This document shows positions 1-46,203 of a stretch of 46,203 bases of DNA, piece by piece. The notes under the pieces are model-generated. The model made no database searches and had not been told where the DNA came from. It saw only the letters and a program-made list of their open reading frames with translations. This stretch comes from a virus. The translations under genes and the position numbers were made by a program. Location: positions 1 to 46,203 of the IMG/VR virus record IMGVR_UViG_3300026473_000020. The stretch is one strand, 5' to 3'. How positions within the stretch are numbered: the first letter of the stretch is position 1; each line of letters starts with the position of its first letter.

Positions 1-1
1 A

Positions 2-664
2 GTTTTTACAGCAACATCATTAGGTCCTGGAATTACTAGTATCCCTGGTGTTACATCTTTTGGTACACAAACTTTATTAACGGTTGGTCCAGAACTTCCG
101 CCTGGTTCAGGTAATCCTCCAACACCTTACCTACGCCTTGAAGATAATAGAATTGCAACCGTTCAGACTAATCAGGATCTTGAATTAGCCCCAGACGGAA
201 CAGGAAATGTTAGTTTAATTAACTATCCTAGAATTACAGGATTGAACGATCCTATCGATCAACAAGATGCAGCAACAAAAGAATATGTTGATAATACAAT
301 AGAAACAAGAAGTTTAGTTTTTAGCATGGATATTTCAGATGCTATTTCTAATTCTGGTATTGCAGCATACTTAACGTTAGTTGCGCCACCGGCAGATTTT
401 AGAGACGGCACGGTAGCACGAATTTTATGTACATCGTTATCAAACGGTTCATCAAGTTTAAACATTAATACATACTTAAATTCACTTCCAACAACTGAAT
501 TTATTACACCAGATGCTCCAAGTTCTTTAGTTCCAGGCGGAACAGCGTTTGGAGTTACAGGCGTTTCTTTTTCAACAGCAACGGTTCCTGCTCCTGTAGT
601 GTCGGTATTTAGAATTGTAAAAACATTCCAGCTAGTTGCTGGCAACTGGACGTTTGTATCATAA
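2..664 (+). CDS. Tail fibre protein, 3' part only
   Basis: The reading frame is open from base 2 to the TAA at 662-664, with no stop, so the gene starts before the window. A TTG at 242 is only an internal Leu codon, not a start. The visible C-terminal 220 residues contain a proline- and glycine-rich stretch and the segment NDPIDQQDAATKEYVDN, a motif found at repeat junctions and near the C-terminal domains of phage tail fibres. The rest is Ser/Thr/Val-rich and beta-like, ending in a short domain (about residues 100-220 of the fragment). It lies 20 bases before the next fibre-like gene on the same strand, so they are probably co-expressed late. The exact fibre type cannot be assigned without the N-terminus. 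Confidence 0.8.
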   Translation, partial: VFTATSLGPGITSIPGVTSFGTQTLLTVGPELPPGSGNPPTPYLRLEDNRIATVQTNQDLELAPDGTGNVSLINYPRITGLNDPIDQQDAATKEYVDNTIETRSLVFSMDISDAISNSGIAAYLTLVAPPADFRDGTVARILCTSLSNGSSSLNINTYLNSLPTTEFITPDAPSSLVPGGTAFGVTGVSFSTATVPAPVVSVFRIVKTFQLVAGNWTFVS

Positions 665-684
665 TGAATAAGGAGCGAAATTAA

Positions 685-2808
685 ATGCCATACGTTATAA
701 ACCGATACAACGGTACACAATTAGTTGTCTTAGAAGACGGCACATTAGATACAACAACTAGTTTAGGTTTACTAGGTAGAAATTACTCCGGCTACGGTGA
801 AGTTCAAAATGAAAACTTTCTATTTTTATTAGAAAATTTTGCAAATGGTGCTGCACCAATTAGACCTCTTAGCGGGCAATTATGGTACAATAGTACAACC
901 AGCACTTTAAACATTTATGATGGTGCATCGTGGAAGTCGGCTTCAGCCGCTGATGTAAGCACATCAGAACCTCCAACAGGAACAGGTTCTTTTTGGTTCA
1001 ATCCAGACACAAATCAACTTTTTGTGTATGACGGAGCAGAATGGAAATTAGTTGGCCCAGAAGCTGTTGACGGATTCCCTGGCACCAAAATGGAATCTAC
1101 AACCTTATATGATACAAGTAATTTGGCCCATGCTGTAATTTTAATGAAAGTAAACAACATTGTTCAAGGTATTGTATCAAAGACATTTTTTACTATTCGT
1201 TCGTCAGATTCTATTTCTGGATTTTCAACTATAGTTCCAGGATTAAACATTTCTTCTCTAGTAGTTATTAAAGGAAATGTTGAAGGAAATTCAACAACTG
1301 CTTCTAGGTTGCAAACATCAAGAACAATTAATGGTGTAGTATTTGATGGCGGATCTGATGTAACAATTAAATCTGCAACCACTAACAAATTAATTAAAGG
1401 TACATATCTTACAGGTGCCGATTTTGATGGTAGCGTAACAAGAACATGGGCCGTTGATGCATCGTCAACTAATGATATTGGAAAAGTTGTTGCTAGAGAT
1501 AGTTCTGGAAACTTCTCAGCAGGAACAATCACAGCTAATTTAATAGGAAATGTGGTAGGTAATGTTAGTGTTGCTACCGGATCAAGCTCATTTAATAGAG
1601 TAATTGCTAATGAATTTATTGGTGCATCGTTGTCTGGAAATGCATTTTCAGCCACACAATTAGAAACAACAAGAAAAATTAACGGCGTTAATTTTAACGG
1701 TACATCTGATATTACAATAACATCTGCGGCAAGCACGTTAACCGGTGATACATTAGCATCAAACGTAGTAACTTCATTTTTAACCAGCGTTGGAACATTA
1801 AATTCATTAGAAGTTAGTGATGCCGGTATTACACTTGGCAGCAACACTTTAAAATTATATTATGATGCTGATGTTACATTACCAGTAATCTCAGCAACTA
1901 GTTACGGTGAATTAGTTTTTAGAGTTAACGACACAAGCGTTCCGTCAGAATTAGCTGAAGTTTCGTTAGTATCCGGACAGGTTGCCGCTGGACTAGGAGC
2001 CGATACCAAAGCAATGCTTGCTCCAAGAGTAACTGGCGGTGCAAATTTAGGATCTAGTGCTTATAGATATAATAAAGTATATTCAAATTATATTAATGCA
2101 CCAATAGTTAATACAGAAACAATTAATACAACAGCCGAAACAAACAGCGTAACCGTATCAAGTGACCTTATAATTCAAGGCAATTTAGTTGTAAACGGCA
2201 TTACAACAACAATTAATTCAACTGATGTTATGGTCCATGACCTAACATTTACGGTTGCAAAAGACGTAGAAAGTCCTATCAATGCAGACGGTGCAGGATT
2301 TATAGTTGGTGGAGCAAATGCTAGATTAGTTTATAGCGCCACTGGAGATAAGTGGACTATTAATAAACGTTTAGATGCAGGAACTAACGATATTATTACC
2401 ACTGGATTATTCCAAGGAACAGCTACTTCTGCTAGATATGCTGACTTAGCTGAAAATTACATTGCTGATGCGGCATACGAACCTGGTACCGTATTAGAAT
2501 TTGGTGGTTCTGCAGAAGTTAGAATAGCTGAAGATGCAACTACTCGTGTAGCAGGAGTTGTATCTACAGATCCTGCTTATTTGATGAATTCTCATTGTAC
2601 TGGGCAATATGTAGTTGCCCTAGCATTACAGGGTCGAGTTCCGTGTAAAGTACGAGGCAAAATTTCTAAGGGCGATATGCTAATCAGCGGTGGTAGCGGG
2701 TATGCAAGACCGTGTACAACCCCGCAAATTGGTACTATTATTGGTAAAGCCTTAGAAGATTTTGAAGGGATTGAGGGCATTATTGAAGTTGCTGTGGGCA
2801 GGATCTAA
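685..2808 (+). CDS. Tail fibre-like virion protein A
   Basis: A 707-residue, Thr/Ser/Asn/Gly-rich beta protein preceded by an AGGAG ribosome site. Residues 1-95 form a module (YNGTQLVVLEDGTLDTTTSL, GYGEVQNENFLFLLENFAN, GQLWYNSTT, LNIYDGASWK) that recurs in the next gene. The middle is repetitive (LETTRKINGVNFNG-type units occur twice, near residues 210 and 325), as in fibre shafts. The C-terminal 130 residues start at ARYADLAENYIADAAYEPGT and run through VAGVVSTDPAYLMN, LQGRVPCKV and KGDMLISGG, a conserved terminal domain of phage tail fibres. It probably acts in host recognition or as a baseplate-associated appendage. The 608-residue gene downstream is a paralog sharing both ends but not the shaft. 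Confidence 0.8.
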   Translation: MPYVINRYNGTQLVVLEDGTLDTTTSLGLLGRNYSGYGEVQNENFLFLLENFANGAAPIRPLSGQLWYNSTTSTLNIYDGASWKSASAADVSTSEPPTGTGSFWFNPDTNQLFVYDGAEWKLVGPEAVDGFPGTKMESTTLYDTSNLAHAVILMKVNNIVQGIVSKTFFTIRSSDSISGFSTIVPGLNISSLVVIKGNVEGNSTTASRLQTSRTINGVVFDGGSDVTIKSATTNKLIKGTYLTGADFDGSVTRTWAVDASSTNDIGKVVARDSSGNFSAGTITANLIGNVVGNVSVATGSSSFNRVIANEFIGASLSGNAFSATQLETTRKINGVNFNGTSDITITSAASTLTGDTLASNVVTSFLTSVGTLNSLEVSDAGITLGSNTLKLYYDADVTLPVISATSYGELVFRVNDTSVPSELAEVSLVSGQVAAGLGADTKAMLAPRVTGGANLGSSAYRYNKVYSNYINAPIVNTETINTTAETNSVTVSSDLIIQGNLVVNGITTTINSTDVMVHDLTFTVAKDVESPINADGAGFIVGGANARLVYSATGDKWTINKRLDAGTNDIITTGLFQGTATSARYADLAENYIADAAYEPGTVLEFGGSAEVRIAEDATTRVAGVVSTDPAYLMNSHCTGQYVVALALQGRVPCKVRGKISKGDMLISGGSGYARPCTTPQIGTIIGKALEDFEGIEGIIEVAVGRI

Positions 2809-2819
2809 AAAAGGGTTCA

Positions 2820-2827
2820 GATAAATA
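2820..2827 (+). promoter_or_regulatory. T4-type late promoter box (candidate)
   Basis: GATAAATA lies 24 bases before the ATG of tail fibre-like gene B, in the only intergenic space between the two fibre genes. T4 late promoters consist of just a TATAAATA -10 box read by the phage sigma gp55 with the clamp as activator, and this phage encodes a gp45-type clamp. The match is 7 of 8, so it is a candidate, not a proven start. Confidence 0.5.
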
Positions 2828-2850
2828 ATAATAGTTTATGGAGCAGGGTA

Positions 2851-4677
2851 ATGGCATACCAAGTTGATAATTTTAACGGAACGTTTTTAGTATCTGTAGA
2901 AGATGGTACGATTGATACAACTACGGATTTACGTTTCGTAGGTAAGAACTACGCCGGTTATGGCGAAGTACAAAACGAGAATTTTTTACATCTTTTACAG
3001 AATTTTTCTAATACATCGGCTCCGCCCAAGGCAATCACCGGACAAATTTGGTATGATAGCTCTACTAAAAAGTTAAAATTTTACGACGGCTCTCGATTTA
3101 AAGTTGCCAGCGGTGCTGAAGTTAGCGCAAGTGCTCCAACTGGATTAGCTAAGGGTGATTTTTGGTTTGACGAAAGTGCAAATCAACTATACACATGGAG
3201 CGGAACAGAGTATGTTTTAATTGGACCAGCAGCCGCTCCGGAATTTGGTACTTCAGCAGCAGTAGGTCAAGTAGTACAAGACAACACCGGCGGCCCACAA
3301 ACTATTGTTAAATTAGTTTCAGGTGGCGACACAATTGCTATTGCAAGTAAAACAGATTTTGTTTTAGGATCAGTTAATCCTATTACCGGATTTAGCAGAA
3401 TTAAAAAGGGTATTACTTTAGTCAACACTGATAGTTTAACTGGAGTAACTACTGCATCATCGCAATATTACTTCTGGGGTACAGCAAGTAACTCGTTAAA
3501 ATTAAACGGAATTGCAGCAGATCAGTTTTTAACCAAAGGTGATTTAAGATTTACAGAACAAATTGCTTTTCCTGATGCAGGAATTACCGTAGGCGATAGC
3601 GATGACTTACTAGTATTTGTTGAAACACAAGATCCTTTTTACAATGAAGTTGGTGGTAATCCGTTAAGAGACGAAGATCAAGTTGTTATTGAACAAGCTA
3701 TTGCAGGACAACCAATTACTTTTAGAATTCGTGTAAACGAAACAACTAAATCAAACGTATTAAAAGTTAAATCTAGCGGAGTATATCCAGGCTCAGATGG
3801 TAATTTATATCTTGGATCAGCATCAAAACGTTGGGGACAAATTTATTCTACAGATATTTACGGTGCATTAACTGGTAACGTTACAGGAAATACAACAGGT
3901 ACACACATCGGTGCAGTATATGCCAGTGACGAAACTGAAGCCTTTGACCCAGAAACTAAAACATTTTATGGAACATTAGGTACTCCAAGTCAGCGTAGTT
4001 TAGTTTACGGAGATTTAGTAGGTGAAGTAACAGGATCAGCCCAAACTGCAAGTAAATTGGGATCTTATAGTCCAAGTATTTCAACATCTCCTGATACCGT
4101 AGTAGTTAGAGATTCCGAAGGAAATATTTACGGTACAACCTTTCAAGGAACTGCTTTACTTGCAGACCGTTTAAAAATTGATAATTTAGCAGTTGATACA
4201 GATGCAACTTATAGAACAGCTAAAACTACAGCGGTTGCAAATTCAATTGCAGCACGTGATGGTAGCGGAAACTTATCAGCAGTTTTATTTGATGGTACAG
4301 CAACCGCAGCTCGATATGCTGACCTAGCAGAAAAATACTTAACAGATAAAGAATACGAGCCTGGCACGGTTGTTTCTGTTTGCGAACATGGCGACCACGA
4401 AGTAGAAGCCTGTCAGTGGGGACAACGTGCTATTGGTGTAGTAAGTACAAATCCAGCGTTTATGATGAATAAAGATCTAGAAGGCGGAACATATATTGCT
4501 CTTAAAGGTCGCGTTCCAGTTAAAGTAACAGGCGCAGTTAAAAAAGGACAACGCCTAATAGCAGGAAATGATGGAACAGCAGTAGCTGGAGTCCCACATG
4601 CAAATGATGTATTTGCTATTGCATTAGAAACAAACAACGAAACTTCTGTTAAATTAATAGAAGCGGTTATATTATAA
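2851..4677 (+). CDS. Tail fibre-like virion protein B
   Basis: A 608-residue paralog of the preceding gene. The N-terminal module is repeated almost position for position (NFNGTFLVSVEDGTIDTTTD, GYGEVQNENFLHLLQNFSN, GQIWYDSSTKKLKFYDGSRF). The C-terminal domain also matches (ARYADLAEKYLTDKEYEPGT, GVVSTNPAFMMN, LKGRVPVKV, KKGQRLIAGN). The central shaft differs, which suits two fibres sharing an attachment site and trimer tip fold but different binding surfaces. A GGAG ribosome site precedes the ATG, and a late-promoter-like GATAAATA lies 24 bases upstream, so this gene may be separately transcribed late. Probable location: distal tail or baseplate. The function is inferred from repeat character and position only. 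Confidence 0.78.
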   Translation: MAYQVDNFNGTFLVSVEDGTIDTTTDLRFVGKNYAGYGEVQNENFLHLLQNFSNTSAPPKAITGQIWYDSSTKKLKFYDGSRFKVASGAEVSASAPTGLAKGDFWFDESANQLYTWSGTEYVLIGPAAAPEFGTSAAVGQVVQDNTGGPQTIVKLVSGGDTIAIASKTDFVLGSVNPITGFSRIKKGITLVNTDSLTGVTTASSQYYFWGTASNSLKLNGIAADQFLTKGDLRFTEQIAFPDAGITVGDSDDLLVFVETQDPFYNEVGGNPLRDEDQVVIEQAIAGQPITFRIRVNETTKSNVLKVKSSGVYPGSDGNLYLGSASKRWGQIYSTDIYGALTGNVTGNTTGTHIGAVYASDETEAFDPETKTFYGTLGTPSQRSLVYGDLVGEVTGSAQTASKLGSYSPSISTSPDTVVVRDSEGNIYGTTFQGTALLADRLKIDNLAVDTDATYRTAKTTAVANSIAARDGSGNLSAVLFDGTATAARYADLAEKYLTDKEYEPGTVVSVCEHGDHEVEACQWGQRAIGVVSTNPAFMMNKDLEGGTYIALKGRVPVKVTGAVKKGQRLIAGNDGTAVAGVPHANDVFAIALETNNETSVKLIEAVIL

Positions 4678-4686
4678 GGATTAAAA

Positions 4687-5589
4687 ATGGCAGGCGTTGG
4701 AACACAGATTCTTGCATCAGATTATAATAATATTCGAGACAAGATAATTGAGGTAATGGGTACCGGTGCCGGAACTTACGGGTACGGACAAGTAATTGCT
4801 AGCACAGCAGTAGTTCAAGAAAAAGTAACCAAAGCTCAGTGGGATTATCTTCGATTTGATATTGTTAACGCTAGATTACATCAAACTGGCACACTCCCAA
4901 CAATTAGAGAAATTCAAACAACTGATCCAATACGTTACGATGCTGATCATCCAAATTATCAGTATAATACTATTGCTGAACAAGCAAGAACTGATAGATT
5001 TTCAATTGGAGCAGGACAATTTCATACATTAGCAGCAGGGGATGTTTCTAGATCCTCGGCATGGGCTAATAGCGTGTCGTCAAATGTAGTTGTTGATTTT
5101 GGAACGGTTGACCAGTGTAGGTTCTTTTTTAATTCTGGCGGAAAAATTCGATTATATTCTTCAAGAACTGGCGGATCCTCTACTGCTCAAAATGCTGCCT
5201 GGACTAGCCTACTTAGCGCAGTAGGTTCACGAGATTTTTCAGTAAGTTCGTCCGGAGTGTCTTTTTATCAATTGACAAATAGTTACCAAACATTCTATAC
5301 ATCTACATCGTCATCACCGTATGCATCAAATAGATATACAATTGATGTAAAGTGTAATGTTGCTGATAATTCTGGCGGAACAACTAATCAATTAACATTT
5401 AGAATTACTTGGCTTGATTCATATACTGATCCAAGTCCTGGAAATCCTCCTCCACCGGGCGATAGTGTTGACGGAACATTAACATTAACTATCGAAGAAA
5501 TTAAAGCTTCGGGAACCCTGTTACCTTCTGGTTCTTTTACAATCACAAGTCCAACAAGTTATTCAATATCTGCAATTGCAGGCTCGTAA
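4687..5589 (+). CDS. Virion structural protein, paralog 1
   Basis: A 300-residue protein with an AAGGA-type ribosome site, 9 bases after the previous stop. The N-terminus (residues 8-30, ILASDYNNIRDKIIEVMGTG) and the segment WDYLRFDIVNARLHQTG are matched in the following gene. The middle has RFFFNSGGKIRLYSSRTGG and the C-terminus has SLTNSYQ/TFYTSTSSSPYASNRY-like Ser/Tyr runs and a proline loop (DPSPGNPPPPGDSVDGT). No enzyme motif is visible. Its position directly after fibre genes and its beta-rich composition suggest a tail or fibre-associated structural protein. I know no characterised homolog. Confidence 0.7.
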   Translation: MAGVGTQILASDYNNIRDKIIEVMGTGAGTYGYGQVIASTAVVQEKVTKAQWDYLRFDIVNARLHQTGTLPTIREIQTTDPIRYDADHPNYQYNTIAEQARTDRFSIGAGQFHTLAAGDVSRSSAWANSVSSNVVVDFGTVDQCRFFFNSGGKIRLYSSRTGGSSTAQNAAWTSLLSAVGSRDFSVSSSGVSFYQLTNSYQTFYTSTSSSPYASNRYTIDVKCNVADNSGGTTNQLTFRITWLDSYTDPSPGNPPPPGDSVDGTLTLTIEEIKASGTLLPSGSFTITSPTSYSISAIAGS

Positions 5590-5617
5590 TTGTTTAAATA
5601 CCTAACGGAGGAATTTA

Positions 5618-6523
5618 ATGGCGGCCTATGATTATATTAGCGTACCGGATTATAACAATATTAGAAATAAAATTTCTGGAGTAATGTCTACCGGGTCAGC
5701 CACACTTGGATACGGGCAGGCCTTACAATCTTCGTTGGTTGCAACTGGCGATGCTGTTACAAAGACACAATGGGATAATTTAAGATTTGATGTAGTTAAT
5801 GCAATAGTGCATCAATCAGGTTCAGTTCCAACAATAACTACAATTAACGAAGGCGAATTACTTAGATATGCAGCTGATCAGCCAAATTATCAATATAGCA
5901 CATTAGCATCGTTAGCAGAAACAAATCGTTTTGATTTAGGAACAGGTCAGTATGTTACTGAAGCAGGAACATCAAGATCTAACTCTGTTTCTTTTAGTGG
6001 CGAGGTAGCAAGTACCTGTACAATATCATTTACAAGTGCTGATCAAGCAAGATATTTTTTTAATTCTGGCGGAAAAATAAGATTTACTTCAGCATTTACT
6101 CAAGGTGCTTCTCCTACACAACAAGATAATTCTTGGAACACTACTTTATCTGCAACATCTGCAAGTCCTGCTGTGTTTGGGGGTAATTCTCCCGCAGTTA
6201 ATTTTTATACTTTAACCAATTCTTATCAAACATTTTATCAACTTTCATCATCATCTCCATATTCATCTAATAGATGGCAAATAGATGTATTATGTAATAT
6301 TGGTAATAATAATTCAGGCGGCGCAACATCTATAACTTTTAGATCTAGATGGATTGACGGATATACTGATCCCGGATTTCCTCCCCCTGGAGATGCAGTT
6401 AACGGAACAATGTCCTGGACCATAACCCATGTTAGAGCGTCCGGAGCTTTATATCCAAATTTAACACCTCAGAGTTTTAATGCTCCTTCTCCTGCTTATG
6501 CTGCACCTAGCACCATAGCATAA
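5618..6523 (+). CDS. Virion structural protein, paralog 2
   Basis: A 301-residue tandem paralog of the preceding gene. Shared landmarks in the same order are SVPDYNNIRNKISGVMSTGS, WDNLRFDVVNAIVHQSG, ARYFFNSGGKIRFTSAFTQG, FYTLTNSYQTFYQLSSSSPY and a proline-rich loop DPGFPPPGDAVNGTMS. A strong GGAGGA ribosome site sits before the ATG. The second copy has diverged throughout but kept its length, suggesting two subunits of one structure or two alternative tips rather than a decaying duplicate. The role is probably tail or fibre-associated, inferred from location. Confidence 0.7.
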   Translation: MAAYDYISVPDYNNIRNKISGVMSTGSATLGYGQALQSSLVATGDAVTKTQWDNLRFDVVNAIVHQSGSVPTITTINEGELLRYAADQPNYQYSTLASLAETNRFDLGTGQYVTEAGTSRSNSVSFSGEVASTCTISFTSADQARYFFNSGGKIRFTSAFTQGASPTQQDNSWNTTLSATSASPAVFGGNSPAVNFYTLTNSYQTFYQLSSSSPYSSNRWQIDVLCNIGNNNSGGATSITFRSRWIDGYTDPGFPPPGDAVNGTMSWTITHVRASGALYPNLTPQSFNAPSPAYAAPSTIA

Positions 6524-6546
6524 TTTTTCACCCCATCTATACCCCA

Positions 6547-6554
6547 CATAAATA
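6547..6554 (+). promoter_or_regulatory. T4-type late promoter box (candidate)
   Basis: CATAAATA followed by ATATAC lies 28 bases upstream of the ATG at 6582, in the 58-base gap that separates the structural genes from the glycosyltransferase/radical SAM island. It is the only promoter-like element seen before that island. The island would therefore be read late, together with the tail genes. Confidence 0.5.
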
Positions 6555-6581
6555 ATATACTCATATTATTAGGGAGTATGT

Positions 6582-6932
6582 ATGGAATCTTTATTAACAA
6601 AAGCCTTAGAGTTTTCAAACTATAAGCAATCTCTAGCCATTCAACGCAAAGCGTTAAAAGAAAAAGTTGATGCAAAATTAACTTTTGGATTCAATGGCGG
6701 TATTTTTAAAATTAACAGAGAATTAATTAATTTTGTTCAATTTTTAATTGATCAAGATAGATCTACAGATGTAGTTCTTATCGACGCAAACGACAATCCT
6801 GTTTTAGTTAATGATTTGTCAAAATTCAAAGATGAAATTTTTGACAGATACTTTACAGCGACCAACGAATATTATCAAGAATACGAAGTGATTAAAAAAG
6901 CTCGTTCTGTAGAAGCATTGGTGGATCTATGA
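6582..6932 (+). CDS. Small helical protein of unknown function
   Basis: A 116-residue, charged, largely helical protein (ESLLTKALEFSNYKQSLAIQ, later DEIFDRYFTATNEYYQEYEV) with a GGGAG ribosome site. I do not recognise a family. It is the first gene of the cargo island, follows a late-promoter-like box, and overlaps the first glycosyltransferase by an ATGA, so the two are probably translated together. It could be a small structural or chaperone-like partner, but nothing in the sequence proves that. Confidence 0.6.
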   Translation: MESLLTKALEFSNYKQSLAIQRKALKEKVDAKLTFGFNGGIFKINRELINFVQFLIDQDRSTDVVLIDANDNPVLVNDLSKFKDEIFDRYFTATNEYYQEYEVIKKARSVEALVDL

Positions 6933-7789
6933 AAAAAGGCGGCCTAATTTTTGCTCATAATAGCAGAGAAGTTGACTATGCTTTATTGGCAGTGATTTCT
7001 GGTGGCCTTGCAAAAAAGAATCTTGAAATTCCGTTTACTTTAGTAACAGATGATGCTACAATTGAATGGATGAAGACTTCAAATATTTGGGATAAAGCAA
7101 ATGACGTTTTTGAAAACATTATTTCTACCCCACGTCCAGAAACTCTGAACACAAGACGTTTAAATGACGGTAACGAATCGAAAACAATTCCTTTCATTAA
7201 TGCCGATAGAGCATCGGTATGGGATCTAACACCATATGATAGAACACTTCTTCTAGATAGCGATTATTTGATTTTTTCTAACGCCCTGAATAATTATTGG
7301 GATATTGATGAAAGTATTTTAATATCAAAATCTATGAATGATATTAGAGGTGATCGAATTGGTTTCTTAGATAAACATGTATCTGAAACAGGAGTTCATT
7401 TGTTTTGGGCTACCGCTGTCATTTTTACAAAAAACGAGGAAAGCAAAACATTTTTTGAATATGTAAAACATATTCGAAACAACTACGAACAATACGGTGA
7501 CATTTACAGATTTAATCCTCATCAGTATAGAAACGATATTTCTTTCAGCGTTGCAAAACATTTCTTAGAAGGTTTTACAACAGATACTTCAAATGCTTTA
7601 CCGTCATTATTAACTACAACTGATAAAGATATGTTAGCCGATGTTAAGGGAAATAAATTATACTTCCTAATAAATGATCCTTTAAATCAAGAAGCATTTA
7701 CAGCATGTTCTATTAATAATACCGATGTTCATGTAATGAATAAACAAAGCATTGTTAGAAATAAAGATAAATTGTTGGAGTTAATATGA
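6929..7789 (+). CDS. GT-A-like glycosyltransferase 1
   Basis: A 286-residue protein with the layout of a nucleotide-sugar-dependent GT-A (GT8-like) enzyme. An N-terminal Rossmann-like strand (GLIFAHNSREVDYALLAVIS) is followed by VTDD near residue 40 and a DxD metal/nucleotide motif in RTLLLDSDYLIFSN near residue 100. It overlaps its neighbours on both sides by ATGA. The next gene has the same architecture with low identity, so this is an old duplication. The substrate is unknown. With the fibres upstream and more GTs and radical SAM genes downstream, it probably decorates a surface glycan or a virion protein. I infer the family from motifs and order only. Confidence 0.62.
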   Translation: MKKGGLIFAHNSREVDYALLAVISGGLAKKNLEIPFTLVTDDATIEWMKTSNIWDKANDVFENIISTPRPETLNTRRLNDGNESKTIPFINADRASVWDLTPYDRTLLLDSDYLIFSNALNNYWDIDESILISKSMNDIRGDRIGFLDKHVSETGVHLFWATAVIFTKNEESKTFFEYVKHIRNNYEQYGDIYRFNPHQYRNDISFSVAKHFLEGFTTDTSNALPSLLTTTDKDMLADVKGNKLYFLINDPLNQEAFTACSINNTDVHVMNKQSIVRNKDKLLELI

Positions 7790-8625
7790 CATTTGGATAT
7801 TTAATTGTAGTTGCCAAACACGAAACAATTGACTACACAAAATTAGCCTATTCTTTGGCATTAAGTATTAAAAATACACAGAAGTGGGGTTATAATAATG
7901 TAGCTTTAGTTACAGATGATGTTTCTGCTGTAGAACAATTAAAAAGTCCTTGGGTATTTGATAAAGTAATTCCTTGGAACAAAGAAAAGGGATGGGACGG
8001 TCGATCATGGATGGATCATTTAACACCTTGGGATAACACAATATGTTTAGATGCTGACATGTTGTTTACAAGAGATGTTAGTCATTGGGCAGAATATTTT
8101 ATTAATAACTCAGAATTGTATGTAGCAAACAAAGCATTTACATACAGAGGAGAAGTTATTACAGGCGATTTTTATAGAAAAGCATTTGTAAAAAATAATT
8201 TGCCTAATTTATATTCTTTCTATACGTTCTTTAAGAAAGATAGCGAACTAGCAAAAGAATTTTTTACCTTAGCAAGACATATTATAAAAAATCCTAACGA
8301 ATTTAAAAATACTTTCTTTCCAGATTTTAAACCTAAAGTAATTGGAACCGATGAAGCATTTGCATTATCATCTAAAATTTTAGATATTACTGATCAAATT
8401 GCATATGATTTAGATTTTCCTAAAATTGTTCACATGAAGCCAATGATTCAAAATTGGCCATGGCCGTCAGATAGATACACAGATCATGTAGGATTTTATT
8501 TCAATGTAAACAACGAACTTAAGATTGGAAATTATAGACAATATGATGTAGTTCATTATGTTGAAAAAGAATTGATTACAGATGAAATTATCAGCATACA
8601 GGAAGAGAAATTATGGCAGAAATAA
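7786..8625 (+). CDS. GT-A-like glycosyltransferase 2
   Basis: A 279-residue relative of the preceding gene: N-terminal strand GYLIVVAKHETIDYTKLAYS, VTDD near residue 45, and the DxD motif in NTICLDADMLFTRD near residue 85. The C-terminal half has FDFPK/HMKPMIQNWPWPS, a His/Trp-rich stretch where GT8-like enzymes complete the metal site. A GGAG site precedes an ATGA-coupled start. Acceptor and donor sugars cannot be told from sequence. It is probably part of the same glycan-modifying set. Confidence 0.65.
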   Translation: MTFGYLIVVAKHETIDYTKLAYSLALSIKNTQKWGYNNVALVTDDVSAVEQLKSPWVFDKVIPWNKEKGWDGRSWMDHLTPWDNTICLDADMLFTRDVSHWAEYFINNSELYVANKAFTYRGEVITGDFYRKAFVKNNLPNLYSFYTFFKKDSELAKEFFTLARHIIKNPNEFKNTFFPDFKPKVIGTDEAFALSSKILDITDQIAYDLDFPKIVHMKPMIQNWPWPSDRYTDHVGFYFNVNNELKIGNYRQYDVVHYVEKELITDEIISIQEEKLWQK

Positions 8626-9209
8626 TAGACTTTGACGAATGGTTAGCAAATTATAAACCGCCAGAAGTAAAATTTTACGCTGCATTTGATCCTAATACAG
8701 GCGATGTAACAGGAGTGTATCCGTCACACGCTCTAACAGATCAAAAAAATGTTGTAGAAATTGATCAAGAAACAGCACAATTAATTAATGAAGGCGCATT
8801 AAAATTAAATTCGTGTTTTGTTGATATTAGCTCAGGCAAATTTGAAATTGCAGAAATAAGAAGTCTTATAAAGATAGACGATGTGCTCCATAGGATTGTT
8901 GATAAAAAATGGTCTGATGTAGAAGACCCCGATGTAATTGTTTCCTATGTAGAAGGAACAGACAAATTAGTTTTTGACCTTTCTCCTAAGTATAGAGAAT
9001 TAAAAAGAAAGATTCACTGGGACGGAAGTACCGAGCTTTGTTTTTTTATTACAGAATATAACGATCCAAATATTGTTAGATTTATAGTAAAATTTAGTAT
9101 CAGTGATTTAACAGAAAAACAAATTTCACTAACCGGTTTACCTTTAGAAGGTAGATTTAGTGTTTACACAAGAAGATTATTCCCCAAATACGTGATCGAG
9201 ACAAAATGA
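8613..9209 (+). CDS. Unknown protein within glycosyltransferase cluster
   Basis: A 198-residue acidic protein with AGGAAGAG before the ATG; it overlaps the upstream GT by 13 bases and the downstream GT by an ATGA. Residues 20-65 (FYAAFDPNTGDVTGVYPSHA, VVEIDQETAQLINEG) look like a small beta domain seen at the start of some phage structural proteins. The C-terminal half has no motif I recognise. Its tight packing between GTs suggests a shared role, perhaps an accessory or virion-bound acceptor. No function is assigned. Confidence 0.6.
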   Translation: MAEIIDFDEWLANYKPPEVKFYAAFDPNTGDVTGVYPSHALTDQKNVVEIDQETAQLINEGALKLNSCFVDISSGKFEIAEIRSLIKIDDVLHRIVDKKWSDVEDPDVIVSYVEGTDKLVFDLSPKYRELKRKIHWDGSTELCFFITEYNDPNIVRFIVKFSISDLTEKQISLTGLPLEGRFSVYTRRLFPKYVIETK

Positions 9210-10117
9210 AAGTTATTGAATTTGATGTTGTATTTTTAAGTTATGATGAACCTAATGCAGACTTGCATTATGCGGACCTGTGTAATAAAGTACCTTGGGC
9301 AAAACGTATTCACGGTGTTAAAGGTTCAGACCATGCACATAAAGCCGCAGCAGAAAGTAGTGACACTGATTGGTTTGTTACCGTCGATGCTGACAATATT
9401 GTAGATCCAAGATTTTTTAATCTCGATTTAAAAATGGATGATCCAAAGATACAGGTCTATGGATGGTGTGGCCGCAACGTTATCAATGGACTACGATATG
9501 GTAATGGTGGTTTAAAAATCTGGAAAAAAGATTTTGTTCTTAACATGAAAACACATGAAAATTCTGATAGCGATAGAGGACAAGTTGATTTTTGCTGGGA
9601 AGATGGATACAAAAACTTTCCTTTAAGTTTTAGTGATAGCATTATTACAGGAAGTCCATTTCAAGCATGGAGAGCAGGATTCCGTGAAGGTGTTAAAATG
9701 ACGTTGCTCGACGGAGTCAAAGTTCCTCCGGCTGAAATACAAGAACGCATTTGGTGGCATAACATTCATAGACTGCGTATGTGGTCTACGGTAGGCGCTC
9801 ACGAAGAAAACGGTCTATATGCTGTATACGGTGCTAGACTAGGAACATGGATGGCTAATTGCACAGACTGGAATTATATAGAAGTTAGAGATTTTGAAAT
9901 TCTTAGAGGAATCTGGAATCAATATGGACGTCCCTACGAAGAAGTAAACGGTGAAGGATTAGTTGATGCAACAAAGGACCTAGGTGAAAAAATTAAAGTT
10001 GGTTTAGGTTTGCACTGGCCTTATTTAGATCCTAACCAAAGCAAGTACACACTAGATTTATATAATGAAACTATGAATTTAAACGATACTTATTTTAGAA
10101 TGCCCGAAAATGTATGA
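9206..10117 (+). CDS. GT2-like glycosyltransferase 3
   Basis: A 303-residue protein. It opens with FDVVFLSYDEPNADLHYADL, then AKRIHGVKGSDHAHKAAAES, then WFVTVDADNIVDPRF, a DxD site near residue 60 as in GT2-type (GT-A) enzymes. The C-terminal half contains GSPFQAWRAGFREGVKM and IWWHNIHRLRMWSTVGAHEEN. The same three blocks occur in the last 230 residues of the next gene, so the two are paralogs. ATGA overlap at the start and 8-base overlap at the end indicate one operon. The sugar and acceptor are unknown; the cytoplasm is the expected location. Confidence 0.65.
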   Translation: MKVIEFDVVFLSYDEPNADLHYADLCNKVPWAKRIHGVKGSDHAHKAAAESSDTDWFVTVDADNIVDPRFFNLDLKMDDPKIQVYGWCGRNVINGLRYGNGGLKIWKKDFVLNMKTHENSDSDRGQVDFCWEDGYKNFPLSFSDSIITGSPFQAWRAGFREGVKMTLLDGVKVPPAEIQERIWWHNIHRLRMWSTVGAHEENGLYAVYGARLGTWMANCTDWNYIEVRDFEILRGIWNQYGRPYEEVNGEGLVDATKDLGEKIKVGLGLHWPYLDPNQSKYTLDLYNETMNLNDTYFRMPENV

Positions 10118-12377
10118 TATTTTTTATGTTTCAAAAAATTCCATTAACGACTATAACTGGAACTCAGTCAAGTCAAAATATCCCACAGCTAGAAAATTTG
10201 AAAACATAAATTCTTTTGATCAATTAAAAAAACAAGCATTTACTAAAATGTTTTGGGTTGTGTGGGACGACCTTACCTTATTAGACAATCTTAATTTAAA
10301 CACATACAGAGCTACCCAGTGGGACGATATGTATGTTCATGTATTTAAAAATAGTGATCATTACGACGGAGTTTGTTTATTTCCTAAGTCAGTTACAATT
10401 TCTCAAAGAGAATTTGATAATCGGTTTTTTACAGATAAAAAAGAAATAGATATTGTTGCTAGTATTCCACTAGGATATGATAAATTTAATATTACAACTT
10501 ACGATGATTATCTAAACGCTGTTGAACAATCAAGTACAGACATGTTTTGGGCAATTTGGCCTGATGTAAATGTCAAAGAAGATTTTAAATTTAATTATAA
10601 AGTTCCTAAGCATAATTCTAATATTGTTCATATTTTTAAAAATGGAGAATTTTTTGACGGCATTTGCTTATTTCCAAAAAATGTAAAAGTTTCTAAGAGA
10701 GAATTTTATCATAGATTTTTTGCAGAAAAAAAAGAAATAGATATTGTTGCTAGTATTCCAAAACAATACAACATCTATTCTCCTAAAACATTTGATGAGT
10801 ATAAACAAATTACAGACGATATGTTTTGGATTGTGTGGCCTGAGGTAAAAATTATTAACAATGAAATTTTTGATTTATATTTTAGCCATCACAATACCTA
10901 TGACAGAAGAGAAAATCATGTTTTTAAAAATTTGTGTAATTACGACGAATCTTACCTAAGCGGAATTTTGTTATGCAGCAAATTTAAACCTTTAACACAA
11001 GAAGAGTTTGATAAACAATATCCTACTGATAAAAAAGAATATAATATAATCGCTAGTAAATTTCAATATCCTATATATACAATCACATCTTACGAGCAAT
11101 ATTTAGATATATGTAAAACTGAATCTCAAAATATGTTTTGGTGTGTATGGCCAGAAATTAAAATATTAGATGATAAACTATTTGATTTGTATTTTGATCC
11201 AAATAGTGGGGCATTTGATTATGATAGAAAAGAAAATCATGTTTTTAAAAATTTATGTAACGACAAAGAATCTTTTCTAAACGGTGTAGTATTATTTTCT
11301 AAAGAAAAAATCATATCTAAAAAAGAATTTAATAGAAGATTTTTAATTGATAAAAAAGAACATAATTTTGTAGCAAGTCGTTATGCGTATCCTGTTTACA
11401 ATATTGATACTTATGACGATTACAAACAAATTATAGACACCGAATCTCAACCTTTATTCTGGGCAATTTGGCCTGAAATAGAAATTATTGATTCTGAAAT
11501 TTTTAATTTATATTTTGAACCTAATAATGGCGTATATGATTATGATAGAAATATCAATCATGTATTTCAGCATAAATTTAGAAACGAATTAACATATAAC
11601 GGATTGATGTTAATGTCTACATCAACGCCAGTTAGTCCTAAAGAAATTGATTTTAGGTTTTTAATTAATAAAAAACAATATGAACAAGTTGTTTCTAAGC
11701 ATAAAGACTATGATATAATATTTGTAAGTTATAACGAACCTAATGCTGAAGAAAATTATAATAAACTAATTAACAAATTTCCAAGAGCTAAACGAGTACA
11801 TGGTGTTAAAGGTATTCATCAAGCGCATATAAAGGCAGCTGAACTTGCCACAACAGACATGTTCTGGGTTGTTGATGCCGATGCACATATAATAGATGAT
11901 TTTAATTTTAATCATCAGGCAACGCGATACGAAAAAGATGTTGTTCATGTGTGGAGAAGTAAAAATCCAATAAATGATTTAATATATGGTTATGGTGGAG
12001 TAAAACTATTACCAAGAAAATTAACATTAGATATGGATGTAAATACAGCCGACATGACAACATCGATTAGTAAAAAATTTAAAGCAATGCCGGAAGTCAG
12101 TAATATATCTGCATTCAATACAGATCCTTTTAATACTTGGAAATCGGCATTTAGAGAATGTGTAAAACTTTCTAGTAGAACAATTGCTGGACAAGTTGAT
12201 GAGGAAACACAAAAGAGATTAGACATATGGTGTTCTGTAGCAAAAGACAAATTTGCTAATGATGCACTTAGCGGTGCAATTGCAGGACGTAAGTACGGAG
12301 AAGAAAATAAAAACAATCCAGAAGCCCTTGCAAAAATTAATGATTTTGATTGGTTAAAAACACAATATGGAATTTAA
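10110..12377 (+). CDS. Glycosyltransferase with five degenerate tandem cores
   Basis: A 755-residue protein. The C-terminal part (from about 532) is a paralog of the preceding GT: YDIIFVSYNEPNAEENYNKL, RVHGVKGIHQAHIKAAELAT, then MFWVVDADAHIIDDF with an intact DxD at 589-591. Upstream are five tandem units whose MFW (LFW in the fifth) occurs at residues 47, 145, 238, 342 and 449, each followed by W-[DP]-[DE] where the real domain has D-A-D. Each is also followed by HVFK and a [FLM]-x-[KST]-rich stretch, then KKEIDIVAS-like ends. The repeats therefore look like catalytically dead copies of the GT core, roughly 100 residues each, perhaps a substrate-binding or spacer array. The repeat lengths vary (93-107). 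Confidence 0.7.
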   Translation: MYDIFYVSKNSINDYNWNSVKSKYPTARKFENINSFDQLKKQAFTKMFWVVWDDLTLLDNLNLNTYRATQWDDMYVHVFKNSDHYDGVCLFPKSVTISQREFDNRFFTDKKEIDIVASIPLGYDKFNITTYDDYLNAVEQSSTDMFWAIWPDVNVKEDFKFNYKVPKHNSNIVHIFKNGEFFDGICLFPKNVKVSKREFYHRFFAEKKEIDIVASIPKQYNIYSPKTFDEYKQITDDMFWIVWPEVKIINNEIFDLYFSHHNTYDRRENHVFKNLCNYDESYLSGILLCSKFKPLTQEEFDKQYPTDKKEYNIIASKFQYPIYTITSYEQYLDICKTESQNMFWCVWPEIKILDDKLFDLYFDPNSGAFDYDRKENHVFKNLCNDKESFLNGVVLFSKEKIISKKEFNRRFLIDKKEHNFVASRYAYPVYNIDTYDDYKQIIDTESQPLFWAIWPEIEIIDSEIFNLYFEPNNGVYDYDRNINHVFQHKFRNELTYNGLMLMSTSTPVSPKEIDFRFLINKKQYEQVVSKHKDYDIIFVSYNEPNAEENYNKLINKFPRAKRVHGVKGIHQAHIKAAELATTDMFWVVDADAHIIDDFNFNHQATRYEKDVVHVWRSKNPINDLIYGYGGVKLLPRKLTLDMDVNTADMTTSISKKFKAMPEVSNISAFNTDPFNTWKSAFRECVKLSSRTIAGQVDEETQKRLDIWCSVAKDKFANDALSGAIAGRKYGEENKNNPEALAKINDFDWLKTQYGI

Positions 12378-13785
12378 TAGAAATATAAAAGGTAATGAAC
12401 TTAGAAAGATTGATGGAAAATATCAGTCTCGATATCTATTAGATGCAGAATTTGTTCATAAGGAATTAAACGAAGTAAGTCCAAGTTTTTGTTTGGCCAA
12501 ATGGTTTAATGTTAGTATACACATTCCGTCTGGAAGAACACATAGTTGTTATCATCCTAGAAGTCATGCAATTCCATTAGATGAAGTAAAGATCGATGTT
12601 AGTGCATTGCATAATACAAAATATAAAAAATCTCAACGTGCATTGATGTTACAGGGTATACGACCTAAAGAATGCGAATTTTGTTGGCAAATTGAAGATA
12701 GCGGAAACCAACTAAGCGATCGAGCATATCGAAGCAAAGATGTATGGGAACCAGGGTTAATTGATGAAGCATTAGAGCTTGGTTACGAGGGAAATGCTAA
12801 ACCAAGATATGTTGAAGTAAATTTTAATCAAGCATGTAATTTTAAATGTAGTTATTGTAGCCCTCATCTTAGCACAGCATGGTATGATGAAATTAAAAAA
12901 GAAGGCCCGTACCTTTTAACTGACCGTGTGCATAATGATATTCTATGGATTCAAAACGAATCACCAATCGACAATAGTCCTGAAAATCCTTATGTAAAAG
13001 CATTCTGGGAATGGCTTCCAGAAATTTATCCAACCTTACAAACATTCCGCATGACTGGCGGAGAACCGCTTATGGATAAAAATACCTTTAGGATGTTTGA
13101 ATATGTAAAAAATAATCCTAAAAGTGATCTTCATTTAAGTATTACAAGTAATTGCTGTCCTCCAAAAGACCAATGGTCAAAATTTATGTCTAGTTTAAAA
13201 GAAATTACAGATGCAGAGGCTGTTGATCATTTTATGTTATTTTGTAGTTTAGATAGTTGGGGTAAGCAAGCAGAATATATACGTAATGGAATGGATTTTG
13301 AAATGTTAAAGGCAAACGTCACTGACTATCTTGCAAATAGTCAGAAACATTCACTTACTTTTATCATAACATTTAATGCTTTGAGTTATACTCGTATTGT
13401 TGAATATTTGCAGAACATTATTAAATTGAGAAGAAAATTTAGTAAACGTAGACAACTAATTTGGTTTGATATCCCTCCGCTCCATGATCCAGATTTTTTA
13501 AATCCCAAAGTAATGCCAGAAATGGTAACAGAACTTAAATTGGCATTAAAATATATGTTAGAAAATAAAGAAGGTCGTGGTAATCAGTTTATGGGATTTA
13601 GCGACTTTGAAGTGAGTAAAGTTCGAAGATTAATTGATTGGATTGAATCAGATACAGGATTTGACAAAGATAAAGCTATGAAAAATTTTTATGAATTTTT
13701 CTCAGAACACGATAGAAGACGAAATACAAATTTTTTAAATACATTTCCTGAACTAACAGATTTTTGGAATAGGTGTAAAGAATAA
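12367..13785 (+). CDS. Radical SAM protein 1, N-terminal cysteine domain
   Basis: A 472-residue radical SAM enzyme. The CX3CX2C [4Fe-4S]/SAM motif is C157, C161, C164 (QACNFKCSYCSPHLSTAW), GGEP is at 231-234 and SLDSWG further on. Before the SAM barrel is a cysteine-containing domain (SCYHPRSHAIPLDEVKID near 60, ECEFCWQIED near 102), which fits an auxiliary twitch/SPASM-like cluster site placed at the N-terminus. The next gene is a close paralog with the same arrangement. Such enzymes often modify peptides or sugars by radical chemistry; the substrate here is unknown. It overlaps the preceding gene by 11 bases. Radical SAM assignment is firm, function is open. Confidence 0.88.
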   Translation: MEFNRNIKGNELRKIDGKYQSRYLLDAEFVHKELNEVSPSFCLAKWFNVSIHIPSGRTHSCYHPRSHAIPLDEVKIDVSALHNTKYKKSQRALMLQGIRPKECEFCWQIEDSGNQLSDRAYRSKDVWEPGLIDEALELGYEGNAKPRYVEVNFNQACNFKCSYCSPHLSTAWYDEIKKEGPYLLTDRVHNDILWIQNESPIDNSPENPYVKAFWEWLPEIYPTLQTFRMTGGEPLMDKNTFRMFEYVKNNPKSDLHLSITSNCCPPKDQWSKFMSSLKEITDAEAVDHFMLFCSLDSWGKQAEYIRNGMDFEMLKANVTDYLANSQKHSLTFIITFNALSYTRIVEYLQNIIKLRRKFSKRRQLIWFDIPPLHDPDFLNPKVMPEMVTELKLALKYMLENKEGRGNQFMGFSDFEVSKVRRLIDWIESDTGFDKDKAMKNFYEFFSEHDRRRNTNFLNTFPELTDFWNRCKE

Positions 13786-15152
13786 TGGATGATAGAGTAA
13801 ATTATATTAAAGGTGTTAGAGATCGTTTAAACAAAATAGGTCCAGGTTTTTGTGCAATGAAATGGTTGCATCAAACTTTGTATCTTCACACCGGTGATAA
13901 CCATAGTTGTTACCATCCTCGTCCTCATCACATTCCATTAGATGAAATTAAAATAGATGCAAGTGCTTTACACAATACTAAATGGAAAAAACAACAACGT
14001 AAAAAAATGTTAGAAGGTGAAAGACCAGAAGAATGTTATTATTGTTGGAATATTGAAGACTTGCCGGGAGAGCATATAAGTGATCGAATGATTCATAGTT
14101 CTAGCGATTTTTCAGAACCTTACATAGAAAAATTAGCAGAATTACCATGGGACGCTCCGGTAAACCCACGCTATCTAGAAGTAAGTTTTGGTAACGGATG
14201 CAACTATCGCTGTGGTTATTGTTGCCCACAGGCTAGTACTATGTGGATGGAAGAGATCAAGAAACACGGTAATTATGATTTAACTTATAATCAATATGGT
14301 ATTGAGTTTTTAAAAAATGGAACATATTATGGGCCTAAAGATGAAAACCCTTACATCGAAGCATTCTGGAAGTGGTGGCCAAGTTTACGTAATGATTTAC
14401 ATACTTTACGTATTACAGGCGGTGAACCATTAATGAATCCTGGTGCTATGCAGTTTTTTGATTTACTAGAAGATGAGCCAGCTCCCCATTTAGAGATTAC
14501 ACTTAATAGTAATCTTGGAGTAACTTTTGATCGAGTTGATCGATTAATAGCTCGAGTAAAAAGTTTAATAGAACAGAAAAAAATTAGAAAGTTTAGTTTC
14601 TTTACTAGCATTGATAGCTGGGGAGAACAAGCAGAATATATGCGTACAGGATTAAAATGTGATCACTGGGAACGCAATATGAAAGAAGTAATTAAAGCCG
14701 GTGCAACGGTAAATCTAATGTGTACTTATAACGTATTATGTGTAACTAATTTTCAAAAGTTATTACACAAAGTTATCGAATGGAGAAAAGAATACGGCAA
14801 GGAAGCTGTATCTTTTGATACACCATATTTAAAAGAACCGCCACACTGGATGATTAATATTTTGCCTGAAGAATTTATTAAACATCAAGAAGACACTTTA
14901 AAATTTATTGAAGATAATATGGATTGGTTTACAGGCGTCGAATACGAAAAGTTTAAACGTGTAACAGATTACATGAAAGAAAATCCAGTTAGCGATTTAA
15001 AAATTCTTCAAGGAAGAAGAGATTTTTATAGTTTCTTTTCTGAAAATGATAGAAGATTAGGAACTAATTTATTAGAGGTTTTTCCAGAGTATAGTAACTT
15101 TTATAACTTATGTAAAAACATTTACGAAAATTATGATAACAGAAACAAATAA
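13785..15152 (+). CDS. Radical SAM protein 2, paralog of 1
   Basis: A 455-residue paralog of the preceding gene, starting with a TAATG overlap. SAM cluster cysteines are C139, C143, C146 (NGCNYRCGYCCPQASTMW), with GGEP at 212-215 and SIDSWGEQAEYMRTG. The N-terminal cysteine domain is kept (SCYHPRPHHIPLDEIKID, ECYYCWNIED). Both paralogs share the C-terminal FYSFFSENDRR block. Two kept copies suggest sequential or alternative substrates. The N-terminal block is strongly conserved between the copies, so it may recognise a common leader or bind a second Fe-S cluster. Confidence 0.88.
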   Translation: MDDRVNYIKGVRDRLNKIGPGFCAMKWLHQTLYLHTGDNHSCYHPRPHHIPLDEIKIDASALHNTKWKKQQRKKMLEGERPEECYYCWNIEDLPGEHISDRMIHSSSDFSEPYIEKLAELPWDAPVNPRYLEVSFGNGCNYRCGYCCPQASTMWMEEIKKHGNYDLTYNQYGIEFLKNGTYYGPKDENPYIEAFWKWWPSLRNDLHTLRITGGEPLMNPGAMQFFDLLEDEPAPHLEITLNSNLGVTFDRVDRLIARVKSLIEQKKIRKFSFFTSIDSWGEQAEYMRTGLKCDHWERNMKEVIKAGATVNLMCTYNVLCVTNFQKLLHKVIEWRKEYGKEAVSFDTPYLKEPPHWMINILPEEFIKHQEDTLKFIEDNMDWFTGVEYEKFKRVTDYMKENPVSDLKILQGRRDFYSFFSENDRRLGTNLLEVFPEYSNFYNLCKNIYENYDNRNK

Positions 15153-16356
15153 AAATTCTTGGTGTGTTAATGCGTTCCATGGAATGAGCGCAAATAACAA
15201 CGGAAGTTCTAAAATGTGTTGTATGATTATTGAAGAATACAACAGAATGAAAGAATTACAACCAATTTATTTTGTAGACAAAATGTCTATCGAACAAAAT
15301 TTTAATAATCCTGTAGCAATACAAATTCGAAAAGATTTAGAAAACGGAATAAGAAATTATGCCTGCAAAAATTGTTGGGAAGAAGAAAATGCTGGACGTA
15401 AAAGTAAGCGTCTTCGAGATAATGAAATATATTTTAGATCGATAGAAAGGGGAGAAAAACCATTTACCGGTCTTGCTAAGTTTGAATTAAATCTAGGAAA
15501 TAATTGTAACATAAAGTGTAGAACCTGTGCTCCTCAGATTAGTTCAACATGGATGAAAGAAGATTACGATCTGCATCATTCAAAAATTTCTTATAAAGAA
15601 TATGCAGAAATGATGAGAGTGTTTCATCAGAGCTACGACGACGAAAGTGTTTTCTGGGAAGATTTAAAAAATAATTTAGTCAATATTAGACAATTTGATT
15701 TTTATGGCGGCGAACCGTTTTTAAGTAAAAAGATGTGGGAAATTCTAAGTATATGTGTTGACAAAGGATATGCTAAAGATATTGAATTGCATTATAATAC
15801 TAACGGTACAACTTGGCCAGAAGATAAAATTTCTATGTTTAAACATTTTAAAGGTGTTAATTTATCTTTTAGTATTGACGGTATAGAAGAACAATTTGAA
15901 TATATGAGATTTCCAGCAAAATGGAATGAAGTATTAGAAAATATGAATAAGGCAAAAGAGCTTGCTAATAGTTTAAAAACTCTTAAAATTAGTTGGTGCA
16001 TTACTTTAAGTACACTGAACATATATGACTTACCTAAAACAATAAATTTTTATTACGATCATTTTTCTAGTTTTGGTTTTTATCTAAATTTAGTTCACGG
16101 ACCCCGACATTATAATATTTCAACTCTCCCAACAGATATTAAAGAAAAAATTATTCAACATATTAATGATGTTGTGCCTAAGACGCAGAATCAAGCATGG
16201 ATGTATCTAGATGGCATTTTAAATTTTATAAAAAACGGACACTACGAGCCTTCAAGTTTTACTTCTCTAAAGGAAGTAACAAAAAAACACGATCAATATC
16301 GAGGACAAGAATTTAATAAAGTTTTTCCTGACTATTCAAAAATTATAGGTATGTAA
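15133..16356 (+). CDS. Radical SAM protein 3
   Basis: A 407-residue radical SAM protein overlapping the previous gene by 20 bases. Motif C125, C129, C132 (NNCNIKCRTCAPQISSTW), YGGEP at 191-195, FSIDG later. An N-terminal cysteine block (WCVNAFHGM, KMCCMIIEEY, then CKNCWEEENAGRKSKR near 78) corresponds to the accessory domain of genes 1 and 2, but more diverged. It ends in a GQEFNKVFPDYS-like tail, close to the FPE-Y endings of the other two. All three belong to one radical SAM subfamily common in phages, in my memory annotated as twitch-domain radical SAM proteins. The substrate is unknown. Confidence 0.86.
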   Translation: MITETNKNSWCVNAFHGMSANNNGSSKMCCMIIEEYNRMKELQPIYFVDKMSIEQNFNNPVAIQIRKDLENGIRNYACKNCWEEENAGRKSKRLRDNEIYFRSIERGEKPFTGLAKFELNLGNNCNIKCRTCAPQISSTWMKEDYDLHHSKISYKEYAEMMRVFHQSYDDESVFWEDLKNNLVNIRQFDFYGGEPFLSKKMWEILSICVDKGYAKDIELHYNTNGTTWPEDKISMFKHFKGVNLSFSIDGIEEQFEYMRFPAKWNEVLENMNKAKELANSLKTLKISWCITLSTLNIYDLPKTINFYYDHFSSFGFYLNLVHGPRHYNISTLPTDIKEKIIQHINDVVPKTQNQAWMYLDGILNFIKNGHYEPSSFTSLKEVTKKHDQYRGQEFNKVFPDYSKIIGM

Positions 16357-16358
16357 AA

Positions 16359-17624
16359 ATGAGTTTTTGGAATTTTAATGAATTAATACAAGTACATATT
16401 GAACTTACAAATCATTGTAATGCTGCTTGTCCTATGTGCGTAAGATTTTATAATTCTTCAGAGTTAATTAGACCAGATTTAAATTTAAGTCAAATTTCTT
16501 TAGAAGATTTTAAAAAATGGTTCCCTCAAGAAGTATTAGATAGAGTTAAACTTTGGTTATTCTGTGGCGTTCATGGAGATCCGTGTATGGCTAAAGATTT
16601 TTATGAAATATGCGAGTACATCATTAATAATAGTCCTGGGGTCATAGCTGTGCATACAAATGGCGGCATGAGAAATCCTGAATGGTGGGCAAAATTAGGT
16701 AATCTTTTTGCAAAAGGAAAAGCATCAAATCAATATAGGCTTACTTTTTCCATTGACGGGTTAGAAGATACAAATCACATTTATCGAAGAAACGTTAAAT
16801 GGGATAAACTTATAGCAAATGCACAAGCATTTATTGATGCGGGTGGGAGAGCTCTTTGGGACTTTTTAATTTTTAAACACAACGAGCATCAACTAGATAC
16901 TGCAAAAAAATTATCTGAGGATATGGGATTTACTGAATTTGTTCCTAAAAAAGCATTAGGCGTTGATAATGGAACAGAATTAATATATATGGTAGCTCTT
17001 AATAAAGAAGGACAATTAGATTACTATATTGAAGCTCCTACAAATCCCAAAAATAGAAATTTAGAAAATCCAACAGGAATCCAACCTTTAAAATTTTATC
17101 CTTTTTCAAAAGATGATTATAATAAGATGAAAGAAAATTCAGAATTTAAAAATTCTTATTATAAAAGAACAGAAGAAATTGTTGATATAATAGCAAGTTC
17201 TAAATATGACGAACACGACTCGTGTAATATTAAGTGTAAATCGCATATTGATGATGGGTATAAACGTGGAAAAGAAATTTTTGTCGATAGTGCTGGTAAC
17301 GTTATGCCTTGTTGTTATATTGGAACACATTTAAATGGAATTTATTCTGATCCTCCAAGTATGCAACTTGTTCGTAATTTAAATAATTATGGACCAGAAA
17401 AACTTAATTTAAATAACCATTCTTTAGAAGAAATTTTATCAGCGGAGCATTTAGATAGATTATATGCAGACACATGGGATAAAACAACAAAAGAAGGAAA
17501 ACTTGTTTATTGTTCTAAAACCTGCGGAACATTTTCATCTATAGATAAAATTTTTACACATGAAATTGTTTTAAAAAATAGAAAAAAAAGATATTTAGAA
17601 TCACAAAAACCAAATGAAAGTTGA
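16359..17624 (+). CDS. Radical SAM/SPASM protein 4
   Basis: A 421-residue radical SAM protein of a different type. The SAM motif is near the N-terminus (C20, C24, C27 in LTNHCNAACPMCVRFY), there is no accessory domain before it, and a C-terminal SPASM-like region has C289, C293, C318-C319 (GNVMPCCYIG) and C385, C389. Only FCGVHGDP takes the place of GGEP near residue 68. This layout (SAM barrel then SPASM) matches peptide maturases and other glycyl or sulfatase-type maturating enzymes. It starts just 2 bases after the previous stop and overlaps the next gene by 11. Together with the three before it, it makes a run of four radical SAM genes. Confidence 0.87.
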   Translation: MSFWNFNELIQVHIELTNHCNAACPMCVRFYNSSELIRPDLNLSQISLEDFKKWFPQEVLDRVKLWLFCGVHGDPCMAKDFYEICEYIINNSPGVIAVHTNGGMRNPEWWAKLGNLFAKGKASNQYRLTFSIDGLEDTNHIYRRNVKWDKLIANAQAFIDAGGRALWDFLIFKHNEHQLDTAKKLSEDMGFTEFVPKKALGVDNGTELIYMVALNKEGQLDYYIEAPTNPKNRNLENPTGIQPLKFYPFSKDDYNKMKENSEFKNSYYKRTEEIVDIIASSKYDEHDSCNIKCKSHIDDGYKRGKEIFVDSAGNVMPCCYIGTHLNGIYSDPPSMQLVRNLNNYGPEKLNLNNHSLEEILSAEHLDRLYADTWDKTTKEGKLVYCSKTCGTFSSIDKIFTHEIVLKNRKKRYLESQKPNES

Positions 17625-19185
17625 TGTATTATACTCCGGACAATTAAGATATGCTGAGGCATGTTCTCGACAAAAAGAATTTTTTAAAAATACTGAGTGT
17701 CGAAATGTTTTTAGTTTATTAGACATCGTACAAGATTCTCATGCAAAAATGGCATTACGATCTTCCTACATGTTTGATGCTGACAAAGATTTTCGATATG
17801 CTTTAAATTATATTACAGAACAATTGAATCCAGAGGTCACTGCTGTATATTCAAAATATCAAATTTCTGAATGGTTTCAAAATGCATATGGGGAAATAGA
17901 TACCTATAAAGTCTATTATATTCAACACTTATATACATTCATCGAAGGATTAAAACAAACTAAAAATGATGTTGTTGTTTCAATAACAACAGATTTAATA
18001 TTAGAAGGAGATTTAAATTCTTTTCTTATTGGAGTAGATTTAGAAACTCCTCAGGTTTATTGTCATTATAAAAATTTATTAATTCCGCATGTTATTATTT
18101 TAAACAATAAGGCAAGAGAAATAATTCTTAATAAAAGCAGTGAGTTTTTATCTACATTTTTTACAACAAATCCTCCAGAAACTTGGTTCAAGGCTGAAAC
18201 ACTTTGGGAAAAACTTTTTGAATATTGTGGAATAAAAATTAAAATATTAAAGACAATACATCAATGTAAGGTAAGACCCACAATGGTTATTACAGATTTA
18301 AAAAAATCTATTAATCAATTGAGTATTATGTTTGAAAATTGGAGAAAGTATAAAGATACCGCAAGTAAACAATCTAAATTTAAATTTGATAAAAAATTAA
18401 TATCAAGGATTGTTGCTTATGGATGTAGTTATACAGCAGGAGATGAATTTTTAGATACTTTATATCGAGCCGATGCGGAAGAAATTAAAAAACGAAACAT
18501 TAGAGAATGGTTTGATCTTAAAGTTAATTTTGATAAAAATTTAATTGCAACCATTAATGAAAAACAAAGAAATATGGCTTGGCCTGCAATCTTAGCAAAT
18601 AGATTATCGATGTTAATTGATAATAGAGCTAAAGCAGGAAATTCATTAGCAAATATAGTTTGGCAAATTGAAAAAGATTTTGCCAACGGAGATATTACTG
18701 AAAAAGATTTAATAATTGTTGGATTAACATCATACGAAAGAAATATATATTTTTCACATAAAGAACCAGTTTCGGTTCTGATGCATATGAGAGAAAATTT
18801 TCCAAAACAATTTCAAAAGTATCAAGGACCAATTGCGGATTTTAATAATTCTATGTTTATGTATTATTTTTATTACTTGTGTCTTTCACGACTAATACAA
18901 TTATCATCAAACCATTTAAAAGGAAGATTGTTAATTGTTCCGTGTATTAACGACGACAATTATAAAAATTTTGATCCTGTGTTAGAAAAATACTTTCAAA
19001 CAGATATTTTAAATTTTAGAGATGAATGTTTAAACAGCGAGTATTTTATTACTGATAAAAATCTTTATGATTTTGTTGAACTGCAAGAGGATGATATTCA
19101 TGCTGGTGGCCATCCAAAACAAATCGTGCATGAAAGATTTGTTGACCACTTACTAGAGATTTTTCCAACTAAAGAAATTTCTTAG
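17614..19185 (+). CDS. Two-domain protein with C-terminal SGNH hydrolase
   Basis: A 523-residue protein. Residues 1-245 (KVDVLYSGQLRYAEACSRQK start, ITTDLILEGD, TNPPETWFKAETLWEKLFEYCG) look like a glycosyltransferase- or capsule-type domain without a clear catalytic motif. From about 262 an SGNH/GDSL-type hydrolase follows: block I RIVAYGCSYTAGDE (Ser272), a GNSLANIV block, and a C-terminal D-x-H-type block (DDIHAGGHPKQIVHERFVDH). SGNH enzymes remove acyl groups from glycans or lipids. It closes the + strand island and meets the - strand genes tail to tail with a 17-base overlap. Two more SGNH proteins lie at 25.7-27.1 kb. Confidence 0.7.
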   Translation: MKVDVLYSGQLRYAEACSRQKEFFKNTECRNVFSLLDIVQDSHAKMALRSSYMFDADKDFRYALNYITEQLNPEVTAVYSKYQISEWFQNAYGEIDTYKVYYIQHLYTFIEGLKQTKNDVVVSITTDLILEGDLNSFLIGVDLETPQVYCHYKNLLIPHVIILNNKAREIILNKSSEFLSTFFTTNPPETWFKAETLWEKLFEYCGIKIKILKTIHQCKVRPTMVITDLKKSINQLSIMFENWRKYKDTASKQSKFKFDKKLISRIVAYGCSYTAGDEFLDTLYRADAEEIKKRNIREWFDLKVNFDKNLIATINEKQRNMAWPAILANRLSMLIDNRAKAGNSLANIVWQIEKDFANGDITEKDLIIVGLTSYERNIYFSHKEPVSVLMHMRENFPKQFQKYQGPIADFNNSMFMYYFYYLCLSRLIQLSSNHLKGRLLIVPCINDDNYKNFDPVLEKYFQTDILNFRDECLNSEYFITDKNLYDFVELQEDDIHAGGHPKQIVHERFVDHLLEIFPTKEIS

Positions 19186-19187
19186 TT
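19167..19187. terminator. Convergent palindrome carrying both stop codons
   Basis: AACTAAAGAAATTTCTTAGTT is a near-perfect inverted repeat with one extra A. It contains the TAG stop of the + strand gene (19183-19185) and, on the other strand, the TAG of the - strand gene (19169-19171), so their last 17 bases overlap. It could fold in both transcripts and slow read-through between the two converging operons. No U tract follows, so a terminator role is only possible. Confidence 0.35.
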
Positions 19188-19474
19188 TCGTCTGAAATGT
19201 CTTGTTTAAGACGTTCTACATCAACTTCAAAATCTATTTTTTTAATAGTGTCGTGATATTCTTGCATTGTTTCTAATAGCTTATCGGCAACTTCTTCTGC
19301 ATCAGAAACAGACAATAACTCTGCAACTTCTATTTTCCAAACTCTGCCATTATCAAATTCTAATTTAATAGCATTAAGATAAGCGACCGGCATGGTGTTC
19401 ATATACATATCCTCGAACACCTCCGGCCACTCTTTGATTAGATGCTTTGGTGGTTTAAAGAGACGCTTAGGCAC
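19169..19474 (-). CDS. Conserved phage protein of unknown function
   Basis: A 101-residue, acidic, mostly helical protein (RLFKPPKHLIKEWPEVFED start; YLNAIKLEFDNGRVWKIEV beta pair; helical C-terminus). It overlaps the upstream gene by 8 bases, so it belongs to the 20.6-19.2 kb unit. The compact alpha/beta pattern is typical of small T4-like accessory proteins. I do not recognise a named family. Its C-terminus shares a palindrome with the convergent gene. Confidence 0.7.
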   Translation of the reverse strand: MPKRLFKPPKHLIKEWPEVFEDMYMNTMPVAYLNAIKLEFDNGRVWKIEVAELLSVSDAEEVADKLLETMQEYHDTIKKIDFEVDVERLKQDISDETKKFL

Positions 19475-20117
19475 TTGCTTCTTCTTTAGCCTTAGTAGTC
19501 TTTTTAACTGGTGGATCTAATTCATCTGCTTGTTTACGTAGTCTTGCAGCTTCTTTATACATAGCATCTGCTTGACTGCGATAACTTTTAGCAAGGTCTT
19601 TATCAGTTAATGCTTCTGTAGTTGATGCTTGTGCTCTTACTGGAGCAGGAACATCTGGATCTACATTAGGAACAGCTTCTGATTTTTGTTGTTTCTTTTT
19701 AAAATCTTGATCTCTTGCTGGTGCGCCGGAAACAAGATTTGATAATTCGTCAACGGTGCAATTTTTTTGTTCTGCGATAAGAACATTTAATTCAGACAAC
19801 ACAATATTGGTGCTAGACGTTGGAGTCATAATAACCATATCAGTTGCAACTTTTTGTAATCTTCCGTCTGCTTGCATAGCTTGAAGCATAGGACGACCAT
19901 CTGGAAACAATCGAGTATGCATGATTTCGCCAAACTCATTTACCTCTTGCCCCTGGTCGCTTTCAAGCAATCCCATCAGAGCATCGTGATAGGAATCAGT
20001 TAAGTTTGCTGTTCCTACTACAAGAGCTGATCCTGAATCGCCCGGTATTGTTCTAAATACGGTGATTACTTTCGCTCCAGTATTTTTCATTCTTCCGATG
20101 TGCTTGATTTGTCTCAT
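19467..20117 (-). CDS. Conserved T4-like marine phage protein, function unknown
   Basis: A 216-residue protein. Residues 1-130 (MRQIKHIGRMKNTGAKVITV, GDSGSALVVGTANLTDSYHD, FPDGRPMLQAMQADGRLQKV, LNVLIAEQKNCTVDELS) are a globular domain I recall as conserved in cyanophage-type T4-like genomes, where its function is unassigned. The C-terminal 85 residues are charged, Ala/Lys-rich and probably a coiled coil (RSQADAMYKEAARLRKQADE). It lies 2 bases after the small acidic gene upstream. No catalytic motif is visible. Confidence 0.78.
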   Translation of the reverse strand: MRQIKHIGRMKNTGAKVITVFRTIPGDSGSALVVGTANLTDSYHDALMGLLESDQGQEVNEFGEIMHTRLFPDGRPMLQAMQADGRLQKVATDMVIMTPTSSTNIVLSELNVLIAEQKNCTVDELSNLVSGAPARDQDFKKKQQKSEAVPNVDPDVPAPVRAQASTTEALTDKDLAKSYRSQADAMYKEAARLRKQADELDPPVKKTTKAKEEASA

Positions 20118-20119
20118 GA

Positions 20120-20350
20120 TTATTGTTCCTTTTTGCTAACAGAATCTAAAAATGTTGAAAGTCTATTATAAACTTTACCAACTGCTTCTAGTTCGTTTGC
20201 TTTAAATGCTCCACGTTGGCTAGCAACGTCGATAATGCTTTTTAGTGCTGTAAGGTCACTAACGTTTAAATCTGCAGAGTTTGCGGCCGGAGCTTCTGGA
20301 GCAGAAGCAGCTGGAGCAGTAGTTTGCAAATCTTTGTTTTCTTCAGTCAT
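20120..20350 (-). CDS. Small Ala/Pro-rich N-terminus, helical protein
   Basis: A 76-residue protein with AAGGAG before the ATG. Residues 8-27 are low-complexity Ala/Pro/Ser; residues 30-75 (LTALKSIIDVASQRGAFKAN, YNRLSTFLDSV) are helical. Such a linker-plus-helix layout suits a small protein-protein adapter. It sits between two conserved unknowns in one unit, 2 bases from each. Function unknown. Confidence 0.7.
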   Translation of the reverse strand: MTEENKDLQTTAPAASAPEAPAANSADLNVSDLTALKSIIDVASQRGAFKANELEAVGKVYNRLSTFLDSVSKKEQ

Positions 20351-20352
20351 TG

Positions 20353-20622
20353 TTATCTCCTTAATTTTGTACAGGCTAATGCAAAGAATGTCATTTCTTT
20401 TTCATCTTCAAATCCAACATACGTTGAAGTTTTTAGATTTCCGTTCTCATCAAAAGACGGTATTTGTTTAATACAATATCTTCCTTTTAATTTAGAACGA
20501 ATCCAATCATCTAATTCGTTATTATAAACATCTCTTTCGCTTAATTTCATTTTTAAAAAATGTGGCGGAATCCTAGTAAGTTTTCTAGTGTTCAAAACGT
20601 CTAACGGATTAAGATCATTCAT
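20353..20622 (-). CDS. Conserved small phage protein
   Basis: An 89-residue protein, first of the 20.6-19.2 kb unit. Segments MNDLNPLDVLNTRKLTRIPP, DDWIRSKLKGRYCIKQIPSF and STYVGFEDEKEMTFFALACT are well ordered, and it is likely globular. A sigma70-like promoter and a late box precede it, the late box only 6 bases before the ATG. No Shine-Dalgarno is visible at that start, so the mRNA may be almost leaderless or the start may be a later Met (residue 25). Function unknown. Confidence 0.68.
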   Translation of the reverse strand: MNDLNPLDVLNTRKLTRIPPHFLKMKLSERDVYNNELDDWIRSKLKGRYCIKQIPSFDENGNLKTSTYVGFEDEKEMTFFALACTKLRR

Positions 20623-20628
20623 ACGTGA

Positions 20629-20636
20629 TATTTATA
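20629..20636 (-). promoter_or_regulatory. T4-type late promoter box (perfect TATAAATA)
   Basis: On the - strand this is an exact TATAAATA, the T4 late -10 box, 6 bases before the ATG at 20622. It lies downstream of a sigma70-like promoter for the same gene, so the unit could be read both early and late. Its closeness to the ATG would give a nearly leaderless late transcript. Confidence 0.6.
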
Positions 20637-20651
20637 GTAGTAGTTTATAAT

Positions 20652-20680
20652 ATTATACAGAATTGAAATGAAAATTTCAA
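20652..20680 (-). promoter_or_regulatory. Sigma70-type early promoter (candidate)
   Basis: Read on the - strand: TTGAAA (20680-20675), 17-base spacer, TATAAT (20657-20652). It lies in the short gap ahead of the 20622 gene and overlaps the stop of the upstream gene. An AT-only inverted repeat with 8-base arms (20662-20681) covers the -35 and spacer. Confidence 0.65.
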
Positions 20681-21069
20681 TCTGCGTTTAATCGTTTGCT
20701 CATAGCTTTTGAATATCCCATTTTCATAACATCGCCGGAAAATAGATAAAGTTCAAATGCTGCTTTTTCGGATAACACCGATAACGTATGTTTTTCAAGA
20801 TACCACGGGGCATGAATAAAGTTATCTAACCAAACTAGTATTTGGGGTGTTATTTTAATTTCTTTGGGAATTTTTATACTATAGGTCTTTATGTCTGCTT
20901 CTTCTTGAATAAATCTAAGACCTTCTTCTGTGAGGCGTAGTCCGCCTTCGTTTTTTGTGCGCAAGTTGTACCACCAACTTGTTTTTAATTGATCAAATGT
21001 GCGGTCGTCTACTTCTTTATTTGCCGCTTTCAAGAACACCGCAGTATAGGTATTCTTGGTATAAGTCAT
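20677..21069 (-). CDS. Unknown phage protein, winged-helix-like
   Basis: A 130-residue protein, ATGA-coupled to the upstream gene. The order LKTSWWYNLRTKNEGGLRLT, EEGLRFIQEEADIKTYSIKI, then two helices (PQILVWLDNFIHAPWYLEKH, SEKAAFELYLFSGDVMKMGY) suggests a compact DNA-binding-like fold, but I recognise no family. It may be a small T4-like accessory regulator; the evidence is only fold impression. Confidence 0.6.
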   Translation of the reverse strand: MTYTKNTYTAVFLKAANKEVDDRTFDQLKTSWWYNLRTKNEGGLRLTEEGLRFIQEEADIKTYSIKIPKEIKITPQILVWLDNFIHAPWYLEKHTLSVLSEKAAFELYLFSGDVMKMGYSKAMSKRLNAD

Positions 21070-21350
21070 TTTATCGGTTCACCTTGTGTTAATTTATATA
21101 CTGCAAAATCTGTTGTTTTAAAAAGTTTGTTTAATTTTTTTGCTAGATTGTGTGCATGGCCTGGATTTGAAAAACTAACCTTTTTGTATTTTGGTCCAGG
21201 ATAGCTAGCCAACAGGCTTCCGCTCTTTAAATTAAAAGGCTGGCCTTTGTAGAATACTGCCCATATAGCTTCACTTTCAAGAATCTGTTCAACCTTGTAG
21301 TTTTCTTTATTGGCATATTCGAGTATTATCTTCGGTTTTGGTCTACTCAT
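21066..21350 (-). CDS. Small basic protein of unknown function
   Basis: A 94-residue, Lys-rich protein (MSRPKPKIILEYANKENYKV, AVFYKGQPFNLKSGSLLASY, FSNPGHAHNLAKKLNKLF). The mix of beta strands with a Lys-rich C-terminal helix suggests nucleic-acid contact, unproven. A GATAAATA box lies 31 bases upstream in the gap after the 21.4-21.6 kb gene, so it may be a late start. Confidence 0.6.
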   Translation of the reverse strand: MSRPKPKIILEYANKENYKVEQILESEAIWAVFYKGQPFNLKSGSLLASYPGPKYKKVSFSNPGHAHNLAKKLNKLFKTTDFAVYKLTQGEPIK

Positions 21351-21380
21351 TATATACGTGTTCCTAATTAACCACGTATA

Positions 21381-21388
21381 TATTTATC
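21381..21388 (-). promoter_or_regulatory. T4-type late promoter box (candidate)
   Basis: GATAAATA followed by TATACG on the - strand, 31 bases before the ATG at 21350. The same GATAAATATAT context occurs at 39590-39597 before the Lys-rich internal protein. Seven of eight bases match the T4 late box. Confidence 0.5.
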
Positions 21389-21392
21389 ACCT

Positions 21393-21641
21393 TTAGAACG
21401 TTCCGCCGTCAAACTTTACATCGATTTGAGTGGTTGATTCTTTAATTTCTTTCAATAAATCGCGAATTTCGGCAACCGTAGAACCTAATTTAGTCGTTAT
21501 AATAGCTAGTTCTTGTACTAGCTCTTTTCCTTCTTGAATAGATATACGTATATCTTTCTGTTGACTTTTTTCTGCTACATTTAATCGTTGAATAAGCCTT
21601 TCAACACTAGGTAATTTATCTGGTATATTATTTGCTGACAT
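21393..21641 (-). CDS. Small coiled-coil protein
   Basis: An 82-residue acidic protein. Residues 10-75 carry regular heptad-like spacing (VERLIQRLNVAEKSQQKDIR, LVQELAIITTKLGSTVAEIR, LLKEIKESTTQI), so it should be a coiled coil, probably an oligomeric adapter. It overlaps the upstream gene by 14 bases. No named family. Confidence 0.65.
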   Translation of the reverse strand: MSANNIPDKLPSVERLIQRLNVAEKSQQKDIRISIQEGKELVQELAIITTKLGSTVAEIRDLLKEIKESTTQIDVKFDGGTF

Positions 21642-22104
21642 TTGATAATACCTGTTTCATTTCCATTTCTGTTTTAAATGGACCTTTAAAATCATATCTT
21701 TGTAAAGTAATCATTTTTGGACAAAATGATTTTACCCAACCTTTATCGAAACGGATGACATAGTATCCGGCACAATATAAACTTTTACTATCTTTACTTT
21801 TTGTGAACAACGGTAGTTTACGTTTGATGTCGAACATAGCATTATGAGGTTCAACACTAGTTGAATAGCCATGAACTTCATTTGGTAATGAACCATTGGC
21901 TTCTTTAACAATTTTAGCAACAAAGAAATCTTTGCCAAATTGTTTCGTCAGGCTTTCTTTATTATCATAAATTTTAATACCTGTTTCATTACTAAGTACA
22001 AATCGCTCGTCTTCAATCTTTCGAAGAGTTGCAAATTTTTCTCCGTCCTTTTCAACAATCCAAAATTTATCTTTAATGATTGGTTTAGCGTGTATCTCTG
22101 TCAT
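21628..22104 (-). CDS. Unknown phage protein; possible N-terminal Zn-finger extension
   Basis: From the ATG at 22104 (GGGAG seven bases upstream) the product has 158 residues: DKFWIVEKDGEKFATLRKIE, FFVAKIVKEANGSLPNEVHG, YCAGYYVIRFDKGWVKSFCP, ending in a helical tail. The same frame is open for 29 more residues up to an ATG at 22191 inside the exonuclease gene. Those residues include a Cys-x5-Cys-x6-Cys-x3-His set (FCQYENTCENKSATCWENH), like a CCCH zinc finger. The upstream start has no ribosome site, but the cysteines are hard to explain otherwise. I give the shorter form and flag the longer one. Function unknown. Confidence 0.65.
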   Translation of the reverse strand: MTEIHAKPIIKDKFWIVEKDGEKFATLRKIEDERFVLSNETGIKIYDNKESLTKQFGKDFFVAKIVKEANGSLPNEVHGYSTSVEPHNAMFDIKRKLPLFTKSKDSKSLYCAGYYVIRFDKGWVKSFCPKMITLQRYDFKGPFKTEMEMKQVLSNVSK

Positions 22105-22147
22105 GTGATTCTCCCAACATGTTGCTGACTTGTTTTCACAAGTATTT

Positions 22148-23158
22148 TCATACTGACAAAACTCTAGTTTCATCATAGTTGTATCTAGCATTTAATGGCT
22201 CCGCATAAGATTGTGCCTGCTCTGCAATTTTTTTCAAATCGTAGAGATGACAAAATTTCATTAATCTAATTCCAACTTGATTAACATTTTTGTTAGCAGT
22301 TGTAGCAGTATTAATTGTTTCTACAATAATTTTTTTAATTTCTTCTGGTTGATAAGACAAATCGATTAGTCGCCGATTTCTCTCATAGTCTTCCAAAACT
22401 CTGTGTTCTTTGCCTTCGTGGTCAGTCCATCTCTGAAGCATGAGATTGTTCCACGCAAATCCTTTGGTTTTACGATCTTCGAACGCTTCAGCAAGACCCA
22501 CTTTTTTGCTTGTGCCTTTAGTACGCACACCTGGATACGCTGAGAAGACATTATCACTGGTATCACCACGCATACATTTTTCAAATAGTTGCCATTCTGG
22601 ATTGGGTGCTGCTTTAGCTTCTTTAGTTTTTTTGTCAACAATGGGCTTACCTTTGTCATCAAAATACCCCTCATGTGTAATAGTCATTTCCATTACACCG
22701 TTATATTGTTTCACATTGGGTGCAATAAGTTGTGCAAAATCGGTATCTGTAGAAATAATAACATGGTTATCATCTGGATGATTTTGAATCCAGCCTGCAA
22801 TTAAATCATCTGCTTCTAATTGCGGATGATGCATAACGGTGCAATTTGTTTTATCTTTAATGAATTCTTTAAAGGTATCAAATGCTTCCCAAAATAGTGT
22901 ATCTTCTTCTTGTTCTTTTTCGCTGTGTGCCGCACGAGCTTCTGCACGATTTCTTTTGTAGGGGGCGTAAAAATCTTTGCGCCAGCTACGACCTTCTAAG
23001 CAGAAAATAACGTGACTGCCGTTAAACTGCTGCCAGGCTTTACGAATTGAATTTAAAGTTATATGAAAAGCCATGCCAAGTTTAATATCAGCATCGCCGT
23101 TGATCACATGCCGTGCGCGAAAAAAAGTATTCGCAGTATCAACTAAAATGTAGGTCAT
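22148..23158 (-). CDS. rnh: 5'-3' exonuclease / RNase H (FEN-PIN family)
   Basis: A 336-residue PIN/FEN nuclease of the T4 RNase H type, which removes RNA primers during lagging-strand synthesis. Visible landmarks: ILVDTANTFFRARH (Asp7), a helical arch, QLEADDLIAGW with paired acids near 120, ISTDTDFAQLI near 140, then MRGDTSDNVFSAYPG, the helix-hairpin-helix entry with D-x-x-D metal ligands, and PGVRTKGTSKKV. It overlaps the next gene by an ATGA. T4 RNase H is shorter (about 305), so the extra length is a loop and C-tail. The role is well supported by motif order and by the polymerase and clamp in the same window. Confidence 0.85.
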   Translation of the reverse strand: MTYILVDTANTFFRARHVINGDADIKLGMAFHITLNSIRKAWQQFNGSHVIFCLEGRSWRKDFYAPYKRNRAEARAAHSEKEQEEDTLFWEAFDTFKEFIKDKTNCTVMHHPQLEADDLIAGWIQNHPDDNHVIISTDTDFAQLIAPNVKQYNGVMEMTITHEGYFDDKGKPIVDKKTKEAKAAPNPEWQLFEKCMRGDTSDNVFSAYPGVRTKGTSKKVGLAEAFEDRKTKGFAWNNLMLQRWTDHEGKEHRVLEDYERNRRLIDLSYQPEEIKKIIVETINTATTANKNVNQVGIRLMKFCHLYDLKKIAEQAQSYAEPLNARYNYDETRVLSV

Positions 23159-23592
23159 TTATTATTTCTTTTTACACTCTGTATGTCCAAAGTCCCTGTT
23201 TGTAAAGGACCACCGTAATCACCGTCAACAACAACATTAGCACATAGTTCACGGAACCAACGATCGACAATTTCTTCGTCCAAATCACCGTCAGCACCAT
23301 AACCTTCTTGCTTTAATTGTAGCACAAAATGTTCATTCCAGTCAAGTTCAAAAAAACCGTTACGAACATTGTCTTTGTTTATATGTGTATTTAACACGCC
23401 TACCCATGGTTCTTTCTTTCGAGTAGCACGATCTTTTGGACTCAATTTAGCCAATTCTTGTTCTTGAGCAATTTCTTTTAGGCTATTTTCGGCTTCTTCT
23501 TTTAATTTGTTAGCCTGTTCAAGTGCTAATCTTGCTTCTTCAATGTTGGCTTCGATTTTATCTAAACCAAATAATTTTTTAATAAATTTCAT
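23155..23592 (-). CDS. Coiled-coil protein between QueE and exonuclease
   Basis: Taken from the ATG that overlaps the queE stop (TAATG), giving 145 residues. An alternative in-frame GTG/ATG 12 bases upstream is less likely. Residues 1-60 begin KFIKKLFGLDKIEANIEEAR then a long charged coiled coil (LALEQANKLKEEAENSLKEI). The C-terminal half contains EPWVGVLNTHINKDNVRNGF, FELDWNEHFVLQLKQEGYGA and FRELCANVVVDGDY. It is ATGA-coupled to the exonuclease, so a replication-linked role is possible. I recognise no family. Confidence 0.65.
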   Translation of the reverse strand: MKFIKKLFGLDKIEANIEEARLALEQANKLKEEAENSLKEIAQEQELAKLSPKDRATRKKEPWVGVLNTHINKDNVRNGFFELDWNEHFVLQLKQEGYGADGDLDEEIVDRWFRELCANVVVDGDYGGPLQTGTLDIQSVKRNNK

Positions 23593-24455
23593 TAAGTTCC
23601 CCACTCATTTTTAAATAATGGTACTTGTAGTCTATCACTATAGCGCAAGCCATTTTTCATCGCTAGTTCAGCGACCCTACGATTATTAAGAGTATAAACA
23701 GACTCCACCCCACCAACTGGCATAAGATATACGGGTCCTGTAAACCCTTCGGCTCTGTAAATGTCTGCTGTTTCAATTGCTTCTTCTGCATCTTCTTCTG
23801 TCGCTACTACAAACTTAAGGTAAGTGTAGCCAACCTCCTCATATTCACATACAATGTCTGGACGAATAGCTTCACTGCGTTCTTCACCGGAACAACTTAG
23901 TTTAGCACTTACACTAAATGTAATTTCTTTATTATATTCTGGATGCGGCATCAACCATTCGATAGAAAGAAATTCTTTAAACTCTGGCGTTAGTTTTTGA
24001 GTACCATTAGTTTCAAAGGTAATCTCTTTTAAACCAGCCATCTTAGGATGGCGCAACAGATCTGGATAAGCACGTTGCCAACCTAGTAACGGCTCGCCGC
24101 CTGTAATGACCAAGTGTTCGTCCTGCCACTGATTAAATGGAAGGATTTCGCAGATACGTTCTGCAATACCATCTGTTGTAAGCATAGGACTAAGATCTTT
24201 AAAACGAGGATCCCAACTAGCGTAACTATCACAGCCTGTGCTAACAAGCGGAAGTTCTTCGTATTTTGTATAAGGTTTTCTTTCGTGCTGGATAGCAATA
24301 TCTTCAACTTCTGCACTTAGTTCGCCCTTTGGCATACCAAAGCCTGCACATTTAAAGTTACAACCAAATGTACGTAAGAAAACAGAAGGCACACCCATAA
24401 AGCGTCCTTCACCTTGAATGCTATAAAATAGCTCTGCGATTTTAATTTTGCTCAT
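23592..24455 (-). CDS. queE: QueE-like 7-carboxy-7-deazaguanine synthase, atypical cluster motif
   Basis: A 287-residue radical SAM protein of the QueE type, which converts 6-carboxytetrahydropterin to CDG, the precursor of preQ0. It has SIQGEGRFMGVPSVFLRTFG (typical N-terminal QueE signature), ITGGEPLLGW (119-126), FETNGTQKLTPEF and KFVVATEEDAEEA. The usual CX3CX2C is not intact: C32 and C36 are present (GCNFKCAGFG) but position 39 is Phe; the next Cys is C75 (STGCDSYASWD). The phage form may use a distal third cysteine. FolE and QueD-like genes downstream support the pathway role. The start has no clear ribosome site and a consensus promoter lies 6 bases before it. Confidence 0.8.
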   Translation of the reverse strand: MSKIKIAELFYSIQGEGRFMGVPSVFLRTFGCNFKCAGFGMPKGELSAEVEDIAIQHERKPYTKYEELPLVSTGCDSYASWDPRFKDLSPMLTTDGIAERICEILPFNQWQDEHLVITGGEPLLGWQRAYPDLLRHPKMAGLKEITFETNGTQKLTPEFKEFLSIEWLMPHPEYNKEITFSVSAKLSCSGEERSEAIRPDIVCEYEEVGYTYLKFVVATEEDAEEAIETADIYRAEGFTGPVYLMPVGGVESVYTLNNRRVAELAMKNGLRYSDRLQVPLFKNEWGT

Positions 24456-24633
24456 TGTTTATTATACCTTTATATATGAAATTTGTCAAGTCCTCTTTGA
24501 CCAAACTCCATGTTCCGTCTTTATTATCAATCCAATTTATAGTATCGCCTTCTTTCCAACCCATCTCATTTAGTAAATCTTGAGGCAATGGTAATATTCC
24601 ATCTTCGTTAATCGTTAATGTCCAACTTTTCAA
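24442..24633 (-). CDS. AbrB/SpoVT-like small DNA-binding protein
   Basis: A 63-residue protein with the swapped-hairpin pattern of AbrB/MazE-type transcription regulators: WTLTINEDGILPLPQDLLNE, then MGWKEGDTINWIDNKDGTWS. The start is TTG at 24633, chosen because GGAG sits seven bases upstream and the family begins just there; no ATG is near. It overlaps dCMP deaminase by 26 bases and queE by 14. Such phage proteins are thought to be small transcription regulators or antitoxin-like relics. No toxin partner lies beside it. Confidence 0.7.
   Translation of the reverse strand: MKSWTLTINEDGILPLPQDLLNEMGWKEGDTINWIDNKDGTWSLVKEDLTNFIYKGIINNEQN
24461..24489 (-). promoter_or_regulatory. Consensus sigma70 promoter before queE
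   Basis: On the - strand: TTGACA (24489-24484), exact 17-base spacer, TATAAT (24466-24461). Both hexamers are perfect consensus. It lies inside the 3' end of the AbrB-like gene, and the ATG of queE begins just 6 bases after the -10, so transcription would start at or next to the start codon. Confidence 0.75.
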
Positions 24634-25126
24634 CTTTTACTCCGGATTTTTCAAGAAATTTAATTCCATCATCATTACGATAAGATTCGCGATAGAAAAC
24701 ACTATTAATCCCGCTTTGATAAATGAGTTTGGCACAATCAAGGCAAGGACTATGAGTAACAAACATAGTAGCATTCGCACCAGACTCAGTACTTTTAGCC
24801 AATTTGGCAATTGCATTTGTTTCTGCATGTAATACCTCGGGTTTAGTTTTTAATCCAAAATGAACGTTACATCCTGCTTCTTCATTCCATTCTTCGTATG
24901 GATATTTAGAAAGAAATTCGTCGGGACTCAGCCATCCGCCTGCTCCGGTGTCATAATCTCTATATTCGCAGTTATTTTCCCAACCAGCCGGCATACCATT
25001 ATAGCCAATACTGATAATTCTATCATCTTTGACTACAATAGCACCAACATGTAATCTTTGTGCATGACTAAGCTCGGAGAATAATTGAGCGGCCTTCATG
25101 TATGCGCTCTTCATTTTTTCTTTCAT
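24608..25126 (-). CDS. cd: dCMP deaminase
   Basis: A 172-residue cytidine/deoxycytidylate deaminase with the zinc site HAETNAIAK (H100, E102 catalytic) and PCLDC (C128, C131). Insert regions GYNGMPAGWENNCEYRD and GLKTKPEVLHAE match the deoxycytidylate family. It converts dCMP to dUMP, feeding thymidylate synthesis in T4-type nucleotide metabolism. Residues 1-35 (SAYMKAAQLFSELSHAQRLH) carry the first helix. A GGGA-type site precedes the ATG at 25126, and the start overlaps the small membrane protein upstream by 59 bases. Thymidylate synthase is not in this window. Confidence 0.92.
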   Translation of the reverse strand: MKEKMKSAYMKAAQLFSELSHAQRLHVGAIVVKDDRIISIGYNGMPAGWENNCEYRDYDTGAGGWLSPDEFLSKYPYEEWNEEAGCNVHFGLKTKPEVLHAETNAIAKLAKSTESGANATMFVTHSPCLDCAKLIYQSGINSVFYRESYRNDDGIKFLEKSGVKVEKLDIND

Positions 25127-25319
25127 TTCTATCCCTTTGTTCTTGCTTCCAATGATCGTATCTTAATTTTCTACACGCATCTCGAACTTCTGCAGGAATA
25201 TCTGGATGCCATTCGGCCATGCCGCAGTCGTATACTCGTTGTCGAGGAAAATCTAATAATACAAGAATTCCAAGGCCAACTATTATTATTAATGCTGCAA
25301 CAATTTTATCAAATTTCAT
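25068..25319 (-). CDS. Small membrane protein
   Basis: An 83-residue protein. Residues 4-23 (DKIVAALIIIVGLGILVLLD) form one transmembrane helix or a signal anchor; the rest is very hydrophilic (QEQRDRNERKNEERIHEGRS). It is ATGA-coupled to the upstream gene and overlaps dCMP deaminase by 59 bases, an unusually long overlap that suggests strong constraint on the region. Probably an inner membrane protein with cytoplasmic tail. Function unknown. Confidence 0.62.
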   Translation of the reverse strand: MKFDKIVAALIIIVGLGILVLLDFPRQRVYDCGMAEWHPDIPAEVRDACRKLRYDHWKQEQRDRNERKNEERIHEGRSIILRA

Positions 25320-25510
25320 AAAGCGTGACTTACTAAAATTTTACACATTAGAGCATCGTGTTCATTTTTAAAAAAGAATTTCATACATTCTTCGCTTACT
25401 TCTGTTGTGTATCGACCGCCGGGTAGTCCAAAGTGTTCGAGAACACTAGCACAGGTTCCACTCCACCAAACATCACCTTGATTACGCCACGGTATAGTAA
25501 TAACATTCAT
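25316..25510 (-). CDS. Small phage protein of unknown function
   Basis: A 64-residue protein (MNVITIPWRNQGDVWWSGTC, LEHFGLPGGRYTTEVSEECM, KNEHDALMCKILVSH). Three Cys and several Trp are evenly placed, so it is probably folded. ATGA overlaps on both sides put it in the same coupled string as the 25.5-25.7 kb gene and the membrane protein. It is similar in style to small conserved T4-like phage proteins, but no function is known to me. Confidence 0.65.
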   Translation of the reverse strand: MNVITIPWRNQGDVWWSGTCASVLEHFGLPGGRYTTEVSEECMKFFFKNEHDALMCKILVSHAL

Positions 25511-25701
25511 TCTGGTAATGGATTAAATCGTTGAAGAAAACTTTCAATGTAACAACTCCATTCCTGACATTCTGCTATATTAGGATTGCAGTTATCTAAT
25601 CGATAATACACCCAAGTATGATCATCGATTTCGGTTACACTAATAACACGAAATTTTTTTCTATCATTATAGGTACCCCAAAGTGTTCCTGCTTTAACCA
25701 T
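25507..25701 (-). CDS. Small beta-rich phage protein
   Basis: A 64-residue protein with a likely small beta barrel (AGTLWGTYNDRKKFRVISVT, DHTWVYYRLDNCNPNIAECQ, WSCYIESFLQRFNPLPE). It overlaps the SGNH gene upstream by 8 bases and the next gene by an ATGA. Function unknown. Confidence 0.65.
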   Translation of the reverse strand: MVKAGTLWGTYNDRKKFRVISVTEIDDHTWVYYRLDNCNPNIAECQEWSCYIESFLQRFNPLPE

Positions 25702-26281
25702 ATTCTTTGTTCCTTAAAAATTGTGACAGCAATTCAAAAATAACTTTATTTCCTTTTTCAGTATAATGATTAATTAAACCTCTTTCCGAACTCCAAAGTC
25801 TACTAAAATCAAAATGATTTTTTTCTATTGATAGTTTTTTTAAAATTTCAATATGAGATAAACTTATATAAGGAATTGTTATTATACTATTAATTTCTTT
25901 TCTTAACAACCGATAAACATCTAATTGATACTCGTCGTCGTAGTGATATTTGAACCATCCTTGAGCAGTTTTTAAATTACCATCAAACAAAGAAAAATTT
26001 TCGTTTATGTCGGTTAAAATTAAATCACAATCTTTATGAAATCCAGTTTTATGAATTGGATGATTTGGAGTATGTATTCTACTAGGACTGGTATGACTAA
26101 CAATTATACAATCATACAGGTGTTGGTTAATAGTTTCAATTTGTTTATATATTTTGTATTCGCCTACGCCAGCTTGAGCTACATTTGTAACTTCGTGTTC
26201 TTTAGCCAATAAATCAACCCAACCAATAGAGGCATTTGGCCACTTAGCGGCAAAACTATCACCGGCAATTAAAATTCTCAT
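25694..26281 (-). CDS. SGNH/GDSL-type hydrolase 2
   Basis: A 195-residue SGNH-like protein. Block I is ILIAGDSFAAKW (Ser9), a Gly block follows (QAGVGEYKI), and a C-terminal His sits in NHYTEKGNKVIFELLSQFL (block V; the usual Asp is shifted). SGNH enzymes act as esterases or deacylases on lipids and glycans. It is ATGA-coupled to the larger SGNH gene upstream, so two different members are made together. Whether it is catalytically active is unsure, since the Asn of block III is not clear. Confidence 0.68.
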   Translation of the reverse strand: MRILIAGDSFAAKWPNASIGWVDLLAKEHEVTNVAQAGVGEYKIYKQIETINQHLYDCIIVSHTSPSRIHTPNHPIHKTGFHKDCDLILTDINENFSLFDGNLKTAQGWFKYHYDDEYQLDVYRLLRKEINSIITIPYISLSHIEILKKLSIEKNHFDFSRLWSSERGLINHYTEKGNKVIFELLSQFLRNKEYG

Positions 26282-27096
26282 AGTGCTTTCAACCAGGGTA
26301 GATATTTAGTAGCAATGAGAGTGTGATAATCTTTATTATAATGTTCGTTGTCTTCGATAAAATATTTTGTATGGTCAATATTTTTATCTAAAAAGAATTT
26401 TTCAACGGTCTTAGGTGCTAATGTTGTAGCTTTTAATTGTCCGTAGTAGTTATAAACATCGGGAAATTTCAATCTTTCTGTAAAATTAAAAAGATATAAT
26501 TTAGCATTGTTTTCAAAACAAATTCTATCCCAGGCAAAGATTTGTAAACCAAAATCTCTTTTTTCTAAAAAAGAGTTTAATTCAAAAAATAATTTAACCT
26601 GCATATAAGTATTTTTTCTTAGATCAGGTTCTAATAATCCTTTCTCAGCAGATAAATTCATACCGGGAAATTTTGAATAATCGTCGTATGTGGGTTTATT
26701 GAATAATTGAAGTTTGTCTTTAACTACCGTATTGTCAACGTATCTAGAAATTAAAGAATTATCACTATCACATTTTAATTTAAAATGATCTACAGGAATA
26801 ACATCGTCGGATAATTCATTATCAAATCCTATTGTAAAACGATTTAAAGGTGCTACACATAGAAATACTTCATCAATGTCGTTATATTCTTCAAACATCG
26901 ATTTTAACCAGTCTGTATACACACGATTGTTTACACCTGCCATTGCATATATAGCCGCAGGTTTGTTTAGTTCGGACGAATAAATTTCTCCGTAATTATT
27001 TTCATTCCAGTAAGAAAAACTTCCTGGACCAATTTTTCCAGGAATACTATGGTATCCACAAGTATGACTATCTCCAATAAACAACGATCTTGACAT
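26278..27096 (-). CDS. SGNH-type hydrolase 3
   Basis: A 272-residue protein from the ATG at 27096, chosen because it overlaps the HIT stop as TAATG with AGGAAG upstream; a GTG two codons earlier is less likely. Block I is SLFIGDSHTCGY, then AIYAMAGVNNRVY (Gly and Asn in the block III position), and near the C-terminus IEDNEHYNKDYHTLIA (Asp/His as block V). It is probably an esterase or deacetylase, or a related acyl-carrier hydrolase. Substrate unknown. It is coupled to the shorter SGNH gene downstream. Confidence 0.68.
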   Translation of the reverse strand: MSRSLFIGDSHTCGYHSIPGKIGPGSFSYWNENNYGEIYSSELNKPAAIYAMAGVNNRVYTDWLKSMFEEYNDIDEVFLCVAPLNRFTIGFDNELSDDVIPVDHFKLKCDSDNSLISRYVDNTVVKDKLQLFNKPTYDDYSKFPGMNLSAEKGLLEPDLRKNTYMQVKLFFELNSFLEKRDFGLQIFAWDRICFENNAKLYLFNFTERLKFPDVYNYYGQLKATTLAPKTVEKFFLDKNIDHTKYFIEDNEHYNKDYHTLIATKYLPWLKAL

Positions 27097-27488
27097 TACC
27101 ACTTCCTATAATTACCTCGTTCTGGAATAACGTGTCTAACCCCACCAGTGGGATCTTCCATATCGCCTGTTCGTCTTGGAATTAAATGTACATGAGGCCA
27201 CGGAACCGTTTGTCCTGCTGATTGGCCATAGTTAAGACCAATATTAAACCCATCCCATTCTCCGGTGCCTACACGTTTAATTCCATCTTTAACTGCATCT
27301 TCAAAACAATCCATTAGCACATCAATAGTATTGTATTTAGGCACAAAAAGAAGATGGCCATCAGTAACAGGATACTTATCTCTAAATACTCTAACATGAT
27401 AGTCTTCCTCTACAAGTTCGGTCCACGGTGCTTTTGAATCTTCAATAAAATCAGGCTCCGACGGAAATACTTTATGTTCGTGTTTCAT
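27096..27488 (-). CDS. HIT-family nucleotide hydrolase/transferase
   Basis: A 130-residue HIT (histidine triad) protein, start at 27488 set by the ATGA overlap with the upstream stop. The active site is PWPHVHLIPRR, a H-x-H-x-x-P form (the third His of HxHxHxx is replaced by Ile-Pro). The fold elements RDKYPVTDGHLLFVPKYNTI and FNIGLNYGQSAGQTVPWPHV match HIT proteins that act on nucleotide phosphoramidates and dinucleoside polyphosphates. Its neighbour upstream is a phosphoribosyltransferase, so it may be part of nucleotide salvage. Confidence 0.8.
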   Translation of the reverse strand: MKHEHKVFPSEPDFIEDSKAPWTELVEEDYHVRVFRDKYPVTDGHLLFVPKYNTIDVLMDCFEDAVKDGIKRVGTGEWDGFNIGLNYGQSAGQTVPWPHVHLIPRRTGDMEDPTGGVRHVIPERGNYRKW

Positions 27489-28072
27489 TTTGACCACCAC
27501 TCTTCCCAAGGAAAATCAACCCATACATCCTCTTCTGCTTTGTTAATTTCCATGCCAACAAAATCCATTTTTACATTACACTTACTAGCAAGATTATCAA
27601 CTAAAACAGCAAATTTAACATTTTCGTTCCAAACTTCGTTCCACGAGTCGTCTCCTGGAAAACAACTAGAGCGCCAATCATCCATAATCCAATTAAAGGT
27701 AGCGCCACTATCGTTTATATCGTCTACAATTAAAATATTTTTGTAAGTAGCCCCGTCTTCTAACAAACCACTAGCTACATCTAAAATACTTCCAATGTCG
27801 TTAGCATCGTCAATTATACGATCCTTAGTTGGAGGACCAAGTGCATCTTCTGCCATCCACATATTGCTTTCTCCACCGCTGCCATCTCTTAAACTAACAT
27901 TTAAAGTCCACATTGGTACATTAAGATAATGACTCAACAATACAGCGGGAATAAGGCCACCGCGAGTTAGGCCAACAATATAATCTGGCTTCCAATATCC
28001 TGTTGCAATATTTCTTCCAATTTTTGAAACCAACCCTGTCATTTCATGCTGGTTGATTATGAGCTTTTTCAT
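27485..28072 (-). CDS. Purine/hypoxanthine-type phosphoribosyltransferase
   Basis: A 195-residue type I phosphoribosyltransferase. The PRPP-binding motif is NILIVDDINDSGATFNW (D117-D118, T125), and LTRGGLIPAVLLSHYL (35-50) is the N-terminal PRPP loop. It transfers ribose-5-phosphate from PRPP to a base, as in Gpt/Hpt-type enzymes. The central insert (GGESNMWMAEDALGP) is longer than in many bacterial forms. It overlaps the upstream cupin gene by 29 bases and couples to HIT by ATGA. In this context it could also handle a modified base such as a 7-deazaguanine, but that is inference. Confidence 0.85.
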   Translation of the reverse strand: MKKLIINQHEMTGLVSKIGRNIATGYWKPDYIVGLTRGGLIPAVLLSHYLNVPMWTLNVSLRDGSGGESNMWMAEDALGPPTKDRIIDDANDIGSILDVASGLLEDGATYKNILIVDDINDSGATFNWIMDDWRSSCFPGDDSWNEVWNENVKFAVLVDNLASKCNVKMDFVGMEINKAEEDVWVDFPWEEWWSK

Positions 28073-28490
28073 ATCTCTCCTTTAGATACTCTTCATGTTG
28101 TATCCATTTACCGTTAACATCAAAACCCCAATCGCGTTGTTTAGGACCAGGCATAAAAATAGTCCAGCACTCAACACCTGGTTCTAATTCAACACGATGA
28201 AAGCTATTAGCACTACAAGTTCTAAAATGACCAGGACCTCTCCAGAATCTTCCTTCTGGAGTAGTTTCCCAGTAACCACCTTTGAGAATTAGTGTAGCAT
28301 AAGGCCAAGGATGATCGTGTAAATCGTCCGGATCACCTTTTAAGAATTTGTGTAAAAAGATATTAAATGGAAAACGATCTCTATCTTTTAGAAAAAGATA
28401 GTAACGTTCTAAATATGGTTCGTTTACTTCTCGATCCATAACGATACGTTTACGACCCATACCTTCTAAAAGATTAAGAAACCATTTCAT
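28044..28490 (-). CDS. Cupin-type protein
   Basis: A 148-residue cupin, start at 28490 from the ATGA overlap with the upstream gene. Motif 1 is LHDHPWPYATLILKGGYWE (H58, H60), and motif 2 is NSFHRVELEPG (H98), so three metal-binding histidines are in place. The remaining residues form a small beta barrel (RFWRGPGHFRTC, VECWTIFMPGP). Cupins of this kind are metal-dependent isomerases, oxygenases or binding proteins; the substrate is unknown. It lies between the phosphoribosyltransferase and the FolE cluster and may act on a nucleotide-derived intermediate. Confidence 0.75.
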   Translation of the reverse strand: MKWFLNLLEGMGRKRIVMDREVNEPYLERYYLFLKDRDRFPFNIFLHKFLKGDPDDLHDHPWPYATLILKGGYWETTPEGRFWRGPGHFRTCSANSFHRVELEPGVECWTIFMPGPKQRDWGFDVNGKWIQHEEYLKERYEKAHNQPA

Positions 28491-28702
28491 GTGCGATCCT
28501 TTAACCATGCGTCTACTTTTGCTTCTGCTTCTTCTTGTGTAACAGCATAAGCATAGATCCAAAAACAATCATCTTTACCTTTGATATCAAAAGGAACACT
28601 ACCGTTAAACAGGATTCCTTCTTCTAACATACGTTTTACTTCAAATTTCTTTAAATTTCTTGCACGATTAATTAAATCGTTAGCCATGTCTACTGAATTC
28701 AT
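28487..28702 (-). CDS. Small protein coupled to FolE
   Basis: A 71-residue protein with a helical first half (MANDLINRARNLKKFEVKRM) and a beta/alpha second half (DIKGKDDCFWIYAYAVTQEE). It overlaps FolE and the cupin by ATGA on both sides. Its start is at 28702, matching the overlap. The pattern of a compact alpha/beta domain suggests a DNA- or protein-binding partner. Function unknown. Confidence 0.68.
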   Translation of the reverse strand: MNSVDMANDLINRARNLKKFEVKRMLEEGILFNGSVPFDIKGKDDCFWIYAYAVTQEEAEAKVDAWLKDRT

Positions 28703-29445
28703 CTTGGGGCAAACTCCTGTTGTAGTTTAATGTTATCAAAGAATTCTTTCTTTGTACCAGGATCATCTTTAAACGCACCTTTGAGTACGGTGGTCTGTGT
28801 AAGACTAGAATGTGCCATAATACCACGATTCTCACAGCATCCGTGTACTGCTTGAATATAAACGCCTAGGTCTCTAGCTTCTGTGGCTTTTTCGATCTCC
28901 CGAGCAATGTCATTAGCAAGTTCCTCCTGGAGAGTACCACGTCGGGCACACCACTGGGCGATTCTTGTGTATTTGCTGAGTCCGATGAGCTTTTGGGCAG
29001 CAATAATACCAATATAAGCAACGCCAGTAACGGGTTGGTGATGATGGCTACACATACTGCGAAGCTCGCTACGAACAACCAACATACCTTCGTAACGGTC
29101 CTCCGAGTCATTTGGAAACGCTGTTGCTGATGGTTTTGGGTCATATCTTCCTGCCATTATTTCGTTAAAATACATCTTAGCAAGGCGACGTGCTGTGCCT
29201 TTACTATTAGGATCGTTTTCACGATCAATTAGCAACCGATCAAGCACTAGTTCAAATGCCTCTGTTGCTTCGTCAATTAGTCGTTCTTTATCGCCTTCGT
29301 GTAAAAAGTCGCTGATATTATCGCCAGCCCAAAAGCGTTTGCCCTCACGTTTCATTTTAAAACGAAGATGATCGCCTAAGTATGCTTCTTCGTAACCACC
29401 GTTCCCTGCCATTGCGTCCAGGGCTGTTTCTTTTTTATCTGTCAA
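28699..29445 (-). CDS. folE: GTP cyclohydrolase I (FolE)
   Basis: A 248-residue GTP cyclohydrolase I, the first step from GTP to dihydroneopterin triphosphate, shared by folate and 7-deazaguanine synthesis. The family core is clear: MCSHHHQPVTGVAYIGIIAA (zinc and catalytic His/Cys), KLIGLSKYTRIAQWCARRGT, LQEELANDIAREIEKATEAR and IQAVHGCCENRGIMAHSS. The start is TTG at 29445, with GGAG nine bases upstream; an ATG at 29412 has no ribosome site. QueD- and QueE-like genes and DpdA nearby point to DNA modification rather than folate. Confidence 0.92.
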   Translation of the reverse strand: MTDKKETALDAMAGNGGYEEAYLGDHLRFKMKREGKRFWAGDNISDFLHEGDKERLIDEATEAFELVLDRLLIDRENDPNSKGTARRLAKMYFNEIMAGRYDPKPSATAFPNDSEDRYEGMLVVRSELRSMCSHHHQPVTGVAYIGIIAAQKLIGLSKYTRIAQWCARRGTLQEELANDIAREIEKATEARDLGVYIQAVHGCCENRGIMAHSSLTQTTVLKGAFKDDPGTKKEFFDNIKLQQEFAPR

Positions 29446-29484
29446 TTAAATTTCTCCGAGTTAATGTCGTGGATGACATATTAG

Positions 29485-30546
29485 TTATTTTAACATATCT
29501 AATAGGTTATCGCAACTAAAATAGTTTTCTTTTAGTTTTGTTACTTGTTTATTTAGGCGAGGTAGATAAGATTTATAATTTTCCATATAGTGAATAACTC
29601 GATCTACAACAGCACTTCTGTATTTTTTATAGCTGTCAAATGATTCTGTCCATTCGCTAGGATATTTGAAATCCTCCATTGACATTTCGCTGTAACTTAA
29701 ACGATCTGGAACCATAGGTATTGCATCAACAATTGCACCTTCATACCAACTAATACCTAGTGTTTCTTGCAGGTTAGCACTAAACACAAGTTTAGCTTCT
29801 CCTAAGAAATTATGATATTCGTTTTTGGTTAGTTGGCGTTCTTGACAAACAACAAATTCATACTGCGGTAACTGCTCTTTAAGATCATTAAAAATGTCAA
29901 CTTGTTTTTCAGGAGCAATACGATGAGGAAAAAGGATTAGATCTTTTTTAGCCATTCCTTTATATTGCAATAAAGTATCTTCCATATACTCCATTGGCCA
30001 ACCAGTACGAGTCATTTTATAATAATTTTCTGGTCCGTACATACCGCCAAACAAATTCTTATTAAACATTTCGATATGAAATTGAGTAGCAAAGTAGTTG
30101 TGGTCGAACGCATGAAAGAAACTTTTCTCAGCGTGTCTAACCCAGGGAGCATCGCCGATGAGTCTGCCTAGAAAGTCTTGAGGATCGTATGACCCAGCAT
30201 GCCATAAGCCATGTGTGGTTACTGGAATGTTCAATAACTCACTCATGTACTTTAAATTTATGATACCAGGATGCCAAGCATCAGTAAACAAAAAGTGATC
30301 GCCGGGATGAACGGCTCCGTTACAAAATAAACGCCCCATCTGCTCAACTTGGCTAGACTTATAGATATTAGTCCCGCCAAAATTAAGAAAGGCGCCAGGA
30401 GTAGTGGCACTAGGAATGTCCGTAGGACCAGATATAATTTGAACATTGTGACCTGCCTTTCGAAGAAGTGAAGGTAAATGGGTTTTCCACTCGCCTGTAT
30501 AGCGAGTTTCTACTGCTTCAAGGTCAACGAGGAAAACCCTTGCCAT
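29485..30546 (-). CDS. GT-B (GT4-like) glycosyltransferase
   Basis: A 353-residue protein from the ATG at 30546, chosen for AGGGG upstream. An open frame continues 50 codons earlier but runs through the neighbouring gene. N-terminal Rossmann domain (ARVFLVDLEAVETRYTGEW, FLNFGGTNIYKSSQVEQ), then the GT4 donor domain: DLILFPHRIAPEKQVDIFND, VVCQERQLTKNEYHNFLGEA and the E-x7-E site in QETLGISWYEGAIVDAIPMV. GT4 enzymes use UDP- or ADP-sugars. It sits between FolE and the QueD-like gene, so it might glycosylate a modified DNA base, a T4-like strategy; the link is inferred from position. It could also act on surface glycans. Confidence 0.75.
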   Translation of the reverse strand: MARVFLVDLEAVETRYTGEWKTHLPSLLRKAGHNVQIISGPTDIPSATTPGAFLNFGGTNIYKSSQVEQMGRLFCNGAVHPGDHFLFTDAWHPGIINLKYMSELLNIPVTTHGLWHAGSYDPQDFLGRLIGDAPWVRHAEKSFFHAFDHNYFATQFHIEMFNKNLFGGMYGPENYYKMTRTGWPMEYMEDTLLQYKGMAKKDLILFPHRIAPEKQVDIFNDLKEQLPQYEFVVCQERQLTKNEYHNFLGEAKLVFSANLQETLGISWYEGAIVDAIPMVPDRLSYSEMSMEDFKYPSEWTESFDSYKKYRSAVVDRVIHYMENYKSYLPRLNKQVTKLKENYFSCDNLLDMLK

Positions 30547-30547
30547 A

Positions 30548-30808
30548 TTAACGACCCCTGCGATCGTAATTTCGATTGTCGTAGTTACGACCTTCGAATC
30601 TTGGTTTATTTCCTTGGTAAGGTCGACGTGGTCGCTTACTTGCCAAGTATGCACCATAATTAGGTGCATCTTTACGATACAACTCCGCTGGATCAAAATT
30701 GCGAAGTTCGAAGCGACACCAGTCGTAGTATGCTTCTAGATCATCCCAAACTTTTACAACGTCCGGGCGGTTTTCAAAATAGGAATAATCCTTATAATTA
30801 CGAGCCAT
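30548..30808 (-). CDS. Small conserved phage protein with basic Arg/Asn tail
   Basis: An 86-residue protein with a conserved N-terminal part (MARNYKDYSYFENRPDVVKV, WDDLEAYYDWCRFELRNFDP) and a disordered basic tail (RPRRPYQGNKPRFEGRNYDN, then NRNYDRRGR). Arg/Asn/Tyr-rich tails of this type often bind nucleic acid. I recall the N-terminal part as common in T4-like cyanophages. It has one base between its stop and the glycosyltransferase start. Function unknown. Confidence 0.72.
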   Translation of the reverse strand: MARNYKDYSYFENRPDVVKVWDDLEAYYDWCRFELRNFDPAELYRKDAPNYGAYLASKRPRRPYQGNKPRFEGRNYDNRNYDRRGR

Positions 30809-30820
30809 TATAGCTTTCCT

Positions 30821-31210
30821 TTAGTACTTGATGAAACTACCATTTTCTCCGTCTTCGGAGACCTCAATCCAAACCTCACGGTCGGGATACTTTTTGCTAA
30901 TCATGTCATATAAATCATCTGACATCATTTCGCAACTTTTAAAATCTAAACTCAGTGTAGCATCTGCGTAGAGATTTTGCAACCAACGTTTAAATTGAAT
31001 AAACTCAATATCGCGGTCATTGTGAGTAACACCAATCCATACCTTAAAATGGAAGATATGTCGATGTGGATAGCCTAGGAAACTTACATCATATTCATCA
31101 CCTGTTGCTAGGTTAGGATCTGTAAGTGCTGCGGGATATTTGTGCATACCTTCTTTTTGAAAGGTAACCCAAATCATTTTGTTAGGACGAATGTCTTGTT
31201 TGATAATCAT
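30821..31210 (-). CDS. queD: QueD-like 6-carboxy-tetrahydropterin synthase
   Basis: A 129-residue protein, start at 31210 by ATGA overlap. Its order of motifs follows QueD/PTPS: GYPHRHIFHFKVWIGV (zinc histidines), NDRDIEFIQFKRWLQ (the G-x-V-x-DF-x2-LK block), TLSLDFKSCEMMSDDLYDMI (the LDHxxLN and PTxEN region with the catalytic Cys near 92), and EVWIEVSEDGENGSFIKY (Glu). QueD makes CPH4 from dihydroneopterin triphosphate, next after FolE. The protein is divergent, so preQ0 precursor synthesis is inferred from motif order plus FolE, QueE and DpdA neighbours. Confidence 0.75.
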   Translation of the reverse strand: MIIKQDIRPNKMIWVTFQKEGMHKYPAALTDPNLATGDEYDVSFLGYPHRHIFHFKVWIGVTHNDRDIEFIQFKRWLQNLYADATLSLDFKSCEMMSDDLYDMISKKYPDREVWIEVSEDGENGSFIKY

Positions 31211-31422
31211 ATTTGCATCAAGCCGTCGCACAGCTCTTTAATTTCATCTCTGGTCATATTAAAGTTATAGATACTTGAAGTATCAACTTTACCTTGTTTA
31301 TTTAGGCTTTCTTGCACAAAGTCTAAACTAATAAGACCTTTTGGAGCAATACATTCGTTTGCTACAACCTTTAAACGAAAGCCGGGATTTTCATGTACAA
31401 CAAATTCTTTTTTAACTCTCAT
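31207..31422 (-). CDS. Small protein of unknown function in the deazaguanine cluster
   Basis: A 71-residue protein (RVKKEFVVHENPGFRLKVVA, ECIAPKGLISLDFVQESLNK, SSIYNFNMTRDEIKELCDGL). It couples to QueD-like and the upstream gene by ATGA overlaps. A small beta then helical layout is all I can see. Its position suggests a link to the nucleotide modification genes, unproven. Confidence 0.68.
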   Translation of the reverse strand: MRVKKEFVVHENPGFRLKVVANECIAPKGLISLDFVQESLNKQGKVDTSSIYNFNMTRDEIKELCDGLMQI

Positions 31423-31799
31423 CTTTGCAAAGCCTCCATCATAATAATTTTTGCTAAACGATCACCTAAATCTTCTGCTTCTGTAATAACATGCATAGTA
31501 TTTTGATTACGATCTCTATTACGATCATAACTACGAGTTTCTACAACGTATCCACCACTTGCTTTATAAATCTGTAGTCGCATACCTTCGGAAGATAGTT
31601 TATCTTCTTCAACATAGATACCACGATCTGCTTCGATATCGTCTTGATGGTCCATTAACCAGTTGCGAAAACGTTGTTTTAAAGTTAGTTTCATTTCTTT
31701 CTTTCTTGCCTTTTTAATTTTATTCAATCCGTAACCAGGTGTTCTTGCGATTGACTTTTGGCCAATGGCGTAGCCTGCTGATACTTGTCCAGTACTCAT
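31419..31799 (-). CDS. Conserved phage protein, DNA-linked role possible
   Basis: A 126-residue protein from the ATGA-coupled start at 31799. A shorter form starting at 31694 (KLTLKQRFRNWLMDHQDD) is also plausible, since that is where the conserved part begins in relatives I recall. Later segments SEGMRLQIYKASGGYVVETR, SYDRNRDRNQNTMHVITEAE and LAKIIMMEAL form a beta/alpha domain. The N-terminal 35 residues are basic (KKARKKEMKL). Function unknown. Confidence 0.68.
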   Translation of the reverse strand: MSTGQVSAGYAIGQKSIARTPGYGLNKIKKARKKEMKLTLKQRFRNWLMDHQDDIEADRGIYVEEDKLSSEGMRLQIYKASGGYVVETRSYDRNRDRNQNTMHVITEAEDLGDRLAKIIMMEALQR

Positions 31800-32329
31800 T
31801 TAATAATTTCATCCTTGCCATATTGATCCCAATCTGTGAAGCGATCTCTTCCCAGAAGGTCCTGTAGGTTATGACACCATACCCCAGGATTAGTTGCTGA
31901 AAAATCTTTGTCGTCGATTTTAAGAGTGGCGTTATAACCTAGTTGATTAATATAAGGTAATTTTACACTGATCTGCGGAATAAATCTACGTTTTTCGGTA
32001 AGACCGCTTTCAAGCAATCCTTCCGTTTCGCTGACATCAAAATCAAGAGTACACCAGAAACCGTCTTCGGCGTCTAAGCATACATAGATCATATCTTCCC
32101 AAGGACGCCAGGTTTCAACATCATTGACGCCGTTAGTTTTAAAACTTTGGTTAGCACCAAAATAGATATGTTTGCAGTCGTTATTACGAGCAAGTTCCAT
32201 AATAACATATGGATCATGAACGCCTACAACAAAAAGAGTTTTCATTCCAAAGGCAGGAGTCTTTTCAATTTCGACTCCTGTAAAGAAGGTGATGTTGTTT
32301 TCAACACCAGTGGAGTAATCACGTTTCAT
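31796..32329 (-). CDS. Unknown protein between QueD-like and DpdA-like genes
   Basis: A 177-residue protein with four recognisable blocks: NITFFTGVEIEKTPAFGMKT, LFVVGVHDPYVIMELARNND, CKHIYFGANQSFKTNGVNDV and ETWRPWEDMIYVCLDAEDGF. The central Gly-rich and acidic pattern looks like an enzyme, but I do not recognise a family; it is not QueC, whose ATP-binding SGGxDS is absent. Consensus sigma70 promoter lies 33 bases upstream. It opens the unit that runs into QueD and FolE, so a role in the same pathway is possible. Confidence 0.62.
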   Translation of the reverse strand: MKRDYSTGVENNITFFTGVEIEKTPAFGMKTLFVVGVHDPYVIMELARNNDCKHIYFGANQSFKTNGVNDVETWRPWEDMIYVCLDAEDGFWCTLDFDVSETEGLLESGLTEKRRFIPQISVKLPYINQLGYNATLKIDDKDFSATNPGVWCHNLQDLLGRDRFTDWDQYGKDEIIK

Positions 32330-32484
32330 TTTTTAAAAAGATTTTTAATTGACGTAAGTAAATTATAATATCTTGCTTTGTAATTGTCAACAAGAATTTG
32401 GTTAACCACAGATTGATGAGGACATCTTCCTTGATTCCAAGTACAATTTGGTTGAACGTCTTCTTTACAATATGTACATTTCAT
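32326..32484 (-). CDS. 52-residue zinc-finger-like protein
   Basis: A short open frame from ATG at 32484 to TGA at 32326. It is ATGA-coupled at both ends: its start overlaps the DUF465-like stop, and its stop overlaps the start at 32329. The sequence begins MKCTYCKEDVQPNC and has Cys at 3, 6, 14 and 21 plus His23 (WNQGRCPHQS), a CxxC...C...CxH zinc-ribbon-like set, then an amphipathic helix. AGAAG lies before the ATG. The cysteine spacing and coupled junctions make chance unlikely. It may be a small DNA- or RNA-binding protein. Confidence 0.75.
   Translation of the reverse strand: MKCTYCKEDVQPNCTWNQGRCPHQSVVNQILVDNYKARYYNLLTSIKNLFKK
32362..32390 (-). promoter_or_regulatory. Consensus sigma70 promoter before the 31.8-32.3 kb gene
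   Basis: On the - strand: TTGACA (32390-32385), exact 17-base spacer, TATAAT (32367-32362). Both hexamers are perfect. It lies inside the small zinc-finger gene, 33 bases before the ATG at 32329. It would drive the cluster that leads to QueD, the glycosyltransferase and FolE. Confidence 0.78.
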
Positions 32485-32663
32485 TCTTCTAGACCTGCTT
32501 GTTTAGCCTGCAATAAAACAATTTCATCTTTTAAAAATAATCTTTGTTTTTTTAATTCTTCTAGTCTTAAGTCTTCAAATAGCCCATTTTTTTCTAGCGT
32601 GTCGATTTGTTTATTCAACACTCGATGTGCTTCTTCTAAATGTTTAATTCTATTTTCGTACAT
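32481..32663 (-). CDS. DUF465-like small coiled-coil protein
   Basis: A 60-residue helical hairpin: YENRIKHLEEAHRVLNKQID, TLEKNGLFEDLRLEELKKQR, then LFLKDEIVLLQAKQAGLEE. This fits the DUF465/YdcH family, short proteins with a conserved H-x2-LE-x2-H start and L-K-K-x2-L-x-LKDE ending. Its cellular role is not established. AAGGAG sits before the ATG at 32663. Confidence 0.72.
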   Translation of the reverse strand: MYENRIKHLEEAHRVLNKQIDTLEKNGLFEDLRLEELKKQRLFLKDEIVLLQAKQAGLEE

Positions 32664-32672
32664 AAAAACTCC

Positions 32673-34223
32673 TTATTCAACTTTAAGATTATCTAATGCT
32701 TCGTCTTCTCTATCATCAGTCCAAGAAGTTTCATCTTCTGATTCTTCATAGAACAATGTATCTGCAATGTTAGTAACACCGCCACGTAGTCGAGCACCTT
32801 CTAAGTTCTGTAAGAAACCAAGTCGTTCAGCTTCTGCAATCATAGTAAATGCTTCATCTTTAGTTTTAAGAGCAAACAATTCTTCAACAAACTGATTAAA
32901 GTACAAAATATTACGAGGTACCCATTCCGAACGTTCATCGCTCTTATCGTTGTCTTTTACTTTACGCCAGTGTCTCCAATCTGGTTTGTAACTAGCGTAT
33001 TCAATATCTGCAAGATTGTTTGCACGTTGAACAGCACGAATATGACATTCAACATTATGACCCATCATTAGAGCATAAGCAAAACTATCCCAACTAGTTT
33101 TACCTTCCTTGCCAATCTTGTTTAACATTCCTGGAGCATAGTGGCAGATATCCGCGACCGTAAGTCTCCTACCAAAATCGGACTCGAAAGGAAAAGGTAT
33201 ATCGTGCCGTCCGGCAAGACCCTTATTGTCCGGGGCTTTATCCATGATAACACTGAATCGCTTATTGGTATGTTGGGCGTTAGTATATACCAATCCGTGA
33301 GCTGTTGCGATGAAAGGTGAAGCGCAGTCAAAGGAAATTGTGAAGTTTTCATTTACGTGTTTTCTAATTTGACGTTGAATGCTTGTTAAGTAACAAGCCC
33401 AATCCAGCTGTGCGGTACCCAAGAAGTGCATCCAATCCTTGCCTTCTAGCATACCATCAAAACGCATAGTGATTAGTCTGCGTAGTGTAATAGGCATTTT
33501 GCACATATTAGCACCACCCATAGCCCAACCTTCTGCGGCTTTGTCTCCATACTTGTTTGTATCGGAATATTCTTTTACACCCTGGTACCACGCTTCTGCG
33601 TTTTCCCAGTTGCTACCTTGTAAAACATTTAATAGCTTAGTGCCGCCTTCTTTGGCACCTAAACGATTTTGAATAAAGTATTCGTTATTAAAACGAGTCT
33701 TTTCTAAACAATCTTCAAACGATTTTAATCCTGTCTTTGGGCTGTGAATGTGATCACAAGCCCATGTCGGAACGTCTAGCATCATTGACCAATCAGCAGT
33801 TACGTCTAACCAAGTTAAAATCTTTTCGCGAGTTTTATTTGCTTCAGTACCTTCAAAGTTTTGCCAGTCAAACTTAATAACACCTTTACCGATCTGATAA
33901 CCGCCTGAATCTCCTAAGATCATTGTCTTTGAACGATCACGCTGTTGAATCATAGATTCTTGCGTCATAGACTTAGTAATGTCTAATTGAGCATGACCCG
34001 CTGAATACAAGGCAAATTTATAATAAAAATATCCTTGTTCGGGATTTAAAAAATTCATACCTTCAATACCGCGATCAAAGTCTTTAGGAATGCGGTCATC
34101 TGGAATAAATTTTTCTAAACGTTGTTTTGCAACGTATGTAGAATAGAAAGAACTAATAGCTGGTAAGTATACCGCATAGTCCTTTTGTAGTGGTGTTAAA
34201 TCAACTGGTGGTTGTTTCTTCAT
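32673..34223 (-). CDS. dpdA: DpdA-like DNA 7-deazaguanine transglycosylase
   Basis: A 516-residue TGT-related protein of the DpdA type, which exchanges guanine in DNA for a 7-deazaguanine base. TGT landmarks are in order: ILGDSGGYQIGKG (103-114, D105 in the position of the catalytic Asp of TGT), LDVPTWA (149), LNVLQGS (198), GWAMGG (232), HFLGTAQ (266) and SFDCASP (297-303, D299 in the position of the TGT nucleophile DCVxPTR). A TGT-type zinc site is not clear. Length fits phage DpdA rather than tRNA TGT (about 375). FolE, QueD and QueE supply the base. It overlaps the upstream gene by 23 bases. Confidence 0.82.
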   Translation of the reverse strand: MKKQPPVDLTPLQKDYAVYLPAISSFYSTYVAKQRLEKFIPDDRIPKDFDRGIEGMNFLNPEQGYFYYKFALYSAGHAQLDITKSMTQESMIQQRDRSKTMILGDSGGYQIGKGVIKFDWQNFEGTEANKTREKILTWLDVTADWSMMLDVPTWACDHIHSPKTGLKSFEDCLEKTRFNNEYFIQNRLGAKEGGTKLLNVLQGSNWENAEAWYQGVKEYSDTNKYGDKAAEGWAMGGANMCKMPITLRRLITMRFDGMLEGKDWMHFLGTAQLDWACYLTSIQRQIRKHVNENFTISFDCASPFIATAHGLVYTNAQHTNKRFSVIMDKAPDNKGLAGRHDIPFPFESDFGRRLTVADICHYAPGMLNKIGKEGKTSWDSFAYALMMGHNVECHIRAVQRANNLADIEYASYKPDWRHWRKVKDNDKSDERSEWVPRNILYFNQFVEELFALKTKDEAFTMIAEAERLGFLQNLEGARLRGGVTNIADTLFYEESEDETSWTDDREDEALDNLKVE

Positions 34224-34572
34224 TTTCTCTCGCTAGTATTGATGTAAGTTCTAATCTTGTCTTTGCCTGTTCTAGTTGGTCTAATGCTATACGGACTGCT
34301 TTATTAGTTGTGGCCAACTTGTACCATTCTTCTTCCTGCTTCATACGTTTAATAGCCCAGTCAATGGCCTTTTCTGCTTCATTATTTAGGCCTACGTTTG
34401 CAGATCCTGCATAAATTTTCATCCAAGAATTGCCATCAAACACTTCCATATCGGAACCGTTTAATCTCAACATGCCTTGTGAAGGATTATTATGATTCAT
34501 TGACACATAGGGAAGCGAACTTCCCCCTGCGGCATACATATGTTTGCTGGAACTATTAACGTTATTAATCAT
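34201..34572 (-). CDS. Small conserved phage protein near clamp
   Basis: A 123-residue protein. The N-terminal part (PYVSMNHNNPSQGMLRLNGS, DMEVFDGNSWMKIYAGSANV) resembles fibre-like sequence, the C-terminal part (EKAIDWAIKRMKQEEEWYKL, ALDQLEQAKTRLELTSIL) is helical. I recall this as a conserved protein in T4-like cyanophages. It has a TAATG overlap with the clamp gene and overlaps DpdA by 23 bases. Function unknown; it may be a virion protein placed in the replication block. Confidence 0.7.
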   Translation of the reverse strand: MINNVNSSSKHMYAAGGSSLPYVSMNHNNPSQGMLRLNGSDMEVFDGNSWMKIYAGSANVGLNNEAEKAIDWAIKRMKQEEEWYKLATTNKAVRIALDQLEQAKTRLELTSILARENEETTTS

Positions 34573-35309
34573 TAGGCCGCCTGTGCTGGAATAATGTATT
34601 TGTATGTTGCCAAACCGCTGTCTAGAGTAATCTGGATAGCACCTTCGTTACTCAAACTCATCTTAGTGTTGTTAACATCGGCAATCTTAAGAATGCTCAA
34701 GATTGGTAGCACTGGCCAAGTCCAACCGCGATCCAGTTTACCCGCAACGTTTTGTGCAAAAATAAACTCACCGCCGTGTGTGCTTGCATCACCAAAGATA
34801 AACTTTAAGTTACCGCCATCTGTCTTTGCTAAGAATGTTGGGTGTTCGTTGTTAGCACCTGCTTGGAAGTTGAAACGCTGTACTGCGGCAACACTTGGTT
34901 CTAGTTCAACATCCCACTTAACACCACGAAACTTAACGGTTTTCATCTTTTCGTTAATAATTTCTTGATTCATAAAGCGATAATCATTACGGAAGTCACC
35001 GTCTTTATTTTCAAAGTGAATTCCTACCGGAATAGTTTCACCATTTCTTTCAGCAGTTGTAATAGTGATTTTAGCATCATCTTTATATTCTGAACCGTCT
35101 AATAGGTATTTGAGTTTATTAAGTTGAGGCATGCCAAAAACACCAACCATATCTGGGTATGGATTAGAAGTTTCTGCTTCCATAATAACAGAACGATCGT
35201 CTGCCATTGAATTAATTGTAGTCTTTTCTTCTGTACCTGTTACTTTAACGGTAGTTAAAAAACCTAGATTTTGCGTATGTGATACGATGTCTTGTAAAAT
35301 ATCTTTCAT
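34572..35309 (-). CDS. 45: Sliding clamp (gp45-type)
   Basis: A 245-residue gp45-type clamp, the trimeric ring that tethers DNA polymerase and activates late transcription in T4. It has KDILQDIVSHTQNLGFLTTV, FGMPQLNKLKYLLDG, VKFRGVKWDVELEPSVAAVQ, FQAGANNEHPTFLAKTDGGN, ADVNNTKMSLSNEGAIQITL and ends YKYIIPAQAA. Length fits T4 gp45 (228) with small insertions. It is read from a sigma70-like promoter 26 bases before the ATG, with GGAG between. The late-box sites elsewhere in the window fit a clamp-dependent late programme. The clamp loader is not in this window. Confidence 0.88.
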   Translation of the reverse strand: MKDILQDIVSHTQNLGFLTTVKVTGTEEKTTINSMADDRSVIMEAETSNPYPDMVGVFGMPQLNKLKYLLDGSEYKDDAKITITTAERNGETIPVGIHFENKDGDFRNDYRFMNQEIINEKMKTVKFRGVKWDVELEPSVAAVQRFNFQAGANNEHPTFLAKTDGGNLKFIFGDASTHGGEFIFAQNVAGKLDRGWTWPVLPILSILKIADVNNTKMSLSNEGAIQITLDSGLATYKYIIPAQAA

Positions 35310-35334
35310 TTAGAGAGTCTCCATGTATATTAAG

Positions 35335-35363
35335 ATTATATTTAGATTTTGAGAAAAAATCAA
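35335..35363 (-). promoter_or_regulatory. Sigma70-type early promoter before sliding clamp
   Basis: On the - strand: TTGATT (35363-35358), exact 17-base spacer, TATAAT (35340-35335). It fills the gap between the polymerase stop and the clamp ATG (35309), so it can drive the clamp and the genes behind it separately. Confidence 0.7.
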
Positions 35364-35371
35364 CCCTGAAA

Positions 35372-38041
35372 TCATTCAAAATCAAACAATTTGTTAAATG
35401 TATTGTCACTTCTAGTTTGACTGATGTCCCATTCTAGTACTCCAATTAAGTTTTCTAGTTTTTCATCAATCACGGTAGTTTCCATAGTTGCATCATCGAA
35501 TGGTAAATCTTTAAACCATTGTGGCAAACGTAGTTCGTCTACTGGATAAGCTACTGAGGTATATGCCATCGGATTATCTTTGATTTTACAAACAATGACT
35601 TTTGCGCCATCAACGATGTTCATTGAGTATTTGTCGTCAAACATTCTCTTGAGAGTATTCCAATTAAGACTAGCACGAACGTGTCCGGGCATATTAGCCT
35701 TACCTTGTTTCTTTTCTTTGGCAGCATATTCTGTAATGTTGTTGGCTCGCTTAGGTGAACCCTTCTCCCAACCAGGTCGAGTCTTAAACTCTGTTCTAAA
35801 ATCTGTGATGTATTCTAGAACTTCTTCTTTACTATGACCAGTTAAGACCATTTCAAGAACTTTGCTTAGGAAGTCTTGGATAACAACCGGGGTATCTGAC
35901 CGCTTGAGGTCAAGCCCCATAGCTTTAATCTTGCCTGGCTTTCCTTCGACATCTGTACGTTTTCCTTCTTTGTCGTAGTAGAGGACGGCATATCGTTTCT
36001 TTGTAATGAATAGTCCTTTGGAAGCAACAATCTCGCGACCTGCTTTGATGACCTCTCCTCGATTTTTTGGGCAGTGGAAGACATCGGACATAAATTTTGC
36101 AAAGGTTCCATTTACTTCTTCTCCTATGGTATCATAAAGTTCAATTACATTTTCACGAGACCACGGTATGGTCCCTTTCTCAATGTCCTTCTTCAGCGTA
36201 GTGTATGCTGAGAAGTAACAAGAGTCTGTGTCACCGTAGATAATAGCTTTACCTACATGGTTAAATTCGCCTGTGATAATTTCGTTTACTTTACTTGCCA
36301 TATGTTTGGCAATTTGTCTACCAGTAAGAGTTGTGGATTGACCAATTCTGTTATCAAAGAATCTACATCCAGGATTAAGAATAGCACCGTATAATGAGTT
36401 TAAGTTAATCTTTTTAACTAATTGACGTTTGTCCCAGTATTCTTCTTCAATCTTATTACCTGCTTGAATACATTCTTTTAGTTTGGCCTGCATTTCTTTA
36501 CGTTCTGAATACCATCTCTTAAGCAGTCCTGGAATAATACCTTCTTTTTCGTAGGTAAAGATAGTTCCATTTGCAGAGATCATCCACGGTTGATTACTTT
36601 CAAAAATTAAATCGTAAATTTGTGCTCCGCTAAGAGTATCACTACCGCCGCCTTCCCAGTCAATGGTAATTTCACGACCTACTTCTTTTTCCATTACAGA
36701 AGTATATTCTAAAGAACCAAAAATACCTTCCCATGCTGCCGCAAATGATTTGCCTTTAGCCATCTCTGCTTCAATGTATGCTTTAGTTCCATCTGGACGT
36801 AGTTGACCAACAATGGTCTCTGGTCCCATGTTCAAAGCCCTAATAGCAGAAGGATAAAGACTATTAATATCAAGAGAACCAATCCACTCATGTATACCTT
36901 TCTTAGGATATGCAACATAAGCACCAGCGGCCTGTGTGTCTGCTCCAGCTTCTCGTTGTACACGGTTAGGAACAATCATGCCTCGTCTGTGTGCTTCATT
37001 AATAATTGCTTGTTCTGTAACAGCAACAGCACCCATAGTTGTTTGAATAAGAACCGTATTTTCATGTGCAATGGTGTTAGCAAGATCGATAAATTTTAAT
37101 TTTTTATCTAACTTATCTAACAATGCACAATCTTGTCGGTTATACTCAATAAACTTTCGAAAATCGTTATTGTAAAGTTGATCAAGTGTTCCTTCGTAAA
37201 CGGTCTTAGACTCGCCTACTTCCATTTCCCCGATCGCGTCCAGTCTGTATGTATGTCTTTCTTCGTATGTGTACTTTCTGTATAGTTCCAACGAGTCAAC
37301 GTGAACACGCCCAACCAAGTCATAGGTAACAGCAGTTTTGCCAAACTTTTCATATTCTCTCTTTTTTGGATATTGATTCCATAAACAGAATCGACGAGTA
37401 TCTTCTTTGCTTAGGACTTTGATTACACGATTAACGGTATATGGAATATCAAAACCTTCCGAGTTCCAACCACTTAATACATCTGCTTCTTCAATAAGGG
37501 TTAAAAATGTATCTAACATGTCTGCTTCATTTTCAAAGAGCATAGTGTTAGGAAATTCTGCAACAGCCTTCTCAGCTTCTTCCATATTCATAGTTTTTGG
37601 AGGAATAGCCAAACAGACCATAGTTTCCATCCATTGTAGATGAACGGCAATGGCAGTAATTGGCATGAATGCATCGTCGGGTGATGCATAGCCACGCTCT
37701 GGGTCAAAGTCTACCTCAATATCAAAAAATGCTACATTTAATTTTGGAGCATCAATATTTAGATAATGATCTTCTAAACAGCGATAGATTGGGTTAATGT
37801 CAGATTCGTAAAGTTTTTTGTTTGAATGAATTGCAAGTTCTTTGCGAAGTTCTTTTACATTCTTGCAACTTACACGACTTAGGGGCTCGCCCTTGATTGA
37901 TTGAAATTTACCTTTTGGATCAAGGTAATAAAAAAGGTGTTTGGCGGCATAATCTTTATAGTGCCTTTGACCTTTGTCATCACGTTCAACGACACGAATT
38001 GTGTCGTTTTCGCGATCATAGAATGCGTCAACGTAGCTCAT
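35372..38041 (-). CDS. 43: Family B DNA polymerase (gp43-type)
   Basis: An 889-residue replicative polymerase from the ATG at 38041 (AGGAG; five codons shorter than the longest frame). The exonuclease sites are VAFFDIEVDFD (107-109), GWNSEGFDIPY and YNRQDCALLD; polymerase motif A is SLDINSLYPSAIRALNMG (about 391), motif B KINLNSLYGAILNPG, and motif C IYGDTDSCYFS. Residues between palm and thumb are normal for T4-like enzymes (898 in T4). It copies the phage genome with the clamp encoded next. Two TTGCAAG direct repeats lie just before its ribosome site. Confidence 0.95.
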   Translation of the reverse strand: MSYVDAFYDRENDTIRVVERDDKGQRHYKDYAAKHLFYYLDPKGKFQSIKGEPLSRVSCKNVKELRKELAIHSNKKLYESDINPIYRCLEDHYLNIDAPKLNVAFFDIEVDFDPERGYASPDDAFMPITAIAVHLQWMETMVCLAIPPKTMNMEEAEKAVAEFPNTMLFENEADMLDTFLTLIEEADVLSGWNSEGFDIPYTVNRVIKVLSKEDTRRFCLWNQYPKKREYEKFGKTAVTYDLVGRVHVDSLELYRKYTYEERHTYRLDAIGEMEVGESKTVYEGTLDQLYNNDFRKFIEYNRQDCALLDKLDKKLKFIDLANTIAHENTVLIQTTMGAVAVTEQAIINEAHRRGMIVPNRVQREAGADTQAAGAYVAYPKKGIHEWIGSLDINSLYPSAIRALNMGPETIVGQLRPDGTKAYIEAEMAKGKSFAAAWEGIFGSLEYTSVMEKEVGREITIDWEGGGSDTLSGAQIYDLIFESNQPWMISANGTIFTYEKEGIIPGLLKRWYSERKEMQAKLKECIQAGNKIEEEYWDKRQLVKKINLNSLYGAILNPGCRFFDNRIGQSTTLTGRQIAKHMASKVNEIITGEFNHVGKAIIYGDTDSCYFSAYTTLKKDIEKGTIPWSRENVIELYDTIGEEVNGTFAKFMSDVFHCPKNRGEVIKAGREIVASKGLFITKKRYAVLYYDKEGKRTDVEGKPGKIKAMGLDLKRSDTPVVIQDFLSKVLEMVLTGHSKEEVLEYITDFRTEFKTRPGWEKGSPKRANNITEYAAKEKKQGKANMPGHVRASLNWNTLKRMFDDKYSMNIVDGAKVIVCKIKDNPMAYTSVAYPVDELRLPQWFKDLPFDDATMETTVIDEKLENLIGVLEWDISQTRSDNTFNKLFDFE

Positions 38042-38049
38042 TTTTTCTC

Positions 38050-38070
38050 CTTGCAATTTTTGGCTTGCAA
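38050..38070 (-). promoter_or_regulatory. Direct repeat over polymerase ribosome site
   Basis: On the - strand TTGCAAG occurs at 38070-38064 and 38056-38050, seven bases apart; the second ends directly in the AGGAG ribosome site of gene 43. T4-type polymerases can repress their own translation by binding near this site. Here a repeat, not a clear hairpin, is seen, so autoregulation is only a possibility. Confidence 0.35.
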
Positions 38071-38117
38071 ATACCTAAAGTGCGGATTCTGGCCACGCCT
38101 ACCATCTAAACTTATAT

Positions 38118-38408
38118 TTAATTACTTAGCATTCTAATTAAACCTATGCTATCTATAGTGGTTAGCAAGATGTAATTAGCCAGCATACCAAATGATTTCC
38201 TAGTCCAAGCAGCCCAAGCGTACATAGCACAACCAGTGATCCAAATAGGATAAAGTACCAAGAGAGGTGGGTTAGGGACCGTAAGGGCCATTGTGATACT
38301 ACACCCAATACTAATAGCCCAAGCAAGAAGCTCGACAATAAAGCGGCTACGGTAACTCCTAAAATCATCTTTGATCCACTCTATGGTTGAATTAAAGTAT
38401 TCTATCAT
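38118..38408 (-). CDS. Small integral membrane protein
   Basis: A 96-residue protein with three likely membrane spans: residues 24-42 (IVELLAWAISIGCSITMALT), 47-67 (PLLVLYPIWITGCAMYAWAA) and 75-93 (LANYILLTTIDSIGLIRML). The N-terminus is soluble (NSTIEWIKDDFRSYRSR). It is ATGA-coupled to the small upstream gene and lies before the polymerase. It resembles a conserved membrane protein I recall from marine T4-like phages. The role may be in the host inner membrane; nothing more is known. Confidence 0.7.
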   Translation of the reverse strand: MIEYFNSTIEWIKDDFRSYRSRFIVELLAWAISIGCSITMALTVPNPPLLVLYPIWITGCAMYAWAAWTRKSFGMLANYILLTTIDSIGLIRMLSN

Positions 38409-38665
38409 TCTGGTAAACGTTTAGTAACGCCAAGGATCATTTCAACTTCGTCCCATTCAGTTTCGTGATCTTTCCAATTATCTTTATGTGCAATCTTGAT
38501 TGCTTTATTGATCCAGCTTGGTTTGATTTGCAGCTCTTCTGCTACGGCTTTAACGGTTTCTTTTAGGCCTTCTTGGAGATCTTCAATTTCACGAAGTACA
38601 TTTCCGCCTTCATTGATAAGTCTCTCAAGTTTGGCTTTTTCTTCTGCACCATACATTTTTGCCAT
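38405..38665 (-). CDS. DsbA-like small DNA-binding protein (tentative)
   Basis: An 86-residue protein from the ATG at 38665 (AGGAG); an earlier start would add a hydrophobic stretch in a promoter region. It has a helical start (KAKLERLINEGGNVLREIED), then LKETVKAVAEELQIKPSWIN and IKIAHKDNWKDHETEWDEVE. The order, a helix then K-x6-YHKDN-like block, resembles T4 DsbA, a double-stranded DNA-binding protein linked to late transcription. The similarity is modest. It opens the early unit that contains the polymerase, directly behind a strong promoter. Confidence 0.55.
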   Translation of the reverse strand: MAKMYGAEEKAKLERLINEGGNVLREIEDLQEGLKETVKAVAEELQIKPSWINKAIKIAHKDNWKDHETEWDEVEMILGVTKRLPE

Positions 38666-38690
38666 AGTATTCTCCTGTGTATAAAAGTAT

Positions 38691-38719
38691 ATTATATAGC
38701 CAACAAAAAAGCCAGTCAA
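38691..38719 (-). promoter_or_regulatory. Sigma70 early promoter of polymerase unit
   Basis: On the - strand: TTGACT (38719-38714), exact 17-base spacer, TATAAT (38696-38691). It lies 26 bases before the ATG at 38665. Its -35 hexamer sits within the stem-loop of the terminator of the upstream unit, so the end of one unit and the start of the next share the same 20 bases. Confidence 0.75.
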
Positions 38720-38734
38720 CTCAGGACTGGCTTT
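38708..38734 (-). terminator. Rho-independent terminator after internal-protein unit
   Basis: The stem AAAGCCAGTC / GACTGGCTTT (10 bases) closes a 7-base loop. On the - strand it is followed by TTTTTTG, and it comes 19 bases after the stop of the Lys-rich gene at 38754. On the + strand the T run is weaker. This should end the 46.2-38.8 kb transcript. Confidence 0.85.
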
Positions 38735-38753
38735 TGTTTACCTTTTGGTAAAA

Positions 38754-39551
38754 TTACTTTTGTGCTTCGGATAACACATCATACATTTCAAATACACCGC
38801 CCATTCTTTCATATACTAGCCCGGCATATAGATCTGCTTTCATTCCTTCACCTAGTTTAGATTTAGCAACACGCTCAGCCCAGGCAAATAATTCTTTGTC
38901 TTTTGGATCAATTTGTTGTTGACCGCCGCTTTCTTGTACTAGTTTTACCATGTCTTTGAAAGATAGTTTTGTTTCAACTGATTCTGCAACTACTTTCTTA
39001 GAAGTTTTTACAGATTCGTTTTTCTTACCAAAGTATTTTGCTTGTTTAGCACTCATACCTTTCTTGCCATCTTTCTTGTCGCCGCCTTTCTTTTTATCTT
39101 TAGCAGCTTTCTTCATTGGTTCTTTTTTGTCACCGTCACCGTCGATGTCTGCAAAATCTGGCTTACCCTTTGCAGCTTCAACCATCTTACTAAATTTAGA
39201 CTTGAACTCAGGATCAATAGACTCGTCTTTCTTTTTCTTATCTTCTTTTTCAGCTTGTTTTCCACTATAGCGATCACCCGCTGTATGTTTCAAACCAGTT
39301 TTAGTTTTTTCTGCTGTACCGCCACTAGCTGTTTTTTTCTTGTCGCCTACTTTAGCATCGGCATCAAAAACTTCATCCATCTTTTCATCAGCTTTTTTCT
39401 TAGCTTCTGCAATATATGATGAAGTACCTGCTAGCACACGTAATTGTGCATCTTCGTTAAGCTGAACAGCTTTTGGTAATTCTGGAGCTTTTGGTAGATC
39501 AACTTGATCGTTTAAGCTATGAATTTTAGTAAGTAATGATTTGAAGTCCAT
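38754..39551 (-). CDS. Lys-rich probable virion-interior protein
   Basis: A 265-residue, highly charged protein with three parts. Residues 1-50 contain QLNEDAQLRVLAGTSSYIAE followed by Ala (I-A-E|A at 47-50, exactly the T4 prohead protease pattern) and L-N-E|D at 31-34. The middle is Lys/Asp-rich and disordered (KGKPDFADIDGDGDKKEPMK, KKAAKDKKKGGDKKDGKKGM, KYFGKKNESVK). The C-terminus is folded (LSFKDMVKLVQE; FAWAERVAKSKLGEGMKADL; VLSEAQK). Internal DNA-neutralising proteins of T4 heads look like this. Its late-type promoter and terminator-bounded position fit a structural role. A scaffold core function is also possible. Confidence 0.68.
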   Translation of the reverse strand: MDFKSLLTKIHSLNDQVDLPKAPELPKAVQLNEDAQLRVLAGTSSYIAEAKKKADEKMDEVFDADAKVGDKKKTASGGTAEKTKTGLKHTAGDRYSGKQAEKEDKKKKDESIDPEFKSKFSKMVEAAKGKPDFADIDGDGDKKEPMKKAAKDKKKGGDKKDGKKGMSAKQAKYFGKKNESVKTSKKVVAESVETKLSFKDMVKLVQESGGQQQIDPKDKELFAWAERVAKSKLGEGMKADLYAGLVYERMGGVFEMYDVLSEAQK

Positions 39552-39589
39552 GTTTGAGTCCTTGTATCCTGTATAAAGATCCTATAATA

Positions 39590-39597
39590 TATTTATC
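39590..39597 (-). promoter_or_regulatory. T4-type late promoter box (candidate)
   Basis: GATAAATA followed by TATTATAGG on the - strand, 38 bases before the ATG at 39551. It overlaps the stop codon of the upstream gene. The same GATAAATATAT form occurs at 21381-21388. Confidence 0.55.
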
Positions 39598-39850
39598 TTT
39601 TTATGGCAGAGCCGCCACCGAAGATATTAGTTTTCATATCTAGGGCATTTTTAGCTGTACCGTCCTTATTTTTTGCTTGTTTTACTTTAGGAACTGCTGG
39701 TGCTTTTGTACCAGATTTGCCTGGGCTACCTGTGTAGCTTTTATTTCCACGATCTTTTCCTATAGCAATATGAGGGCTAACAACCGTGCCGATATTAGCC
39801 GATGATGTTGCTCCTGCTGTAGCTGATTCTAAAATATCACGTATTTTCAT
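39593..39850 (-). CDS. Small internal-protein candidate, ILE|S start
   Basis: An 85-residue protein: MKIRDILES at the start (I6-L7-E8|S9, prohead-protease-like), then SANIGTVVSPHIAIGKDRGN, SYTGSPGKSGTKAPAVPKVK, NALDMKTNIFGGGSAIKR. It is Gly/Lys/Ser-rich with little regular structure, and I recall similar small proteins in marine T4-like phages. GGAAAG precedes the ATG, and an AATAAATA box 7 bases upstream may be chance because it overlaps a stop codon. Function unknown; packaging in the head is inferred from its N-terminus and neighbours. Confidence 0.68.
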   Translation of the reverse strand: MKIRDILESATAGATSSANIGTVVSPHIAIGKDRGNKSYTGSPGKSGTKAPAVPKVKQAKNKDGTAKNALDMKTNIFGGGSAIKR

Positions 39851-39856
39851 AATATA

Positions 39857-40057
39857 TTATTTATTCTTTCCGCTTTTCATATTTGCACACCAGTGATACA
39901 TTTTAGATTTCTCACCCGATGCATTTTTTGCACGTTTGCGTAGATCAGTAACTGAACCAGAACAACTAGCCCCTGAACGTTTTACTCTTCCGGGGCGGCT
40001 TTTTCCTTTAACTTTTCCGTCAGCAAAGTTTTCTATAACAAACTCTTTAGCTCTCAT
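39857..40057 (-). CDS. Small basic protein with MYHWCANMK motif
   Basis: A 66-residue, strongly basic protein: MRAKEFVIENFADGKVKGKS, RPGRVKRSGASCSGSVTDLR, KRAKNASGEKSKMYHWCANM. Its N-terminus (V-I-E|N) is of the capsid-targeting kind. The S-x-TDLRKRAK and Y-H-W-C blocks recur, in my memory, in many marine phage small proteins. It is ATGA-coupled to the HAD-GH19 gene. The high Arg/Lys content suggests DNA contact inside the head. Confidence 0.7.
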   Translation of the reverse strand: MRAKEFVIENFADGKVKGKSRPGRVKRSGASCSGSVTDLRKRAKNASGEKSKMYHWCANMKSGKNK

Positions 40058-41223
40058 CTCATTGCTACCTGGAAAGCCTGATGCTTTTCTTTTCTAGAGT
40101 CTAAATGTTTAAGCCCGGGATTGATAGTTTTAGTAACCGCTTTAGTATCTTTAAAACTATCAATTTTTGGTGCTACTCTATTTTTCCAATACCAAACTGC
40201 TACTTTAGCAGCAATTTCTGGTTTTTCTACAAGTTCGGGTTTTTGCTCTAACGGCAATCCTAATGCTTGGCCTGCTTTCTTATAATTGTCTCGACCTGTC
40301 AGCTGTATGTATCCGCGACCTTTATATTTTGCTCCGTCTCCAACATTTTTATTACCCAATGCTTTTGCTTTTTTAGGAGCATATTTAGGATCATATTTTC
40401 GAAAGTCTAATGATCCGCCTATTTCTTTCATGTGTTTAAAATCTAAAGTTTCGTGAGCGCATTGTGCTAAAAACGCTGTAAGCTCGTGACCTACTATACC
40501 TGCTTTTTCAGCAGCCTTTTTTAAGTAGACTTCGTGGGGATTACCGGTTACGCTTTTTGCAATATCTTTTTTAGATACCTGTTGAATAACATCCGGTTTA
40601 GAATGTTTAGCATTAGCATCACTAGGAGCACCGAATGCCATTGCAGTTCCTAGTGCCCCGGCTGCTGCCCAGTCCTTCCATCCCTCGTCAACTTCTCCCT
40701 TAGCAGCAGTTTTTAATGCAGAAAAGACTTTAGATAAACTATCTTCGTCTGCTTGATACTTAATAGCAATACCGCCCGCTTGTTGCCAAGCACGAATGTT
40801 TACACCGTAATCGTCAATAAGAATATTAGGAGTACCGTCAGCATTTTTTGCATATTTGTATTTTTCGTGTTCGAATATAATTTTGTCAGCAGGAACATGA
40901 ATATGTTTTTTCAGCCATTCACGTTTACCTCTAATGCTTCCTTCTTTATCAAAGTTTAATGGGCTGCTTAAAATATTATAACCACCTGCATAATCAACTA
41001 CTATGCTTAAAAGTTTATTAGCAGTAGAAAATGCCGGAAGGTCACGAAATAATTCATAGGCATTAGAGTCTTTAAAAAATGTTTCCCATTGATCTTTTGT
41101 CATTTTATTGTAGTGCTCTACATCATGTAAACCTCCTACATGATTAAAAAGATCAGCAAGGACTCCGTCCATATCAACATAGACTTTCATTCCTTTGGGT
41201 AAACTAAACTCTTCTGCTCTCAT
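40054..41223 (-). CDS. HAD 5'-nucleotidase fused to GH19-type lysozyme
   Basis: A 389-residue two-enzyme protein. Residues 1-170 are a HAD 5'(3')-deoxyribonucleotidase: VYVDMDGVLADLF (D17, D19), a cap helix region, NILIDDYGVNIRAW (D137, D138). Residues 225-389 are a GH19 chitinase/lysozyme-type domain: AFLAQCAHETLDFKH (E258, general acid), DGAKYKGRGYIQLTGRDNYK and AVWYWKNR. Between them is EVDE|GWK (180-183) followed by a hydrophobic segment AAAGALGTAMAFGAPSDANA (186-205), which resembles a signal peptide ending A-N-A|K. The N-terminus [10 protein letters not shown] matches the other internal proteins. It may be split during head maturation, with the lysozyme half made export-competent. Cytoplasmic HAD plus exported lysozyme in one gene is unusual. 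Confidence 0.8.
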   Translation of the reverse strand: MRAEEFSLPKGMKVYVDMDGVLADLFNHVGGLHDVEHYNKMTKDQWETFFKDSNAYELFRDLPAFSTANKLLSIVVDYAGGYNILSSPLNFDKEGSIRGKREWLKKHIHVPADKIIFEHEKYKYAKNADGTPNILIDDYGVNIRAWQQAGGIAIKYQADEDSLSKVFSALKTAAKGEVDEGWKDWAAAGALGTAMAFGAPSDANAKHSKPDVIQQVSKKDIAKSVTGNPHEVYLKKAAEKAGIVGHELTAFLAQCAHETLDFKHMKEIGGSLDFRKYDPKYAPKKAKALGNKNVGDGAKYKGRGYIQLTGRDNYKKAGQALGLPLEQKPELVEKPEIAAKVAVWYWKNRVAPKIDSFKDTKAVTKTINPGLKHLDSRKEKHQAFQVAMR

Positions 41224-41294
41224 ACTGGACTATATGGATTTAGAGGACGATCCCATTCGCCTTCTTGTGGTGGATAAACAGGATACTCGTTCAT
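41220..41294 (-). CDS. 24-residue micro-ORF coupled on both sides
   Basis: An open frame of 24 codons (ATG at 41294, TGA at 41220). Its start overlaps the stop of the iron-sulfur carrier as ATGA, and its own stop overlaps the start of the HAD-GH19 gene as ATGA. The product starts [16 protein letters not shown] and ends in LNPYSPV; it is Pro/Tyr/Trp-rich and probably unfolded. The exact double coupling is the main sign that it is translated. It may act mainly as a translational bridge. Confidence 0.55.
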
Positions 41295-41614
41295 ACTGCA
41301 AAACTACTTCCACAACCGCAGGTTGTTACTGCATTAGGATTTTTGATAGTAAAACTTGATCCCATTAATTCTTCTTTATAATCTATCTCTGCACCGTGTA
41401 GATATTGCATACTCATTGCGTCAACTAATACTTTCCATGCACCGCAATCAAATTCAAAGTCATCTTCGTTTTGTTCGTCGTCAAAGGTAAAGCCGTAACT
41501 AAATCCACTACATCCGCCACCTTGTACAAAGGTACGAAGTTTTAAATTAGGGTTTCCCTCTTCAGAAAGCAAATCTTGAATTTTTATTTTTGCTGATGGT
41601 GATATTGTAATCAT
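41291..41614 (-). CDS. erpA: A-type iron-sulfur carrier (ErpA/IscA-like)
   Basis: A 107-residue A-type carrier of the IscA/ErpA/SufA family, which passes Fe-S clusters to target enzymes. The three cluster cysteines are in place: C35 in [10 protein letters not shown], and C99 and C101 in TTCGCGSSF. The core [20 protein letters not shown] and [20 protein letters not shown] is typical. This is an auxiliary metabolic gene, possibly for host Fe-S supply or for the phage's own radical SAM proteins. It lies in the internal-protein string, one base after the stop of the previous gene. Confidence 0.9.
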
Positions 41615-41615
41615 T

Positions 41616-41819
41616 TTATTTTCCTACAGGTTTTTCTCCGGTTAGATAAGGAAGACTGAACCATAATTGAAACCATTCCGGAGTACCTGGTTTAATATTA
41701 TGTTGTTTCATAAGTTCGCCTTTTTCGTTTCCAGTAATACTTATGTTGCTGCCGTCGTAAGGTTGATAACCTTTAAATTCGGTAATACCTGCAAGACGTT
41801 TTAGTTCAGATAAATCCAT
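41616..41819 (-). CDS. Small protein with [12 protein letters not shown]-terminus
   Basis: A 67-residue protein; the start is at 41819 (TAATG overlap with the upstream stop), rather than 13 codons earlier within the upstream gene. It has [20 protein letters not shown] (ITE|F), then [40 protein letters not shown]. The N-terminus is a short amphipathic helix like those of the neighbouring internal-protein candidates. Function unknown. Confidence 0.68.
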
Positions 41820-42445
41820 TATGCTGTGGCTGGTTCGCCTGTACGAGAAACTTCCCATTTCTTGCCAGTCTGTTCAGTTTTCTTACGGCACATGTCTTGC
41901 AATCTACGAAGCTGAGCCATTTCTCTGTGATCGTCTGCGTATGTTCCTTGACCAGGAAACACTTTCCATTTTTTACCGTTGATATAGATAGCAAAGTTAT
42001 TTGGTGGTTCGGTGTTGCCCTCGTCCCAATCATCTTCTCTATTTCTACGTCCAAATCCGCTTACGCTACTATCGTAATCTCTTTGATAAGCATCACGTCC
42101 AAAACCTGATTCTTTCATAGGATCCTTTCCTGCCTGTACTTTTTTATACCATGAAATTAATTCAGCATCACTAGCAAGTTCAAGATAGTTTATTTCCCAG
42201 TCCATCTTTTTAGCTAAGAATTGAATAATTTGTTGTCTTTTAGATCTATCTAATAAACCTTCTGTTACTTCTGCTGGTTTTTTATGTTTTTCATATCCTT
42301 GTTTTTGTGCCTTCTTCATATCTTTATGAGCACCGGCACCTGAGATAACACTTTGTGCAGCATGAGCTACAGGGTTTCTAGGTTTGACATTATACACTTT
42401 TGCTCTTCGGCTTTTCTTATGTTCTAATATATCAGATATTTTCAT
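41819..42445 (-). CDS. Probable virion-interior protein, DILE|H start
   Basis: A 208-residue protein in two parts. Residues 1-62 begin MKISDILEHKKSRRAKVYNV and are basic and Ala/Lys-rich up to AEVTE|G (60-63), a protease-like site. Then a folded region follows: LDRSKRQQIIQFLAKKMDWE, ISWYKKVQAGKDPMKESGFG, and a C-terminal block NNFAIYINGKKWKVFPGQGT, GKKWEVSRTGEPAT that I recall as a separate domain in T4-like phage proteins. ATGA-coupled to the large polyprotein upstream. Role: likely packaged structural or accessory protein. Confidence 0.68.
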   Translation of the reverse strand: MKISDILEHKKSRRAKVYNVKPRNPVAHAAQSVISGAGAHKDMKKAQKQGYEKHKKPAEVTEGLLDRSKRQQIIQFLAKKMDWEINYLELASDAELISWYKKVQAGKDPMKESGFGRDAYQRDYDSSVSGFGRRNREDDWDEGNTEPPNNFAIYINGKKWKVFPGQGTYADDHREMAQLRRLQDMCRKKTEQTGKKWEVSRTGEPATA

Positions 42446-45400
42446 GATGATCTCTTTTGTTTAGGACCCTTACGAGTTTTCCATTTTTTATCAGTGGAAC
42501 ACCAATAGCGTCCATATCCTTCTTTTACTTCTTTCTTTTTAGGATAACCGTGTTTTATTTCTAGTTGATAACCCTGTAATCCTTGTTTATCTAAAACCTT
42601 ACTAATAAATTCTTCGGCTTCTTTCGCAGAAGAAAATTTATCACCTAAATTATATTTCCTCATTTCGCCATCGATCATTACATAGGCAATAGTAATAGGT
42701 TTGACTGGTTCTTCTGCCGCCTGTGCCGGACTTGCTAATAAATTAGCAGCAGCTAAAGCTGCGCCTGCCGTTTTACTTTTCCAACCTTCTTCAACGCTAT
42801 CAATCATTGGATCAATACCGCGACTTCGGATTCCACCTTTTCTTCTTACTTTAGCAAGTTCTTCTAAGGCATGACGAATTTGTTCTACATTCATTTTAAG
42901 TTCGTCAAATTGTTTGGCCATGTTTTGCCATTCGTATGGACTAGCATTGTCTACTCTGCTAGCAAGATCTTTAATTTGTCCAGCTGCTCTCATCATTCTA
43001 TATTTTAACTTCGCTGGGTTGGCTTTGTCATGGCTATGAATCATAGGATTCATTGGTTCGGAAGGATCCATTTCAATCGGTGCTTCAGATATGCTTTCTT
43101 GAATACCCATGCCCTTGCGTGTGAAATCCATTAATTTCATAATCCAATCTTTCCCTAATTTTTGAACATCAAAACCTTGAGACCATAATGCAAATTGCTG
43201 TTCTGGAGTAGCATTAGGATCTTTTAAAATGTTACGTAATTTAGTAAAACTCATTCCAGTTCCGCCAGTTTCGGCAGCTCTTGGTGTAACTTCTACATCA
43301 AATTTAACATGTTCAAATCCTGGATATTTAGGATTCTTCATCCTTTTAGATAAATGCTCCATCCATTTTTTAAATCCTTCATATCGATCTTCGCCAACCA
43401 TAACAATGATATGATCGTATGGAGGAGGATTACTTGATGTTACTAATTCTTTTTCAATTTTTTTCATAACTAATCCACCTTCTTGGATCAGCTGGAACAT
43501 GGCCTTCTTTTCTGGATATAATTTTTGCCATGTTTGTAATTTAACAGAAGCTGGAATAGGATCGTCTGGTCCCACGGCACTACTAATATAAACATAAGGA
43601 TCAGCATTTAACTGAGACGCTTTGTTTAAAACAAAATCTACAAGTTGTTGATGTCCAATGTGCCCAACAAAACTTCCTGCGGTAACGACAGCAGTTTTGC
43701 CCGATCTTCCATCGCCTGTTGCTCCAGGAGGTCTTGCAGATTTAATTGCTGCGTTTTTTGCAGAAATAATATCTTTTTGTTCTTGACTAGTAATTTTAAC
43801 AGGACCATTCTTTGTGTTAAGAATAATGCCTTCATAATCTTTGCCTAACTTATCCTTTCCTATAATATCTGGATGTTGGATGATAAATTTTGCTAGATAT
43901 TCTTTGACAGGCTGCAATGCTTCGGTAGCTTCTTTTTTAAGATCTCTTTTACCGCTATTAACTAACGATCGTAATGTTTCAAGATTTTCAATGGGAGGCA
44001 ATGCCCCAGTTACATCTAAACTGCCGTTAGTAGTTAACGAGTTGTCAATGAACATTGTTGTTCCAATGCGACCAATTTTTCTCAATGCAGAGATGTATTT
44101 GTCGCTATTTGGATGTTGTTCGCCAGTTGAGCTTTTTTCAGCAAACAATGGCACAAGTGCTAGAGTAACACCTTCGGGCAACTTGTCATAATGTATGCCA
44201 ACAAATTTTAATTTACCATCTTCTGTTTCAGTAGCAAATGGTAGATATAAAACTTCACAATGAATTTTTACATCATTGAGAGCGGTATTACCTAATTTTT
44301 GATCAACGTTAGCAATGACATGCATCATCTCGTCGTATAGATCATCAAATAACTTAGCCCTAGCTTTTACATCTGGAGCGGCTTGTCTTTCTTCAGCATG
44401 TTTGCTGAATGTACCAGGTTCAAACTTAGGACCACTACGACTAGTTTCCATATATGGTTTGCCAGATTTATCTTTACCAAACCTAGCACCAAACCCGTCT
44501 ACTTTAACGGTCATTGGAACATTGTGTAATTCAAATTTTCCTGTTGCTGAATTTTTTAATTCGTCTAATAAATTTAAAAAATCAGAATCCTTCATTTTTT
44601 CTAAATGAACAATTCCTTTTCTTTTACTTTGTACTACTTCGGCTTCGTTAATACTTTCGGATACTTTGTAACTTGCTTTATAATCTTGACGCATTTGTTC
44701 AAGATTTTTATGAGGTGTAACGTTTAAAGTTTTTAATGCATAGTTAAGTGCTGTATTTTTTTCTAAGATATCTCTTTCAGGATCGCCTTTATATAATCCT
44801 TGTGCGCCAGGAGCATATAGCTTATCAATAAATGCATCAATGACTTTTTCCTTTTCATCCTGAGGAACAACAAGATTCATAATTTCTAATAATCCTGTAA
44901 AACTCCATGTCTTAGGAAGAAGTTTTTGTATTTCTGTTTCTTTAACTCTTTTACCAAATATGTTTTGGAAAATTTTTCCAATATTCTTTTCGTAACCACT
45001 TGCTGGCAACGCCCTCATAACAGGAAGACCGTCAATTTCTAAAGGCTGTCCGGCATCGTCTAATACTGGTTCATATTTAGGACGAAGGCCTCCGCCTTCT
45101 TTGCTACTAACAGCAAAAGAAAACATATTGTCTGTTGTTGGAACATCTTGTTCAACTCTAGCTTTACCTCGGCCAACCATTTTTCTTAATAAAAAATCTT
45201 GGCTTGTTAATCGTGTAAATGATTGAATTAGATACTTGTGAAATACACCTTTGATACCTTGGCTTAAATCTTCCCAGCTACTGCTATGACTAAATCCTGC
45301 CCAATCAGTGGGTTCGTCTTTTTCATAATCTACAAATTCAAGATCAATCTGTACCTTAATAGGAGGATCAGTTAACTCCCACATTGTACTATATTGTTCG

Positions 45401-45843
45401 TTGCCTTTACTAAATCCAATTAATTTTCCATTGCCAACAACTTTACCTGTTGAGGATTGTAAAAATTGAACAAGTTCTCCTGCATATTCTTTATTAATTT
45501 GTGTATCTATATCGCCAACTTTAGGTTTAATACGTTCAAACTCGTCGTCGGGTAAGTCAGTATTAAAAAAATGTAAACTAGATCCGCTTAAGAATTTTTT
45601 ACTTGCTAAAACTTTTTTATTCCAAAGTTCGTGACCAACTGATGCAGTAAAACTAGAATTAATTCCGTTTAATAATTTGTCTAATATTGGAACAATATAA
45701 GAACGCTTGTGAACTTTAAGATCAATTTGCTGAGCTTGATGGTCACCGGTATCTCCTTGCCAGCCAGGGCTTTGAGTCGAAAGGTTTCCACCTTCTATAA
45801 GAGGTAAATTATTTCTCTTGTAGAATAATTCTAAAAGTTTCAT
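42442..45843 (-). CDS. 1133-residue multienzyme protein: NTase, ligase-like, NMNAT-like
   Basis: A very long protein with separate modules. Residues 80-170 carry a pol-beta-type nucleotidyltransferase pattern (SGSSLHF at 86-92, GDIDTQI at 110-116, QIDLEF at 165-170 with three acids). Residues 440-700 look like an ATP-dependent RNA/DNA ligase: KVDGFGARFG (Lys447, motif I), HCEVLY (528-533, motif III), YEGIIL (670-675, motif IV), VKIT (692-695, motif V). Residues 717-880 are NMNAT/cytidylyltransferase-like: GSFVGHIGHQQL (HIGH 728-731) and GMSFTKLRNIL. The C-terminus has EEGWK then an Ala-rich signal-like segment (1025-1044). Protease-like sites are LIE|G (17), SINE|A (400), SISE|A (920), VEE|G (1019) and VKE|G (1108). 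It may be cleaved in the prohead into enzymes carried with DNA. The ligase and NMNAT parts lack proof of activity. Confidence 0.8.
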   Translation of the reverse strand: MKLLELFYKRNNLPLIEGGNLSTQSPGWQGDTGDHQAQQIDLKVHKRSYIVPILDKLLNGINSSFTASVGHELWNKKVLASKKFLSGSSLHFFNTDLPDDEFERIKPKVGDIDTQINKEYAGELVQFLQSSTGKVVGNGKLIGFSKGNEQYSTMWELTDPPIKVQIDLEFVDYEKDEPTDWAGFSHSSSWEDLSQGIKGVFHKYLIQSFTRLTSQDFLLRKMVGRGKARVEQDVPTTDNMFSFAVSSKEGGGLRPKYEPVLDDAGQPLEIDGLPVMRALPASGYEKNIGKIFQNIFGKRVKETEIQKLLPKTWSFTGLLEIMNLVVPQDEKEKVIDAFIDKLYAPGAQGLYKGDPERDILEKNTALNYALKTLNVTPHKNLEQMRQDYKASYKVSESINEAEVVQSKRKGIVHLEKMKDSDFLNLLDELKNSATGKFELHNVPMTVKVDGFGARFGKDKSGKPYMETSRSGPKFEPGTFSKHAEERQAAPDVKARAKLFDDLYDEMMHVIANVDQKLGNTALNDVKIHCEVLYLPFATETEDGKLKFVGIHYDKLPEGVTLALVPLFAEKSSTGEQHPNSDKYISALRKIGRIGTTMFIDNSLTTNGSLDVTGALPPIENLETLRSLVNSGKRDLKKEATEALQPVKEYLAKFIIQHPDIIGKDKLGKDYEGIILNTKNGPVKITSQEQKDIISAKNAAIKSARPPGATGDGRSGKTAVVTAGSFVGHIGHQQLVDFVLNKASQLNADPYVYISSAVGPDDPIPASVKLQTWQKLYPEKKAMFQLIQEGGLVMKKIEKELVTSSNPPPYDHIIVMVGEDRYEGFKKWMEHLSKRMKNPKYPGFEHVKFDVEVTPRAAETGGTGMSFTKLRNILKDPNATPEQQFALWSQGFDVQKLGKDWIMKLMDFTRKGMGIQESISEAPIEMDPSEPMNPMIHSHDKANPAKLKYRMMRAAGQIKDLASRVDNASPYEWQNMAKQFDELKMNVEQIRHALEELAKVRRKGGIRSRGIDPMIDSVEEGWKSKTAGAALAAANLLASPAQAAEEPVKPITIAYVMIDGEMRKYNLGDKFSSAKEAEEFISKVLDKQGLQGYQLEIKHGYPKKKEVKEGYGRYWCSTDKKWKTRKGPKQKRSS

Positions 45844-46190
45844 TAGTCTTCCTGTTTATAGTCGCCGTTCTCGATATGCTTTTCTTGTTCAGTAGCAATC
45901 ATTTTTGCTAGTTCAACAATTTTGCTTTCAGGAAACTTTTCATTGGCATCTTCAATATCAAACATTTCACAATAATTTTCTAAACAACTTCTTAAAGGTT
46001 TAATGTAAATTGTGAAAGCCTTTGGATGTCCTGCATGTTTTTCGTGGCGCTTTACCGCAGGAAAGAAATATTTTGTTAATAATTCTGTATTATTATCAAT
46101 ATAAAATTTTAAATCGTCAATCCAATCAATGTCAGCTTGCTCGTCATCTTTTGGAGCTCCTATAGCCGACCACATTTCTTTTAATAACAT
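45843..46190 (-). CDS. Small unknown protein upstream of polyprotein
   Basis: A 115-residue helical, acidic protein (LLKEMWSAIGAPKDDEQADI, LKFYIDNNTELLTKYFFPAV, GHPKAFTIYIKPLRSCLENY). It ends with a TAATG overlap on the polyprotein start, and a GGAG site lies near the window edge before its ATG at 46190, so it appears complete. MLLKEMW resembles the N-terminal helices of other proteins here, but it has no clear cleavage site. Function unknown. Confidence 0.62.
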   Translation of the reverse strand: MLLKEMWSAIGAPKDDEQADIDWIDDLKFYIDNNTELLTKYFFPAVKRHEKHAGHPKAFTIYIKPLRSCLENYCEMFDIEDANEKFPESKIVELAKMIATEQEKHIENGDYKQED

Positions 46191-46203
46191 TATTTCTGCT
46201 CCG

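What the first reader, a model, noticed from the sequence alone, without database searches (positions are those of the whole stretch)
42442..45843. Multienzyme polyprotein: nucleotidyltransferase, ligase-like and NMNAT-like modules in one reading frame
Motifs for three nucleotide-handling enzymes occur in order: pol-beta-type NTase (GSS 87-89, D111/D113, D167), ligase-like (K447-V-D-G, E530, EG at 671, K693) and NMNAT-like (G-H-I-G-H 727-731, S-F-T-K-L-R). Between and after them lie [ILV]-x-E|[AG] sequences (E400, E920, E1019, E1108) and at the N-terminus L-I-E|G (17). This looks like a packaged polyprotein that the prohead protease could split into separate enzymes. A ligase plus NMNAT and a pol-beta NTase suggests RNA end repair, NAD restoration or nucleotidylation on entry. 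No described phage system combines these in my knowledge.
Basis: partly seen in the sequence, partly recalled or inferred. Interest (0 to 1): 0.9.

Follow-up and report, generated by a model that had tools for sequence, protein, structure and literature searches.

The report
Packaged phage polyprotein of three enzymes
A large T4-like bacterial virus seems to make three nucleotide-handling enzymes as one long protein that it loads into its head, where the head-maturation protease probably cuts it into working pieces for delivery into the next host cell.

Summary
The 1133-residue ORF (42442-45843, minus strand) is real and widely conserved: 77 of 96 de-duplicated groups hold the same three modules, in the same order, in one ORF. 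The folds are a Pol-beta-superfamily nucleotidyltransferase, a KxDG covalent nucleotidyltransferase (best match an archaeal RNA ligase) and a HIGH-family nucleotidylyltransferase. NMN specificity is not shown.

The polyprotein idea holds up. A leader ending [LIV]xE|G[GS]N is in 73 of 73 start-complete relatives; [LIVMF]xE[AGS] lies in 65 of 77 first linkers (13 expected), in 0 of 77 ligase/HIGH linkers, and is fourfold depleted inside the domains. It resembles the probable capsid-protein maturation junction of these phages, 10 of which encode a T4-type prohead protease. Where modules are separate genes, several have leaders of their own. A leader-bearing homologue of the HIGH domain, cyanophage S-CREM2 gp154, was detected in virions by its authors.

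Cutting and packaging of this protein, and its function, are inferred, not measured. Likeliest role: nucleic-acid, probably RNA, end repair on entry. Ligase and HIGH domains probably stay joined.

The parts
45793..45843 (-). N-terminal leader, residues 1-17 (MKLLELFYKRNNLPLIE), predicted capsid-targeting sequence removed at LIE|GGN
   Evidence: 73 of 73 start-complete relatives carry [LIV]xE|G[GS]N; Va1, Mendera and X1 forms as annotated start at M-GGN without a leader
44644..45792 (-). Pol-beta-superfamily nucleotidyltransferase module, residues 18-400 (43.0 kDa), ending at INE|A
   Evidence: AlphaFold2 mean pLDDT 95.2; Foldseek Pol beta prob 0.99, E 7.9e-3; VIA Pol mu Z 8.4, rmsd 3.7, 175 aligned; G-S, D, D, D in 78 of 78
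43735..44643 (-). KxDG covalent nucleotidyltransferase (RNA-ligase-like) domain, about residues 401-703
   Evidence: Foldseek archaeal ATP-dependent RNA ligase 5d1o E 5.5e-4 prob 1.00, tRNA ligase 9qw7 E 6.6e-4 prob 0.99; E530/E671/G672/K683 in 70 of 70
43084..43713 (-). HIGH-superfamily nucleotidylyltransferase domain (NMNAT/PPAT/FAD synthetase fold), about residues 711-920, ending at ISE|A
   Evidence: VIA PPAT Z 13.9 (rmsd 2.7, 151 aligned), NadM Z 12.9 (rmsd 7.4, 168 aligned); FAD_syn weak match in 66 of 70 members
42787..43083 (-). Mobile unit U4, residues 921-1019 (APIEMDP...DSVEE), predicted 11.4-kDa product
   Evidence: 43 hits, 12 distinct rows printed (own phage and the L007 orthologue included); [LIV]xE stands at the aligned position in 11 of the 12, read by eye
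42520..42786 (-). Unit U5, residues 1020-1108, starts with a hydrophobic signal-like stretch; absent from the otherwise parallel L007 protein, its two ends lying at VEE|G and VKE|G
   Evidence: alignment; outside its own phage only one weak partial hit
42442..42519 (-). C-terminal basic peptide, residues 1109-1133 plus stop
   Evidence: identical 25 residues in the L007 relative directly after IEE|G; no other distinct hit
41819..42445 (-). Next ORF (208 aa): internal VTE|GLLD unit that also lies inside the L161 polyprotein after VAE|G
40054..41223 (-). ORF joining a 5'-nucleotidase (NT5C) and a GH19 endolysin across VDE|GWKDW plus a hydrophobic stretch; second candidate fusion of the same kind
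   Evidence: Pfam NT5C and Glyco_hydro_19
39593..39850 (-). 85-aa ORF MKIRDILE|SATAGATS, repeats the probable capsid-protein maturation junction LAE|SATAGATS
45843..46190 (-). ORF directly upstream, probably in the same operon (115 aa)
   Evidence: the first ORF of that run lies outside the window, in contig G001, with an ATAAATA element beginning 11 nt before its start

Best explanation
The gene encodes a cargo polyprotein. An N-terminal leader takes it into the prohead core, as the capsid-targeting sequence does for T4 internal proteins. During head maturation the phage's S77 prohead protease cuts after [LIV]xE: it removes the leader and releases a Pol-beta nucleotidyltransferase, a ligase-HIGH bifunctional enzyme and small C-terminal units. 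The pieces are ejected with the DNA and act before any phage gene is expressed, most likely repairing nucleic-acid ends, RNA (tRNA) rather than DNA. SHOWN by sequence and model: the ORF, the folds, intact catalytic residues, the leader and boundary sites and their selection pattern, the protease gene and its probable capsid substrate in the same phage. REPORTED by others: a leader-bearing homologue of the HIGH domain among virion proteins of a cyanophage. INFERRED: the cuts in this protein, its packaging and ejection, and its substrate. I put packaging plus cutting at about 0.83, end repair of some nucleic acid at about 0.5, RNA specifically at about 0.4.
For: Leader site 73 of 73; first-linker motif 65 of 77 (13.4 expected); cores 57 sites (214 expected) while the same motif with D, Q, N or K for E is not depleted there (316, 218, 306, 352 seen; 256, 198, 177, 330 expected), nor are two rearranged E motifs much (195 and 181 seen; 213 and 215 expected). 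Ligase/HIGH linker 0 of 77; the 12 proteins without the strict motif in the first linker all have [LIVMF]xE followed by another residue. LxE followed by S, A, N or T at the probable junction of ten gp23 proteins. The ORF in gp22's place (between protease and gp23; not tested by family) has the largest motif excess of 228 ORFs (10 against 3.4) and the highest count in 9 of 9 short protease loci. S77 protease in the window's phage and in 9 of 14 further contigs, the same 9 that hold gp23. Own leaders in 4 of 6 separate metagenomic ligase ORFs (L175 MKSFKSFVKE|N; L178 MGFEKYLQE|AEIAASKRKGI, where the window's internal site gives INE|AEVVQSKRKGI; L081 and L083, near-identical) and in the one separate HIGH ORF (L089 MLLSELFE|A). 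U4 keeps the site in 11 of 12 rows. In L227 the leader-bearing NTase and ligase genes end 4.1 kb and 1.1 kb from gp23. S-CREM2 gp154, MKNFSSFLTE|A..., matches our HIGH profile (E 1.7e-12), its record says 'virion protein', and its authors detected it by mass spectrometry (PMC10665884). ATAAATA before an ORF start in 25 of 31 cases. RNA-ligase fold match beside a polymerase-X/TUT-type NTase.
Against: No proteomic or biochemical data on this protein; the S-CREM2 authors themselves warn that their non-structural proteins may be carry-over from CsCl purification. Two motif sites of the window protein (557, 788) lie inside the ligase and HIGH domains. Motif excess is not specific by itself: the second largest excess in the contig is the ORF of the DNA ligase (7 against 1.8), and the contig as a whole has 282 sites against 222. 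Some controls are also enriched outside the domains: [LIVMF]xK[AGS] (70 against 19.6) and E[AGS]x[LIVMF] (47 against 13.6) in the linker window, the reversed motif [AGS]Ex[LIVMF] in the tails (146 against 80), so linker and tail counts are inflated by conserved or composition-biased sequence; the depletion in the domains is the cleaner signal. Relatives are not independent. No S77 match in the contigs of L012 and L013 or in 5 of 14 others. Separate ligase ORFs L091 and L052 show no clear leader. For repair: NTase Foldseek scores are weak (none below 1e-3); the ligase fold rests on Foldseek alone, with target TM 0.35, as the VIA rows cover only the HIGH part; no RlaP match and a single weak RNA_ligase match among members; a kinase-like AAA_33 domain in 4 of 10 contigs (one below the cut-off) and not in the window's phage.
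Confidence: 0.78

Rival explanations
1. Uncut injected polyvalent protein: the domains are carried into the host in one chain, as described for plasmids and phages by Iyer et al. 2017, and the E-containing motifs are only linker composition.
For: Polyvalent proteins exist and some are transferred full length (PMC5512222, passages); some control motifs are enriched in linkers and tails too.
Against: The motif is selectively depleted inside the domains (57 seen, 214 expected) whereas the controls are not or hardly; the leader site is in 73 of 73; several separate genes have own leaders; ligase/HIGH linkers lack it, 0 of 77.
Confidence: 0.1
2. Cytoplasmic multi-enzyme of the infected cell, not packaged; the leader is an accident.
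For: Homologues in Vibrio Va1, Mendera and X1 have no leader; in Mendera and X1 they sit between DNA primase and baseplate hub genes.
Against: Those homologues start where the leader would be cut off; [LIV]xE|G[GS]N is in every start-complete relative; a leader-bearing HIGH homologue was detected in virions.
Confidence: 0.07
3. The cargo restores NAD+ after NAD-depleting defence (HIGH domain as NMNAT).
For: HIGH domain fits NadD and NadM folds; phage NAD+ salvage is described (PMC9503650, passages); the S-CREM2 authors favour an NMNAT-like role.
Against: PF04095 phosphoribosyltransferase found in 1 of 10 long contigs, although the survey's passage says that every NadM phage also has NadV; sequence profiles lean to FAD synthetase (66 of 70, weak); it does not explain the NTase and ligase.
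Confidence: 0.12
4. DNA end or gap repair of the incoming genome: Pol-X-like filling plus ligation, as in NHEJ or base-excision repair.
For: Structural rows are headed by DNA polymerases mu, lambda and beta; a DNA ligase is also among the ligase matches (3rr5, prob 0.69).
Against: The window's phage has a separate DNA ligase (PF01068, E 7.6e-23); the best ligase matches are RNA ligases.
Confidence: 0.22
5. Chance: the boundary motifs and the order of folds mean nothing.
For: In the window protein alone 9 sites are seen where 4.5 are expected.
Against: The family-wide tests.
Confidence: 0.02

Closest known systems
T4 internal proteins and Alt with capsid-targeting sequence, cut by gp21 (PMC9026906, PMC3012670; passages read)
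   Same: short N-terminal leader, removal after a motif ending in E by the prohead protease, cargo proteins delivered to the host; foreign proteins fused to the leader are packaged
   Different: T4 cargo genes are separate; here several enzymes share one chain with internal cut sites
Cyanophage S-CREM2 cytidylyltransferase gp154, a virion-associated protein (PMC10665884; section 19 read, passages)
   Same: homologous HIGH domain (E 1.7e-12), leader MKNFSSFLTE|A; its capsid protein has LLTE|APTQ; detected by virion mass spectrometry
   Different: stand-alone 286-aa protein; its authors leave carry-over open and do not discuss a leader in the section read
Polyvalent proteins (Iyer et al. 2017, PMC5512222; abstract, section 12, passages read)
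   Same: many enzymatic domains in one phage polypeptide, predicted to be injected; Pol-beta NTases among them
   Different: processing is ascribed to zincin-like metallopeptidases, not the prohead protease; 'amidoligase' and 'NMN' have 0 occurrences in the text, and its NTase is a minimal form found primarily in firmicute mobile elements
RlaP NTase with phage RNA ligases (jumbo-phage survey, PMC7824862, section 3.4.9 read)
   Same: Pol-beta NTase working beside an ATP-dependent RNA ligase, predicted to restore lost nucleotides before ligation
   Different: no RlaP match among the 24 Pfam families listed for the 78 members scanned; here in one chain with a ligase and with a packaging-type leader
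SPN3US head proteins cut by gp245 (PMC10052503, passages read)
   Same: prohead protease cutting after a motif ending in E
   Different: 13 of its 14 mapped cuts remove N-terminal propeptides, the other is the protease's own C-terminal cut; none in the passages read separates enzymes of one chain
'Cytidyltransferase' genes of P-SSM2, HTVC008M and Melnitz phages
   Same: homologous HIGH domain (E 4e-17 to 1.5e-21 with profile A5); P-SSM2 form begins MKSFSQFLTE; a gene with a KWDG motif stands three genes upstream in HTVC008M and two upstream in Melnitz-2
   Different: separate genes; kinship of the KWDG gene to our ligase is not established (hhalign probability 0.6 %)

Membership tests
Packaged, prohead-protease-processed head protein of T4-like phages | N-terminal leader ending in the protease's motif | tested here: met
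   73 of 73 start-complete relatives
Packaged, prohead-protease-processed head protein of T4-like phages | S77 protease and gp23 with a like motif in the same phage | tested here: met
   met in G001, the contig of the window's phage, and in 9 of 14 further contigs, two of which (G007, G012) hold separate module genes; no S77 match in 5 of those 14 nor in G002 and G003
Packaged, prohead-protease-processed head protein of T4-like phages | presence in virions and cut ends observed | not testable with these tools
   needs virion mass spectrometry; reported only for a stand-alone HIGH homologue
Pol-beta nucleotidyltransferase superfamily | Pol-beta fold with G-S and three catalytic acidic residues | tested here: met
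   fold scores modest (VIA Z 8.4, Foldseek E 7.9e-3)
RlaP family | match to the RlaP Pfam model (recalled as PF10127) | tested here: not met
   not among the 24 families listed for 78 members at E 0.5; a distant kinship is not excluded
Covalent nucleotidyltransferases (ligases, capping enzymes) | KxDG, motif III E, motif IV EG, motif V K | tested here: met
   70 of 70; for KxDG 23 rows were selected on it
ATP-dependent RNA ligases | fold match to RNA ligases | tested here: met
   5d1o prob 1.00, 9qw7 prob 0.99, target TM 0.35 and 0.31; RNA_ligase Pfam model in 1 of 70 members, E 0.055
ATP-dependent RNA ligases | RNA joining activity | not testable with these tools
   needs biochemistry
HIGH nucleotidylyltransferases | HxGH and S-x-T-x-x-R motifs with the fold | tested here: met
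NMN adenylyltransferase | NMNAT rather than PPAT, FADS or CTP-type specificity | tested here: inconclusive
   PPAT Z 13.9, NadM 12.9, NadD 12.3-12.4; FAD_syn profile 66 of 70, weak
Polyvalent proteins | several disparate enzymatic domains in one phage polypeptide | tested here: met
Polyvalent proteins | injection into the host | not testable with these tools
   inferred from the leader only

The most novel reading that the evidence does not exclude
Phages of this group run a general 'polyprotein cargo' system: any enzyme becomes head cargo by being joined to a chain after a [LIV]xE site, and head maturation both frees the enzymes and bares new N-termini. Some of these begin with Sec- or Tat-like export signals (window residues 1020-1043, the endolysin of ORF 40054, L037, L060, L092, L104), hidden in the producing cell and active only in the next host, so one chain would supply both cytoplasm and periplasm.
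Probability: 0.25. Interest if true: 0.95.

Novelty: new variant of a known kind. Interest (0 to 1): 0.8.

Why it matters
Polyproteins cut by a maturation protease are usually thought of as a habit of eukaryotic RNA viruses and retroviruses (general knowledge). A bacterial-virus version that loads enzymes into the head would explain how large T4-like phages carry many different enzymes with a single targeting leader, and it predicts exact cut sites that one virion proteomics run could test. It also offers roles for phage proteins now called hypothetical.

Tried and rejected
NMNAT/NAD+ reading: lowered after PF04095 was found in 1 of 10 contigs and sequence profiles leaned to FAD synthetase. 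RlaP membership: no Pfam match listed. T4 RNA ligase 1 (PF09511): 0 of 10 contigs, but the control rang nowhere, so this says nothing. Kinship of the cyanophage KWDG gene with our ligase: hhalign probability 0.6 %, and of the Va1 ligase-like gene 0.4 %; only motifs and gene order agree. HIGH genes of Mendera and X1: named so in their records and bearing the motif, but not matched at E 1 by the profile made without them (NM2); they match the A5 profile because they are in it. Exact T4 late promoter TATAAATA (recalled): 1 in the window (7.1 expected), 0 in L004 (2.8 expected), 5 in the contig (39 expected from base composition); ATAAATA was found afterwards by counting heptamers, so it is post hoc, and before this operon it ends only 4 nt from the first possible start codon, which is awkward for a promoter unless a later Met is the true start. 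Export-signal idea: 10 of 69 internal hydrophobic runs have a site within 22 residues upstream, against 8.2 % of random positions; not a convincing excess. Boundaries of shuffled pieces: 47 of 404 alignment starts within 3 residues of a site, 17 expected, largest of 300 random sets 27; the 404 are not independent. Other window units: U5 and U6 gave no further clean contexts. Cellular homologues of the NTase: 87 stretches fitted two short patterns, 1 was a relative, a T4-like phage contig in a metagenome bin. BFVD fold search: 2 hits below 1e-3, without names. PDB sequence searches: at best weak RibF matches; two searches gave nothing usable. Stretches beyond the core: 5 of 10 scanned gave no Pfam family. 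One search compared an alignment with itself and tells nothing.

Rows dropped: the counts use 77 of 96 groups, those with all three modules in one ORF (7 of the 77 are cut at one contig end); the 19 others are 4 named phages, 3 fragments of the window's own phage, and 12 with fewer modules in one ORF or cut. Groups were merged by identical 50-residue stretches, so related phages remain. The NTase and ligase scans listed the best 80 of 154 and of 116 relatives; the HIGH scan found 12.

Full report
What is there. The ORF at 42442-45843 (minus strand, 1133 aa) is uninterrupted and the identical protein occurs in four further contigs, one of 219 kb. The window lies in a T4-like bacteriophage: the 219-kb contig, which carries the same run of ORFs, holds a gp23 capsid protein (E 3e-98) and an S77 prohead protease (E 1e-25).

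Relatives. PHROGs recognises three stretches, 15-384, 429-571 and 713-919. Scans of the viral collection gave 154, 116 and 12 relatives for the NTase, ligase and HIGH profiles (80, 80 and 12 listed). After removing duplicates there are 96 groups; 77 have all three domains in one ORF, in the order NTase, ligase, HIGH in 77 of 77, 908 to 2135 aa long in the 70 with both ends. In Stenotrophomonas phage Mendera and Xanthomonas phage X1 an NTase gene, a gene without a match, a ligase gene and a gene annotated as cytidyltransferase or adenylyltransferase follow each other; NTase and ligase are confirmed by profiles made without them (X1 E 1.2e-55 and 2.9e-29, Mendera 9.9e-17 and 1.3e-18), the HIGH gene only by its name and motif. 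Vibrio phage Va1 has the NTase gene and, further on, a gene with ligase-like motifs and a HIGH part (E 2e-7 for the HIGH part; ligase part not significant). Campylobacter phages match the NTase part only; CP220's is a separate gene with a leader.

Folds. The NTase model (78 sequences) has mean pLDDT 95.2; best matches are DNA polymerase beta (Foldseek E 7.9e-3, probability 0.99; none below 1e-3) and Pol mu (VIA Z 8.4, rmsd 3.7, 175 residues), with terminal uridylyltransferases close behind. The ligase-HIGH model (70 sequences) has mean pLDDT 91.9 and pTM 0.62, that is, two good domains loosely joined. Foldseek gives NadD and phosphopantetheine adenylyltransferase (E about 1e-4), an archaeal RNA ligase (E 5.5e-4, target TM 0.35) and a fungal tRNA ligase domain (E 6.6e-4); VIA gives phosphopantetheine adenylyltransferase Z 13.9 and NadM 12.9, but its rows cover only the HIGH part. 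So three nucleotide-transfer folds are there; the ligase fold rests on Foldseek and on its motifs, and the substrate of the HIGH domain cannot be named.

Is it a polyprotein? (1) All 73 relatives with a complete start have [LIV]xE directly before G[GS]N; in 66 the leader is 9-22 residues, in 7 a further module comes first, the site lying at residue 124-143. (2) The first linker holds [LIVMF]xE[AGS] in 65 of 77 proteins, 13.4 expected from shuffled linkers; the other 12 hold [LIVMF]xE followed by another residue; the ligase/HIGH linker holds the strict motif in 0 of 77. The domains hold 57 where 214 are expected. With D, Q, N or K in place of E the domains hold 316, 218, 306 and 352 (256, 198, 177, 330 expected). 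The tails hold 172 (78 expected). Against: the K form is enriched in the linker window (70, 19.6 expected), so is E[AGS]x[LIVMF] (47, 13.6 expected), and the reversed motif is enriched in the tails (146, 80 expected); the depletion inside the domains is therefore the cleaner signal. (3) LxE followed by S, A, N or T stands at the probable maturation junction (placed by its position before the mature capsid fold, not by data) of ten gp23 proteins. The ORF in gp22's place has the largest motif excess among 228 ORFs of the 219-kb contig (10 sites, 3.4 expected); T4 core proteins are cut into multiple fragments by gp21 (PMC9026906). Against: second comes the ORF of the DNA ligase (7, 1.8 expected), and the polyprotein is fourth (9, 4.5 expected). 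The protease gene and gp23 are found in the same 9 of 14 long contigs; 5 have neither, and the contigs of L012 and L013 gave no S77 match. (4) Where the domains are separate genes, 4 of 6 metagenomic ligase ORFs (L175, L178, L081, L083) and the one HIGH ORF (L089) have leaders of their own. The L178 ligase reads MGFEKYLQE|AEIAASKRKGI and the window's internal site INE|AEVVQSKRKGI: the same start by two routes. L091 and L052 show no clear ligase leader. (5) Mendera and Va1 begin at M-GGN, as does X1 as annotated (an upstream in-frame start exists), where the leader would be cut off. (6) Unit U4 (921-1019) recurs in other proteins, preceded by [LIV]xE at the aligned position in 11 of 12 printed rows; the L007 relative lacks the 89-residue unit that in the window lies between VEE|G and VKE|G. 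In the tails, alignment starts fall within 3 residues of a site 47 times of 404 (17 expected). Five of ten stretches scanned beyond the core (nine tails, one N-terminal module) gave Pfam matches: amidoligase with DUF6934 and a weak NTP_transf_2, phage lysozyme with LysM, HD_4, GP88, and a weak metallopeptidase-type DUF6782 in the N-terminal module.

Is it packaged? In cyanophage S-CREM2 the cytidylyltransferase gp154 was detected in purified virions by mass spectrometry and is noted as a virion protein in the record; its authors suggest that it enters the host but also allow carry-over (PMC10665884, section 19 read). I find that gp154 begins MKNFSSFLTE|A, that its HIGH domain matches our profile (E 1.7e-12) and that the same phage's capsid protein reads LLTE|APTQ. 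This is the only experimental evidence I know of, and it concerns a stand-alone homologue.

How it probably works. By analogy with T4 internal proteins (PMC9026906, PMC3012670; passages), the leader brings the chain into the core, the protease frees the parts, and they leave with the DNA. Cut at the five boundary sites, the chain gives a 2.1-kDa leader and pieces of 43.0 (NTase), 57.7 (ligase-HIGH), 11.4, 9.7 and 3.0 kDa. Two further motif sites, 557 and 788, lie within domains and are a point against; presumably they are shielded by folding. Late expression would fit: ATAAATA lies within 80 nt upstream of an ORF in 25 of 31 cases, one of them before the run of ORFs that leads into this gene; the motif was chosen after the fact and its spacing here is odd.

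Function. An RNA-ligase-like fold next to a polymerase-X/TUT-type NTase recalls the RNA-ligase/RlaP pairs that the jumbo-phage survey (PMC7824862, section 3.4.9 read) predicts to repair tRNAs cut by host defence; a preloaded set would act before phage genes are expressed. The family is not RlaP by Pfam. DNA repair is a serious rival, although the phage has another DNA ligase. NAD+ restoration is less likely. These are inferences.

Novelty. Capsid-targeting leaders, injected multidomain proteins, RNA-repair pairs and a virion-associated cytidylyltransferase are each described. A phage multi-enzyme chain cut by the prohead protease was not found in my searches: 'phage, polyprotein, prohead protease' gave 4 papers (one, PMC7689252, on thermophile viruses, seen in the listing only), four phrases gave none, one search listed 25 of 77 papers, among them the polyvalent-protein and SPN3US papers. 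The library holds open-licence papers only, so this is no proof. I rate it a new variant of a known kind.

Noticed in passing
window 39593-39850 (-): An 85-aa ORF begins MKIRDILE|SATAGATSSAN, repeating the probable capsid-protein maturation junction LAE|SATAGATSAGN; a 593-aa ORF in L038 has a similar YTLESATSGAT near its start.
   Followed up: no
window 40054-41223 (-); L007:13494-15104: A GH19 endolysin with a hydrophobic N-terminal stretch follows E|GWKDW in both phages but is joined to different upstream regions (NT5C in the window; no Pfam match in L007).
   Followed up: partly
L162:1808-7567: An HD_4 domain (E 2.4e-17), a family that I recall as including ppGpp hydrolases, lies in the tail of this polyprotein.
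   Followed up: no
L042:7953-12761: A LysM-like stretch and a phage lysozyme domain lie inside the tail of this polyprotein.
   Followed up: no
L037:7935-12254, residue about 1146: Directly after VAE|A, within a few residues, comes RRGFLKGLGAATLG, which looks like a twin-arginine export signal.
   Followed up: no
L148, L056, L107, L108 residues 1-140: A domain with an AHELxHA (HExxH-type) motif precedes the NTase; weak Pfam DUF6782 match, below the cut-off, for L148.
   Followed up: no
L227:10591-11019 (-): A ferritin-like protein beginning MKSFTRFLNEE lies between the ligase gene and gp23.
   Followed up: partly
G001 contig (L023-L033): TATAAATA is much rarer than expected from base composition (5 seen, 39 expected) while ATAAATA clusters upstream of ORFs.
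   Followed up: partly
window 41291-41614 (-): An iron-sulphur-cluster assembly (Fe-S_biosyn) protein is encoded among these genes.
   Followed up: no
Synechococcus phage S-CREM2 (L228): Its authors also report two endolysins, a SAM hydrolase, a kinase and a Cas9-type nuclease among virion-associated proteins (PMC10665884); whether these have leaders was not checked.
   Followed up: no
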